DNA from: Acholoe squamosa
Lineage: Eukaryota; Annelida; Polychaeta; Phyllodocida; Polynoidae
DNA length: 64,000 nt
Direction: 5' to 3'
NCBI GenBank assembly: GCA_949317995.1
Contig: OX439037.1
Location: 18,154,324 to 18,218,323, forward strand
Under the pieces are notes generated by a model, which made no database searches, was not told where the DNA came from, and saw only the letters and a list, made by a program, of their open reading frames with translations. A program made the translations under genes and the position numbers. Positions 1-64,000 of this stretch are shown in pieces (position 1 is the first letter of the stretch; every line of letters starts with the position of its first letter).

Positions 1-1612
1 CTTTTCACGTCTTTGTGTTTCACGTTTCAGTGTTTCCTTCTTTCATGTTGTCTGTTTTGATATTTCGCACCTAGAGTTTTGTGTTTGCATGTTTCATATT
101 TGCATGGGTGGTCTTTTTGTCTGTATTGAAAGTCCGCACTTTGTGTTTCGCATTTGTGAGTTTGCATGCTTTGCACATTTGATTATTTCATCTTTTACTC
201 TTTGTCTGGTGTAATTTTTCGCACTTTGTGTTTCGTGTTTTTGAGTTTGCATGTTTCATGTTTGGTCTTTTCATGTGTCACTGTTCTTCTCTTTCAAGTT
301 TGTATGACAGAGTGAAATGTCAAAACTGACAGACAATGAAACATGAAAAGACCAAACATCCAAACATGCAAACTCACAAATTCGAATCTGAAAGTGTGAA
401 AGGTTAAAACAGACAAACAGTGAAACATGAAAATACAAAACATCGAAACATTAAAAACAAAGTGTTAAAGGTCAAAATAGACAAACAGTGAAACATCAAA
501 AGACGAAACATCCAAACACACAAACACAAAATGCGAAATGTCAAAACAGACAAACATGAAAATATGAAATACAAAGACGTGAAAAGAGCAAACATGAAAC
601 ATGGAAACACACAAACACAAGATACAAAGTGTGAAAGGTCAAAACAGACAAACAGTGAAACATCAAAAGAAGAAACATCCAAACACACAAATATGAAACA
701 CAAAATATGAAATGTCAAAACAGACAAACATGAAAAGACGAAACATGAAACAACCAAATAGTGAAATACGAAAACATGAAAAGACTAAACATCCAATCAT
801 GAAACATGGAAAATCATAAACACAAAACACAAAGTGTAAAAGATTAAAATACACAAACAGTGAAACATGAAAAGACCAAACATACAAACACAAAAAACAG
901 GGTGTAAAAGATCAAAATAGACAAACAGTGAAACATGAAAGGACGAAACATCCAAACATGCAAACTCACAAACTCGAAACGGAAAGTGTGAAAGGTTTAA
1001 ACAGACAAACAGTGAAACATGAAAAGACCAAACCTACTAACATGAAATACAAGTGTGAAATAAAAAAAAAAAAACATGACAAGAAGAAACATTAAAAACA
1101 AAGTGTGAAAGGTCAAAATAGACAAACAGTGAAACATCAAAAGACGAAACATCAAAACACAAAATGCGAAATGTCAAAACAGACAAACATGAAAAGATGA
1201 AACATCCAAACATGAAACAACTAAACACTGAAACGCGAAACACTAAAACATGAAAAGACCAAACATGAAACATGCAAACTCACTACGTAAAGTACGATAT
1301 GTCAAAACAGACAAACATGAAAAGACGAAACATCCAAAGATGAAACATGGAAACACACCAACACGAAACACAAAGTGTGAAAGGTCAAAATAGACAAACA
1401 GTAAAACTTGAAAACACAAAACATCCCAACATGCAAATTCACAAATTCGAAACCCAAAGTATGAAATGTTAAAACAGACAAACATTAAAAGACCAAACAC
1501 GCAAACATGAAACAACGAAACACTGAAAAACGAAAGACAAAAATGTGAAAAGACCAAACATGAAACTTGCAAACACACAAATGTGCAAACACACAAACGC
1601 GAAACACAACGT
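1..1612. repeat. AT-rich minisatellite with an orientation switch
   Basis: The block is built from variants of short words such as AAACATGAAAAGACGAAACA, AACAGACAAACAGTGAAAC and AAAGTGTGAAAGGTCAAAA, repeated with irregular spacing. From about 301 to 1612 these words are on the plus strand; from 1 to about 300 the complement is on the plus strand (TTTCATGTTT, TGTCTGTTTT). The array is therefore a head-to-head inverted repeat with its centre near 300. All open frames here translate the repeat and should not be called genes. The array is cut by the window start. Confidence 0.9.
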
Positions 1613-1624
1613 CACTCTTGGGCC

Positions 1625-1795
1625 ACCGTACACGGATGCTCCAGATTAAAAGGGAATGCCATAGAGTCTGGATAATATAGGTATCACCTACAGTGGGCCA
1701 AAGAGCCCCAAACACTGTCCAAAACAACCTTTAATTCAAATAGCATTCTATAATCTGAGAACCCAAGCTAACTAGAATGAAACAAGATGAAATAA
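1625..1795 (+). repeat. Interspersed repeat, copy 1 (partner at 19785-19960)
   Basis: The stretch beginning GGATGCTCCAGATTAAAAG and ending near AACCCAAGCTAACTAGAATG is matched at 19785-19960 in the same orientation, with the same landmark words in order (GGATGCTC.AGATTAAAAG, TTTATTCAAATAG, TAATCTGAGA.CCCAAGCT). The copies differ by substitutions and small indels. The family is not identified. No coding potential is seen. Confidence 0.75.
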
Positions 1796-2794
1796 GCCTA
1801 GGATTCATTCCCTTTATTGTGATTTCAGAGGCTTAGTTTTCATTTTACCAGCAGTGGAGTTCAGGATATTGACAATAGAGGATTAGTTGTAATTGTAATT
1901 AGTAGCTGCCTAGGGCTACCCTGAGGCCCTAAGCAAGTTGCCCTAAGTACTATTATCTAGTAACTGTCTCATTTCAGAGGAATAGAATATCCCTTTTTAG
2001 ACACCAAAACCTCAGTCAATGTATTGATGCTGGATGCAGTGCGAATGTTCCCCCTCAGCTAGAGCCTTTGCCTGTTTGTCACTTACAGGGGTTACAGAAG
2101 TCTGTAGAAAATCATAGAGTCAGTGGTTCACACAAAAAAAGTATCTTAGGCCTTTTTGCTAGCATTTGTCGGACTTGCTAAGCCAAGTTGGGAGTTTGCA
2201 TGTCCCAAAACTACCAAGGTTTTCTGGAGAGTGTACCCCTAACCCTTAGAAAAATGCCCAACTTGCCTGATTTCTCCTAACTTGCCTTAGACCTTTTCAC
2301 TAACTACAATAGACCTTTTTACTAATCATAATTTTTAGATTTATTGGTGAACATATATATGAATTCTTATATTTTGACTGAAATGTCTAGTGTAAAAGAC
2401 ACCCAGAACAGTGCCTCTCCAGTTAAGGTGGCTGGCAGGATAGACTAAAAGATATTAGATTTTTGCCCTATTCCCACCAGAGGTTCAAAATGATTTATAC
2501 TTTTCATATGTGCAAAGATTACATGGGGTCCCATGCATATTTTGAGATATAGAAAATGTAACCCTATATAGGATTACATAGTGATTTGTCACATAAATCC
2601 CCAAAATCACATCCAAAAGTAATTAGATTTTTTCATATTCTGAGCATTATCTTTGCAGTAGATACAATATTGACATACTGTCCCAGGCATATTTCTAATG
2701 TTTTGGACGATTTAAATAAAAAATGTAAGGATATGGCTGAATAATGCCACATAGGTTATTGTAGTTTCCTCTAGGTGACCATAATATACAGCAG
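1796..2794. other. Non-coding interval, nothing recognised
   Basis: AT-rich sequence without a frame longer than about 60 codons and without convincing splice-bounded coding segments. I see no repeat shared with the rest of the window. Confidence 0.6.
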
Positions 2795-3843
2795 CCCCTG
2801 TTGGGATACTATCTCGAAAATAAGGCACTATCCCTCAACCATTTGAGGGATAGTGTCCCGACAGGTGACACTATCCCTCAAAAGAGGCAATAACTTACAA
2901 ATGACATTAAACCCTAAATGACACTTACCCACAAGTGAGACAATATGAAATAAATGATACATTCAATAGGCCTAAAGATCTCTGGGCTAGAGGGAGCTAG
3001 TATTAAATCACAAATGACATTAACCCACAAAAAAAGGTTCTCATAAATTCCACAAAAGAGGCATTATCTCTAAAATGGTTCATTTCAGGGATAGTGGCAT
3101 ATGTAGAGACGTATCTGACAAAATCACAAATAACACTAACAAACAAAAAGGTCAGTTTCATTTGTAATTTAATTAAGGGATGGTGTCCCTACATATGCCA
3201 CTACCCCTCAAGTGGCATATGTAGGGGTTTGAAAACTCCAGTATTTTGCTGGCATCAACTTGCTGCATATGGAAAGATAAGCAAAGATAGAAAAAGATAC
3301 TAGGTGGCACAAGGATCCCTCTCTATATTTCCAGCTCACACCGCATAGCCAATACCAGACTGTAGTTTAAGTTCTGCCTAGTAGTTTTGCTACCTGTTAG
3401 AATGGCAATAACCCAGTTGTGTCATTAAATAGAATGTCATCAGTATCTTAATATTATTTGTGCCTTAATACAACATTTGAGGGATACTGTCTTGACAGGT
3501 GACACTATCCCTCAGCAGGTACCGTTTGAGGGATAGTGTCTTGTTTGTGGGATAGTGTCTTGTTTGTGGGTTAATGTCATTTGTGATTTAGTCTCATTTG
3601 TGCTTTAATAGGGGTGCATCCACTGCCGACAGATGGACCGTCTGTCGGTTTCATCCGTCATATTTATCATTGATTTCTGTGAAGAAAATGATGGATGAAG
3701 GGAGACGGATGGTCCATCCGTCGCAGTGGACGCAGCACTAATGCCACTTTTGAGGGATAGTGTCCTGACATGTGACACTAGCCCTCAAAAAAACACTGTT
3801 TGAGGGATACTGCCTGTTTGTGAGTTAGTGTCCCGACACCCCC
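2795..3843. mobile_element. Non-autonomous inverted-repeat element with CACTATCCCTCAAA boxes
   Basis: The ends are related inverted repeats: TGTTGGGATACTATCTC at the left and the complement of GAGTTAGTGTCCCGACAC at the right. Inside, the 14-mer CACTATCCCTCAAA or its complement TTTGAGGGATAGTG occurs about ten times in both orientations, often as back-to-back palindromes around GACAGGTGACAC. There are also internal runs of GGCATATGTAG in both orientations. No transposase frame is present, so this is a non-autonomous DNA element or a MITE cluster. A smaller MITE is nested at 3610-3739. Confidence 0.7.
3610..3739. mobile_element. 130-bp MITE nested in the larger element
   Basis: The terminal inverted repeats extend about 45 bp. 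The left arm reads TGCATCCACTGCCGACAGA and the right arm, complemented, reads TGCGTCCACTGCGACGGA, followed by TGGACC and a shared TTCATC. The element is flanked on both sides by AAT (3607-3609 and 3740-3742), a candidate target-site duplication. The central 25 bp are unpaired. The superfamily is not determined. Confidence 0.82.
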
Positions 3844-4935
3844 TATGGAACATGTGTAAGGTCTCTGCCTTTCTCTCAGGAGACCCTTCAATAGCCATTA
3901 TGTTCATCAATTCGGTACTCTTATTGCCCTGTTAACAGGAACTGGTCAAAAACTGGCCAAAGCCCATTAGAACATCAATTGTTATGACATTGTCTCTTTC
4001 GAGTACACTTTGAATGTATACATGCTTAAAAAATGGCTTTGGCCAACTATTCATTACACAGTTACTGACAGTGAAATCTTTTATTATGAACTACAGAAAA
4101 CTGTGAAGTGCTTATAGATATGAGAGGATAATTGGAGTAGGTCTCGCACAGTAGATGTAGTGATAAATGGCCAAGAGGCCAAGATTACTTTGATACATTC
4201 TGCTTTCATATGAAATACCACTCTAGAAGCAGTTAAGAATGCATTCACCCTGATACGATGCATCAGAATAAGGTATTGTATGTATAAACCTCCACATATA
4301 AAAGTGCAGACTATGTCAAAAGTCTGTCTTCCAATCACCTTGCCGCCACTGAGTTTCTCCAGAATGATAAACATGCTTGTGTCAAAACAAAAAAAAATGA
4401 TTGAAAATTATTGAACATCATAACAGAGTTTTTAATCTTCGCAATGTAAAATGGGCAGGTTGGTGACCTCTTCTCTGGATGTGCTCTGGCAATTTATTGT
4501 CATTAGTTGATTTATTTGTCACAACAAATCCCATCCCCCTGCCTCTCACCCTCAGTCAATACAAGCCACTGCCCCACAAATGGGCTGACAATGTATGTCA
4601 CTACTATCAACCATCACAACACGAAGCAGGGGGTGTGACCTCACAGCTACACCACCAATAGGGACTTGCGCCTTCCATCTTTTTGTCCTTCTCATGCGGC
4701 GGTGCCTGAAATTCAAGAAAGATAAATGTTGTCTGTAGTCACTCCTAGCTCATCCTCATCCTACCTTCACACATAAATTGTTAAGCAAGCTGTTATGTTC
4801 AAGCATAACTGAAGATGTTGTTGCAACCCCTCCCCCCCCTCCATTTGTGCACTCATTAAAATCTGATTCACTCTACATAAGCAATCCAAACTATACAAGT
4901 CCCTTTTCAAGAGTCCAACATGCAAGACAAATTAC
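3844..4935. other. Non-coding interval, nothing recognised
   Basis: Contains only short frames in all six readings. A minus-strand frame at 4084-4374 has no splice context or similarity that I recognise. The interval ends at the donor side of the exon-like segment beginning at 4936. Confidence 0.5.
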
Positions 4936-5218
4936 CTTCTGAACATAATACCATTTGTCAGTACCACTGCTAAAGCCAACAGCATCAGGACAACCAAGGT
5001 GGACCCCCATATAAGCCTATCCCTGACATCAGCATCCATTGTGAAATCATGTCTGATGTTATCCTGTGGCATAGATAGTTGATGAGGGCTGATGGTGCTT
5101 AAGGATGTCAGCTCCACCTGACAACAGGTCCTCAGCTGTCCTTGCAGTCCCACTCTAAACCACTGCAAGGCGGCTCTAATGGTGTTGGCTTGAAGTTGGC
5201 TTGAAGGATGACTGTCAC
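4936..5218 (-). CDS. Candidate internal exon encoding a membrane segment, unrecognised protein
   Basis: Read on the minus strand, a good acceptor (TTTGTTCTTGCCAG) precedes an open segment of 283 bp that ends at a donor (AGAAG|GTAATTT). The segment enters in phase 1 and leaves in phase 2. The encoded peptide starts hydrophilic, includes LQWFRVGLQG and a paired CC, and ends in a hydrophobic stretch of about 20 residues (STLVVLMLLALAVVLTNG) that looks like a transmembrane helix. A diverged copy of the same nucleotides, with stops, lies on the plus strand near 36200-36400, and an LQWFK segment lies near 20160. This suggests a multi-copy gene family or a captured exon in a repeat. I do not recognise the protein. 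Confidence 0.5.
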
Positions 5219-5554
5219 CTGGCAAGAACAAATCAATGATAGGAATGCCTGCAGCTCTGCAGCTTTTCCTTCTTTCATATTAGCAAGCAGTCCCTGTAGC
5301 TATAGTACTGGGTCTAACCTTTTAAAATGGGTAGCCCTATTTGGCCAGCGGTCTTTATATAATGACACAGATAGTGATGCAGATACAGGTTGTGCTGATA
5401 TCTTTATACATCTTTTAATTAGGGCAATAAATTCACAAGACAGGCACACCAAATGATTATACTGCTCGTATAAGCACCCCGGTGCTCATTGTTTTAATCC
5501 CACTGTATTCCAAGTGCTTATATAAGACAGGCACTTATTTGAAATTGTTTTCAG

Positions 5555-5761
5555 TGCTCAATATTACTTCTATTCCCCATGGACCCCCTGCAAGTATTCG
5601 AGATATTATGTTACATCAGATAGTACCCATACCTGAAAGTTGTTCTAAGGGAGCTGATGTATTCATCAAATACCATGAATTCATTTCTGGTTGTGTAACA
5701 AATGACTTAATTTGGAAGGAAATGGTTCAGGCACTGGTGTCTGTACTGACGGGAATATCAG
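5555..5761 (+). CDS. Candidate internal exon, unrecognised protein
   Basis: A pyrimidine-rich acceptor (GTTTTCAG) opens a 207-bp segment that is open in one frame and closes at ATCAG|GTAAAT. Entry and exit are both phase 1, so it is a symmetric exon of 69 codons. The peptide contains SIPHGPPASIRDIM, PIPESCSKGADVF and WKEMVQALVSVL and looks like a soluble, partly helical segment. The surrounding frame (5482-5829) extends further, but the splice signals define the smaller unit. No family is recognised. It is on the opposite strand from the 4936-5218 segment, so it belongs to a different transcript. Confidence 0.4.
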
Positions 5762-8125
5762 GTAAATTTTTTGTTTCACTGTACATTAGCTGTATGCTTA
5801 CAACTTTCCATGGTACCCAGAAATTGTGATATATGTCAATTATCTATGTTTCCATGGCTACGGATGTCTTTTGCATTCCATAAATGGAACATTTTCAGTT
5901 ATAATTTCACGGAATAATTCTGAGCATACCACTGAATTCCTAATCAAAAATTGATCTAAGCCATTTTTGTGTGGTCTCTATGAGACCTGTTTTGCTAAAG
6001 AGTTCTCACCCTTGCTTCCTTGTGGGGCATATATTCATAGATTTCGGAATCATACCTCAGCTTCATCAAAATAGATCATAAAGTCATGATATAGTAACAA
6101 CCCTTAGGAATGGTGGTTAGTTGTGTTGCTGAAAACTGACAACTAAGCGTGTGCTTTAGTAGGGTTAGAACTGGTATGTGGATAATGTTTCTCAGAGTGA
6201 CCTCTATTGTAAATTACTTATAGGCCTTAATACTGGTAAAGCTGGATATACCACTGTGATCTACTGTACTGCCATCTGGGGTTTCATATTGCAGAAATTT
6301 CACTGCTTTACTGCAATACAAATATGGTAGCTCACTGCTCAGTTCTATGAGGATTGTTGATTATTTTCAATTTATTTCTTAGCGTGTATCCATCTCTGTA
6401 CACTGGTAACCTTACCATTCACTCTCTCCTCCCCATCAGCCACAGAGCAGGCCTGTGCATCTATCTGTACGTAGATGTAAATATGATACATGGAGCCAGT
6501 CTGTTGGTACAACCTTGTGTGCACATCATCATGTGTTATATACATAAGAGCTGTGGGTCCACCAGTACCGCAATTCTTTAAGAAATGCATATAAATATAC
6601 AATAATCTATTAGTGAATCCAAACTGAACTAGCAGCTCAATGATAATCTGTAAGTAATTTCAAAATGAAGTACCCCTTCAATAGTAATTCACCGGCACAA
6701 AAGGCCAATTGAAAAAGTATCTTCAAAATATGTCTTAAGTTAAATGGAAAAATACCTCCTCTCCAAAGTCATATAGATTTGGATAAGATTATCAGACTAA
6801 ATGGATTGTAACTTATTTGACAATGATTGGGCTATCACAGCATAGCTGTCTGTTTATGAAGCAATATAGATTCACAATATCCGTCACTAGTGTTCTCACA
6901 TGGGGCAGAACTATGGCCTGGGGATAAAGGGATAGAGGGGGGAAAAGTATACAATTCACTGATAAGATTGAAGTAAGAGTATTGAAAATGTGTATGGCAT
7001 TGGCAACAAAAGCAGGTTATTCCTTGTCTGGTCACAAATTTATACTGTTCACCAGGTGCCTATGGCCTTCGTTGTTACTCCCGAGCACTGGCATGATCTA
7101 TGAGCATAAAGAATCATACATGTCATGAGCCAACCAGCGTTCTTTCACTAGGAGAAGACTTCATCTCGCTCCACAGGATTGATGCTTCATACACTCCCAG
7201 GTAAATCACTGCGTCATGGAGACTTCTTCCAGGATAAAGGGAGAGTGTCATATATATTATTATTCTTACTTACAAAATAGTGAGGAGGCAAGTCCCTGAT
7301 GTAGAAGGACAGTGTAGCCACTTCATTGTTAGGTATCACTTAAATATACAAGGTTGGAATTTTCAGATCATTCTGCTCTGTGAATCTATTTCACTCTGGA
7401 AAGCTCTGTCAGGAGGTACATACTTTAGTTATGGAGCTTTGTTTCGGCTAATTATCACATCTGAATGTTGGACAGCAAGAAGGTGAAAGGAAATGGCAAA
7501 TGTACCATTGCAGGCATCTGTTATTGATTTGAAGACAATTCTTTTATTTTGATAGTGAAAATGAGAAGAAATTCTGGGGAACTACAATAATGTTCTACAC
7601 GATTCACACCATAATTATTGTCATGGGTGCAGATCAATTAGAGAATCAATGACAAATACTGCTCCTTGTGCCCCAGGTAACGGCATCGTGAATCTAACCT
7701 AAATTTTATCATTAGAGTTGTTGGTCAGTCCCATTCATTAGGAGTGGGCACACAGTTTGCAGGCTAGCTTACATGAGACTTTTCAGCAATATACAGAACA
7801 GAACATAGATGTGGTGCAATGACAGAAATGACAGTCTAGCATGCAAAGCTGCTACCCAACCACACTCAGAAATCTATTCTTGACTTTTGTTGGTAGATAT
7901 ATAGTTTTTTGTTGACCCCACTTTGCCATGCTTGGTCTCCAAATTGTGTCACTTGGATTCTCTGCCATAAAGGTGGTGTGCTGTACTGGACACTTTCCTT
8001 TAGCAGTCAATAGGAAATGTTTCAATGTAGTGTGTAGAATTAATTATGCATCAATTGCATTCTGAGATGGTTAAGGATGTGTTACTGTTTTACGCAGTGG
8101 GATGGAGGTTGAATTTTTGGTAACT
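5762..8125. other. Non-coding interval, nothing firmly recognised
   Basis: AT-rich intergenic or intronic DNA. Several 60-85-codon frames occur on both strands, none with consensus splice sites at both ends or with recognisable motifs. No tandem repeat longer than a few units is seen. Confidence 0.5.
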
Positions 8126-8377
8126 TTAAAATGACTCAATAAGTCCATAAGATCTCATCCTGGCAGAGGTGTCCTGTGTGAAGTATAGGGGGACAGTGAC
8201 AGGTGCATGATGGTTTACAGGAGGTGTAACCAGGCACACAGTCCTCCTCCATAGTAGTATCGACAACACCATCATTACTACACTCACAATAGGTAGGAGG
8301 TAGGAGGCTCTGCTATTATCGAATAATATGCAAAGCATGACTGTGACATTTACTGGGAATAGGGACCTTAATGCACC
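8126..8377 (-). CDS. Candidate terminal exon with one membrane helix, unrecognised protein
   Basis: On the minus strand an acceptor (CCCTTAATGCAG) opens a frame that runs to a TAA stop, 83 codons. The peptide has a hydrophobic helix (YLLPIVSVVMMVLSILLW) followed by a basic WRR and a polar tail ending in a serine-phenylalanine pair. The layout (short lumenal part, one helix, polar tail, stop) resembles the terminal exon at 11071-11265, which also begins with a cysteine/threonine-rich piece followed by VNV. The two may be paralogous last exons. No known family is recognised. Confidence 0.4.
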   Translation of the reverse strand, partial: GALRSLFPVNVTVMLCILFDNSRASYLLPIVSVVMMVLSILLWRRTVCLVTPPVNHHAPVTVPLYFTQDTSARMRSYGLIESF

Positions 8378-8892
8378 CTGCATTAAGGGCCCTTTTAGCA
8401 GATCCTGTCACAATTGTATACATTAGAAAATGGAAAGAAAAGATGACTCAGCAGCTGACCTGAACAAAGCTTATCCTCACATTGTGGTTGGCCCTGGGGA
8501 CATTCTGTGCATGCCTCCCCTTAGAACTATGTATGGACGACCAAGAACTGTAGACCTGCCAATATGATATATATTAACAAATAGGTATCATAGAGTAGAA
8601 CAAACTGCACCATGACAAAGCATCTTTACTTTAGTGCTATGGATTTGGGCAATGGATCACTAACACCAAATGGAAAAAGGCATATTTAAGGACTGAGTAA
8701 TAGGTAAAACAACCCCTTGCCTTTCTGTGAGTAACTAGGGATTTGTTTCATATTCAGTAGTTGAAGATGCTTTTCGATAATTGTGGATGCTTCCTATGAT
8801 AAATATTTTGTAGGAGGAAAGTTTAAGCATAAACTGTCCCAGAATTGCTTGTGATGAAATCTATGGTTTAATGATAAACTGTCAGGACTCAC

Positions 8893-8963
8893 CCAGGTCT
8901 GTATCCACATGCCATCACTAGAAATGCAGCACCAGTCAGGGTAAAGCCAGCAGAACGCTGAGT
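8893..8963 (-). CDS. Candidate 71-bp exon encoding a membrane helix
   Basis: On the minus strand CTTTTATCAG precedes the segment and ACCTGG|GTGAGTCC closes it, a near-ideal donor. It encodes TQRSAGFTLTGAAFLVMACG followed by YRPG, a small-residue-rich hydrophobic helix like those of four-helix membrane proteins. Entry is phase 0 and exit phase 2. The exit phase does not match the next visible minus-strand exon at 8377, so either another exon lies between or they belong to different gene copies. Confidence 0.42.
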
Positions 8964-9084
8964 CTGATAAAAGTCTGTATCAGCCCCACACACATGTGCT
9001 GTACACCCTACTCTATTATTATCACTCCACACCACCTAAAAGCACAAAGTAGATGTGAAAACTGTGTAAAAAAGGTAAGGATTC

Positions 9085-9400
9085 TAACACATGTGGGCCA
9101 ACGGGAAAAACGTACCTCCAGGGGGAAGGGGTTAGTACTGGCTTTGGCCAGCAGGGGCAGTATAAAACTATGGGTAAAATACTGAAGAAATATGTCAAAA
9201 AATGCTTTATATCAATTTTTTTGGGGGAATCCAATGGTATGCCTAGATTTATCTCCCCTGAAAACATTCCATTTTTGGAATGCCAAATGAATGTTCGTTG
9301 CCACAGCAACATAGAAAATAGACATCTATGGCAATTTCTGGTTGCCATGGAAACCACACCATTATTGCAAATGGAAATCTTTTCCACATTTCTTTTTTGA
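9085..9400 (+). repeat. Diverged copy of a dispersed repeat (see 11395 and 22585)
   Basis: Contains the landmark series GGCCA.CAGG, ATTCC.TTTTGGAATG and GGTTGCCATGGAAACCA in the same order as 11395-11650. It is the most diverged of three copies in this window. It has no coding capacity that I can support. Confidence 0.6.
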
Positions 9401-9963
9401 AAATCCCTTCAGGAACTCAGAACTAGAGAGAGAGAGCTCAAAAAACAATTTTACGATAAAAACATCACGATTCTTTGGTTATTTTTCCACAAAACCATAT
9501 TTATTTGCACTATAATTATTTATGATAGGACATAATGCATTTAGAGCTACTGGGGATATATTACTTTAAGATATCTCATTCTAAAACCTGTGACTTAAAC
9601 CTTAAAAATCAACTTCCCTCTGGAGGCATGTTTTCGCTCATCTTGCCACACATTTTGAACTTTCCATACACCATGAAACAAACCCTCTTTCCCCTCATTT
9701 CATTTTGATACTGGTACCTTCCCCCATATTTTGCCACCTTTTGGAACCATCTGATGTGACTAAAATGTAACAGCGGTGATTTCTCGTCAATCCCAATGGA
9801 CTGTACCTCAGATCTAATCTCCCTTTCTGGTAGCATCAATATACATGTGCATGAAACAGACACTGCTTTCCCTTTAGGCACTATTATACAGCCTCTTTGA
9901 CTCTGCTCAACAATTATGGTTTCTCTCTTGAAGCATTCCTTTCAGCATCCTCCACTTCTTATA
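9401..9963. other. Non-coding interval; 3' flank of the exon at 9964
   Basis: Contains a minus-strand frame (9609-9881) without an initiator context or acceptor that I trust. Part of it would be the 3' untranslated region of the minus-strand gene ending at 9964. Nothing else is seen. Confidence 0.45.
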
Positions 9964-10048
9964 TTAATCCTCAGAGGATCCACGACGCAGTTGATGGGAT
10001 TCCAGTGCTGTACATAGACCAGTGGATGCCAAAGCCGTCAAAGACATC
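9964..10048 (-). CDS. Candidate terminal exon, joined in phase to 10390-10634
   Basis: A minus-strand acceptor (GAGATAATAACCAG) opens an 85-bp segment ending in TAA. The upstream exon at 10390-10634 exits in phase 2, and reading this segment with one leading base gives RMSLTALASTGLC, CTALESHQLRRG and a final SSED before the stop. Phase compatibility across the 341-bp intron is the main support. The tail is hydrophilic, as expected for the cytosolic end of a membrane protein. Unrecognised. Confidence 0.4.
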
Positions 10049-10389
10049 CTGGTTATTATCTCAAATCATTAGTATCCATTGTAAGAGGTAGTAATTCTAT
10101 ACACAGCCTGTATGAATATACACCCCATTGCACTAGAATGGAGACATGTCATTAATGCCAGATGGGGTAGAGAAAATGGGATTAGTGGGATAAGAGGTGT
10201 GTGGCTCATTAGGGATAGGCAATGGGTAGAAGGGGTTTCTAATAATGGAAATTTCATTTCTTCAGTCAGGATACATGAAGTTAAGCACATTTTCATGAAT
10301 TGTACATGAATTTAATATATCCTCCACTCCCCATACCTTGCAGTAAATTGTCTATCCTGTACCATGCACCTAAGTGAGGCATACCTTAC

Positions 10390-10634
10390 CTGTTTATAGA
10401 GGCCACACCTTTGCTGTTAAACACAGGTGTCAGAATATATACCATAATACTCTTCAAGAGCAAACCAATCCCTGATATAAAAAGTGAGATTGTTAAAACT
10501 GTGAATGTCAGGTCTCTTGGTGAAGATAACGGGATGAGCCTAAAGATGGTCCCTCCATCAGGCATCCCACTAAGTGTAGACTGGCAACCATCCATTAAAA
10601 TCTCCAGTTCCTGCTCAAGGATAGTATCCCATTT
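10390..10634 (-). CDS. Exon encoding a membrane-spanning segment, unrecognised protein
   Basis: This is one of the best-supported exon-like units in the first third of the window. On the minus strand the acceptor is TTTCTCTTTTTAG and the donor AACAG|GTAAGG, both close to consensus. The 245-bp segment is fully open. The peptide begins with an acidic helix (KWDTILEQELEILMDG), contains PLSSPRDLTFTVL and a hydrophobic helix (ISLFISGIGLLLKSIMV), and ends VASINR. It enters in phase 0 and leaves in phase 2, like the exon at 4936-5218, which likewise ends in a hydrophobic helix. The gene would be a small membrane protein, possibly tandemly duplicated along 4.9-11.3 kb. I do not recognise the family. 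Confidence 0.55.
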
Positions 10635-11070
10635 CTAAAAAGAGAAATTAAACCTCTGCTCTCCGTGACAGGTTCTATCATGCAATCTTTTATTTTCAAG
10701 GACTTATGATTAGCAAGAATTCTGCTGCTTTATAAGACTGAACTAGAAAAAACTTGTTACTGAACAGGGGGAGGGTTAGACCCACCAAGCTTTGTTCAAT
10801 ATGAGATGTTTGGATATTTGTTTTGATCAATGTTAGGTCTATTTGGATCCAAGAGAAAACCCATGAATTTCAACACCTTAAGGACATAATTATTTATTAT
10901 GGTAGAAATACTTGTACACACTACATACATCACATTGCAACTCTATGAAATATCTTAGCTGCTCCATAGTTTGCTCTAAGCTGGTTGTGGAGGTCAAGGA
11001 TATCATGTTTTGTCTGTTCACTAAGAGTCCATCCCTCCTTTAATACCTGCCTCCTCTGCCTCCCTGCCAT

Positions 11071-11265
11071 CTATTCCTCTAGGGCTAATCCCCTCTCTCT
11101 ATCAGAACGGGACAGTTCTGCCCTGTAATCTTCCTCCTTCCACCCCAATAACTCCCCACCACCTGTCAGGCGGGTGGCGGTGAGCAGCAGGGCAGCCATG
11201 CCCACAATCAGATAAGGAATATTGATAACATTCACAGTGGTGCAAGGGAGAGGAGACTGGGATGA
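11071..11265 (-). CDS. Candidate terminal exon of a paralogous membrane protein
   Basis: On the minus strand TCTTTTCTTACCCAAG precedes an open segment that runs 64 codons to TAG. The peptide starts SSQSPLPCTTVNV, has one hydrophobic helix (IPYLIVGMAALLLTAT) and a charged tail (KEEDYRAELSRSDRERG). The helix is similar in character to that of the 8893-8963 exon (small residues, GAAFLV / GMAALLL). It probably ends a neighbouring copy of the same family, upstream on the minus strand of the 10390 exon. Confidence 0.45.
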   Translation of the reverse strand, partial: SSQSPLPCTTVNVINIPYLIVGMAALLLTATRLTGGGELLGWKEEDYRAELSRSDRERGLALEE

Positions 11266-11394
11266 CTTGGGTAAGAAAAGACAGAGAATTTTTTTTTTTT
11301 AGTAGCTATGTCTACACTGTTAGTGTCATTCAGACGAGAATATCCTCGATAATCTGTGGTGCATCATTTCATAAAGGGGACTGGTATCTATAAT

Positions 11395-12000
11395 GTGTGA
11401 GGAGGCAAGTTAAAAGGACCGTCTGAGGGGGATAAGTACCAATTCTGGCCACCAGGGGGAAAATATACCAAAAATAGTTATATACTAGTCTCTTATGTAG
11501 ATTACAATCATCCTAAAGGGAAATTCCCATTTTTAAGGAAAACATTCCAAATTTGGAATGTAAATAGAACGTTTTTGGGCATTTGGGGGCATAAATCAGT
11601 GATTTTGTTCATATTGGTTGCCATGGAAACATTATTGTCACTCAAAATGGAGGAATCAAAAAAGCCTTTTTGTAGCCACGCCCACAAGGATCGGTGTGTT
11701 GAAAAGATGGTAAAAATCTGATAATCAGATCAAATTTTATGAGAAAAAGAATGTGAAGAATATGAAAATTTCCCTAATTTACAGAATTATGCCTACTTAT
11801 ACATATCATCTGATATATCTTGTGAAATATACAAGGTAGACCTTATTTGGGATTTGAATAGGTCGGTAACCATCTAAGTTAATAGAGCCATAACTCTGAA
11901 ACTAGCAGATATATTTTCTCATGTAATATATCATTGGAAAGTTCAAGGCCTGGATGTATATATCCAAATGTTTTACATGTTGTCTCAGTGGGGTATGACC
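11395..12000 (+). repeat. Dispersed repeat, fullest copy
   Basis: Starts near GTGAGGAGGCAAGTTAAAAG and continues through TTCTGGCCACCAGG, AAAATATACCAAAAATAG, ATTCCAAATTTGGAATG, TTGGGATTTGAATAGGTCGG and a final GTTCAAGGCCTG. The same landmarks in the same order are found at 22585-22960, where the middle third is deleted, and in a diverged form at 9085-9400. There is no open frame and no clear terminal inverted repeat. The class is unknown. Confidence 0.78.
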
Positions 12001-12164
12001 TGCTGGATCATTTGAAATGTACTGTTTTGATCACTGATCAGTCAAGCCTAGTTAAATGGTGCATATGTTAAAATCATAAGAGGTCAAATCTAATGTGGCC
12101 TGTCTCAAGCCGCTCTATATGTGTAGAGCACAGCCAGGACAATGCCTCCTGTCCGATCTTGAAC

Positions 12165-12288
12165 AAGTAATGAATGGATAATTCATGACGAGTGTGTGTT
12201 AGCAAAGGATAATTACACGAGTGCGTAGCCCGAGTGTAATTATCCTTTGCTAACACACACAAGTCATGAATTATGCATTGACTACTTA
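12165..12288. mobile_element. Near-perfect palindromic MITE
   Basis: The 54-bp arms (12165-12218 and 12235-12288) are inverted copies with only a few mismatches, sharing GTGTGTGTTAGCAAAGGATA, around a spacer of about 15 bp. The RNA or single-stranded DNA would form a long hairpin. Half of a related unit (CTAACACACACTCGTCATGA ... GATTACTTGTTC) is found at 24205-24246, in both places next to tRNA-derived sequence, so the palindrome seems to travel as part of a composite repeat. Confidence 0.85.
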
Positions 12289-12354
12289 TTTTATTACACG
12301 ATACAAATAGATAATCTATAAAATATCAATATATTCAAGTTGAAAACAAAAATT

Positions 12355-12560
12355 GTTCCCCCTCCCGGGACTTGAAGCCTGCCATACTACCCATAGCATG
12401 TGTAAACTATCGGTACACACACCTCGGCGCCCGGCAGCCGTTTGGTCTGAACCCGTCCCACAGTCCTCTATAATTATAAAGCTATTCTAACCTTATTCTA
12501 ACCACTAGACCATCGATACATACACCTCAGCACCCGGCAGCCGTTGGTTTGGTTTGGACG
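12355..12560 (-). repeat. tRNA-derived repeat fragments (minus strand)
   Basis: On the minus strand a B-box-like GGCTTCAAGTCCC lies near 12370 and an A-box-like TGGTCTAGTGGTTAG near 12500. The phrase CACCTC.GC.CCCGGCAGCCG occurs twice (about 12420 and 12525). The same phrase is the core of the tandem array at 23690-24150. These are degenerate SINE heads rather than working tRNA genes. Confidence 0.55.
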
Positions 12561-12850
12561 AAAAAATAAGATACGCCCGGGCAATGCTTTGAATGCGTCC
12601 AGCCTCTCGTGGTTATGGCAGAGCACACACGGCAAAAAAAAATTGCGCCCGGACCAGGACTCGTCCCGCCTACCTCTACGGCGCCTGGCCTGGCTTGCTT
12701 TGGTTTGAATGCTTCTGCGTCTAGCGGTTATGGCAGCGGACAGCCCGCCGTTATGCGAGCAGTAGCGACAAAGCTGGGGGGGTCACAACCCAGACTGCTG
12801 GGGATTTTCACACTTTGATAGTATAGTAGTTATATGTGAGTGACCTCCCC
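12561..12850. other. Non-coding interval between repeats
   Basis: A 69-codon plus-strand frame (12609-12818) is GC-richer than its surroundings but is continuous with the tRNA-derived repeat and has no motif. I do not call it a gene. Confidence 0.4.
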
Positions 12851-13185
12851 AGGCTTTGTATCATATCAAGACCTGGTTCTAGCCAACCACCTCTCGTCAG
12901 TCCCTGTGGAGCAGTGCATAGGGAGTTGGATTTGGGATCTGAGACTGCAGGTTCAAGCCCTGCCCTGGCTATGAAATTTCGTGGGTTTTAACATGTAACA
13001 TATGACATGTAAGGTGTGCAGGTTATCCATGGATGACCGCACCGGGTGCCTGTTATCCTTGGATAACGGCACACCTTACAAAAGTCGTGATGCAGGCATT
13101 ATGGTGTGCAATATCGACAGGTATGCGCATGGGAATATCCAGGAAAAGCACTTAGTATCCCAGAATTCGTGGAATAACTCTAAAT
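12851..13185 (+). mobile_element. tRNA-derived SINE, copy 1
   Basis: A tRNA-like head has an A-box-like TGTGGAGCAGTGCATAGG and, about 40 bp on, a B-box-like GGTTCAAGCCCTG. A body with paired TTATCC.TGGATAAC inverted motifs and the words GTGCAATATCGACAGGTATG and GGGAATATCCAG follows. The element is matched in inverse orientation at 23345-23685 over about 335 bp. It has no coding capacity. It lies directly upstream of the Gypsy pol fragment. Confidence 0.8.
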
Positions 13186-13249
13186 ATACATAACATATGA
13201 AACCTGACACTGCTCACATTATCAGCATGTCCTAGACTTTGAGAATAAG

Positions 13250-14131
13250 TTTCCTCTGATCATTGTGTCAAAGTGCATCAAGAAATCAATAAGATGTTAG
13301 AACAGGATTTTATAGTCCCGTCTAATAGTCCATGGAGTAGTCCTGTGTGTATGGTAACAAAAAAAGATGGTAGCATACGATACTGTATAGACTACAGAAA
13401 GTTAAATGGGGTGATGAAAAAGTCGCATCCGGTGCCTTGAACTGATGAGACAGTAGACTCACTAGGAGGTAATAGTTGATTTTGTACCCTAGATTTGCAA
13501 TATGGTTACTGGCAGGTAGGTATGAACCCTGCAGATATGGAGAAGACTGCATTCTTGAGCCATATCGGATTGTTTCAATACAATGTGATGCCCTTTGGCT
13601 TATGTGATGCGATGATGGAAACTCTTCTGAGTGACCTGTTGTGGAAAAGATGTCTTGTATACCTTGATGATGTGATAGTATTCGGAAAAACCTTTGCGGA
13701 ATTCTCTTAGAATCTCAAGTTAGTGTTGGAACGGATTATTTCTAATGGTCTCAAACCTAAGAAATGTCATCTTTTAAACAGTCTATAAATCATTTGGGCT
13801 GCATCATTTGGGATGATGAAAATGAAGATGATCCGGATAAAATCGAATCAGGTACGAATTGGAGCAGGCCCAGATCACCTAAAGAAGTAAGGTCATTCCT
13901 AGGGTTCTGTTCCTATTACCAGGAGTTTATCCCTAATTATTCTAGAGTCAGTTATCCTTTACAAGTTTTAGCTAACTGGACTCCAGGAAGCCACAAGGAT
14001 AGGTTTCCTTGGAGTGATGAACAAGATTCTAGTTTTCAGAAGGTAAAGGATCTGCTCATGAGTACTTCCGTGATGCAATATCCCATTGCATACTATTTAC
14101 ATTTTATACTGGATATGGAGATACGTTGAGT
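13250..14131 (+). pseudogene. Ty3/Gypsy reverse transcriptase, decayed
   Basis: The translation gives the conserved RT order: an entry segment (HQEINKMLEQDFIVPSNSPW), the substrate-binding block (SPVCMVTKKDGSIRYCIDYR), LDLQYGYWQV, the VMPFGL block, and the catalytic YLDDVIV near 13660-13680. A thumb/connection segment then shows SFLGFCSYYQEFIPNYS. At least four in-frame stops and a frameshift near 13786 break the frame. This is the pol gene of an LTR retrotransposon that would copy RNA into DNA; the copy is dead. No upstream protease or gag is seen, because the SINE abuts it. Confidence 0.9.
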
Positions 14132-14300
14132 AAAACTCAAAGCAACTATTGCACGACTAAGCGAGAGCTGTTAGCAGTAATAGTGTATACTAAGAAGTTC
14201 AAACATTTCTTATGGGGGACTGATTTTACTTTAGGTACGGATCATTCTTCCCTAAGATGGTTATTGAACTTCCGAGATGCTGAAGGTATATATGGCTAGC
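14100..14300 (+). pseudogene. Gypsy RNase H remnant
   Basis: Continuing the pol order, a frame reads YCTTKRELLAVIVYTKKF then HFLWGTDFTLGTDHSSLRWL, the standard Gypsy RNase H C-terminal block with the catalytic E of KREL and the later TDH. It is in a different frame from the RT tail and is interrupted by small deletions and stops. Confidence 0.85.
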
Positions 14301-14499
14301 CCATCTGTCTGAATACGGACTGGAACATCGCCAGATTCAGCATAGACCCGGAGTGGAGCATATATATGACAGTTCCAAGAAACTGACTCGATAACTGCTC
14401 AGCTACTGCAATTAGTGCCAAAGGATATACGTCCAGCAAGACCTATGGTCTCCCTGGAAAACCGAGAAAAGAGAAGGTTTCTTGCTCAATGGGCCTAGC

Positions 14500-15047
14500 T
14501 TAAAGTGCAGAAAGGCATGTGACACTGTTGGAAGCCATGTAATAATAGTGAGAAACTCATGCAAGTGGTTATTCCAACTATTATACGAAGTATACCAAAG
14601 TCTTTCCACTATCGAATCATAAAGCTGTAACTTGTGCTGAGGACTTTGTGAAAGGATGGGTACTGGCCTTTGGTGTGCCGCTAATGCTGCACAGTGATCT
14701 GGTCAGAGAATTCGAATCAAATCTCTGGCAGGGTATGTGCAAGTATCTAGCTATCTGCAACCCATACCGACCTCAGAGTGATGGATTGGTTGACAGGTTC
14801 AATAGACGTCTAAACCAGGTTCTCAAGTCACTCGTAAATGAAAATATGGATGACTGGGATGAGCAGTGTCATTTCGTGACGCATGCTTATAACAGTACGG
14901 TGCATTTGATTACTAATTGTTCACCGAACCTATTAGTATTCGGAGAAGATTTGATAATGCCTGCTGATCTGGTATTTGGGGTTGTAGGAATGGACCAGGA
15001 ACTACATTGTCATGTGGTATTTGTTGAATGTTTACGAGATTTAAAAA

Positions 15048-15099
<52 letters not shown>

Positions 15100-15370
15100 T
15101 CTGTATGAATCAATTTGGAAAAGAGTGCCAGCTGGCAGAAAGTGGGGTATGATGTGGAAAATGCGGAAATTCAAAACCGGAGATAGAATGTTGAGATTAC
15201 ACGAGCCACTTAGACATATTAAATTAGCATCTAATTGGGATGGTCCATTCATCGTGACTCAAGTTATTAGTGATTGTACAATGATCATCAGATCAGACCT
15301 TGGAGGAGTCCAATGTTGCTCGACTGAGAGAATGGTCTGGGAAGGAGACCTCCATAGAAATGTACGGTGA
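14500..15370 (+). pseudogene. Gypsy integrase, decayed, with an (AT)n expansion
   Basis: The largest clean piece (14648-15370) carries the integrase core: AFGVPLMLHSDLVREF, with the D of the DDE triad in HSD, and YRPQSDGLVDRFNRRLNQ, where the usual glutamate of VERF is aspartate. A C-terminal part with NSTVHLITNCSPNLLVFGED and LHEPLRHIKLASNWDGPF follows. A pure AT microsatellite inside the frame adds an isoleucine/tyrosine run without breaking it. The upstream zinc-binding part is frameshifted. The integrase would insert the retroelement cDNA; this copy is inactive. Confidence 0.88.
15051..15096. repeat. (AT)23 microsatellite
   Basis: An uninterrupted AT dinucleotide run inside the integrase pseudogene. 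It accounts for the alternating Ile-Tyr frames on both strands. Confidence 0.97.
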
Positions 15371-16130
15371 AGGATTCGATAAGATTTTGAATCTAAATCG
15401 GATCACTAACTAGGAGAGGAACCCGACACCAAAGGGAGGGGTAGGCCGAGGAAGGTGTCCAACCAAGTACCACCAACGTTAACATAGACTAAGCGTACTG
15501 GTGTAAAAAAAGTCTCAGCAGTTGTAGACAAGAAGAAGAGGAAAGGGGTTCTGAAGGTTACGGGATCCTTAGAGAAGGCTCTTCAGACTGTCAGGTCCGA
15601 AAAGGAACTATCCATGGAATGGCTAGTCATCCGCTGCAGCCCTGGTATTTCCCAAAGGACTGCAGTGACCTAACCTGTAAACACAACGAGTGTAATGTCT
15701 TATTTGTAAAGAGGAACGGGTAACAACTGACCCGAGAGGTGTATTTGTCATCCCTGTATGATGTACCCATGAGTAGTGAACGGATAATCCAGTGGATTAG
15801 CTAAAGCTTTCCATAAACTTCACTCAAATTCCTAGACGAGTCGACAGCATGAGCCATAATTACCTAAAAACAATCAGTTTATGTTCCGTAACTAGCATGT
15901 GTTTTGCCGCGGGACGTCATCGAGTCCAGTCTAGGCTGACCTCTCATGACCCCACTTGTGAGCGTGGAAATGATGTCACGGTACCTGGTGTGTTGCCATA
16001 TTGTTTTTTGGTAGTTGATTGGGGCGGACAAGTTTTTCGTCTGCAGTCTGATTTGCTGCTAAAAGGCGTTGCAAACCATCTTGAGTTCGTTCTTAGGAAG
16101 GCGGCTCCGTTCCCTGTCGGCCCCTGACGC
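15371..16130. other. 3' part of the Gypsy remnant and flank
   Basis: Carries scraps of the polyprotein tail and the presumed untranslated 3' region. I looked for an LTR beginning TG and repeated near 12.2-13.2 kb and did not find a matching pair. No host gene is seen. Confidence 0.4.
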
Positions 16131-16147
16131 CGTTAAGTCATGAAAGG

Positions 16148-16500
16148 ACACATCTGTCTTTCCTGATACACCCCTCTCCATCCTGATACAACTCTGTCCG
16201 TCCTGATAAACTGTCTTATCTGATACACCCCTGTCCATCCTGTTACAACTCTGTCTATCCTGATACACTCCTGTCCGTCTTGATACATTCCTATCTGTAC
16301 TGATACACTCCTGTCTGTCTTAATACACTCCTGTATGTTCTGATACGCTCCTGTCTGTCCTGATACACTCCTGTATGTCCTGATACACCCCTTTCTTTTC
16401 TAATACAGTCCTATCTGTCCTGATACATCCCTGACCATGCTGATATGCTTCTGTCTCTCCTACCACCCCTACGTCCGTCCTGATACACCCCTGTCCATCC
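16148..16500. repeat. About 20-bp minisatellite
   Basis: About 17 imperfect copies of TCCTGATACACCCCTGTCYG. Substitutions are scattered, and unit lengths vary from 18 to 22. Frames on the minus strand translate the repeat (YQDGQSCIRM and variants) and are not genes. Confidence 0.93.
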
Positions 16501-16659
16501 ATTGTTTGGTATGATGCACCTCTGCAGAGGGAAGGTTTTAATCACAGGTCCAAATCAGGGCAAAGACTCAGTTCACGGTGACAGCATGAAAAGGATGCAC
16601 TTCAGTTAAATAAGGAGATGATACAATTTATGTTAAAATGATGACAAATAAAAAGCTGG

Positions 16660-16940
16660 CCCCAAAGTACCCATCTGAACCCCTTGTAAAGCTAAACACT
16701 ATCTAAATGCCTCCCTAAAATAAACACTTACTTATCTAAATGCTTCTAAGGCTAAACACTATCTATCTAAAACCCTCCAAAAGTTAAATACTTTCAAAAG
16801 CTAAACGACTTTTACCTACACATGTTCAAAGTTAGACATGTTTATCCAAAAAGTGTGTTTAGAAAAGTGGGACAAGAATGTGTTTAGCTATGTGTTTAGA
16901 TCCTAAACAGTGGTGCTTGTTTGGTAAACACTAAATTAAC
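16660..16940. repeat. Imperfect inverted repeat of TAAACAC/GTGTTTA words
   Basis: The left half repeats GCTAAACACTATCTAAATGC and related words. The right half has GTGTTTAGAAAAG, GTGTTTAGCTATGTGTTTAG and GGTAAACAC. The halves are roughly complementary, so a foldback or decayed MITE is plausible. Ends and target duplications cannot be fixed. Confidence 0.45.
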
Positions 16941-18888
16941 AGTATAGGTCACATGCCTATATAGACCATATATATATGGTCGCTTCCGGTTTCAAAACTA
17001 GGTCACTTCCGGTTCGTAAGTAGGTCACTTGGATTTCAGTAGCTGTAGCTATGTGCTGAGTGTGCCCCTGTAATGGTCAGAGTCTTAATTGTTTTATGAC
17101 ATATATATGACCATACTTTGAATTGTAGTACCCATAAACCCACAACTATATCTTACTGATACATTTTCAATTCGAAAATTCTAAGCGTTCCTCACTTTAT
17201 ATTTTGGCATTAACATTTTTATACGAAACTATTCTGTCCATTTGGTTAAACTCCCCAATGGATTAGTGTTGTTTATTTTCGGATCTGTCTTCTTTTCTTT
17301 TTTGATGTGGCAGTTCAGAGTGTTTGGGTCTGATCTGAAGAACTTTCACATAATACTGACATAAATGGATACAGAAATGTTTGTAAATGACCCTTGGTAA
17401 CTATTGGAACAGTGTTGCTTTGGGCAGCAGTTTTGGACTCCTGTTTTGTTTTGGCAACAGTTGTTAACAGATCTTGAGCTAACATCATTCACTTTTCATT
17501 GAGATGAATGGTTGGCTTTCCATAAAGTGATGTGAATCAGGAAGATGAATCATTATATTTCAATTTCTTTTCAAGAATATCAACCCAGAAACCGAATATC
17601 TATGGATATTCCAATTCAAAACCAGTACTTGAGGTACTTGGACATGCTCCATCCATCACGGCTAGTTGATAAACGTCACCTGTATGTTGTTTTCTCTAGG
17701 CCCTCATCATAATCCTCTTCAAAATGTAAATTTTAATCAAAATTATATCTACTGCAACCTCACTTTGATAAAACTTATACAATATTATGGGATTTTTACG
17801 ACTATATTATTGTAAGTAAAGTTCATTTGTCTTTCCTACACTGTCAAACCCTAATCCATTACCCTGCTTTGAACCAACACCTTATCATTTTCCACATGTT
17901 ACAACTGACCAGGATAAACCACTCAGTCTAAGGCCAAACATTCACATGCTCTGTCCACAAAAGAGAAGGAAATTATAGTCTCGGTTACACAGCATTGTTG
18001 TGTATGAGCCAGCCTGTGTCAGGTGATATCCAAATCACAATTACCTTCTACATCCATAATATTTCTGTTTGCTCTGTTGTGTGTAGCACCTGAAGCTGCA
18101 TATGTGGAGCAATCCATCTGTACGTATCAGTATAATACCAATAGAGCAACCCATGCATGATAAAGATGATTTCTTTTTTGTAAGCTTTAGCAATAGCCTA
18201 CAAGAGTTTTTGTACTAATCTGTAATCTCTGCTTAAGCGTGCAGCCGTCAGCATATTTCCATCCTGCTACCCTTTGCTCCTCCCTCACATACAGACAGGG
18301 TGAGATATGTGGAAATGTCATCTCTATATGTCACCTTACAGGAGGAAGAACCAAATCATGCATGAAGCAGCCTGATACTTTTCTCTGGGGTGCACTCATG
18401 CTCATGCTCTTATCCTCTTACCTTGAATTGCCTTCCCCTCAACCTTTATGGACAATTTCCGTAGACGAACCTAACTCCATCTTTTAATGGGATTGCTGTA
18501 TCCATCACCCTTGTTTGGCTCACTGGATTCTCCACTCTTTCATGCAATAAATTTCTTACTTGGTTGGGGAATACCTGGCAAATGTAAGAACGAGTTACTG
18601 AAATCTATAATTGCCTGTCCTCATATATGACTTACAGAGTGTGTATAACTTGCAATATGTCATCAGAACAACCAATAATTACTTTGGCAGAATCTGTCAT
18701 CTCTATATTGAACATGTCCACTCCAAGTCCCATCCCAAGGAAAAAGGACAATGACAATTCAACCAGTTTCCATTGGAATAATTTATTTCCACCTTTTGAA
18801 TGCAACAATGTTGGATTTAGATTTTGAGAATCATCCTGGTTCCAGTAATGAAGCTTTAATCACTGCTGAAAGGTTTGTTCCGAGGGAA
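16941..18888. other. Non-coding interval, nothing firmly recognised
   Basis: Short frames only. A plus-strand frame at 18239-18487 encodes a possible hydrophobic stretch but has no convincing splice sites. Two tandem CACTTCCGGTT words sit near 17000. I see no gene. Confidence 0.45.
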
Positions 18889-19180
18889 CAACCCAAACAA
18901 TAATGAATTTTAAATCACAGATATAATGTTGATGTTTTTATAAAAACGTTTTTATATCAGGTTAAAAAACGTAAACGAAACATAAATAAACTTTTTTATT
19001 TGGTTGAAAATTGGTTGAAAAAGCAAACGTGTTTATTTGGTTGAAAATTAGTTAAAAAGACGTTTAAAAACGTTTTTCAGCATCAATATATCGTGTTTTT
19101 TAACGTTTTTTACCCAAACCAAATAAAAACGTTTGCAAACGTTAAAAAAATGTTGTTGTTTTTTTGCTAATTGGGGTGTG
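18889..19180. mobile_element. MITE-like block rich in AACGTTTTT palindromes
   Basis: Dense AAAAACGTTTTT, TTTGGTTGAAAATTGGTT and AACGTTTGCAAACGTT words, many self-complementary, lie between CCCAAACAATAATG at the left and the complement of TTTTGCTAATTGGGG at the right, which could be diverged terminal inverted repeats. No coding capacity. Local composition is much more AT-rich than the flanks. Confidence 0.55.
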
Positions 19181-19784
19181 TCAGAGAACGATCGTTACAT
19201 TTACCTAATAAGACTGCCTAGTGTACACTTGATGTAGGCTGGCCACGAGGTATTAGCACAATCAATTATTCCTATCTCCATTTAGAGAGCTGCCTGTGAA
19301 GGGGACAGGTTGATGGGGAGCATACTGTTGTCAATATTCTTGATTTATGACATTTTCTAAACAGAGTACCATCTTATACTCTATCTACCTTCATAACCGA
19401 ATTATATCCCCGTTATTTATTAGGGTATGAAAGGATACAATAACACAATAATAGCTCGATCGCCTGTGAGGTCTAGGTAGCGATCGGCATATATGGTTTG
19501 TTTTGGTGTCTTTTCCTTGCTGTCTCCCTTCAGCCATTGACACAGGTAGCCATGTTTGTGTCCTGATTGCTTTAAAATTGAATTCATGAAATGTAGAAAA
19601 GAGGAACCAAAGCCACATAGATGGACAAAGAAGTCCTGTGAAACCATGAGGAGTGAAACTGGAGGAAAAGAAGGGGAGAACAATTTGAGGATGAGAGGTG
19701 TAGGCAATGTCGGTGGATGACAATGCCATTTAAGAGACAGCTGGAAGGGAGCTGCCAACAAAAGAAAGGGGGAGGAAATCTATT
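19181..19784. other. Non-coding interval
   Basis: Two overlapping minus-strand frames of about 110 codons (19391-19761) in different phases cover the same bases. Neither has a recognisable motif or a preferred reading, so no gene is called. Confidence 0.4.
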
Positions 19785-19960
19785 TTGGATGCTCTAGATT
19801 AAAAGAAAGATGCCATAGGGTCTGGGTTTTGCTGTGGGGTAGGATAGGTATAGGCATATAAGTAATTAGGTATCCAAAGAGCAACCACCACTGAAACTAT
19901 CTTTTATTCAAATAGTACTGTGTAATCTGAGAGCCCAAGCTGACTACAATGAGACAATAA
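19785..19960 (+). repeat. Interspersed repeat, copy 2 (partner at 1625-1795)
   Basis: Same landmarks and orientation as the copy near the window start, with an extra stretch around GGTATAGGCATATAAG. Non-coding. Confidence 0.75.
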
Positions 19961-20104
19961 TGTAGTGATTTGATTTGGATGTGTGGCAGGGGAACATGCC
20001 ACTCAGTGCTGCCGCCAGGAGGCTGTGACCCAAGGGGTTTCCCTCCTCACCAAAGGAACAAACTGATGTCCTGTATTGTGCATAATAATGGGCCAGCTAT
20101 TACC

Positions 20105-20340
20105 AGAATAAATTGCACCCTATTATATAGGGAGGGGTAGACAATTCTATAAAATACATATCAGAAAAGGTTATACCAGATGTTATACCAGCTTTAAACC
20201 ACTGAAGACGGTAGGGAGGTCGTGTGACCATTCCTCCTGTTTGTATATGATAAAGATAAACTGGCAAACTGACGGCAAAACTGATAGCCAACAGACGTCT
20301 GTCAGTCACTGATGTACGGCGTAGGGACAGTATCCTTAGG
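20105..20340 (-). pseudogene. Fragment of the membrane-protein exon family
   Basis: On the minus strand the segment starts with CTAAGGATACTGTCCCTACG and GTGACTGACAGACG and later contains the LQWFK.G coding block seen as LQWFRVG in the 4936-5218 exon. Its first 60 bp are matched on the plus strand near 28080-28140. The frame here ends after 69 codons without a membrane helix. It is probably a broken copy of the family. Confidence 0.4.
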
Positions 20341-20433
20341 GTCCCTGGCTCTCTACACTGTCAGGCCGCGGGTAGCGTTTCAGAGTAGATTGCTTCTATT
20401 TTCAAAGAACAGTGCTAGTTACTGTTAGTACAA

Positions 20434-21031
20434 CACTAATCATCCAACAGTTGGTTATACTTTACCCACTACGGTGGTCCTTATAGCCCATTTACAATTA
20501 GGGCTGAGAGTGTAGTCAGCTGCCGGATGCATGCCTTCAGTACATCATCACCTGCCTTGAAGCTGCTGACGACACCGTCACCAGCAGACGTTAAGTCACT
20601 GACAGCTGTTTAGAGATCTGGCTAAAACAGTTAAGGCCAGCTTCATTCTACAGGATTTCCCAGCAGATTGCACTCCCAGTAAAGAAATGTCTTTCGTGGC
20701 AGGGTAATGGGACAGGAATCTTCGAGGAAGAGCACTAATCACCCAACAGTTGTTTCTACTGTACCCACTACGGTGGTCCTTATAGCCCATTTACAATTAG
20801 GGCTGAGAGTGTAGTCACCTGCCGGATGCATGCCTTCAGTACATCATCACCTGCCTTGAAGCTGCTGACGACACCGTCACCAGCAGACGTTAAGTCACTG
20901 ACAGCTGTTTATAGATCTGGCTAAAACAGTTAAGGCCAGCTTCATTCTACAGGATTTCCCAGCAGATTGCACTCCCAGTTAAGAAATGTCTTTCGTGGCA
21001 GGGTAATGGGACAGGAATCTTCGAGGAATGG
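20434..21031. repeat. 299-bp tandem duplication
   Basis: The block from CACTAATCATCCAACAG to CAGGAATCTTCGAGGAA is repeated immediately downstream with a 299-bp period (for example, TACCCACTACGGTGGTCC at 20463 and 20762). Only a handful of substitutions and a one-base slip separate the two units, so the duplication is recent. No coding content is supported. Confidence 0.93.
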
Positions 21032-21460
21032 TGTCCATGATAAACAATTTTATGGAAAGGGATCCCTCCTTATGCCATCCCTGTGTGTGCTAATAATGTT
21101 CCAGTGAGCTAACTAGGTACACAGTGGGACAGCCTAGCAACTACCCATTTGCGTACCCGTAGAACACCGCTGGCAAAGGTGTATGCATGAACAGTACCGG
21201 CACCATCTTTATCTGAGGTAGTATTGCTGTGCTGGTTATTTGACATATTGGCAGTCAACCTTAGACAGATGGAATACCTTCTTATGTGGTATGAATCACA
21301 CTACGCCTACTGGCAGCTAGATGGCACCATATATAGAACAGATCATAATTCATGAATAACTCGTCTATAGGTATGGAACATGTTTAGCAGGGCTTACTCC
21401 TAGTTCTGCAATCATGGCGGACTGTTTTACAAGGGAGAGAGATATGGAAAGTTGTACTAA

Positions 21461-22251
21461 ATGTCACCTTACATTTATCGATCCAGTCCAGACCTCCACA
21501 CAGGCAATACTTCTTTGTATTCTGGTGTCCCATTGAGACATATTCTTATATGGAAGGAACTAAAATACTTCATGCAGGGTTGTCTGCTATCTCCAGCTTT
21601 CTGTGAGGGAATCGAGCTATGGATGGGAATGACTATGCCTGTTTCGAAATGCCTGCCCTAGCTGGATGTTTTAATGAAAATTAAAGCAATGAAGAATAGC
21701 GTTGCTATGCAATTGAATTCTAAGACTGTACTGGTTGAAAATGGTATGCTAATGCCATGGAAGACTACCAAAGTAAAAGTGAGAAATGTATTGCGTGAAA
21801 GCAATGTTTCCGTTTGAGTCCCTCTTTAAAGACTTTCAACATCATGACGGTTCCCAGCATGACTATGACATGTGCGATTTAACATTTGAAATATTTTCAC
21901 ACTAGACTGATGCATCATAAATATTATCATATTATTGCCGCGTTCACAAGCAAAGAACTTATGACGAGGTTGGAAAGAAAACTGATCAGGTGTGAAAGTG
22001 CTGAAATAATTATATCTCTTGAAGTCAGCAATACTTTCAAAACATACTATATAACATCAACTAACAAGACTGCAGAGCACAGAGACATTTTGAGGTTAAA
22101 GGAACTGTGGATTTTCAATCTAAGGAAATACCACTCTTTCAAACACTATGATGATTGGTCACTATTTGATGTACAATTTAGAACAACAGCAGATTCAAAG
22201 GGTCCACTTGGTCCAGCAAATTATAGAGTTATATCGACCAGGGGAAATTAA
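21461..22251 (+). other. Open but unrecognised region (121-codon frame)
   Basis: A 121-codon frame (21886-22251) and a 66-codon frame (21461-21661) lie on the same strand with stops between. The longer peptide is lysine/isoleucine-rich at first and ends FRTTADSKGPLGPANYRV. There is no homology that I recognise and no clean splice sites. It could be a decayed mobile-element gene. Confidence 0.25.
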
Positions 22252-22584
22252 TGAAGCGTAGGCCACAGAATGTGCACATGAGCACATGTAGGAGGGAAAC
22301 TTACAATTGTAGTTAGAGGCACTCTTTGATATATTACGACAAGATATGAACACAGACACCACATGGCAATCGTTTGGAGTGGATCCATAGCCAAAAGGGC
22401 TATGGCCGGTAGAGTGAAAGTCTCCAGGGCCCGGGAGGGGGATTAGCTGTGGGACCCTCCTTTCAGTATTCTCGATGTTCCATAACTCAAAGGATAGCCT
22501 TTTCCTATGTCATTCATGATATCCTTGTGGTTCGATGGGCATATATAATTATAGTATGAAAAACGTTAAATTCTATGGAGAGAA

Positions 22585-22960
22585 TGTAATATATGTGAGG
22601 AGGCAAGTTAAAAGGACCGTCCATGGGGATTGATACCAATTCTGGCCACCAGGTGGACACCACTATGGCCTAAAAAGGGGAAAATATACCAAAAATAGTT
22701 ATATACTACTTATTTATGTAGATTACAATAGTCCTAAAGGGAAATTGCCATTTTTGAGGAAAACCTTCCAAATTTGGAATGTAAATAGAATGCTGTGGGG
22801 CATTTATATCTGGTGAAACATACAAGTTAGACCTTATTTGGGATTTAGATAGGTCGGTAACCATCTAAGTTCATAGAGCCATAACTCTAAATCTAGGAGA
22901 GATACTTTCTTATGTAATATATCGTTGGAAAGTTCATGGCCTGAATTTAAAAAATGACTT
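22585..22960 (+). repeat. Dispersed repeat, internally deleted copy
   Basis: Matches 11395-11580 and then 11820-11960, skipping the part between. The junction is near GGGGCATTTATATCTGGTG. Same orientation as the other copies. Confidence 0.78.
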
Positions 22961-23344
22961 TTTCCCCGGGGTACCCTTATTGCTTGGCTGTACATATATA
23001 TTACCTAAATTCATTATTATGGTTTATATTATTTATTCTTTTTATTGTAAGGGGAGCGTGCGGGTGCTGGCATTTCCATTGGTTATAAATAGGAATTTCT
23101 CCCAGTGAGGTCTATATACTCTGAGTCACAAGATCTGCCTCAACATCATGACCACTCAACATCATGACTACCAATATGTCGAAGCCATTCTGACCCTTGA
23201 GACTGATATCTAGAGTATTTCTATTTCCTGGCGGATTGAGAAATGTTTTCTATACGGGAGAAATGTCGTCCTATAAGAAATACCTAAAAAGGTAGGGCAT
23301 GCAAAGAGGTCTTAGTCCTCATTACACCATCCAGTATATCTGCT
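22961..23344. other. Non-coding interval
   Basis: Spacer between the dispersed repeat and the SINE. Nothing is recognised. Confidence 0.5.
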
Positions 23345-23685
23345 ATTATACCACGATTTCTGGGTTACTCAGTGCTTTTTGCTGGATATTCCCATGCACA
23401 TACCTGTCGATATTGCACAGCATGAATGCTGTAGCATGACTCTTGGAAGGCATGCAGTTATCCATGGATAACCCGCACCCTGTGCGGTTATCCATGGATA
23501 ACCACCACACCTCTCATGTCCTTCCATGTCATATGTTACATGTTAAAACCCACGAAATATTCCAGGCCAGGGTAGGGATCGAACCTGCAGTCTCACATCC
23601 CAAATCCAACTCCCTGTGCACTGCGCCACAGGGACTGACGAGAAACGCCCGGTTCGAACCACGTCTGGATATGATACAAAGCCGT
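23345..23685 (-). mobile_element. tRNA-derived SINE, copy 2
   Basis: On the minus strand it has an A-box-like TGTGGCGCAGTGCACAGG and a B-box-like GGTTCGATCCC, closer to consensus than in copy 1 (12851-13185). The body again has two TTATCCATGGATAAC palindromes and GTGCAATATCGACAGGTATG. The head is preceded by a second B-box-like GGTTCGAACC. It has the length and order of landmarks of copy 1. Confidence 0.82.
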
Positions 23686-23689
23686 GTGC

Positions 23690-24150
23690 GCTGAAGCTAT
23701 CCGCTGCTGGGCGACAAGGTGTATTATACACAAACATAACCGCGAGACGCGTTCGAAGGAGGAGTCGGCGGTGGTCTAGTGGTTAGCGCTTTGCGCTCAG
23801 CCGTCAGAGGTACGCGGGTCGAGCCCCGGTCCGGGCGCATCTTTTTTTCGCCGTGTGCGCTGTCACTGTCCGCTGCTGGGCGACGAGGTGTATTATACTC
23901 AAACATAACCTCGAGACGCCTCTTTTTTTCACCGTGTGGGCTGTCGCTGTCCGCTGCCGAGTGAGGAGGTGTATTATACACAAACATAACCGCGAGACGC
24001 ATCATTTTTTTGCCATGTGCGCTGTCGGGCGAGGAGGTGTATTTAGTACACAAACATAACAGCGAGACGCATTGAAATCTTTAGCCGTGTGCCGCTGCCA
24101 GTCCGAGCCGCTGTCACTGTCCGCTGCCGGGCGAGGAGGTGTATGTACCT
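23690..24150. repeat. About 80-bp tandem array with a tRNA-like head
   Basis: Five units carry CGCTGC.GGGCGA.GAGGTGT followed by ATTA.ACACAAACATAAC and CGAGACGC. Between units 1 and 2 sits a tRNA-like segment (about 23766-23842) with an A-box-like TGGTCTAGTGGTTAGCGC and a B-box-like GGGTCGAGCCCCGG. The array is GC-richer than its surroundings. The same core phrase, complemented, occurs twice at 12420-12545. Confidence 0.85.
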
Positions 24151-24499
24151 GTACACACAATATGGCTGGCTTCGAGTCCCTACAGCCTCGTGTCATTAGC
24201 CTCACTAACACACACTCGTCATGAAATATCCATTGATTACTTGTTCACCATTTCCTAGGATTTCCTGTTTTGTTGGATATAGCATAGGTCATACCATCGC
24301 CACTATTGTATTTTGGTATCAGTAGACCATTGTTGGTAGGTTCAGGCTTAATACCTTCTGTACACTCAGACAATAAAAAAAAACAACAATCTCTCCATTT
24401 TGTTATGTCACGGTAGGAATTAACCTGTGGATAGCCAAAAGTAACCATGGACAGTTACACATACCTAGCCAGTTTGGGGAACCTCTACAAATAGGAGGA

Positions 24500-25320
24500 C
24501 GAATGTGGGAATATAGATGTACTGAATGACACATTACAGCTTTCTATCAGGACTGCTTAATAGTGTGTTTCAAGAGGGAGCTTCATGGAGAAATGTTTTA
24601 CACAGATGAAACTAATAAAGAGATGAGACTAGCTTTGGGTAGAGCAAATGAAGCGATGGCACTTTCGTCTAGGGCATATCTAAAACACCTTTTCTTCAAG
24701 GGAATGTGCCAACATGCCAACAGACTATAGCTTCAAAGGGTCTCCCATGTATAAGATGAATGAAATGCATGATCCAAGCCAGTCGTTGTTGAAAACGAAT
24801 GTAATAACAGCGGTAAAAAGAGATGTAAGGTTTGTGTGGAATATAAGTTATACAGGAAAGTTATTTACTAATTGGTGCGTGCAAATAAAAGCTAATGAAT
24901 TTGATAGAAAGGAAGTCCAAAATGAAATGGAAATGCCATGTGGAAGTAGGGTAAGGTGAAAGGGAGCAGGCTATATTGACAGGAGCTATGGAAGTTTGTA
25001 AAAGGGTAGAGCATGGAATCTAGAATGGATGCTCAAGCTATGTCAGTGTTGGAGGACATCAGCTGTCGAGAAGGAAGATCTATAGCTGCCATCAACAAAA
25101 AGGGGAAAGGTAATCTATTCAGAACTACTATAGATGAAAGGAAGGTGCTTCAAAGACTTTGTATTCCTTCATTCTGTAGGAGCACCTGATAGAATTTGGA
25201 GGAAGTGTTTAAAAAAATAACAGTTGACCCTAATGCGGTAAAAATCGTTAACAAACCCTTTACTATTGAAGTTACATCACAAGTAATTACCATGATGAGG
25301 TATGCGAACCAAAACTGAAA
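24500..25320 (+). pseudogene. Decayed coding region, unrecognised
   Basis: Pieces in one orientation read as protein-like: RANEAMALSSRAYLKHLFF, AMSVLEDISCREGRSIAAIN then KKGKGNLFRTTIDERKVLQR, and EVFKKITVDPNAVKIVNKPF. They are separated by stops and frameshifts. The amino-acid content is clearly non-random (a coherent basic, helical domain), so this is probably the remains of a mobile-element or viral-like structural gene, but I do not recognise the family. Confidence 0.35.
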
Positions 25321-25759
25321 ATTTTAGTTTTTCTCCTGAGGACTGATCCAGGGCTATTTCATTTGTGACCTGTTACAAAGCTCGTGATGACTAATTTTAT
25401 TGGCTGCAACATTATAGAGTCAGCAATTCATTCTCTTATATGCCTCAAGGTCAAGGCCCACGATTCCGCTGGGTCAGCACCATAGGCACTAGCTGCTGTC
25501 AGGGTAGCTTGTTTTGCTACTGGCTATAGATACCTAGATGATTTCTATACACAAGAACCTTACCGACAGGGAATGGCTGCCCTGGACTGGCAGGGTATAG
25601 AAAAGGATCCTCTTTCTGGTATCCTGCCTGTGTACTTACATGTTCTGTGCAGCTATATAACTAGGGACACAGTGGGACAGCCTAGAAACTCTACATTTAG
25701 CTGCCAGTTTAACACTGCTGTCATATACATTAGTGTATGCCGTGTTTCGCTCCAGCAAA

Positions 25760-28079
25760 ATTAATTTTCATGTCGGGTAGTATTTCCCACTGCCAACTAT
25801 TTAATAGCTCTGGAAAAGGGTATTCCTCAAGGCAGTGTCCTGGAACCCACCAATGCTTGCTTGGCATGTTATGAATCAAATCTCTATAAAAGATGACAAT
25901 ACAGAATACTTGTGTAACTTCAATTTAACTTTTGAAATATAAGAAAGCATTGTGATTCAGCAGCAAATGCCAAATGCCAAATTCCCATAACTGTTGCCTT
26001 TCTCATAAAATCAGGTTTATAAGAAGCCTTAGGACAAAATGAAATGCAAATTGGCCTCAGGTTCTCCATTTTACTTTTGCCAAAGGAAACACAGAAAAGA
26101 AGCAATTCCTCTAGTGGTCAAATATTGGGGGACTGGTTGACTGTTTTTTATAAAAATCAGGCACGGGTCACGAAAATGAGAAGGGGTTATAACATTTATT
26201 TGTTGGAAGTGACCAGAATGCTTATCAGAATGCTGATAGTAAAAGCTGGGATGGCATATCGCCACTTAACATGCATTGCTCAAGGCAGTGGCCTGGAGTC
26301 CATCAATGTGGGCTCGGAATGTCATGATTTGTTTAAAAAAATGAGAATTGTCGTATTGGTATTCCTCTGACAGAGTCCACTGCAGCTTGTCTACCACTAC
26401 GTTCTTCATGTGTAGTACAACCCACCAACTCCATGTACATATAAAGGTTACTATGTTTATAAGAAAAAGGTCATATCGGTGTGGGTCGATCAAAAATGAA
26501 GCAAGTGGACACCCCTCTAACATTAAATGTGGCAAGGACTGCAACATTCTGTCCATGATCTTTTAAGCAGCAGATTAAATGTTTAAAGTCCATATTTTAG
26601 TGAGAGAATTTTCACCCTTGCATTTTACTTTACCAATTATGGAGAGAAATGACTATCTGAAAACGATTTGAAACCGTTTAAAATATGCTATTCTCAGGTG
26701 ATTCATGATATCTTGATTTACTATGTGTTAGAGATATCCAGATGATGGCAATAAGAGCAGTATCCTTGCCCTGCTTAGATAGACATGTCCCTGGAAGGCA
26801 GAAAGTTGAATGAGTCGCTTCCGAGACAGAAATGCTATGTCAACAGTATCTGTCCACTTCACAAGTGGGGTTTGGATACTTCTCAGCAAGAAAGAAAAAA
26901 AAGAAAAGAAAGGAAAAAAGAAAAAATGATATATTTTATTTATCACAGAGCCCATCAATAACACTGAATGTTTTTTTTTTCTTTCTCGAAATTTACTGGT
27001 AGGTTAGCTTGTTCACCTTTGGCCTTTAAATCAATTCCAGAACCTTTGGTCCACTGAGCTATCATTCAAAAGCCAAGCAAAAGCGTGTATACATTGACAT
27101 TTCAAAGCCCCCTGCAGGCTATTGCCATCCAGTGGGAAACGTCTGGCACCTACCCTTTACCCCTGTTTTCATTCCATCTGCATTTTACAATGAGTAAAAT
27201 GGGACAGTGGTTTGAATAGCATCCTAAAATATTTATAGCAAGAGGATGTGTTTCCATTGCGGGGACAGACAATATGTCTTACAGAATTATACCTCACATC
27301 TATACCTCACATCGAGTCATGAAACAAATGAAGTAACGAAATGTTGATTAATTGATCATTCACCTTCACATAATAATCAATTTTGCTATTGCCCGTGCTT
27401 GTGAGCAATCAAGCATGTGTGCCTGGCTTTGACCTCATATATGCTCCTCTAGAAAGAAAATCTATGAAAGAGTCAAAGAGTGATTACAGAGATTACATGG
27501 ACAGCAGGAGGTTGGTAGAGGAAATGATGATTACATGTCTGTGGCCATGTCAGCTACTAATCAGTGGCCTTTGTGGGGCTGCTGAAGGTCTATTTTTGAG
27601 GAAAACTATCATCATACCAGCTGCTCCCACCTGAACCCTGTGTGTTCCTATCTTAAGCTGTATTCTTGCTTTTGTTCATGTCACTCCATGCATTTCCTGG
27701 CATGCATGTCATCAGTACTCCTTATCAGATAGTGGGGATGACTGTCTTCCTGCATACCACAACCATACTGACAGGAGGTGTGGAGACCTATGAACACAGC
27801 ATCACATGCCTCTCACACTCAACAGTGATCTCAGAATCCCATAGCGTTACGGTACCAATGAGATCAATCCGTTATGCTACAGGCACGTGATCTCAGCGAG
27901 CCTCATTTTTGGAACCAATTAGGTCATGAGGTCATGACATCACACGCAGTGATGGTGGCCGGCTGGCGGCTGGAGTCAGCCACTGGTGTGCAGTGATAGT
28001 GGAATAAAAATGATTAGGGATTAATAGTGAACCAAATAATCATACTCCAAGCTCTAATAGAACTAGAAACAATTAAAGG
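25760..28079. other. Intergenic interval with weak repeat traces
   Basis: Two similar words (CAAGGCAGTG.CCTGGA, about 25830 and 26280) and a purine run (26885-26925) are present. A KGIPQGSVL-like reading near 25815 recalls a LINE RT motif but is not followed by RT sequence. No gene is supported. Confidence 0.4.
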
Positions 28080-28310
28080 GCTAAGGATACTGTCCCCACG
28101 CCATCCGTAAGTGACTGACAGCCGTCAGTTGGCCATGAATCGGCGGGTTTGTTGTGTTGACATCCCTGAGTGCAAGAGGCAAGCGTTCTGTGTTCATATA
28201 GGTGGGGTGGAGGTATTGCGGTGGAAAAGGAAAGATTACTGCACAAGAGATGGGATTAGCCTTGGGGGAATAGAGTTAACATTGCTTGAGGTGGTGGTGT
28301 CAGGCTGAGC
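28080..28310 (+). pseudogene. Fragment related to the 20.1-kb family copy
   Basis: The first 60 bp (CTAAGGATACTGTCCCCACG ... GTGACTGACAGCCGTCAGTT) match the complement of 20280-20340. The downstream 65-codon frame has no helix and no splice sites that I trust. It shows that this sequence family is dispersed on both strands. Confidence 0.35.
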
Positions 28311-29245
28311 AATGATGTGTCCTATACTGCAGGATGGGAGATGAGGTATAGGCCCCTAGGCGATACTGAAAGGACAGCATTTATAAGTAAGAGTTTGAAA
28401 TCATCTAAAATTTGAATTTCTAAGAAATAGCTAGCAAAGTAAGTAAAGGTGATGTTGAAACAACATTGGATCAATTAAATGCTTTAAATTTCACATGTGA
28501 CTAAAAATCAAGTGAGATTTAGATATACCTTACTCTTCATCTTGGCAGTGAACGATTCCCCAGAGCCTGGTCCTTGAACTAAATGTCTAATTGGGCCTAC
28601 ATCATTATAGACCCTGGCATGTATTTCCTCTTTCTTTTTTGGAATAACTCCATCAGGAATCATGTTCAACTTAGCTCTGATTTGTTAAATCACTCTCTGC
28701 ATTGTCTTGGTGGTACAATTAATCTTTACCTATATAAAGTGTTTTATAATAGCAATAAGAGAATAGCACAAGCTTAACTGCTATTGTTGACTTAATTCTG
28801 TCCTAATTTGTATGTTGCAGGTCTGCTATCTGACATTTATCAGACGCTACATTCCTTACCAATAAAAGTTTAGATTCAATATAGAATCAATTATAAAGCA
28901 TGATAGAGTTTCCCTGAAGAAGATCCAAAATAGATTGAAAATTGACTTGAAAGGTGGTACAGCACTGGGTTGTATCCTATGCTATGCCGTTAGGCAATAC
29001 CATCTTAAGGGAATAATCATAATGTTGTGTGACTTATGCAACTTATTTAAAGTGGGAAGACTATGCTTTTCTTTAATCAACACCCTGAAAAGTACTTTTG
29101 ATTCTACCAGGGATCCTTCTAAAACTGAACAACAAACCACTGTAATTGCACAGCTGTGAAGCAGTGTGGTTTCTACAATGAAGCCGCAGATGGCAGTACT
29201 GTTGTACAAGGAATCTCTGAGAAAATAATGACAGATCTTTGGCAA
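28311..29245. other. Non-coding interval
   Basis: AT-rich, with only short frames. Nothing is recognised until the inverted DIRS 5' fragment that starts at 29246. Confidence 0.45.
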
Positions 29246-29910
29246 CTTAATTTGGGACAAGGATTTTGCCATAATTTTAACATTTTTTCACACTTGAAAG
29301 CCCTAATAGCATTTGAAAGCTACTAGGACATAACATACTGAGCTAGAAATGATTCAGATTGAAATCTTGTTGGAGTTCCCAGCCCAGTTTTGTAGACAGC
29401 TTTGTAGTTGGTTAATGTCTACAGCCCTTTGGACAGACATCACATGCCTTAAGCCTGCAGCACTGACGAAATTTGGACCATAACGCTATGGGAAATTTGG
29501 TCACTGTTTGGGCTACAAGTCATTATCCAACTAAGGGCACGTGCTGCCCTGCCCGGATTAATATGTACACTCTTACAAATGATGTATGCAATACACTCTA
29601 TACCACTTCCCCAATGCAATGAATGAAATCCCATATTAATGATCCGCTGGGATAGATGCATTTGCATTTAAGTAGGTATATATATTGTAATGTGTATATA
29701 TGATATTGTAATGTTATTTGAATACATCAGGAGGGTGTTGCTCCCATAGTAAAAGGAAGAGCTGGCTAAAAATGCCCTTGTTTCCAGTCCTTTCTCTTCA
29801 TGTAGCTATAAGTTGTCCCTTTTGTTGCTCAAAAGTGTTCATTCAAGTACGGTGCTAAAACAGGGGGATTTGAGTAGGTACCTAGTTGGGAGAAGTCAAT
29901 CAGTATAATA
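29246..29910 (-). mobile_element. Inverted copy of a DIRS 5' end (interrupted)
   Basis: On the minus strand, 29275-29246 repeats the first nine codons of the DIRS gag frame (MAKSLSQIK) that starts on the plus strand at 31928. The segment 29652-29690 (with GCATTTGCATTTAAGTAGG) and 29725-29770 (AGGAGGGTGTTGCTCC, AGAGCTG) are inverted matches of 31890-31926 and 31515-31560. About 375 bp separate the gag start from the arm here, whereas they are adjacent in the right-hand copy. The two copies are head to head. Confidence 0.65.
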
Positions 29911-29917
29911 TACTATA

Positions 29918-31379
29918 CCCAGCAAATTGTCGTTATCTGTCGCCATGATTGGTCATCAATGGTGACTCCTTTCTGAGTGATAACTCACTGCGTCATCTTT
30001 CGCCACTGTGTGTCAGTCTCACATGGCATGGCGATTTATCACAACAGTTGCCAACATGATCTCACTCACTGCGTGAGTATGTGCCACCCCTTGTCATCCC
30101 TCACAAAGCATGGTAACTTATCACCACCATCGCCAAAATGGATCTAACTCACTGCGTGAGTATGTGCCACTGCCTGTCAACTCTCAGTCAGAATGGCAAC
30201 TTTTCACCTGCATTGCCACATGGCTCTCACTCACTTCGTGAGTGTGTATCACTCCTTGTTAATCTTCTCTCAAAATGGCGACTTATCACCACCATTGCCA
30301 ACATTGGTCTCACTCAATACGTGAATTTGTGTCACTCCAAGTCAATGCTCTCTGAGGATTGCATCATCTGTCACTCACTCTCACTCACAGTGGCAACTTA
30401 TCACCACCATTGCCAAAGTTGTTGAGACAGCACCACTGTTCAACATGTAGCCTATCTAGGAAGTGTGGGCATGAAGTATAAGTCCCATACGTATCAAATG
30501 TGCTTTGTTTCACACTGATTTCCATGTAATACTTCAGAGTTGAATCAAACAAGATTATATAGAGAGAATATCAATTGAATTTAGATAGAGTTGTCTCTAA
30601 AATGAAAGCAACTATCCATAAACACCTTTTCTCTGGTTACAGGAAAAATACATAGGGGAATATCAACATGAACACCTTGTCTGTGGTTAGAGGGAAGATA
30701 CATATGGCAATACCTTCTCTGGCAAAACATACTTTGATCTGGCAGATGTGAGGCTGCATGATTACCAATGTCGATGATCATGAGCTTTTCATCTAACAAG
30801 GTGAGTGATCACCAGCGTCGCCATCCCTGGTGAGTCTGAGTGATCACCACTCTCGCCATCCATGGTGAACCTGCGCTATGACGTGGTGCGCGTTTCATCT
30901 AGCGAGGTGAGTGATCACTCGTGTCGCCATCCCTGGTGAGTGTGGGTGATCAAGATCCTCACCCTCTGTGGTGAACCTGTGCTATCACGAGGTACGCGTT
31001 TTATCTAGAGAAGTGACTGATCACAATCCTTGCTATCCGTGGTGAATGTGTATTATGACGTGGTGTGCGTCTCATCTAGCGAAGTGAGTGATCACTCATG
31101 TCGCCATCCCTGGTGAGGATGAGTGATCACTCATATCGCCATCCCTGGTGAGGATGAGTGATCACGATCCTCGCCATCCCTGGTGAACATGTGCTATGAC
31201 GAGGTGGCCATCCCTGGTGAGTCTGAGTGATCACCATCCTCGTCATCTGAGGTGAGGCCATGTGATCACCACTATTGCTATTCCTGGTGATCTTGTGCTA
31301 TAGCGACGTCGTGTTCCATCTAGCGACATGTGTAAGCCACTTCACACAGGTTGACGAGGAGTCACGACAATTTGCTGGG
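29918..31379. mobile_element. 1.46-kb TA-flanked element with internal minisatellites
   Basis: The terminal inverted repeats are 16 bp (CCCAGCAAATTGTCGT at the left, its complement at the right), flanked by TA on both sides (29916-29917 and 31380-31381). The interior is not a gene. It holds an array of about five roughly 81-bp units (29990-30425) built on TCACTGCGTGAGTATGTGCC and GGCGACTTATCACCACCATT, and a second array (30795-31330) built on TCGCCATCCCTGGTGA and GAGTGATCAC. A short spacer separates them. It is non-autonomous and would need a transposase in trans. Confidence 0.82.
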
Positions 31380-31381
31380 TA

Positions 31382-31927
31382 GAGTGTGTGACATGAGTGG
31401 GTACCTGATAGTGCAGCTCTCTCTGTTTTAAACAAGACAGGTGACTTTTCAGACTAATGTGGTGAGTGCAAGTTGAATGGTGAAGCAGAGTGTGACTTCT
31501 TTTGAAAAGAGGGTACCTACTGACAGCTCTTTTTACCATAGGAGCAACACGCTCCTGCCTTCACAAGTTATACTAACATCAAGAGTGATAAGAGTACCAT
31601 AGCTACTGCAGGCTGGAGGTTACTGCATTTACTATGACTGGAGTTGCTTACATCGTAACTATACATATGGTTTCATACGATATTAATAAATTGATTTGAA
31701 GCCAACTTTCAAGATATCTTTAATGTATAAAGTTTAAATGAATTAAATAACCATTTTTCTGTATGTATAGCTGAAGCCCCTACTTATATGGGGTCAATTA
31801 CCAGGATATGAACTTCCATTACTTAGGAGGGTATATTAGCCCAATATTGCCCTTATAAAATAATCATGACTGACAGCAATAGATTCAGATACAATATATA
31901 TAAACCTACTTAAATGCAAATGCATCT
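31382..31927 (+). repeat. DIRS 5' terminal region
   Basis: This non-coding stretch precedes the DIRS gag start and is matched in inverse orientation by parts of 29640-29900. DIRS-type elements carry inverted rather than direct terminal repeats, which fits. The matching partner expected downstream of a recombinase gene is not present in this window. Confidence 0.5.
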
Positions 31928-33129
31928 ATGGCAAAATCCTTGTCCCAAATTAAGGATCATATACAGATCCTCAGGGAGTATGGGAAGGAGATGCCCCTAC
32001 TGCAACCACTGCAGGGACCCATTGACTTCCAGCTCGAGCCACCAGTAAGATGGCCACAGGAAGTGCAACCTGGCCCAAGATACTCCACCAAAAGGGCAGC
32101 TGAGACGGATATGGCAGCAATAGCAGAAAACAGTGGAGTACAATGGAAGAGGCCCAGGCAACTACATCTCACACTGCACCAACCCCATCACACAAGAGCT
32201 GGGTACACCAGGTACATGCCTGACTCACCGGCACCAGCTGCATGGAGGCCAGTGCACTCTATCTCACCTGAAGCAGACAAGGAATACTACCTTAACCCTA
32301 GGTACATGATGGATACGGGGCACACTGCCAGACACAGGAGGACACTGCCACCCCATAACCCGCCTCCACAGCATGCCGAACGCCAGGGCCGACACCACGC
32401 CACCTGGAGGTCCACAACCGCCACCTAACAGTGCACAGAGCTGATGCCCCAGCCAACAAACCAGCCACGCCCACTCAGGATATGGTGGACCACAATACGG
32501 GCACAGGAGAGCTAGAAGAAGGGGATGTACTGGACTCACCACTAACAGCAGTGAAGATCCCTAAAGAAGAGCCCATGGATAAGACCACAGGCCTTGTAAG
32601 GGCCAGTGTAAAAACACTGATCAGTGACATATACAAGACACCTCTGGAAAAGACGGACACAGCAACTCTGTATGAAAAGTACCCCAGACCAGACAACCTG
32701 GATAGCCTACACAAAAAAAGGATAAACCAAGAGATCCTCAATGAGCTGGAGGCCAAGGACCCTAAGTACAATCAGCAGACTGTAAACAGGGATGCACCCT
32801 ATAAGTCCATGCAATGGGCCCTGCAGTTTGCAGCCAGATGGATTATATCAGCGCTCAATAGTCTGGAAGCAAAGACCCAGACCCCAAAGGAAATGACGGG
32901 GAAGATATCTGATTCTGTAACCCTCATTGCCAAAACCTCCTGGAGACTCAACAACATGAGGAGCTCACTCCTCAAGAACACTGTTTTAGGCCCCACCTCA
33001 CACCTGGCAAAAGACAACAATAACCAAGGCTTCCAATACCTACTGGGGGACAACCTCAAGGAGGAAGTCACTATGCGCAGTAAGCTGAATGACACCTTCA
33101 AGGAGGTCTTCATCACACCCAAAGACTAA
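31928..33129 (+). pseudogene. DIRS-type gag, one frameshift
   Basis: Two frames (31928-32428 and 32431-33129) together give a DIRS gag-like protein. The first part begins MAKSLSQIKDHIQILREYGK and is proline/histidine-rich towards its end. The second has the conserved block TATLYEKYPRPDNLDSLHKK, then INQEILNELEAKDPKY, a helical core (WALQFAARWIISALNSLE) and a polar tail. A frameshift joins the frames near 32430. Gag would package the element's RNA. Immediately downstream is an asparagine/threonine-rich repeat-like tract (33180-33340) with no domain. Confidence 0.75.
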
Positions 33130-33482
33130 AGGAAGCCTACAAACCAGGGAAACTCCAGCAAGGATCCAGCCTAGGGCCAGGGTCAACAGCGAGGGCATGA
33201 ACAACAACAAAACAACAAGCACCACCAAAACAACCAACAGTCACGCAGAAACAACAGCTACTAAGGGAGGTACGACGACAAGAGGAAACAACACACCAAT
33301 GGGGGCCAATACAACAACAGCAAACAAGCAAGAAAAATGCCAGCTCAACATAGGCAGCACCAACAACAGGCGTTAAAAGTATGTTACCTAGCTCATACAC
33401 ATACAAGTCCCACCTTCGAGGCAGGTGGATTGGGCAGGAAGGCCAACACCTGGTCACAATACACATCAGATGGATGGGTGTC

Positions 33483-33978
33483 CTCACCACTAACAGCAGT
33501 GAAGATCCCTACAGAAGAGCCCATGGATAAGACCACAGGCCCTGTAAGGGCCAATCTAAATACACTGATCAGTGACATATACAAGACGCCTCTGGGAAAG
33601 ACAGACACAGCAACTCTGTACAACAAATACCCCAGACCAGACAACCTGGATAGCCTACACAAAACTATTAAATTTGACAAATCAGTCCTAGAACCAACAC
33701 AAACCATTGAGTACCTGGGTTTCACTCTACACTCACCCACACTAACAATCACAATACCAAACAAGAAACAGGCCGACACCACGCAAAAGGTGGATGTCCT
33801 TAAGGTAAAAATATGCACCATAATGAAATTCTCACAGGTTCTAGGAGCCCTAGCAGCCACAGAACCAGGGAATGACAGAGGAGAGGTCCTAACCAAAAAG
33901 CTCATCATTGCAAAAGACCAGGCCTTAATAAGGACACAGGGCAACTATGACAAATTAATTCCCCTAAGAGGTTCATAA
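33483..33978 (+). pseudogene. Rearranged fusion: gag segment joined to DIRS RT tail
   Basis: The first 182 bp (33483-33664) are a second copy of gag nucleotides 32535-32716, differing at scattered positions. At the point where gag continues into RINQEI, this copy jumps in frame to an RT C-terminal segment: TIKFDKSVLEPTQTIEYLGF, then FSQVLGALAATEPGN and DQALIRTQGNYDKLIPL, typical of the DIRS RT connection region. The palm and fingers, including the catalytic aspartates, are missing. The junction is a deletion or template switch that left an open frame of 213 codons. Confidence 0.82.
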
Positions 33979-34374
33979 AACCAACTCGGAGAGAGAACCT
34001 GCAGTACCTCCCACAAGCAAAGAAAACTTACACAGAACAGTGCCCCCTGTACAAAGACTTCTCAGACACAGGGTGGGGTGCCTACATACCTGAAATCCAC
34101 TCAGAATATAGGGAGGAATTGTGTGGAGAGATAGAACCCCTTCACATAAACATAAAAGAAATCCTAGCAGTTCACAGAGCACTGCTACATTTAAAAAAAA
34201 CTCTAACAGGAAAACACATACACATGTTCATAGACAACACTACAGCCATCAGCTGCCTCAATAAAAGGGGATCTAGCCAATCCATTCCATACAAAAAAGC
34301 CACTGAGAGTGTATTCACTGCAGGAGAATGGACACTGAGCCCTGAAAGCCAACAGAAAATCATTATCAGCCTTT
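33979..34374 (+). pseudogene. DIRS RNase H, 3'-truncated
   Basis: Following the RT tail in another frame, the translation contains DFSDTGWGAYIP (first catalytic Asp region), NIKEILAVHRALLHLKK (catalytic Glu) and HMFIDNTTAISCLNKRGSSQ (next Asp), the DIRS RNase H signature. The domain stops at the junction with the minus-strand LINE fragment near 34375, so the tyrosine recombinase that should follow has been lost or displaced. Confidence 0.85.
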
Positions 34375-34375
34375 A

Positions 34376-35095
34376 GTTGAATATTAGTATCCACCCTTTT
34401 ACCTTTCCACAGACAATTTTATCAGACCAAAAGCATCTTGGGTCATCTTTGTAATGTTCCAAGTCACTAACAACATCTATGCACCTGTTGCGTGTCGATT
34501 CTGCCCGTATCTTTTTGTCATGTTCACAGACAGTTTGGAGGTGGGGGTTGTATTCACCAGAGTCATTTTTTTCATTTTGTTGAACGCTTTTCTTTTTTTT
34601 ATTCACTAGGAAATCAGCCTTGGGAGTATACCCCTTAGGCTTATTCACCTTGATTCTTATGTTCTTAATCGGGCAATATTCATCCAGATATTCATTGATG
34701 AAAATATATATACTATAGTATTTCTCAGTCGGGTCATCATTACCTTGCAGATTCCAATCATACTCATGAATGGCTTCCCTTACACTATTACTATCATAAT
34801 TCCGGTAAGACCTCCCTCTGAGCTCTTTATAACCAGATCTAGATGTTCTTTTTTGTTTTTTAATAACATATACCAGTACATGATCTCCAACCAAATCTCT
34901 AACCAACCCATGTTCATTTACAAATCTGCAGTTAGTATAGATATGATCAAGTGTCGATTTTCCCCTTTGGATGATTTTGAGTGGGGCCACTTGTCAAATA
35001 AGTCAGACCATTTTTTCTCAAAATTTGTCAAAATTTAGGACTATTACGGGAGCGAGCATTGACATTGAGATCTCCTATAATCCAAATTTCTCTAT
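34376..35095 (-). pseudogene. Non-LTR retrotransposon (LINE) endonuclease fragment
   Basis: On the minus strand, the apurinic-type endonuclease motif EIWIIGDLNVNARSRNSP is followed, after a stop and frame change, by a 205-codon frame with STLDHIYTNCRFVNEHG and the LVGDHVLVYV block, corresponding to the C-terminal half of the endonuclease. A linker with IREYDWNL-like and FWSDKIVCGKVKG segments follows. The reverse transcriptase is absent. Both ends are abrupt: the 3' side abuts the DIRS RNase H and the 5' side ends near a poly-G run. The enzyme would nick target DNA to prime reverse transcription; this copy is dead. Confidence 0.78.
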
Positions 35096-35373
35096 TTTTA
35101 CACGTAGGATGTAGGGTGTAGTGTGGGGGGGGGGGAGAACCACCTTAGGTGACCCCGACCACCTCACTTCATAAAGAAGGGGGGGGGGACATTAACAGTG
35201 AAAATAGTGTTCCACAAACATAGATTAAAAGACTATACATGAGATGTACCTCAAAAAATGCATAAAGCATTTATGATCAAGCCATACAAACATGTATACC
35301 TACTCTGCACATGAGCAGACAATTTACAAAGAGTGTAATAAAACCTGTCTACTTACATAAATCTATTATTTGT
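35096..35373. other. G-run-containing spacer
   Basis: Two runs of about ten or more G (near 35125 and 35180) flank a short C/A-rich stretch. Otherwise non-coding. The runs could form a quadruplex or be assembly-sensitive. Confidence 0.5.
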
Positions 35374-35650
35374 ATAATTGAATATCAAACCTAACAATGT
35401 GTAGTTAATTGATATGAATTATTCCTAAGAGTTATGGCATTAAGCCATAAGGGTAGCCCACCCGTTTGCTATACTCTCTACCCGCCCTATTTCACAGGAT
35501 AATCTAACTCAAAAACAGCTATGACGAATACATGACAAATCTGCAAGCGAGGTCCTGCTATATACCATAGCTACCCCTATGGCTTAATGCCATAACTCTT
35601 ATGAATAATTCATATTAAACTACACATTGTTAGGTTTAATATTCAATTAT
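35374..35650. mobile_element. 277-bp MITE with about 80-bp inverted arms
   Basis: The left arm includes ATAATTGAATAT, CCTAACAATGTGTAG, GAATTATTC and AGAGTTATGGCATTAAGCCAT. The right arm is the complement of the same series in reverse order. The arms are near-identical apart from small indels, and the centre (about 120 bp) is unpaired. No open frame. A clear target duplication is not visible. Confidence 0.85.
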
Positions 35651-36190
35651 GGTATTTAAATGATTAATTTTTTTCAATATTGCCTATCTTACATTGTGCT
35701 TATTCATAATGCCCATACTAGCTATCTGTCTATGTGTTCCTAATGGTGAATGCTGATAAGATAAAAGCCAAGAGTACTTTGAAGTTATAAGACCACTTAA
35801 GCCTCCATGTATAGCGATACAAATCCAGGACCTCTTCTATAAATCCCCTGGGATCCCTTTATATTTTGTAGAAGTTGATCCTGCTTGAGAGAACGCTTTC
35901 AGGAGCAGCCATAATAAATGTTATATGCATGTATTCAGAAGCTTCTTGCTAATGCCTGTTTAGATACTACAGACTACTAAAGTCATAGATCCATGTGCTA
36001 TACATAGAAATGATGTAGAGAAGGAAAGTGGGTGAATGAAGGAGATAGATTGGATAACTCGAGATACATCCATTGTAATGCTCTAATTCAATGTTCGGCA
36101 GGTTACTGTTTCAAACGGGGTTAAGACGGAAATAGACTTGCTGATGAAGACTGTAACAACATCAGACATATGACATGTAGGGAGGGGAGG
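35651..36190. other. Non-coding interval
   Basis: No gene, repeat or structured element is recognised. Confidence 0.45.
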
Positions 36191-36194
36191 GGTC

Positions 36195-36425
36195 GTCTCC
36201 TTTTACTGCTCCTGCTAGCTGACAGTTCTCCTCATCAAGGCAAAATTAATGCAGCTCTGTCCTTGGTTAGAGTGAGACTGCAAGAATAGTTGAGGACCTG
36301 CTGTCAGATAGTGCTGACATAAGCACCATCAGCCATTTTCAACTATCTACCTCACACTGACAGGATGCATATGTCATCAGAGATGAGAGCGGCTGTTGTT
36401 GGGCTCCAGTCTGGCTAGATGGAAT
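36195..36425 (+). pseudogene. Pseudo-exon copy of the 4936-5218 segment
   Basis: The plus strand reads GAGTGAGACTGCAAGAATAG, TTGAGGACCTGCTGTCAG and GACATAAGCACCATCAGCC, which align to the coding strand of 4936-5218 in order. In-frame stops and indels destroy the frame. It supports a dispersed family. Confidence 0.6.
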
Positions 36426-36656
36426 CTTTGAACATATTTTCGCGGTAGGATTCGATATCAACTGAACGTAATTAAACATAACGATAAAATAGATGTGTAT
36501 ATCCAGATCATCTTAATAAACTATACTACTGTATTCCATATATTTCCAAATGGGAAGTATATAAAGGATAACTGCAAAAAGTAAATGTTTTTCATTGCAT
36601 CTTCCCTGTGCTATAGCTAGTACAATGCAATTTTCACTTTAATAATCACAGAGCTA

Positions 36657-36813
36657 CGTGCAAAGTAAGTTCGTCTTACTTTGATATAATCAGTGCGGGA
36701 AAAAGTATCCTTGCTTCTGCGCATGTGCGCTCTTCGAGCGCCGACTTCCGGTAGGCGCCATCTTTGTTTATGAGAAAAAACAGGGCCAGCTTGGATCTCA
36801 ATGTAAGATTTTT
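36657..36813 (+). repeat. Ngaro split repeat A1
   Basis: Begins GTGCAAAGTAAGTTCGTCTT and ends near GATCTCAATGTAAGATTTTT. It is repeated in direct orientation at 41674-41830 with roughly 90% identity by eye. It includes CCGGTAGGCGCCATCTTTG and probably the promoter. Confidence 0.92.
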
Positions 36814-37018
36814 GATGAATTGAGACTTTGTGGAGTGAATATGATCATTTAGGAATGAGAGAGGAGTGAGAGACACTTGATGTGTGAAAAAGGTGGGTAC
36901 TGGAACCTAAATTGGACAACCGTTGAGTGAATTTGACAACATTGTGAATCTGTGATCAGTGAGTGACCTATATTTGTAAATCTTCTCTGAGTACTGTCTA
37001 AGTGATTAAAGTGTACAC

Positions 37019-38583
37019 ATGATTTGTAAATAATGTGGTACTGATTATGATGGACGTACAAACAAGGGAAGTATGTTATGTAGGCTATGTGATGGAAAGG
37101 AGATTGGAGACTATAGTGAGAATAATAGATCACAGGGAAAGACAAATGAAATTGGAGTTGAGATGTCAAATCTGGCCAGACTGGAACAGTTGGTTAGAAA
37201 GGGTGAAGATGGTATGGATGGAAGAAATGCCACTGATGGAGGTGGATCTTCGCAATCATGTTTTGATGATACAGAGACAGACAGCAGCTATGTTGGGGGC
37301 TCAGCTTCAATTGGTGCAACATCAGGAATTTGCAGAAGCGCGGGCCAGAATGGAAGCACTATAATTTTGAGTCTATGTAGTGAGGTTGAACTTAAACAAT
37401 TAAGATTGAGAGAGTTTAAGGAGAGACAGGTAATAGCTAGGCTGTGAGCGGAAGATGCTAAAACTCGTCAAAAGACTTTATAGACTGAAATGTCTAGAGT
37501 AAAATTAGATGAGGAGGCTGACGAAATAACCCATAATTTGGAGTTAAAACAAGAGAAAAGGGAAAAATTAGTCAAGAAAGTTGTGAGGCATAGTCAAGAA
37601 AGAGAGGATGAGATTCGTTTGAAGTGTTGCATGGTGACGTTGAGGATGCAAGTGATCATTCTATTGACTCTGAATCTGATTCTGAATCTGACCCTGATCC
37701 TGTTAGTAAATTGCAGAAAGCCCACACCGACTCGGAGGATGAGGCGAAAGGCGCGACTAGCGGTGCCCGCAGGAGCGGGAAGAAAAAGTCCAAGAAAAAG
37801 TCAAAAAAGCAGTCTATAGCCAAGAGCATTCAAAGTGCAACAAGATCAAGAAAGAGGCCAAGAAGAAAAAGCGCAAGTCCAAGAAAAAGAAAAAGAGTAA
37901 GAAAGATAGCAGTAGCAGTGAGTTAGAGTCAGACTTTAGTAGTTCAGGTACAAATGAGTTTGCGTTGAAAAATGTATTGCCAAAAAATAAAAAGTGCAAA
38001 CAGTTATCGCACAAAGAAACGTTGTATTATTCGCTCAAAGATGTGGAGAAAAAGATCGACGTAGGTGAGCCGGTAGGTCCTAATGTTAGTCACCTATGAT
38101 TCATGGTGGGTAAGGAGATCGCTTTGTACAAATACAATCACATTGTAAGTTATGATGCTAAAGTATGAGAAAAAGCAAAAGAAGACGGTGTGAAAGTGTT
38201 CGGGGTAAGAGATAGTGATCTAGTGCATGAAGACTTGGGGAGTGATGCAGTTATGCCTAGGGGGGGAGGGGGTGGGGGCAGGGTTAGGGGAAAAGGGAGA
38301 GGGAGACCCATCAGTTTTGCAGAATTGAGCACACAAATATGCTACAAATTTAATGATGGCCATTGCATGTGGGGGGATAAATGTTTTTGCATTCATGCTT
38401 GTGCAGACTGCAGAGAGAAGGGTCATATCTCGAGCAAATGTACAGGGGGAAAAGGGAAAGGGGTAGGGGGTAGTGCAAATACATCAGGGAGATCAGGGAG
38501 GGGGTGTGCTGGTACCTGTGTATTCTATGGAACTGGTGATTTGTATATATGTGTGTGTGTGTGTGTGTGTTGTGGTTATTGAG
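37019..38583 (+). pseudogene. Ngaro gag-like ORF, fragmented
   Basis: An ATG at 37019 reads MICK, a stop, then CGTDYDGRTNKGSMLCRLCD: a CxxC...CxxC zinc-binding module at the N-terminus interrupted by one stop. Further frames show a coiled, charged region (37490-37620), an acidic serine/aspartate stretch followed by a lysine/arginine-rich tract (37640-37920), and a C-terminal zinc region (CYKFNDGHCMWGDKCFCIHA then CADCREKGHISSKC). The last combines a CCCH-like finger and a zinc knuckle, as in DIRS-group gag proteins. It would bind the element RNA. At least three frameshifts separate the parts. A (GT)n run near 38550 lies at its end. Confidence 0.78.
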
Positions 38584-39191
38584 CTTGAGCCTTTGTTTGC
38601 ATTTATTTGCGAGCAGAGGTTTGGTAAATCAATTTTTTCAATGTATGAATGAATTAATAAATGTGAGAATGTGGGAAGATGAAACGGAATTATTGGTAAG
38701 GGTATTAGATCTAAGCAATCACATGAGTCCCATTGGTTGCTGGCAGATGATACGGCTTTCCAATGTTATGTGGCGAGGACTGAGATAAAAAGCGAATTGA
38801 TCTACGATAAGAATGAAGCTAATAATGTCATAGAAATGCCTGTAGACAAAAATTTACTTCATTTGCGTGATTTCTTCATGCGAAAGCATTGGTCCAATGA
38901 CTATCAATCAATTGATTGCTAATTCCAGTTTGTTAATTACAAAATAGATCGAATGCTTTTTGTCGAATTGGGGAGATTCTGTTTTGTGTTCCAGGAAATT
39001 TGAACATTATATTGATAATGTGAAAACCATGTGTAATGTTGCGTAAAGTGGTGGAGTCTGGCGTTTGGTATTCCAGGATGGAATTTATTTTTAGTTGTAG
39101 CATTTTGGGATGTGATATTGTAAATGCGGATTTTGATGTTATTTATGACCGCAAGAATTATGAATCAGTGTATGAAAAGCTAGAGAATGTG

Positions 39192-40054
39192 TAGATAAAA
39201 TTGTACAAGCAGAGTTAAAAGAAGGTATTGTTAGCGTTGTTAATTCAAAACCTGCCTGTATTCATTCTTTGGGCGCTGTGCCAAAAGATAATGGTAAAAC
39301 AGTGCGTTGGATAACTGACGTGAGTAGACCTAAAGGTAGAAGTATAAATAATTTTATGAATGAAGTTGTTGAGAAATTCAATTATGTTGCTGTAAAAGAT
39401 GTAGCCTGATTGTTACATGTGTCATATCGGGGGCATATCGTTCAATTCCAGTATGTAGTGAACATCGAACTTTGCAAGGCTTCAGATGACAAATTGCAGA
39501 AAAAATGGAATTTCTTGTAAATAATAGTTTAGCCTTTGGTCTGTCGTCAGCGCCTTATTTATTTACACAGTATACAGAATTCATTAATTATTGCATGCAA
39601 ACAATGAGTTATAAGCGCTGTTTCGATTATTAATATGATTTTCTGATTATGGAAGAGACAGAAAAAGTGTTGGTTGGTGCTAAATTGTTTAATAACTTTA
39701 GTGAGAACTTTTGGTTTCTATATTAATTACACAAAACTGGTGACTCCTTGTACTAGGCTAAGGTATTTAGGAATAGAGTTTGATTCAGTAACTATGAAAC
39801 TGTTTTGACCGGATTATAAAATGTCAAAATTATAAGACAATGTTTATATATTTCTGAACTTAGAGAAATGTACAAAAACGCAATTGCAAAGTTTGGTCGG
39901 ATTTCTGTCGCATTGTAGTACAATTATTAGAGGCGATTGCACTTTCTCAAGAAGGGCTATTAATCTGGTTGATACAGTGCACAAACAGTCTGATATAATT
40001 GTCTTGACAGAGATATTTAAACAGGACTTATGGTGAAAGAAATCATTTGCTATC
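39192..40054 (+). pseudogene. Ngaro reverse transcriptase, decayed
   Basis: A clean stretch from 39192 reads VQAELKEGIVSVVNSKPACI, HSLGAVPKDNGKTVRWITDV, SRPKGRSINNFMNE and ends at a stop near 39410. Further on, NNSLAFGLSSAPYLFTQYTE marks the motif before the catalytic box, and the expected catalytic YxDD position reads with a stop and substitutions near 39630. Later LVGFLSHCSTIIRGDCTF marks the connection to RNase H. These are DIRS-group RT motifs. There are multiple stops. Confidence 0.82.
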
Positions 40055-40420
40055 ATGTTTAATGGCAGTGCTGCTATTATACAACTGGATTTTGCAAACT
40101 GTATTACGATGTATGCCGATGCCTCAATGTTAGGCTTTGGTGCTTGCTTCGACAGGGACTGGTATTACGGTACATGGACCAATAAAATTGTAAAGGAGTT
40201 TCATTATGTACACCATTTTAAATTAGGTCTGTCTGTAAAATTCTTCTGCACAGAGAGAACTGTGGCCAATCTTGATGTCAACAGTACATTGGGGTAAATT
40301 ATGGAGAAATAAGGCAATTCATTTTTTCACTGATAACAGAGCAGTAGAGATAATGTTGCGTATGGGACATTCGAGAAACAATTTATGTATGCAATGGTTG
40401 CGTGAAATATTTTGGTGTTC
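40055..40420 (+). pseudogene. Ngaro RNase H remnant
   Basis: A frame from 40055 reads CITMYADASMLGFGACFDRD (catalytic Asp region) and WTNKIVKEFHY. The later DNRAV-like block is frameshifted near 40300-40350. It is positioned between RT and recombinase as expected. Confidence 0.75.
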
Positions 40421-40673
40421 TTTTGTGTTCAACTTTTAAATCTTTGCTCAAAGGATTAGTAGTAAAGTGATGGTTTGTCGCTGGTTATGGGTGGAGCCGC
40501 TAGACGTACAGTGCGGAATTTTATGTGGAATTGCGGAACTACTGTTGCTTGTCAAAGCAAAAAGATTTTTGTTGTTAATGGTGAATTTTTTTTTTTTTAA
40601 GGTGATGAATCATGGAGCGAAGTGCGTAGATTAGAAAGACTTTTTTATTCTGACAACACTTGGAAGACAAGGA

Positions 40674-41529
40674 ATGTACAATATAGGCAATAATATGAAT
40701 TTTTGTGAATTGTATGCGTTCAACCCTTTTCCACTTGACTCCATGATTATGAAAAAGTACATTGCTCACTTGTGTAAAGATTTGAAATATTCATCTATTC
40801 AACAATATGTGTCAGCGATATTGACAATTAAATCTATGTTAGGTCATCCTGTTGAGGCGTGTCAATTGCTGGGATTACTGTGGATATTGGGGAGAGTTAA
40901 GAGAGCAAAAGGTAATTTTGTTGCTTCTTGGACCTGTATTTTTCCTGAACATATGTTGAAAATGGAGCCATTGTTAAATTTTGCATGTATGGAAGATTTG
41001 GATTTTTTGACTGCGAGTTTGTTGATGTTGCGAAGTTTGTTGCACGGGTCAAATTTCTTCGACCCTGATTTTTGTTTACATTGGGATGATGTGATATGGT
41101 ATGATTGGGGCATTGTGTTGGAAATCCAACACACAAAAACAATTCAATTCAAAGAAAGGATGCTAAGGACATAGATTGTGTGTGATGAAATATTTGAGAT
41201 TAGTATATCAATTCAGTGGTACGGCAACAGGTCTCCCACTGTTCGGTTGGAGATCTTCAGGTGTGTTTAGTCCAGCCACTTATGATTGGTACATAAAGAA
41301 AGTGAAAAAATGTTGTAAAGCAATCAGTATAAAAGGCAGGATCAGAACGCACAGCTTCCGACATGGTGATGCTACGACGCTTTCCATGGTCGGTATGGAC
41401 ATATCAGATATTTCGAAACGAGGGGACTGGCAGTCCATATGTGTTATGCATTATCTCAACCGTCCACTGACTAATGTAATCAAGGAAGAAATGGTTTGGG
41501 CAAGAAAGATTCAGGATATTGTGATGTAA
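40674..41529 (+). pseudogene. Ngaro tyrosine recombinase, one frameshift
   Basis: The N-terminal part (40674-41174) contains a core-binding-like helix set (MIMKKYIAHLCKDLKYSSIQ) and LLMLRSLLHGSNF, supplying the first catalytic Arg. After a frameshift near 41170, the second part (41176-41529) has RIRTHSFRHGDATTLSMVG (His-x-x-Arg box), KRGDWQS (His/Trp position) and VMHYLNRP (nucleophilic Tyr). The full R-H-R-W-Y set is recognisable. The enzyme would integrate a circular cDNA without target duplication. It is the best preserved gene of the element. Confidence 0.9.
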
Positions 41530-41562
41530 TTTATGTTTGTGATGTAATTTTTTTTTTTTTTT

Positions 41563-41672
41563 GGGTCAATTTGACCTTATTGAAGCCCAAATTGTGTGTC
41601 AAGTATTATTTTTTCACTTTTTTTATGTATTATCGCATTGTTACTTAGCGCTAATTGATGTTCAGTAGCGTT
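41563..41672 (+). repeat. Ngaro split repeat B1
   Basis: Begins GGGTCAATTTGACCTTATT and ends GCGCTAATTGATG...AGCGTT. Repeated directly at 41854-41965. Confidence 0.92.
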
Positions 41673-41673
41673 A

Positions 41674-41830
41674 TGTGCAAAGTAAGTTCGTCTTATTTTG
41701 ATATAATCAGCACAGGAAAAAGTATCGATGCTTCTGCACATGCGCGCATCAAGCGCCGACCTCTGGTAGGCGCCATCTTTGTTTATGAGACGAAACAGGG
41801 CCAGCTTGGATCTAAATGTAAGAATTTTTT
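41674..41830 (+). repeat. Ngaro split repeat A2
   Basis: Direct copy of A1, immediately after B1. Differs by scattered substitutions (for example GCACAGG for GCGGG). Confidence 0.92.
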
Positions 41831-41853
41831 CCTCACACCTTATTAAATGATGC

Positions 41854-41965
41854 GGGTCAATTTGACCTTATTCAAGCCCAAATTGTGTGTCAAGTATTAT
41901 TTGTTCACTTTGATTGTATGCATCATCACATTGTCACTTAGCGCTAATTGATGTTTGGTAGCGTT
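41854..41965 (+). repeat. Ngaro split repeat B2
   Basis: Direct copy of B1 ending at AGCGTT, which marks the right end of the element. About 23 bp separate it from A2. Confidence 0.9.
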
Positions 41966-42509
41966 TGATTATTCACTGATCACCCAATGGCTACAGCGCC
42001 TTTTTGTCTGGGCCCCTCTGTCTTAATTATAAAATATAGCTGGCAGCACACGGCATTAATCTTATTCTCATCCAAGGTCAGGTTACAAACCATGAGAAGG
42101 GGCAAATAACACCTTATTGAAGCAGTGGAACTTTCAGGAACAAGTCACAATTGAAACGGTTGTTCCAATTCCTTTTTTCTTTTCTCAATAATTTTAACTT
42201 GACACTATTTTGGAATCTCCTCGAGACCAAGTAGTTTCCACGGACCAAAGAAAGTGTTGGGGTGATACCAATTTAAATGATTTTCATCCAAATAAAACAT
42301 AAAACCTACCTCCAAAAATATGATGTATTTGTTCTCCATTCGATTTTGAACCACTAGACAGTTTCCTAGTGTTGCCATGAACTAAGTAGAAAAGGTGCTG
42401 ATTGGTACGTGCCCACTCCATAGTATTTTGTTGTTTCAACTTTGAAATGGTCAGCTCACTTTACTGCTGGCACAGCTCGAGGTAATGATCTACATAACAC
42501 AGTTTGTAC
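41966..42509. other. Non-coding interval
   Basis: Flank of the Ngaro element. Nothing is recognised. Confidence 0.45.
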
Positions 42510-42955
42510 CTTTAATTGAAAACACACATAAACTCTTCCATAACCCAGATAGTGAAGTCTCATGTGCTACCTATACATGTATTTGACTATTGTGATGTGT
42601 TGTATGCTAGTGCAAATGTAGACTTGATAGGTCAGCTTCAAAACCTTCAAAACAAATGTTTGAAAATTTGTTTAGAGAAACATTTTCTATCCAACTGATT
42701 CAATTCAAATAGATGCTGACCTCCCCATGCTTTATAATAGGAGACAATACCATATTGAGGTCTTGGCATATAAAAGATCTAAAAAGGAGGATTATCTAAT
42801 AGATAATGTACTGATTGATGCGCGGGGCCACTGAGTTTATCAAATAATTATTTGATGAACCCAATGACTCTGTTGTTCTTGTACTCCCATGAGAGTGAGA
42901 TCCTAAATTGTTAGACCTAGAAACATGGGATCAGCCAATCAACACACTAGAAGGT
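42510..42955 (+). pseudogene. LINE reverse transcriptase C-terminal fragment
   Basis: The frame from 42516 reads ITQIVKSHVLPIHVFDYCDV then LYASANVDLIGQLQNLQNKC LK, matching the thumb region after the RT palm of non-LTR elements (a helix, YCDV, then L..LQN.CL). After a stop, another frame continues with MLYNRRQYHIEVLAYKRSKK and LFDEPNDSVVL, the usual tail. The RT active site and endonuclease are absent, as in a typical 5'-truncated insertion. The flank contains several stops. Confidence 0.72.
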
Positions 42956-45900
42956 GGGTCAGGGTCACATGTCTTGAATAATTAAGGCAGGGAGGTTTGA
43001 AAAACGACTAACCTGTTCAGATCTGAGTGTATTTTTTTTTGTTGCGGAGTGAACACCTCGTCCTCCTCACCAGTCCTAATAGATAATGATTGTACTGTCA
43101 AACTCTACTTATATTTTACACAGTCCTTCCCTAACAACAGTTTACTGATGGAAGGATCGTTTACTTATTTAGCCATGGGAATCTCAGGTACAGGAGAGCT
43201 TAGTTTTCATATTTGAGTTGAAATCTTATTATTGTAGTATTGAAGTCTGAATGTCTTCTGGTATACATTGAAGACGCAGCAAGAGATACAGAGCAGTCCT
43301 AGGGCAGTACCTACGTTAGCACTAACTCTGTGGTTGTCAACTCGCAGTGGCTGTATCAAGCCGTAGTAGGCCTACCCTCAGTAATGGCCTGCTGCTCTAA
43401 CTCTCTTACAATTATGTGTCTATATCACTGCCTGTTTTAGCTTAAAGGAAAAGCCTCCAAGAAGTAGTATTTCTGGAAGCAAAGTACAGCGATGAACCTT
43501 GCTTATGAATATCAAAAGAAGGTGGGATAGACCACTAATTTATTGCATGGGGAAGTCTGAATAAGCGTGCATATATAGAGTCCACTTATAGGATGGCTGC
43601 ATTCCTGCATCAAACCGACCATCCTGAACAGGTTGAGGCCTTAATGCAGGTCTTGAAAAAGCAGCAAAATGTATCTAAAAACTCCCCAACCTTACAGGCT
43701 TGAAGGTTTGGTGAGACCAGACCATTACAACTGAGTTCCGCTGTTCATAGTAGTAGGCATGCATTTGTACATGGGCACTTTAAAAAGAATCACTGTAGAC
43801 AGGACCACAATTTGATGAGCAGCTCACATTTTTAATTCATACAAACTCCCAACTGCTACCAACTGACCCATATTACAGCTAGCCTGTATGCATTGGTTTT
43901 ATGGAGGTTCAAATAAAAGGGATTATTAAATGGTTAGGTCTTTTTTTTTTTATCAAAATACACCAGCAGTGACTGGGCATTGAAACTGTATAGCACACTA
44001 ATAAATTATTGATATATTGTGACTGACACCGATGGAAGGACGATTCTTTCTCTGTATATTATGTATTGTGCCTAAATGACCAGAAAGGTAGTAGCAATGC
44101 AATAAAAGGGTGATAGTACCACGACAACAGTGAATATGCAGTCTAGGCTCCAGGGAAATGGTCTAAAAGATCAACAGTCAGGAGGGTGTAGCGAAAAGAT
44201 TTGGATTTGGAATTCTCACTGTTGCTAACGCACCTTACAGTTGCCCCTGATTCTCCACCCAGAAAGACCAATTCCCACCTTATACTGTAGTGGTATTGAC
44301 TTGCTCTGAATTAGACTGCATTGCAAATAGTTGGGGGAATTGGTACCATGATGGGTTCCACCTGAATGATTCCCATAGTAGATAGGCCAGGGAATTGGAG
44401 GAAGGAAATTGCGGGAAATTGGTTTTCAATTGGGAAGCATTGACCAATTCTAAACCAATTCTATGACCAATTAACTTTTGGTAAACCATCAGGGTATTGA
44501 TTCCCTGAGGTCAGTCAGCTCCGTTTTGGGGGTAGCACCTCCGACAGAACTAATTCTTGATCGTTTCTCAACAGCCTGCTGAGAGCATGCTTCTTTTCTT
44601 TATCTCATGGTAGATATATCCTGGAATACTGAGGTGCATTAGAGTTTTCATCAGGAGGCCGTATCACACAGGAGGTGTGTGATATGTAGGGTGCGTATCA
44701 CACTGCCTGCTCACGTCATACATTCAAAATGGCGATGTCACTACCAGCTATCCATGACCGCTATTAGTATTATTGCGTAACAGTTATGATGATTATTATC
44801 AATATGTGATATTATATTATATATGAATGAATTATAACCACACAGATGATAAACAGTCCGCAATAAGGACAAATACACGTTATAACAAGAGTGTATTATT
44901 GATACTTGTATATATTATGATTTATTATGTGAAATATGTAACAGATGGAATATGGACTTTATTAATCCATCAATAATGCTGGTACTGCCGCACCAGCATA
45001 ATTCTAAGAAAGCCAAAGGATTATACCCTCATAAGACACCAAGCATTAAGCTCTACCTTTCCCTTATTACCAAATATGGACATATACATAAAACTTGTGT
45101 CAGAAAGTGATGATAGCTTTCACACCTTAATGAATTATATACTTATGTATCTAATGTGAGATAGAGTAAATAAGGTGGATTCTGGAAATGCAATCCATTT
45201 ACTTACTCCTATCTTATCTGGTAGACTGTAGGTGAAATTTCAAAGTACCCTCTCCAGGAAAATGAACCTGTCAAAATTACCAGCTGGTATCTCCATTCAA
45301 CTTGGTCATAATAGTCACAAGGTGTTGCCACTATGTCCATTGAGGCCACTGCTACTAATGGGTGATTGAACTTGATTGCCCCTTACAGTATTATATCATA
45401 CCTCTAGGTGGCAGCAGCTCTCAGCATGTTCCCTGTCTAAGGAGGATATTTCAAATGGAATTTATCTACAAATAAGTCCCCAGAACATAATTGTGGCATA
45501 ACATATTGCTATGAATCAAAGGTTATGTTGATTAATTAGTGGGGTGCCTATGTATTGATGGGGGTTCAATGGGGGTGGTCTATAAAAGTTAGCTAGTTAC
45601 ACCTTCTAAAATCCTACCAGAAAAAGTATCCTAGGCCAGAGAGAAATGTTGGTGTTAGCAATCATTTCCCTATCTAAAATGACCCTTTTTAGTAAATGAA
45701 CTAATTGCAATTATACATGGTCATCAAGATTTAGACCCCTCCTGTACTACTGATATGCTGTAATGTGCCCTGCATCCATTAGAGACAGTCCAGGGCATGT
45801 GTAAAGTTGAGGTCTTTAGCACTGTGACACATATAGATGCAAAAGTTAAGTAAAGAGCTGTCCACCCTACTTGTCTGGGATCCTCACACAGACCCATACT

Positions 45901-47800
45901 CGTGAACGTTTGCTTATGTATCTCGGTCAAAATAGCTCTCTTTATCGATGTGGAATTTAAAAATTGTCCACTAAGGCTCCAAACACAAGTTTGGCCGACA
46001 GAAGACCGCAAAAGTTGTGTATTTTCATATCTTTCTCCTGATAAGGGAAAATCATCCGACTTGTTATTATATTTCATCAATCAGATCCAATTTGTCAAGT
46101 GAGTAGTTGAGTAAAAAAAAAGAATAAAAAAAAAAGAAAGATGGACACACTATATTTCAGCGTTCTTTCCAGAGCATTATATATTGGTAACTGTCCTAAC
46201 CTGAACTCTGACATTTCTGGGAGACCGACCAAAGTCATCTTACTACAGATATGAGAAATGGAGGGCAATATTTGTAGTTGTGACCTTTGTTTGGATAACA
46301 TTGAAACACTTTTCATCTGTAGGCATTTATTCTCAAAAGGGCATCAACAAGGCAATGACCACAAGATGAGTGCCGCGCGCCTTGAGAATCTTTAATGGCG
46401 GTTTACTTAGGGAGTGGTCATTTTCTAACAGCAGGGGGTGGTGGGTTTGGGGGAAACAAAATAAATTCAGACCCTTATGAACAGGGGAGGGACAGAAAAA
46501 AAAAATCCACCCCTTTTTTACGAAAAAGCCTGTACACTACTGTAGTATAAAAGGGGAAGAAAACAAGTCCAGAGCCCTTTGAGGGAAGAAGGAAACCCCT
46601 TTGGCGCGTCCTCTCTTAAGGTAGATGTGCCGTTTTGCCTTGTAAAGTAAGTTTGAGTGCCTGTACGAAAAATTAGAAAAAAACACATCAGTTTCATCAA
46701 ATTGTCATAGGAATAGAAAAATCTTCTTTGTCAGGTGCATGCATATAATTATATGCCTTATCCTTGCTCTGCAGGACATTGCAGTAGGAATATGGATGGT
46801 CAGGCACATGTTTTTCTCATTACAGACAGTGATGTCCAGTCATGTCCACCTCGATATACTACTGATTGATCCATGACATGCGGGGGATTGAATTGTATAT
46901 TGTCTGGATATTTTTACTGCAGACCATTGCCAGTGACCTTTCTATTGCGATAACTTGACAAGAAAGGCTCCTCTTGATGGCAAATGCACAGTGGAATATA
47001 TCTTTCATGATATATATGTGTGTCGTATGGACATGATGAAAGCATTATTGTAGTTAACATATTAGGATATAGAAATGTGGGATCGTTATTGAAATATCAC
47101 TCAAAAAGTATACATAGGCCCCTACATGTATTATCAAATTAAAAGAATACTAAAGGTTGTTGGTTCCAGGCCTCTGGAAGACGTGTCCTTCTATCTCTAT
47201 CAATCAACAATGATAGGTATAGCATATGCTCTGAACATCAATGTTTAAGCTTAGAGCAATTGCTGTTTTCTGGTAACGCTAGATAACCAATTTCTTTGGG
47301 TACCACCCAAATTCTCTATGGATCAATTGAGAGTAGAATTTACTTGTTTATGTCTTGTGGAGAAGAACCTACGATGTGGAGCACCAAGTCAGACTCAGGG
47401 TTGAATTCAACCATGGGTCCAAGCCAGTGTATAATCGATGCACCACCTGTTGAGTGAAAGGTGTACTAATATGATACTAAAGAATACCCCTGGCGCCTCA
47501 CAACAAGACACCATTATTTAGATAGACAAAAGCTTTGCTTGACATATTATTGAAATGTTTTTGTATGGAACATAACTATAGAGGAACCCAAAGACCCCAC
47601 CCCCTAATCAGTGGCACAATTGTTGAACGTTCCCTAAACAATGTGAGGTATGTACGAGCAACATAGAAGACGTCAATGGACACTGGTTAGATGATGGGGG
47701 GTAGGACACATAATGCCACTTCAATGACAATCAAGTGCCTGAATATATGTGGACTTGCATATTTTATATCAAATCAGGCGATCAAATTGGTAGTTCGTGT
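42956..47800. other. Long non-coding interval
   Basis: About 4.8 kb with only short frames. Features noted are poly-T and poly-A runs (43030, 43940, 46110), a small palindrome GTATCACACAGGAGGTGTGTGATA near 44663 (two halves of about 10 bp), and repeated AATTGG words around 44390-44470. No gene is supported. Confidence 0.45.
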
Positions 47801-47804
47801 GAAC

Positions 47805-48012
47805 GAGCTTGAAACTTTGCTCTAAAGTGGAGGATAGAAACCAAGCATTTCAGAACCAATATTATGAGCTAGAAAAGGACCGCAAATCTTATAAAGAGCA
47901 GCTCAAATTGTCAATGTATACACTGCCGCAACCCTTAGATATTAAACCAGGCAATATCACGTGGACTCACTGGCGAACTGGACAAGATGTAGCAGGAATA
48001 TGGAATCTATAG
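47805..48012 (+). pseudogene. Possible gag-like coiled-coil fragment
   Basis: The frame reads RVNELETL-like sequence, then KVEDRNQAFQNQYYELEKDR, KSYKEQLKLSMYTLPQPLDI and KPGNITWTHWRTGQDVAG. The coiled-coil followed by a proline-rich PLDIKPGNI.W..W segment resembles the capsid entry of LTR-element gag proteins, but the fragment is short and uninterrupted context is missing. It ends inside the left border of a MITE. Confidence 0.35.
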
Positions 48013-48019
48013 ATTCCAT

Positions 48020-48264
48020 ATTCCATATAGGTGTAGGCGTGCACGAGGCAATGATTCATGATGAGTTTGTGAAGGTCACCCCTGGGTTCCCCAAATGTAT
48101 AGGGATAGACCTGCCAGAGATTGGCATATTCAGTTACCACATCCCTGTTATGTACACATCATGCAGCACCTACTCTGCCACATACGCTACGTTAATGGAA
48201 TTGGCTTTCCTTCCCAAACTCATCATGAATCATTGCCTCGTGCACGCCTACACCTATATGGGTA
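48020..48264. mobile_element. About 245-bp MITE with 50-bp inverted arms
   Basis: The left arm CATATAGGTGTAGGCGTGCA CGAGGCAATG continues through ATTCATGATGAGTTTG. The right arm is its complement with few mismatches, ending CCTATATGGG. The palindrome GGAATCTATAGATTCC abuts the left end. Frames crossing it are shadows. Confidence 0.85.
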
Positions 48265-48765
48265 TATAGAAATTGTGTATATAAAAATATAACATGGTTA
48301 TCGAGTTTAGGCACTGATTTCAGTTCCTAAAAAGGATAATATGAGTTCTGATATCTAGCGATATAAGAACCCAAAATTGACAGCGGATGCAGAGCGGAGC
48401 GGACATACCTTGACAACAAGTTGACACGAAAGTAAATCCTCCATTTTTGATGCTTATGTACCAAATCTGATGAAATGCTTTGGGCATAACATAGTTGAAA
48501 CCTTATTCTAACTCCCTGTCGGGTAGATTGCTTGATATTAAGGCTGAATTTAACATAAAAAAAAATAGTAAACTTTCGAAGCGAGCAACTGGCCGTGGGT
48601 CTTCGCCATTCTGTCAACACTACAGGTGCCACCGCCTGGTGTGTACAGAATGGATTAGGCTTTAGACTGGCACAGCTCTGTCTCAACATATTCGCGGTAG
48701 TAGGCCTACACAAATGCGAGTTACAGGAGGTCGCCAGCTTAACCATACGTGAACATGAAACCAAG

Positions 48766-48826
48766 ATGGCGGAGGGCCGTCTTGTCGACTCGCAAAAGAA
48801 AACAATGGATTCTATCAATTTTAAAG
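48766..48826 (+). CDS. Candidate first exon of the cyclase gene
   Basis: An ATG in strong context (CCAAGATGGCGG) opens MAEGRLVDSQKKTMDSINFK and exits at TTTTAAAG|GTAAAT in phase 1. The next plausible exon (53025) enters in phase 1, so the two could be joined, giving a glycine at the boundary. The joined product would lack part of the usual N-terminal strand region of cyclase-family proteins, so either another exon is missed or this ATG exon belongs to something else. The upstream 100 bp are GC-richer than average, as in a promoter or 5' leader. Confidence 0.35.
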
Positions 48827-48953
48827 GTAAATACTTAGAATTAATGGTGGAAACCATGTTATATATGCAATATGTAATGATTAACTTGAACTCATTGGCT
48901 TCATGGGTTTGCACTAGGGTTTGATAGAAGCATTCGCCTCCGGCTCATGCTTC

Positions 48954-49320
48954 TGTAGGGGCTCGTGGAGAGCTGTATATAGTGTTTGCTCCCTCTTCGA
49001 GAGGGCAGGTCGAACGGTGCGGTTACCACCAGTGGGACCAAAGGTCACTTCGATCTCTGGCCACTACGGGGTGGTGGCAGCACTAGTCTTCACTGCTCCA
49101 GTCCCTACCTGGGACCATGTAGGGAGCTCAGTTGGTTTCTGGCTGCGGCCAGGACAACACCTGAATAGAACCGAGCTATACCTATAGCACCACTCTGAAC
49201 ATGTGTAACTCCAAATAAACATGTGCCGGTTGCACTAACCCGAGCTAACTTGTCTGGTTTCGCTTGATATTGACATCTCTCGAACTAGATCGAAGTTAGA
49301 TAAAATCTCGAACCATTACA
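48954..49320 (+). repeat. 5' LTR of the Gypsy element (solo side)
   Basis: Starts TGTAGGGGCTCGTGG and ends CGAACCATTACA, giving a TGTA...TACA palindromic border. It contains a TATA-like CTGTATATAGTG near 48972 and AATAAA near 49214. It is defined by the PBS that follows one base later; there is no second LTR in the window to confirm the left edge, but the start matches the LTR start of the miniature element at 57301 in 12 of 13 bases. Confidence 0.72.
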
Positions 49321-49321
49321 C

Positions 49322-49336
49322 TGGTGCCATGACCAG
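49322..49336 (+). promoter_or_regulatory. Primer-binding site of the Gypsy element
   Basis: TGGTGCCATGACCAG begins one base after the LTR. The leading TGG matches the CCA end of a tRNA, as in standard minus-strand priming. The priming tRNA is not determined. Confidence 0.75.
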
Positions 49337-49558
49337 TCTTGGTTTTAGTGCGCGACCCTGGAGGTCGAACCGGACCATGACGGAGCGACCCAAGGAGACA
49401 GTGGTGACTCCACTGAATCTGACTTCAGCAACTTAGGTTCTGAAGCGAAGGCGCCACCATTTACAGTAGATACAGGCCGAAGCCTTACTATAGAAACCGA
49501 AGATGGCTATACGACAATCACTGATTCCCTAACAGAAAAGCTAGTTCGAACTCCCAAG

Positions 49559-52175
49559 TTGACAACTACCCATGTACAATTGACTTTGAATCCGAAGAAA
49601 TTAGATTTAATAGAACCGACCACTTCGGATTCAAGAACTCAAAGTCCCATCATGATGATGAACACTTCGCTTCGAAGACAAGTAGCTACTACCACTAGTA
49701 CTGCTACAGCTACACCGATTACAGACAGGAAGTCACTTGAAGGCTTGAGTACATCTATATTTGATGTAGGTGGAAGCCAAAGCCAAGGATTGACTGCAAA
49801 AGAGTACTTGCGACAGCAAGCAATCAACCAAGATGAGATGATGAGACGTGACCAACAAAAGAAGTGGGAAAATTCTGGACGCAAAGTATTGCGCCTACGA
49901 AATCTCGAAAAACAATGCGAGAAATACGAAAATGAAAAAAAGATTCTATTTTTCACTCTGAACAATCTTGAACAGAATGTGGAGAATAAGGAAGCTAGAA
50001 ACAGATCTCTGGAAAAGGAGCATCTAGTTATCCAAAAGAACCTCGAACTGACTAAAGCTGAAATGGAGAAAGAGAAACTCAAACTTGAGATCGAATACGA
50101 ACAATGGGAGGCTGATCAAGAAGATAAGCGCAACCAATTGTTAATTGAAGAAGGTAGAATCCGAGAAAACATTGATCTTCGGAGAACTGAAAATGAAAAG
50201 TTAGTACAGATCCGGAATGCAATGATCGAAGACAATGAGCAGTTAATGGTGGAAATAAAGGATAACAATGATACTTGTTAACCCACCAGCAAGAATTGTG
50301 CCTACAGATAGCCTAGCTCACAAAGAAGAAGAATGCTCTAGACTGTTATGTAACAGGCCTGGAGAATACAGTGACACCACCAAAGATGACAACAACATGT
50401 CAACTAGCAACTGATGACATTTTGAACAATGATAATGTCCACATCGATGGCGAGGAAATTCTTTCCATACTGATACCACTCCAGCTACATGTTGTGACAT
50501 CACTGACGATTTAGACTCAGATGAATTCGAGGAACAGAATGTCATACCCTCCGATCAAACATTTGTCAAAGGTATGGCACCAATGACAACTACGACACCT
50601 GCGGAAGCCCTGGTGAGACAGAGATTACCAGATTATGACCCATTCATCAATGATAATGCTAGGGTGACGGTATCTATCAACCTGGACATAAATCTGATGG
50701 GGGTGGAGATAAGAAACTGAGATTTAGTGTCAGAGATGTTCCTTTGGAAACGTACACTGATGAAAATGGTAGATCCTATCAGAGTTCGGACGTAGTCCGC
50801 ACCAATGAGGACAGATCTTTCGACATCTCATATGAAGACGACTCCTCTCCTTGAAATCTGAGAGCAGGCAATGATGGGAGTCAACGTGCCACGGGAGGTA
50901 CTTCGGGTAATGCCGGAGGAGCTCCAAGGCCCAACGGCGGAACGACAGGTGCTGCTGGAGGATCTTCTGGAAACAGGAGGCGATCTCGAGCCACCCTTGA
51001 TAACTTACTGAATCGATCTTCGAAGACTTCCGGGTGTGCTCACAACGAAGAAACGATTTGGGATTGGAGCGTTAGCCAAGTGGTTAAGCTGGTATGTACC
51101 AGCAAAACTGCTCACAGAGAGTTGCCATCATTCCCAAGTCCTATGACAGGACTGTGACGTGGAAGGAATGGTTTTCAAACTTTACCGACAACATGCGTTG
51201 TAACGCATGGTCCCCCAAAGAAGCACTGCCACACCTGGTGAGATGTTTGAGGGCGGGACCAGGGAAGATAGCAGTGGTCAAATGGAATGAAGTCTACAAT
51301 GAACGTGGCACATTCACCGATTTAGTAGAATTCGCGAGTGTACTCCTGTACAACTTGGTGACCAAAGACCCTATGATGGTTTTCAAGAAACGGACCCAAA
51401 AGCCTCATGAGACTTTTAGGGCTTTCGGATTCGAACTGCAGACCTTATTACATAAGGCCTGCCCCCAATGTTGGTCTAAATGAGGAATACTTCATTAACG
51501 ACCTACTACCTCAGTTCATACAAGGACTCAGGGACGAGGAACAGCACCAGGCCGCCCTAGCCGCTTTGGAAAGGGAAGAATGCAGAGCTGACCGACCTCT
51601 TCGTGGGAATAGATGACTTTAACAAGGTTTGAACCTTGATGTCGGGTAAAATCCCCATGAAGGCAGCTGCCACTGCAATGGCCTCAACAGTTCCAGTCTC
51701 CTCCATGCATCAGGCTGATGGGGGTGACTCCGATATCGAGGTGATCGAGATCGAAGAGGAGGATGGAAGCATCTCTGCTGTCCAAGTGAAACGAGACATG
51801 AAGAGGAAGTATATACCTTGACGAATGTTCAGTAAAAAGACTTCTGGTCTGGACATCAGACCTAACGCTGAGCCCACCCCCACGGAGGGAACGAACTTCC
51901 GAGGTCTAAAATCCTCGCCACTGCCCACTCCGACAACATCCAACACTACTACTTCTGTAGCCACTCCGGCACAGATGGATGTTAGCAAAATGATGGAGGA
52001 AATGATTAAAACCTTTACTGAAGCTATGACCATGAGACGGCCATGTCAGAGGGTGGACCAGTCTCGGTTAAGATGCTATAGATGTCAGGAAATGGGCCAC
52101 TACGCCCACGAATGTATTGCTCCGAAGCCCTATTCGCCCGTGTTACGGCTGTCCAGGAAGGTGAGGGCGAAGTAG
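49559..52175 (+). pseudogene. Gypsy gag: coiled coil, capsid and zinc knuckle
   Basis: The first frame (49559-50281, 240 codons) is a long charged coiled coil (about residues 90-235). After frame-broken linker sequence, a capsid-like frame (51094-51483) shows YDRTVTWKEWFSNFTDNM, APHLVRCLRAGPGK-like sequence and PMMVFKKRTQKPHETFRAFG, matching the retrotransposon gag fold. A later frame (51825-52175) ends with a zinc knuckle, CYRCQEMGHYAHEC (CX2CX4HX4C). Gag forms the particle and the knuckle binds RNA. Several frameshifts (for example near 50282, 51480 and 51820) separate the parts. Confidence 0.85.
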
Positions 52176-52559
52176 GGAATGAGGAAAACTAGAGGGGATC
52201 ACATTAAGGGCAAACGATGTGATCCCTGAAAGGAACTGCCAAAATACCGGAAACGGCAAGATTGAACTATCCAACGAGCCAATTTCTCCTGGGAGTCTGG
52301 TAAGTGAGAAGGATCTTCTCACTCCAGTCGGGGCCAGGAGCTTTGATGTGATTGCGGGTCAGAGGAGTCAGAGCCGGAGGGAGGAATCCTGCATCAAGGA
52401 CAAGGAAGGGTAGGTCAGAAAGCTGGCCCGGGTGAGTGCAACACACCTTCCCCCAGACCATCCATGTGTAGCCTTTTTGAAAGACTTTGGATGGGAGCTT
52501 GGTGACTTGGAGGAGCAGGTTCGATTTGCTGAGAATCCTTCCCCACTGGGAGGGAAAAG

Positions 52560-52892
52560 ATGGTATGTCACTGTAACGGTGAAGGAACAGGTTGGGAATT
52601 CTTGATAGATACTGGTGCCAGCCATTCGTGTATCTCCAAGAAGTTCTTCAAACTGATGTCTGGCAAGCCCGATGCACTCCCCGTTGGTGTAAATGCTTGC
52701 ACAGCGGACAGTAGCCGGATGCAGACTTTTGGTAAAACCTTCAAACAGATCGGAATGGGTGGACATGACTTCGTCATATGCCCCACCATTGCCGAAATAA
52801 GCAATGATGGAATAATTGGACTGGACTTAGCTAGTTTGTATGGTGCGGTGTTGGACGGTGTTGGATCCCCGTCATGGGTTGTTGAAGATTAG
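52560..52892 (+). pseudogene. Gypsy aspartic protease
   Basis: The frame has WEFLIDTGASHSCIS, the catalytic DTGAS of retropepsins, and the C-terminal NDGIIGLDLASLYGA, corresponding to the ILGxD motif before the end of the fold. Length (110 codons) fits the domain. It would cleave the polyprotein. The downstream frame to about 53005 (TVKIPPGTTCDVLL) is the linker before RT, after which the element stops. Confidence 0.85.
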
Positions 52893-53024
52893 GCACTCAT
52901 ACAACTGCGAAATCCGCTGTGTATTAAGACATGTGTCCTCTGTAGCGACTGTGGAACAGACTGTGAAGATCCCTCCAGGAACTACCTGCGACGTGTTGTT
53001 ATTGTGGTTACCTCATTATGACAG

Positions 53025-53213
53025 GATCTTCGCCAATGACCTTGGCAGAACACACAGGTACCCACGTTGACGCACCATCACACACCTGGCTGGGGGGAGG
53101 ACACATTAACCACATACCACTGGAGAACCTCGTCTCACCTGGTGTCGTCATCAACATTACCCACAAGGCTAAGCACAACATGGATGCCACCCTCGATGTC
53201 AAGGACATTCAAG
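53025..53213 (+). CDS. Cyclase-family hydrolase, metal-binding exon
   Basis: Acceptor CTCATTATGACAG, donor TTCAAG|GTCAAA; enters in phase 1 and leaves in phase 1. The peptide contains MTLAEHTGTHVDAPSHTWLG, with the cyclase-family metal-binding signature H-x-G-T-H-x-D-x-P-x-H, followed by IPLENLVSPGVVINI and a D.T..VKDIQ tail, in the order of PF04199 proteins (isatin hydrolase and bacterial kynurenine formamidase relatives). These are metal-dependent amide or lactam hydrolases. The exon joins in phase to 53585. No stops or indels, unlike the surrounding mobile elements, so it is probably functional. The N-terminal exon(s) are uncertain. Confidence 0.82.
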
Positions 53214-53584
53214 GTCAAATGAGAGAAACCTCTTTATATAGTTATTGCAGAATGAAATAAGAATCAAAATTAACTTAGAATGAGACATTGTATCATAATC
53301 AGATGAATGCAGATGTGTAAACGTGTAAAATTAAGTTATCCAAACCCCATGCCCCATAGATTTTGAACATCTTAGCATATAGGTTAGGAGTATATATAGG
53401 ACCCAAGAAAATCAAGCTACCTGCTGGGGCAATAGATTTCCGGTCTATGCACAGCTTGGTTGATCGGTGGGTTGAGCCTGCATTGTTCCAGCGTTGTCTT
53501 TATAGTGTACAGTATGACAAGGAAACATGTGGATACATTCTACTTTGTGGAAATGCTTGAATAGGACGTTCATTTGCATTTCAG
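53214..53584 (+). other. Intron of the cyclase gene
   Basis: GT...AG interval of 371 bp between phase-compatible exons. The frame at 53363-53560 inside it has no support. No repeat is seen. Confidence 0.7.
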
Positions 53585-53641
53585 AGTTTGAGAATAGGTA
53601 TGGGCGCATCCCTGACAAATCATTGGTTGTTATAGACACTG
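53585..53641 (+). CDS. Cyclase-family hydrolase, short exon
   Basis: Acceptor CATTTGCATTTCAG. With the G from the previous exon the junction reads DIQ-EFENRYGRIPDKSLVV then IDTG, which matches the family segment (WE..HG.IP.GSVVL.RTGW) precisely in position. The likely donor is ACTG|GTGGGT (phase 1). A GC donor 11 bp later (AAG|GCATTA, phase 0) would instead join in phase with the exon at 60053. With the GT donor, a small exon containing the expected tryptophan is still missing. I cannot choose from sequence alone. Confidence 0.78.
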
Positions 53642-53921
53642 GTGGGTACAAGGCATTATTTTCTTTTATTTGCATGAAGGAAGTTTTGTTATTTTTTGCG
53701 TTTGGGTGCATCTAAGCAAGAAGAAAAACATTTGCTAAGCAATATTTTTAGAAATTCCGTGAGCGGAAATAATTTTTACACTTAAGTTATTATGGCAAAG
53801 GTTTACACGTGTACTAAAGAGCATGATATTCGGCGCCACTCATTTCATTCATAGTTATGTGAAGAATCCATTTATATTAAATCGGGTATTGCATACCAGA
53901 GGGCATCACTGCAGTGCACCC

Positions 53922-54650
53922 TGTTGTGCTTCATTTTAGCCACAGGACACATATTGTCCACATCAAATTTTTTCACATTTTGTCCACAAAGGCCCAGTGC
54001 AAGGTGTCCATAAAACATGTACTGTCCACAGACTATTTATTCAGAGTGTCAATAAATCAAATTTTGGCCACAACCATCAACATCATGGTATCCACAAAAT
54101 ACACTCTGCCAATCTATCATCACAAAGTACCCACAAAACATGGGTTGTCCACACACCTTTGTCACAAAATGTCCAAAAACACTATTAGTCCACACGATTT
54201 TACCACATAGCATCCACAAAACCACACTGTCTACATTCAACTTGAGCAAGGTGTCCACAAATTACAAATTGTCCACAATCTATCAACCAAAATTGTCCAC
54301 AAAACACATTTTGACTACAAATTCTGATCACAAAGTATCCACAAAACACATTTTGTCCACAGTGGATGGTAACAAATTGTCCACAAAATACATTATGTCC
54401 ACCAGATATATTAACAAAGTGTCCACAAATTACATTTTCTTCACAAGGTACAATTTATCGATATGGACACACTGTGATAGCTTGTGTGGAGAATATGTAC
54501 TCTGTGGATATATGGTAACACATTCTGTGACAGAAAGCCTCAATATGATTTCAACACTTTGTCGGGCTAGACAGAAAGTTGTTTGTATGGTATTTTTAAC
54601 ATTACACTCTAAATGCCAATCTTGTATGCAGCCAACCTGGCCTTGCCATG
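53922..54650 (+). repeat. Left long terminal inverted repeat
   Basis: About 20 spaced GTCCACAAA/GTCCACA boxes. The short frames here (for example STKHILST and variants) translate the repeat and are not genes. Confidence 0.85.
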
Positions 54651-57296
54651 AAGGAAACGCTGTGTGTTAACTGAAGAATTTGATAAAAAAAAATCCTAAT
54701 AACAATTGCAAATGATGCTGGCATCTATGGGGATTTTATGTAAAATGTGATTTTTTAAAATGGCTTTAAGAAAAAGCAAATGATGGATCTGAATGGCTGT
54801 AGCTCTAGGCAAGGTCAAAATTGACTAGTCAAATGTCTTGAACAAAGAGATCAGGTGTATTAAGGTTACAACTGGGTTAGAGCAGCCGTGGGTATTAGTG
54901 GCATGGGGGGTATTACTGGCACCCTAGCATTGTGCAGCTTATTTAGCAATATGCAAATGAGTTTTTAGATATTTTTTTGCTTCAAGCCCATTCTTTAGAA
55001 CTTTCTCTCCCAGCCTATGTGCAGAAAAGTGACAAAATCGGGTTTGTAGGTCATGATATTTCCCATTGATTTTGCAGTTACTGATTCACCAACCAGCAGA
55101 AATGAGGTTTTATGGCTTTTGCTAAGTTTGTGCTCAACTTTTACTCCATTCAAATTGAATCTCAGAACAACTTTTGGGATATTTCCCTTACCTAGGAATG
55201 TCATTTCCTCCCAAAACACTCAATATGAAATTAATGTAAAAAATGGTAGATTTGATAGGGGGTGCCAATCGTAACAACAGATCTGCTCAGTCATTGGTAT
55301 TAATGTCACCCTATCATTCTGCTGTGTAGTTGATATTGTTTCAGGGTACATTTGTCACTGGACTGTACATGTTTCTTAGATTACCAAGGTTCCTTTTATA
55401 CATTCTTGTTTTGTTCTGGAGAAATAGGGTACTTAAGGAATAAGGCACGCAGAAGAGTTTTGAGTTTGACCAATAAATAGTTATTGGTCAATCAATCATA
55501 ATCATATATGTTGTTCATGATGGCCAAAGGTGAATACAATATTAGCAGAAGTAGTATACAGAAGGGGAGCGGGTGTGCATCTATTACCCAATAAAGACTG
55601 GCAGTGACCCCAAGGTCTTAATTTGGGAATAGATTCACACTCCCTCCCCTTCGAAGTGGCCTTATTCCTGTTATAATAAGGTGTTAAAAGATACCACTGC
55701 CCTGCATTATTAAATCATATAATCATGGCTACCAAAATAATTACACAGCAGACCTATTAGAGAAGCTGTGCATCCATTGGACTGCCATGCCTATATAACT
55801 CAATATATGCACGGCAAGGAAACATCCCTGTCCAACCACATCTCTCATCACTATAATTGGGTTTCAAAATTGCAAGTTTCATATTATATATGGACAGGAT
55901 TTCATTAATACAACAGCACTTTCCTGAATTCTAAGATATACATAAACATGGAAAAGCAACTTGTAGCCATTAGTAATGACTCTGCATTAAATCACTTCTG
56001 AGGCAGCTTCTGCTGCCCCTTTTCTACTCCCACGAACTCAAGTCTGAGAAATTTCTCCTATTCCCCTTATGCTATGGTCATTATTTGCTTAGTAACAGGC
56101 ATTCTTTTATTTTATCTGCCTGGCATGGCTAAATCCATGGGCTTTGGTCCTATATCAACTAATTGCAGCAGGGCTAAAGGTGAAACCATCTAATTGTGAA
56201 GAGTGATGTTCCTTGGGCACACAGTTAGAGAGGGGGATGAGGTCAACTATCCATCCAAGGTGGAGGCAGGGAGAGAGTGGCCAGCAACGAAGAGCATATC
56301 TGAGGTCTGCAGTTTCTTGTGCCTAGCCATTGTGAAATGGTCAACCCTAGGTTGGCAATAATTTGATTACTTTAAGTAATACTTGACTATTGTATGCATC
56401 ATGTTTGCATATAACTAGAGAAAGAGAAAGTGAAACAGAATATGGTGTATAATTAAGATGTCCAAAAATAAATGGGCAAGTGGTGTGTCGTGTCTTATAT
56501 CGAGGTGAAAGAAAGTACTTACATCACCTGTTATCTTCATGTTCATACATTGTGTTTACATAAAACTAGAGAGAGAGAGAAAGTGAAAGAGCATACGGTG
56601 TATAAGAAAAGAGTTTGAGTCACGGTCTAGAAACACCCCCCCCCCCAACATCCAGATGTAATAAAGAAAATGTGTCGTGTCCCTATGTGCTATTTATAAC
56701 ATGGCATCCCCGAGGAGAAGATCTAAAGGTATTTTGTGTACTAAAAATCCCCCCTGGAGGTGCGTTTTCCCCCATTGGCCCACATATTCCTATAGTAGAA
56801 ACTAAATATTGCTTGGTTTCTTGAATAGATGCCAAGCAGCTGTGTTATAAACACAGGTATGAGCAGGTTGGTGTGCAATTGATTCTGTATTAGAACCTAG
56901 GCCCCTCTCATGATTGAGATTATGGGCATTATATATATGCAGGCTGATTAATGTAACTCAAAAGCTGCTATAATTGATCATTACCCTTATTGTATCTTGC
57001 ATTGGTCTCATGAATTCAGTTGTAGGAAGATGAATTTTGATCTTTGCAGTTTCCAGAAAATTCACCAACTACTAATACCTTGCGATGGCATTAGCGACTG
57101 TTTCTAAAAATATTTGGACTACCTTTATCTCAATCTAGATTTAAGATAGATTGGCAGATCCTCTTTATGGCAGTTATCACCCAGGTGTCTCATAAAATGG
57201 CATTACAATGGCTAAGGTTAGGGGTGCCAGTAATACATTCATCTATGCCAGACCTTCCTTGGTCAACATGTAAAAAGAAATTTGAAAAAAATATTC
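54651..57296. other. Interior of the long-TIR element, no gene
   Basis: AT-rich and non-coding. A hairpin-forming inverted repeat at 55560-55656 (GAAGGGGAGCGGGTGTG with the complement CACTCCCTCCCCTTC) is present, and a GAGAGAGAGAAAGTGAAA word recurs at 56415 and 56570. I see no transposase remnant. Confidence 0.5.
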
Positions 57297-57300
57297 ATTG

Positions 57301-57521
57301 TGTAGGGGTTCGTTCCCCCGTCGGGTGCCCAGAGCCTTCAGAGGGACTGTTCACTTGATTGTGTCACTCCCCCTATGTATACCATACCGATCCAGGGTAG
57401 TTGGAAGGTAGAGAATGTCAGGCCAGGGGAAGTAGCTCAGGGGTAGAGCTTCCGCTTCGAAGTTGGAGGGTCCCGGGTTCGAGTCCCAGTTTCTCCATGA
57501 CATTTTCTGCTGACCACTACA
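57301..57521 (+). repeat. 5' LTR of the miniature element
   Basis: TGTAGGGGTTCGTTCCCCC at the start, GACCACTACA at the end. Identical in length to the 3' LTR; differences are C/G near 57329, A/G at 57488 and T/C near 57508. It contains the tRNA-like gene at 57426-57497. Confidence 0.92.
57426..57497 (+). tRNA. tRNA-Ala-like gene inside the 5' LTR
   Basis: All cloverleaf parts are present: acceptor GGGGAAG/TTTCTCC with G3-U70 (the alanine identity pair), D arm GCTC-AGGGGTA-GAGC, a 7-base anticodon loop TTCGAAG (anticodon CGA by position) on a stem with one mismatch, a 5-base variable loop, T loop TTCGAGT, and discriminator A. The T stem CCGGG/CCCAG has one mismatch that is repaired (CCCGG) in the 3' LTR copy. 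Internal A box (TAGCTCAGGGG) and B box (GGTTCGAGTCC) are intact. A TTTT pol III terminator lies 5 bases after the end (57503-57506). Overall closest to eukaryotic tRNA-Ala, with the anticodon altered from CGC. It may act as a promoter or primer source rather than a decoding tRNA. Confidence 0.8.
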
Positions 57522-57522
57522 G

Positions 57523-57538
57523 TGGTGGAGAAACCGAG
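57523..57538 (+). promoter_or_regulatory. Primer-binding site matching the LTR-embedded tRNA
   Basis: TGGTGGAGAAACCGAG starts one base after the LTR. It is the complement of CCA plus discriminator, acceptor 3' strand (TTTCTCC) and the T-stem end of the embedded tRNA: 14 consecutive bases match, then one mismatch. A canonical tRNA-Ala 3' end (..GGCATCTCCA) would mismatch at two of these positions, so the PBS fits the embedded version better than the usual nuclear one. Confidence 0.82.
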
Positions 57539-57761
57539 TGGTCCTGCCTCGCAAGGGGGACCTTTAGAGAGCTCGGTACCTGGGCCGGTATGGTATAGAC
57601 AAGCGCTTCAACTTGCTAGTGCTGGGAGACTTGGAAACAGGTGGCACCCACAGTAGGTCCTGGGAACAGGAGCTACACTTGCTGCTGTGTGTGACTCAGT
57701 ACTGGTACCGTTCAGACTGGACTGGAGGACCGGTTCTGGCGGGATACCGTTGAAGCTGGTT

Positions 57762-57769
57762 GGGAGGAG
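57762..57769 (+). promoter_or_regulatory. Polypurine tract
   Basis: GGGAGGAG lies directly before the 3' LTR start, the standard plus-strand priming position. Confidence 0.85.
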
Positions 57770-57990
57770 TGTAGGGGTTCGTTCCCCCGTCGGGTGCGCA
57801 GAGCCTTCAGAGGGACTGTTCACTTGATTGTGTCACTCCCCCTATGTATACCATACCGATCCAGGGTAGTTGGAAGGTAGAGAATGTCAGGCCAGGGGAA
57901 GTAGCTCAGGGGTAGAGCTTCCGCTTCGAAGTTGGAGGGTCCCGGGTTCGAGTCCCGGTTTCTCCATGACATTTTCCGCTGACCACTACA
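57770..57990 (+). repeat. 3' LTR of the miniature element
   Basis: Direct repeat of 57301-57521 with a 469-bp period and three substitutions. It is followed by the ATTG duplication. Confidence 0.92.
57895..57966 (+). tRNA. tRNA-Ala-like gene inside the 3' LTR
   Basis: Same as the 5' copy but with a perfect T stem (CCGGG/CCCGG). Terminator TTTT at 57972-57975. In a reverse-transcribing element both LTRs are copied from one, so the two tRNA copies are expected to be near-identical, as seen. Confidence 0.8.
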
Positions 57991-57994
57991 ATTG

Positions 57995-59060
57995 TAAAGC
58001 CACCTGGGATGAAATGCCCTTAAGGTGCCACGGCTACTCTAGCTTCATAGTAAAACTGGCTATAAAGCATATATTGTTATATATATCGAGTTATGAAGCT
58101 TTCCCTCATCTTCTACTTAAGTTTTCAATAGATCTTTCATCAACATTTCAGACATTCCACAATTGTTCAACAGAGACTTCTGACATAAAGTTCAGTATAG
58201 ATATTTTAAAATTATTCCATCAAATTTTGTTGAAAATCTTGTTTTTTTGGATAATTCTGGCATGATAGTGTCTTCTCTCAGCTAAAAAAAGTAACATGAT
58301 ATATAGAATCTGTAGAGTTTGATGCATGTGTTTCAGGTAATGGTGAAACAGTCAAGTTTTATAAATTCTAAGTAAAATATCATTCGGTACATAGATTTTT
58401 TTTCCAATAATTGCTTTTCAGTGTAAACACACCTTTTCCAAGACTAATTACCCAGAATGCTAAGTAATTCTATCCTGATCATCTACTGCATATGCAAACC
58501 CTTGCCTCTCAGAGGCTGAGAAATTAAATGTGAATGTTGGTCATTTTGGGATCACAAGCGTATAATGTGGGTGCTTTCTGAAAGTATTATTTTTTTCAGG
58601 GTCCTGAAGAACTGGTTCCACTAATGCTGGTTGGGCAATTTTTTTGCTAATTCAACAGTTTTTATACAGCAAATGTATAGAAAAGTATCCTTTGCCCACC
58701 TATATCAGTTAAACCTGCCCATTGCACTGTGACTAGCATGAAACCAAGCACATAAGGTGAACTTCCTGGCTATTTTCATGGGCCAGACACTTACCTGTTC
58801 AGCAATGTAAATTTCAGGGAAAAATGGGCGACAACAGGTGAAAATTACAGTTTTCAGAAGTAACATATACAAAAAATTTCTATCCTATAATGATGTTCAT
58901 AGCAAAAGAAGCTAAAAAAGAATGTTTTTGTTCCATTCACAATACATAGACAACAAAATGTTACAGGGTGGATTGAAATTGATAAAGGCACTAATTGTGG
59001 AATCTCCCCTTTACGACCCCTTAAAGAAAATCATGCTGTATGAAATTAGCCCAGCAATGC
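57995..59060. other. Interior of the long-TIR element, no gene
   Basis: AT-rich and non-coding. The 131-codon frame overlapping the left edge is mostly LTR translation. Nothing is recognised. Confidence 0.5.
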
Positions 59061-59828
59061 CAGCTTGGCAACATTTAGATACATAATCAGGGTGGTCTCA
59101 CTGTTTAGAATCACCAAGTACCCATTGTGTGTCCTTGCTGTACCTATAAATATCTGAAATACACCCCTTGTCAACAGCAAACGATCACAAATTGTTCACA
59201 TTCTTGCCAGGCACTACAGGGTGTTGACATAAAAAAATGTCCACACAATATGCTACAAAATGTCCACAGGGCACACATTTTCCACACAAACCATCTAAAA
59301 TTGTCTATGCAGACACATTTTAGCCTGTGGACAAAATATAATTTGTGGACACTTTGTGTATATATTCTGTGGATTATATGAATTTTGTAGACACTCTGTG
59401 ACCATACACTGTGGACAAAATGTGTTGTGCCGATACGTTGCAATCAAAACTTGTGGTCAAAATGTGTTTTGTGGACAATTCAGGATGATAGATTGTGGAA
59501 AATTCATAATTTGTGGAGACTTTGTTCAAGTTGAATGTGGACAGTGTGGTTTTTGTGGATACTCTGTGGTAAATAATTGTGGACTAAAAGTGTTTTTGGA
59601 CATTTTGTGTTTTGTGAACACTTTCTGATGATAGGTTGTGGACAGAGTGTTTTGTGTGGGTACATTGTCATTGTTGGGTGTGGACAAATTGTATCTTATG
59701 GACACTCTGTGAAAATAGTCTGTGAACAGTACATTTTTTTTGGACACCTTATGCTGGGCCGTTGTGGACATATTGTAAAAAATGTGATGTGGACAATACG
59801 TGTCACATGGCTAAAGTGAAGTATAACA
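59060..59828 (-). repeat. Right long terminal inverted repeat
   Basis: Plus strand reads TTTGTGGACA words. It is the complement of the left arm over most of its length, with the best match in the outer 600 bp. Confidence 0.85.
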
Positions 59829-60052
59829 TACCCCCTTTGTAGCAACTCAGTTAATTTACAGCCCAGCTCTGGGAAAGCAATATGGCAGTCAGCCCTTTTA
59901 TTGTTCTGTGAATCTACTTATTGAAATATCTATAGATATTCTGATTGGATTTCGTAGACCAACTGAGTAAGACTGTGTGTACCTTGGGACATCATTTCTA
60001 TGCAATCTACGAGGCAATGATAATTATCAATATTTTGTCATTTTGTCCATAG

Positions 60053-60484
60053 GTTTACTGGGACCAAGTGGCCTTCTTTGGTATCCCAACACCATGGGAT
60101 GGCTCCTCCATGCACTTCTCAGGATTCAGTGCAGCATCCATGGAGTGGCTTATACGACAACGAAACATTAATGGAGTGGGTACAGACCGGATGTCAGTCG
60201 ATGTTGGTAACTGTCCGACCCTTGATGCGCATATCGTCATGTCATCAAATGGCCGATATGGTGTGGAAAACATGAACAACCTCCATCTTTTGCCACCAGT
60301 GGGCGCCACTGTAGCAGTCATGCCACTTCCGTTACAGACAGGAAGTGGGTCACCAGCTCGGGTTGTCGCCTTTTTGGATGCTGAAGGACTGGTAATGGCT
60401 GCCTCTGGTGTTAAAGTTGGGACATCTCTTCTTGTGTGGATTTTTAGCTTGATGTTGGTGGTCATCATGACTATGAGTGCGTGA
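60053..60484 (+). CDS. Cyclase-family hydrolase, terminal exon with GPI-like tail
   Basis: Acceptor TTTTGTCCATAG, then 143 codons to TGA. The peptide contains SSMHFSGFSAASMEWLIRQR, NINGVGTDRMSVDVGN, the DAHIVMSSNGRYGVENMNNL block (His and Glu of the family active site) and GSGSPARVVAFLD, in the order of the C-terminal half of cyclase-family enzymes. After the domain, a small-residue spacer (AASG) is followed by a hydrophobic C-terminus (SLLVWIFSLMLVVIMTMSA), which looks like a GPI-attachment signal, so the enzyme may be displayed on the cell surface. No disruptions. A candidate AATAAA lies about 500 bp downstream (60986-60991). Confidence 0.88.
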   Translation, partial: VYWDQVAFFGIPTPWDGSSMHFSGFSAASMEWLIRQRNINGVGTDRMSVDVGNCPTLDAHIVMSSNGRYGVENMNNLHLLPPVGATVAVMPLPLQTGSGSPARVVAFLDAEGLVMAASGVKVGTSLLVWIFSLMLVVIMTMSA

Positions 60485-61487
60485 TTGGGATTTGTGGAAA
60501 ACAATGTGTTGTTATGGATGATTAACTTTAATTGATTAACATCTTGTAAAGCATATCCTTCAAACATTGTATGAAATGGTAGATACCACAATTTGAGCAG
60601 GAATGGTATTTTCTATTCTCAATTGCAATCTCAGTACTCCATGTAGGCTTATATCAAAAGGTGTATGTGTACATCAACAAGAAAGGTGTATACTGAATCG
60701 CCTCTCTTTATATCATATATCCTTTTCTATCTAAAAATGAATCATGAGGAACCATACGTGCCAGACATTCCAAACCCTCATATATCAAATGCTGCATGAT
60801 AATTATAAACCTATATTGTTCTCAAGCTATTCTACTTATATATAAGGCATTGATAACAAAAATTAAAGCAAAATTCTACCAGCTGCTTTTGATAAAAGAC
60901 ACTGAAATGAGACATGAAACTGTACAAGCTACATGGAACGATCTGTGCCACACATTCTATGATGCCTTCAAAATCTTTAATTTTAAATAAAGATGTCTAT
61001 GACAGATTACCAGAGTAAAGAGAAATTGGCTAGTTTCATAAATCATGGATTTAGTATCAATCTGGCCTGTTAATGTAGGGTAAACCCTATTCTTAAAAAT
61101 GGGCCTATTTGCACCAAAATCCCATAGGTTTCAATGCTGTATAACTGATCTAAAGCTGAAATTGGCAATTACTCATATTAGTGTTCCCAATTTTCGGGGT
61201 AGGCCCCTCTTTGCATTAGTTTTGCTCACGCAAACCTTTGGAAGTATTTAAGCATTTCTATTTTTCACTGAATTAGATCCCTCTGACCCCAAATTAGTGC
61301 AATTGACCAGCTACTGTAAATCCCACTATAGCTTATAATATCATTGGTCAGCAAAGCTCTGTTATCTGTAATGTTATCTGGAAGTTATATGGGGGAGTCA
61401 CTTACCATTATGATTTTGGTTGATTACCTTTTTCTTTTTTTCAATAATGTTCAATAATATTTTAAAGATTTCTGCGGTGGATTCCCT
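60485..61487. other. 3' region of the cyclase gene and flank
   Basis: Probable 3' untranslated region up to the AATAAA near 60986, then non-coding DNA. No further gene is seen. Confidence 0.5.
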
Positions 61488-61868
61488 TTAACCCTTTGCC
61501 TACAGGTGTATAGGCCAGTGCATATTACATAACAGCCATGCTCTGCACATGTAATGCACCCCCACAGCCAGCCATTTTTGAGAATAATGCATCATATCCA
61601 TTTTAGCAGCACAGTACATAATTTAAGCAAAGTTTTGTAGTAAATAAACACCTAGAATATGATTATCAATGATATCTCTTATGTCTTGCTAAAAATTGTA
61701 CTTCATAGCATCATTTTTTCACCATCAAATCTAAGAAAAACTTTTCAGACAGAAAATGATAAATAGTGCATTAATGCACTATTAGCGTTTCCCATGGTAG
61801 TGCATTAATGCACTACCTGCACTATTAACGGTAGTGCATTAATGCACTATCAGTAGGCAAAGGGTTAA
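61488..61868. mobile_element. piggyBac-like MITE with 34-bp-spaced palindromes
   Basis: Flanked by TTAA on both sides (61488-61491 and 61865-61868), with terminal inverted repeats CCCTTTGCCTAC. TTAA targeting plus a CCC start is the piggyBac hallmark. The right part carries the 16-bp perfect palindrome AGTGCATTAATGCACT three times, starting at 61765, 61799 and 61833, exactly 34 bp apart. No transposase. Confidence 0.88.
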
Positions 61869-63100
61869 ACCCGACTTCATTGTTATTGTGTATTCCTTCT
61901 GGAGTACGGCTCTGATCTAGGCATTATTCCCATGACCCAAAATAAGTTTCATAGTTCCTAATTACATGTATAACGGTGGTATTATAGCCATAGTCCTTGT
62001 GGCTGACCCTGCTGGCCAATTCTGTATATATATTCAGTGTAGCTACCCAATTGATACAAGATGTATTGGAAGATGGCGATCCTCTCTATGTGCCTCAGAC
62101 TGCATGCATTTGGTTCTAGATTGTCTGTTGTGTATGCAATGTTAGTGGGGTAGTATCAGGGTACATATAACCAGGGCGTAAGCTGTCTCAAACCCATAGG
62201 CTTCAGTCATTATAAAATCACGAAAAAGTAGGCATTTATTATAATTTCGTTTACTACCGCTAGAGCAATCACTGGGATAACTATTCAGAGAAAGGGTGCT
62301 TTACAAATGGAGTTTCCTCTCCTTGCATATAAGTATTGATCATTAGGGCATCTTTTACAAAGAGAAAGTAAAAAAACAACAACAAAGATAACACAACAAA
62401 GACGAAACAGAAAATACATACAAACAAAAGAAAAACAATTACAACAGAGAGTTCTGTCCAAGTTCAAAGTTCATGATAAAGGATGTAGCGTTTCAGTGAT
62501 GACGGTACAGGGAGGGTCCTTACTACTGATGGAGAGAGGGATAAGTGGTTTTAGGTTCTAGGGTAAGTGATCCATGAGTCATCCACTTGACGTGCCTAGA
62601 TCATACAACAGTGCTCTGACAATTTAGATCATATAGAAGTACATTAGCTATCACCAATATACTTTTCATCACTATTATCAGCACACCTTAGAATGAAATT
62701 CAATACAAGAAAATTAAGGTTTAGAGACTTTATGGTGGAAAATATCTCAATGTTAAGTATCAACCCTGTTAAACAAGATTTGGTACCATTACTCAACCAC
62801 ATTGTACCCTGAGCCAACCAGTTCAAATCTAAAGATACCTGGTTCAAGTCTAAGCACAGTTGATGTGTCTAGTTTATTTCTGTATTTTATATGGGCATTC
62901 AAACTTGAAAAGTTTGATTGAATTCTATAGATGTAGTTGTAGGAAATACGTTTTTCTACCTCATCTAAATGTAAGGATACATAATTCAAAAGCGTACTTA
63001 TTTTGTGTTTGGTTGATACAAACCTACCTATCAATACGCACATCAACTGGTTGATGTTACACATAATATCTTATTTCATGGTAAGAACGTAGGTTACTAT
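61869..63100. other. Non-coding interval
   Basis: Short frames only. An A/C-rich run (AAAACAACAACAAAG, about 62375) lies on the plus strand. Nothing is recognised. Confidence 0.45.
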
Positions 63101-63210
63101 ATATTAGGTGAGCGTGGAGAAACACTTTTCCATTCTTCGTGGTCCATCTTTTCCATCTGCTCTGGGGTTCATGCATGCGTAGTGCAGTACCTTACAAAAT
63201 CCAAGATGGT

Positions 63211-63535
63211 GACTATAACATTGCAGAGTGGGGAAGATGGTGAATAAAGGGGAGTTTTTTTCTAATTTACACTATAAAACCATGAAATAAATACGTAGTT
63301 CAACTCAGATTTGTCATTTCAGGTTGTTTCTCCACGTGACTATAACATTGCAGAGTGGGGAAGATGGTGAATAAAAGGAAGTTTTTTTTCTAATTTACAC
63401 TATAAAACCATGAAATAAATACGTAGTTCAACTCAGATTTGTCATTTCAGGTTGTTTCTCCACATGCAGATGTTGGGCTGTTCCCAACGAGCCATCCGTG
63501 TGTGGAGAAACAACATGAAATGACAAATCATCGTT
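63211..63535. repeat. 127-bp tandem duplication followed by a hairpin
   Basis: The unit from GACTATAACATTGCAGAGTG to GTTGTTTCTCCAC is present twice with a 127-bp period (63211 and 63338), almost identical. The end of the second unit (GATTTGTCATTTCAGGTTG to TTTCTCCAC) is complemented at about 63500-63530 around the short inner palindrome GTTGGGCTGTTCCCAAC, forming a hairpin with arms of about 28 bp. A related GTGGAGAAACA lies upstream near 63112. Confidence 0.85.
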
Positions 63536-64000
63536 CATCATGTCTATATGTTGCATAGGGGTAACCTCGTGGGGGGCACCCAGTGTTTTGGTGCCTTCAA
63601 TGAGCTCACATTAGTGGTTATTGAAATCTTGCTCACTCTCTAGGAGTCTCCAATGTGCTCTACTGCACCCCTAATACATTAGACATTGAAATAATTTTCA
63701 CTAATAGTAGATTTAATGGATCTCTACTCAATGATCTTTATTGAATTCTCAAGGTTGACCTCTAACAGAATTGAATTCCTGTCCTTTCGCAACACCCTCT
63801 TGACCCTGAAAATGTTTAATTACAACTGAAGGCATGTTGGGTGAGGAATATTTCATTCATCTGTGAGCCCGGGGGAAATCCTGATCTATTCTGATTGTAA
63901 GTACATGTATGTTTCATGTTTAGGATATAATGTGGTAAAAGAGCATAGCTAAGGCTCGTGTAAAGAATGTCTAAACAATGCTTTTTGGAATCACAAGATC
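63536..64000. other. Non-coding right edge
   Basis: No gene or recognisable repeat is seen before the window ends. Confidence 0.45.

Follow-up and report, generated by a model that had tools for sequence, protein, structure and literature searches.

An LTR element of 690 bp was located at positions 57301–57990 of the window, the 64-kb stretch of DNA that was analysed as a whole. Its features are as follows (window coordinates).

57297..57300: target-site duplication ATTG, left copy (4 bp)
57301..57521, forward strand: 5' LTR (221 bp, TG...CA, 98.6% identity with the 3' LTR)
57426..57497, forward strand: tRNA embedded in the 5' LTR (72 nt according to ARAGORN; RF00005, 45.2 bits)
57503..57506, forward strand: TTTT, candidate pol III terminator just 3' of the 5'-LTR tRNA
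57522..57769, forward strand: internal region (248 bp)
57523..57536, forward strand: primer-binding site (PBS) TGGTGGAGAAACCG, 14 nt complementary to the tRNA 3' end plus CCA
57579..57597, forward strand: internal arm of a 19-nt inverted repeat, 89% complementary to the LTR at 57378–57396 and 57847–57865
57762..57769, forward strand: purine tract GGGAGGAG adjoining the 3' LTR (8 nt, short; read by eye)
57770..57990, forward strand: 3' LTR (221 bp)
57895..57966, forward strand: tRNA embedded in the 3' LTR (72 nt according to ARAGORN; RF00005, 51.3 bits; 14-nt PBS match with CCA)
57972..57975, forward strand: TTTT, candidate pol III terminator in the 3' LTR
57991..57994: target-site duplication ATTG, right copy (4 bp)

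The general layout described in the first-pass annotation was confirmed. The 221-bp LTRs differ at the three positions it had counted (57329/57798, 57488/57957 and 57508/57977), the last two of which are plausibly due to CpG decay. The ATTG duplication was found at both ends of the element (57297–57300 and 57991–57994), and both the PBS, which starts one base 3' of the 5' LTR, and the polypurine tract were recovered. The element had also been described as lacking an ORF, and no stop-to-stop frame of at least 130 aa was detected inside the 690 bp; one frame of 131 aa (57870–58265) overlaps its end. A motif search for AATAAA and ATTAAA gave no match within the element.

The embedded tRNAs, at 45.2 and 51.3 bits, exceed the RF00005 cut-off of 29 bits, and a search of the whole window at the Rfam gathering threshold returned nothing but these two genes, with no 5S rRNA among the results. 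Their designation as tRNA-Ala-like holds in part: G3:U70 and A73, both alanine-like, are present, but the anticodon assigned by ARAGORN is CGA (Ser). The short variable arm, in turn, is at odds with a serine tRNA. Minimum-energy folds of four tRNA sequences tried did not give a cloverleaf. The A and B boxes claimed for the LTR tRNA are legible in the sequence if judged against the usual box motifs. Likewise, the predicted T4 terminator is represented by a TTTT 3' of each tRNA, with no other T4 run in the element. The scarcity of such runs was rejected as proof of pol III transcription, as shuffled sequences contain on average 1.8 T4 runs (P 0.75 for two or fewer).

Several other features of the window were recorded. 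A sequence with a B-box-like motif at about 12898–13040 resembles stretches in loci L008 and L132 and has the appearance of a SINE-family head. A frame at 14552–15370 resembles a Gypsy-type integrase (named hits: Mytilus proteins, 32–46% identity), the region 33951–34376 gave a weak, sub-threshold RNase H-like match, and two tandem copies of 299 bp each (97% matches) lie at 20434–21028.

Complementarity of primer-binding site and embedded tRNA

The PBS had been reported to be complementary to the embedded tRNA over 14 consecutive bases. This holds for the 3' LTR, in which the last 11 bases of the tRNA plus CCA are the exact reverse complement of the 14-nt PBS; the tRNA of the 5' LTR matches over just 12 nt, because its T-stem base at 57488 is A instead of the G found at 57957. 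The PBS begins with TGG, the complement of CCA, and CCA is not encoded in the LTR: the tRNA is followed by TGA in the window element and by TGA, GAG or GGA among the copies inspected. Since the PBS thus pairs with a CCA that the LTR does not encode, the implied primer is a processed, CCA-tailed tRNA. By our arithmetic, the naive probability that 11 nt match next to TGG at a fixed offset is close to 4^-11, and it rises considerably once every tRNA-Ala-like end counts as a match. The three-way covariation described below is a stronger argument than the match probability of a single element.

In one copy (L060) the match comprises 18 nt (TGGTGGAGACACCGGGAT), compared with 14 in most of its relatives. 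Retroviral copying of a tRNA primer proceeds for 18 nt, as far as a modified base, and the match in L060 has the length expected of a tRNA primer copied up to such a base. The host tRNA-Ala(CGC) genes share the outer GGGAT with L060 but carry TG in place of its CA, and the LTR-type tRNA therefore provides the better fit to its PBS. A genome pattern of 19 match positions, two of them free, was fitted by 41 junctions. One of these (C1) overlaps an antisense tRNA place, 20 bases after a sense tRNA place, and is noted as a lead only.

These observations bear on the idea that the complementarity serves in cis, with the 3' end of the 5'-LTR tRNA pairing with the PBS about 25 nt downstream to form a regulatory or self-priming hairpin. 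An 11-nt segment, TGGAGAAACCG, is able to pair with CGGTTTCTCCA in the same RNA, and self-priming is known from LTR elements such as Tf1, which are mentioned in the accessible text of PMC6934838. Such a hairpin nevertheless appears improbable, given that the TGG of the PBS matches a CCA that is not encoded after the tRNA in the copies inspected, and that the match in L060 is extended to 18 nt in the direction of primer copying.

Family structure and covariation

The earlier proposal depended on the existence of a family beyond this locus, and such a family was found. Genome-wide, 43 near-full-length matches of 96–100% were obtained (a number that includes the window's own element, with tandem copies overlapping), and a single LTR/PBS pattern yielded 455 junctions in the 1.48-Gb genome, compared with 0 for the reversed control pattern. 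The notion of the element as an isolated curiosity was ruled out by these two counts. The 64-kb window harbours no second copy, and a pattern scan of viral contigs for the element gave 0 matches. Loci were picked by similarity to the window element, by tRNA score and by the LTR/PBS pattern, so that the sample is not random; from the 100 junctions listed among the 455, the first 30 were read as loci, together with 20 further stretches.

As expected from the annotation, other copies also carry the LTR tRNA. The RF00005 search scored 63 of 97,417 candidates (maximum 68.8 bits). ARAGORN assigned all 30 of the tRNA loci fetched to Ala(TGC), and a same-strand partner was present 454–459 bp away in 21 of them, some of the loci overlapping. 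At the one locus compared in detail (L053), the tRNA sits in the LTRs of a sister subfamily and is matched by that element's own PBS (TGGTGGAGACACCG); other loci agree with it.

The family contains young copies. LTR mismatch ranges from 0 to 10.1% across 75 complete elements taken from the loci read, 50 of which have identical 4-bp duplications, and ten elements show no mismatch at all, including three with identical duplications (L022, L078 and L084). Some elements with mismatch-free LTR pairs stand in tandem arrays, and their LTRs may have been made alike by exchange within the array. Tandem arrays of the element with shared LTRs, in which two junctions lie about 468 bp apart, were observed at L003, L021 and L104.

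The inverted repeat connects the internal region to the part of the LTR upstream of the tRNA. Both of its arms were unchanged in 48 of the 75 elements, and in 21 the search motif missed an arm; in the old element L082, two changes are compensatory and one pair is broken. This pattern hints at a folded template RNA.

For the covariation analysis, 103 distinct junctions were retrieved by a motif for the LTR end followed by TGG and AGA. Four without a readable tRNA and five more in which the called tRNA did not end in TCTCCA were set aside, leaving 94. As the scan required AGA in the PBS, sites altered at these bases went uncounted. The test for co-variation of the PBS and the acceptor stem, suggested in the first-pass annotation, was positive in three lineages, which combine the following LTR tRNA ends and PBSs: ..GGTTTCTCCA with ..GAAACC, ..GGTGTCTCCA with ..GACACC, and ..GGTATCTCCA with ..GATACC. 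Comparison of tRNA base 67 with PBS base 10 showed 91 of the 94 counted junctions to be concordant (A/A 56, C/C 34, T/T 1), and the 14-nt match was perfect in 67. The three discordant junctions are L120, L065, which is a visible mosaic of two subfamilies, and L083, which carries a Ser-type tRNA in the 5' LTR and a T-type tRNA, matching the PBS at base 67, in the 3' LTR. Of the five junctions dropped for their tRNA ends, three are concordant at base 67 (L034, L110 and L121), one is discordant (L100) and one could not be read (L037). When both LTR tRNAs could be read (68 of 75 elements), concordance extended throughout the element in 67 cases (38 A, 28 C, 1 T), and the remaining element has two different LTRs.

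The third lineage is represented by L082, whose 3'-LTR tRNA ends in ..GGTATCTCCA, its 5'-LTR tRNA in ..AATATCTCCA and its PBS in ..GATACCG. A genome-wide pattern admitting G or T at the PBS base returned 8 junctions, all of the T type. Five of these were read, namely L082 and four others (L140–L143), and base 67 was A opposite the PBS T in 4/4 of the latter. The three lineages represent few independent covariation events, because copies within a lineage share descent. Moreover, the tRNA 3' end and the PBS are about 25 nt apart, so that recombination moves both together and exchanges need not be independent.

The two main subfamilies were represented by 31 and 22 elements, for which the selection criteria were the tRNA call, the length and the divergence of the LTRs, and differences were considered fixed if present in at least 80% of each subfamily. 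Upstream of the tRNA, 3 of 125 aligned columns differ in either LTR. Within the two LTR tRNAs, the numbers are 16/71 and 14/71. The stretch 3' of the tRNA shows 8 in 24 columns, in part owing to an indel that shifts the alignment, and the internal region 3 in 195. The PBS differs at 1 of 14 positions, and this change is the complement of the sole tRNA change among the last 11 bases. Divergence between the subfamilies is thus far higher in the tRNA than in the surrounding sequence, and the single PBS change restores pairing. Furthermore, L106 combines the LTR and internal lengths of the sister subfamily with the tRNA and PBS of the first. Exchange of the LTR tRNA between lineages, with the PBS following, is the best explanation for these sequence patterns.

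It may be asked whether the element is simply an ordinary member of the Helenus group, with a match that arose by coincidence and common descent and plays no role. The small number of independent lineages, the tight linkage of tRNA end and PBS on the element and the handful of discordant junctions are all consistent with this view. However, the tRNA was replaced and the internal region acquired 3/195 changes outside the PBS, and yet the PBS changed at the base needed and to the base needed, an outcome to which our arithmetic gives a chance probability of about 0.6% (4 changes over 209 columns, with 1 in 3 bases fitting). As the match is repeated in the third lineage, we consider a mere coincidence very improbable.

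Host tRNAs and the source of the primer

A standard tRNA-Ala pattern matched 97 places in the genome, mostly in an array at C15:5.088–5.141 Mb. In this host array (C15:5088097–5141497), TGC and CGC anticodons mostly alternate, with one AGC among those listed. Reading of 13 host tRNA-Ala genes showed ten to end in ..CATCTCCA and the others in ..CGTCTCCA, ..CATCTGCA and ..GTTCTCCA. None of these 13 tRNA-Ala genes shares the 3' end of the embedded tRNA; an ordinary host gene of that kind had been named in the first-pass annotation as a finding that would speak against it. The commonest host end differs from the PBS types at 1–2 of 14 positions. The calculated pairing energies of the PBS with the LTR tRNA of its own lineage are -26.5, -29.0 and -27.8 kcal/mol, compared with -20.6 to -25.1 kcal/mol for the four host ends; the margin over the tRNA of another lineage is as small as 0.7 kcal/mol in one case. 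The 13 host tRNA-Ala genes that were read were rejected as an explanation of the PBS, since all of them match it less well than the LTR tRNA.

A PBS of the host type (..GATGCCGAGTGGT) was not found genome-wide in an LTR-junction pattern that permits it, nor by eye among the 100 junctions listed of the 455. The genome contains the embedded 3' end (..CCCGGTNTCTCCA, with A or C as the next base) at 1,555 further places. Among the 100 matches listed of these, 64 form same-strand pairs 409–757 bp apart, with about 0.02 pairs expected by chance, which suggests the existence of several more tRNA-bearing LTR families. The 36 unpaired ones could represent solo LTRs, fragments or genes of the host.

These data have to be weighed against the possibility of a host-encoded primer tRNA that shares this 3' end and belongs either to another isotype or to a tRNA-Ala isodecoder other than those read, the LTR tRNA acting as a pol III promoter and nothing more. 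The match to the PBS would then reflect shared ancestry, because the LTR tRNA would descend from that host tRNA. LTR retrotransposons, like retroviruses, are understood to take their tRNA primers from the host. In addition, the host comparison covered 13 genes of one isotype, tRNA-Ala, only, and the 36 unpaired matches among the 100 listed of the 1,555 leave room for a host gene with the shared end. In the accessible text of PMC10886601, the Helenus groups that Kojima analysed are assigned primers from the host. On the other hand, three different host tRNAs would be required, one to match the LTR tRNA of each lineage. The commonest tRNA-Ala end read is off at 1–2 of the 14 PBS positions, and 0 junctions had a host-type PBS in the pattern admitting it. 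Overall, a host primer is rather unlikely.

Because the PBS matches the embedded tRNA better than it does the host tRNA-Ala genes that were read, the element probably supplies its own primer. We estimate a probability of about two in three that it is a TRIM of the Helenus/TRIMp3 kind whose LTR contains a pol III tRNA gene providing the primer for reverse transcription. The analysis thereby supports the self-primer interpretation put forward in the first-pass annotation, in which we infer transcription, processing with CCA addition, priming and the source of the enzymes. On balance, we also favour the idea that promoter, CCA-tailed primer gene and PBS constitute one mobile unit, in which primer and PBS evolve in concert and are exchangeable as a cassette.

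According to this self-primer model, pol III would transcribe the LTR tRNA and mostly terminate at the adjoining TTTT, after which the pre-tRNA would be trimmed and receive CCA in the same way as a host tRNA. The CCA-tailed 3' end would then anneal to the 14-nt PBS of a template RNA, made either by pol II or by pol III reading through from the 5' LTR into the 3' LTR. Pol III is expected to halt at the TTTT downstream of the 5'-LTR tRNA, ahead of the PBS, unless it reads through, and with a read-through template the terminal redundancy would be the tRNA itself. Reverse transcriptase and integrase would be provided by an autonomous element. If the LTR tRNA were swapped between lineages, the PBS would follow, because the primer 3' end would be copied into the PBS in each round.

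If the model is true, an element equipped with a gene for its own primer would represent a new way to secure reverse transcription, and the retention of a whole tRNA in the LTR, beyond the promoter boxes, would be explained. Primer choice and the co-evolution of primer and PBS would be directly testable in a young and abundant family. The numbers of tRNA genes reported for such genomes are possibly inflated by LTR tRNAs.

Relation to known elements

The first-pass annotation knew of no such arrangement in animals but allowed for a published case. Animal TRIMs with a tRNA in their LTRs have already been published (PMC10886601), so that only the match to the primer is new. A literature search on self-encoded primers, which was judged by titles and had subscription papers mostly outside its scope, yielded no other paper on the subject.

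In Tf1-type self-priming, the template RNA's own end acts as the primer, in contrast to the separate, LTR-encoded tRNA proposed here. Common to both is that the element provides the primer (Tf1 is named as an example of self-priming elements in the accessible text of PMC6934838). The same source describes biv-TRIM of bivalves, an animal TRIM for which no canonical PBS was identified and, as far as this text goes, no LTR tRNA is mentioned. PbTRIM of ants (PMC3532108) shares with the window element its occurrence in animals and the 4-bp duplications; its PBS corresponds to tRNA-Leu, and the accessible text does not mention an LTR tRNA. The plant TRIM Cassandra, as described in PMC10886601, also carries a pol III gene in its LTR, but this is 5S rRNA instead of a tRNA.

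The closest relatives are the Helenus (TRIMp3) elements, TRIMs with an LTR tRNA that were reported by Kojima in 2024 from fungi, animals and a plant (PMC10886601, here and below as far as its accessible text goes); a 2026 meeting report, in the part available, merely cites this work. Helenus elements are smaller than 1000 bp and lack coding capacity, although one family reaches 1263 bp. Those of animals are mobilised by Gypsy elements, and pol III transcription from the LTR is unproven (PMC10886601). They have in common with the window element tRNA-derived A and B boxes in both LTRs, a PBS and a polypurine tract, as well as 4-bp duplications (in animals), many copies and tandem arrays, the latter reported for one Helenus family (PMC10886601). 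With its 690 bp, its non-coding sequence, LTR tRNAs, PBS, polypurine tract and 4-bp duplication, the element described here falls within this group. The primers assigned to animal Helenus elements are Lys, His, Ile, Pro, Glu, Ser, Leu, Trp and Arg tRNAs (PMC10886601), whereas the one implied here is Ala-like. Moreover, no complementarity between LTR tRNA and PBS was found in Helenus, and the LTR tRNA was stated not to contribute to priming (PMC10886601), a negative statement on Helenus-type elements to which the PBS match to the LTR tRNA in three lineages does not conform. The element is therefore a Helenus by its anatomy and departs from the published account in its primer.
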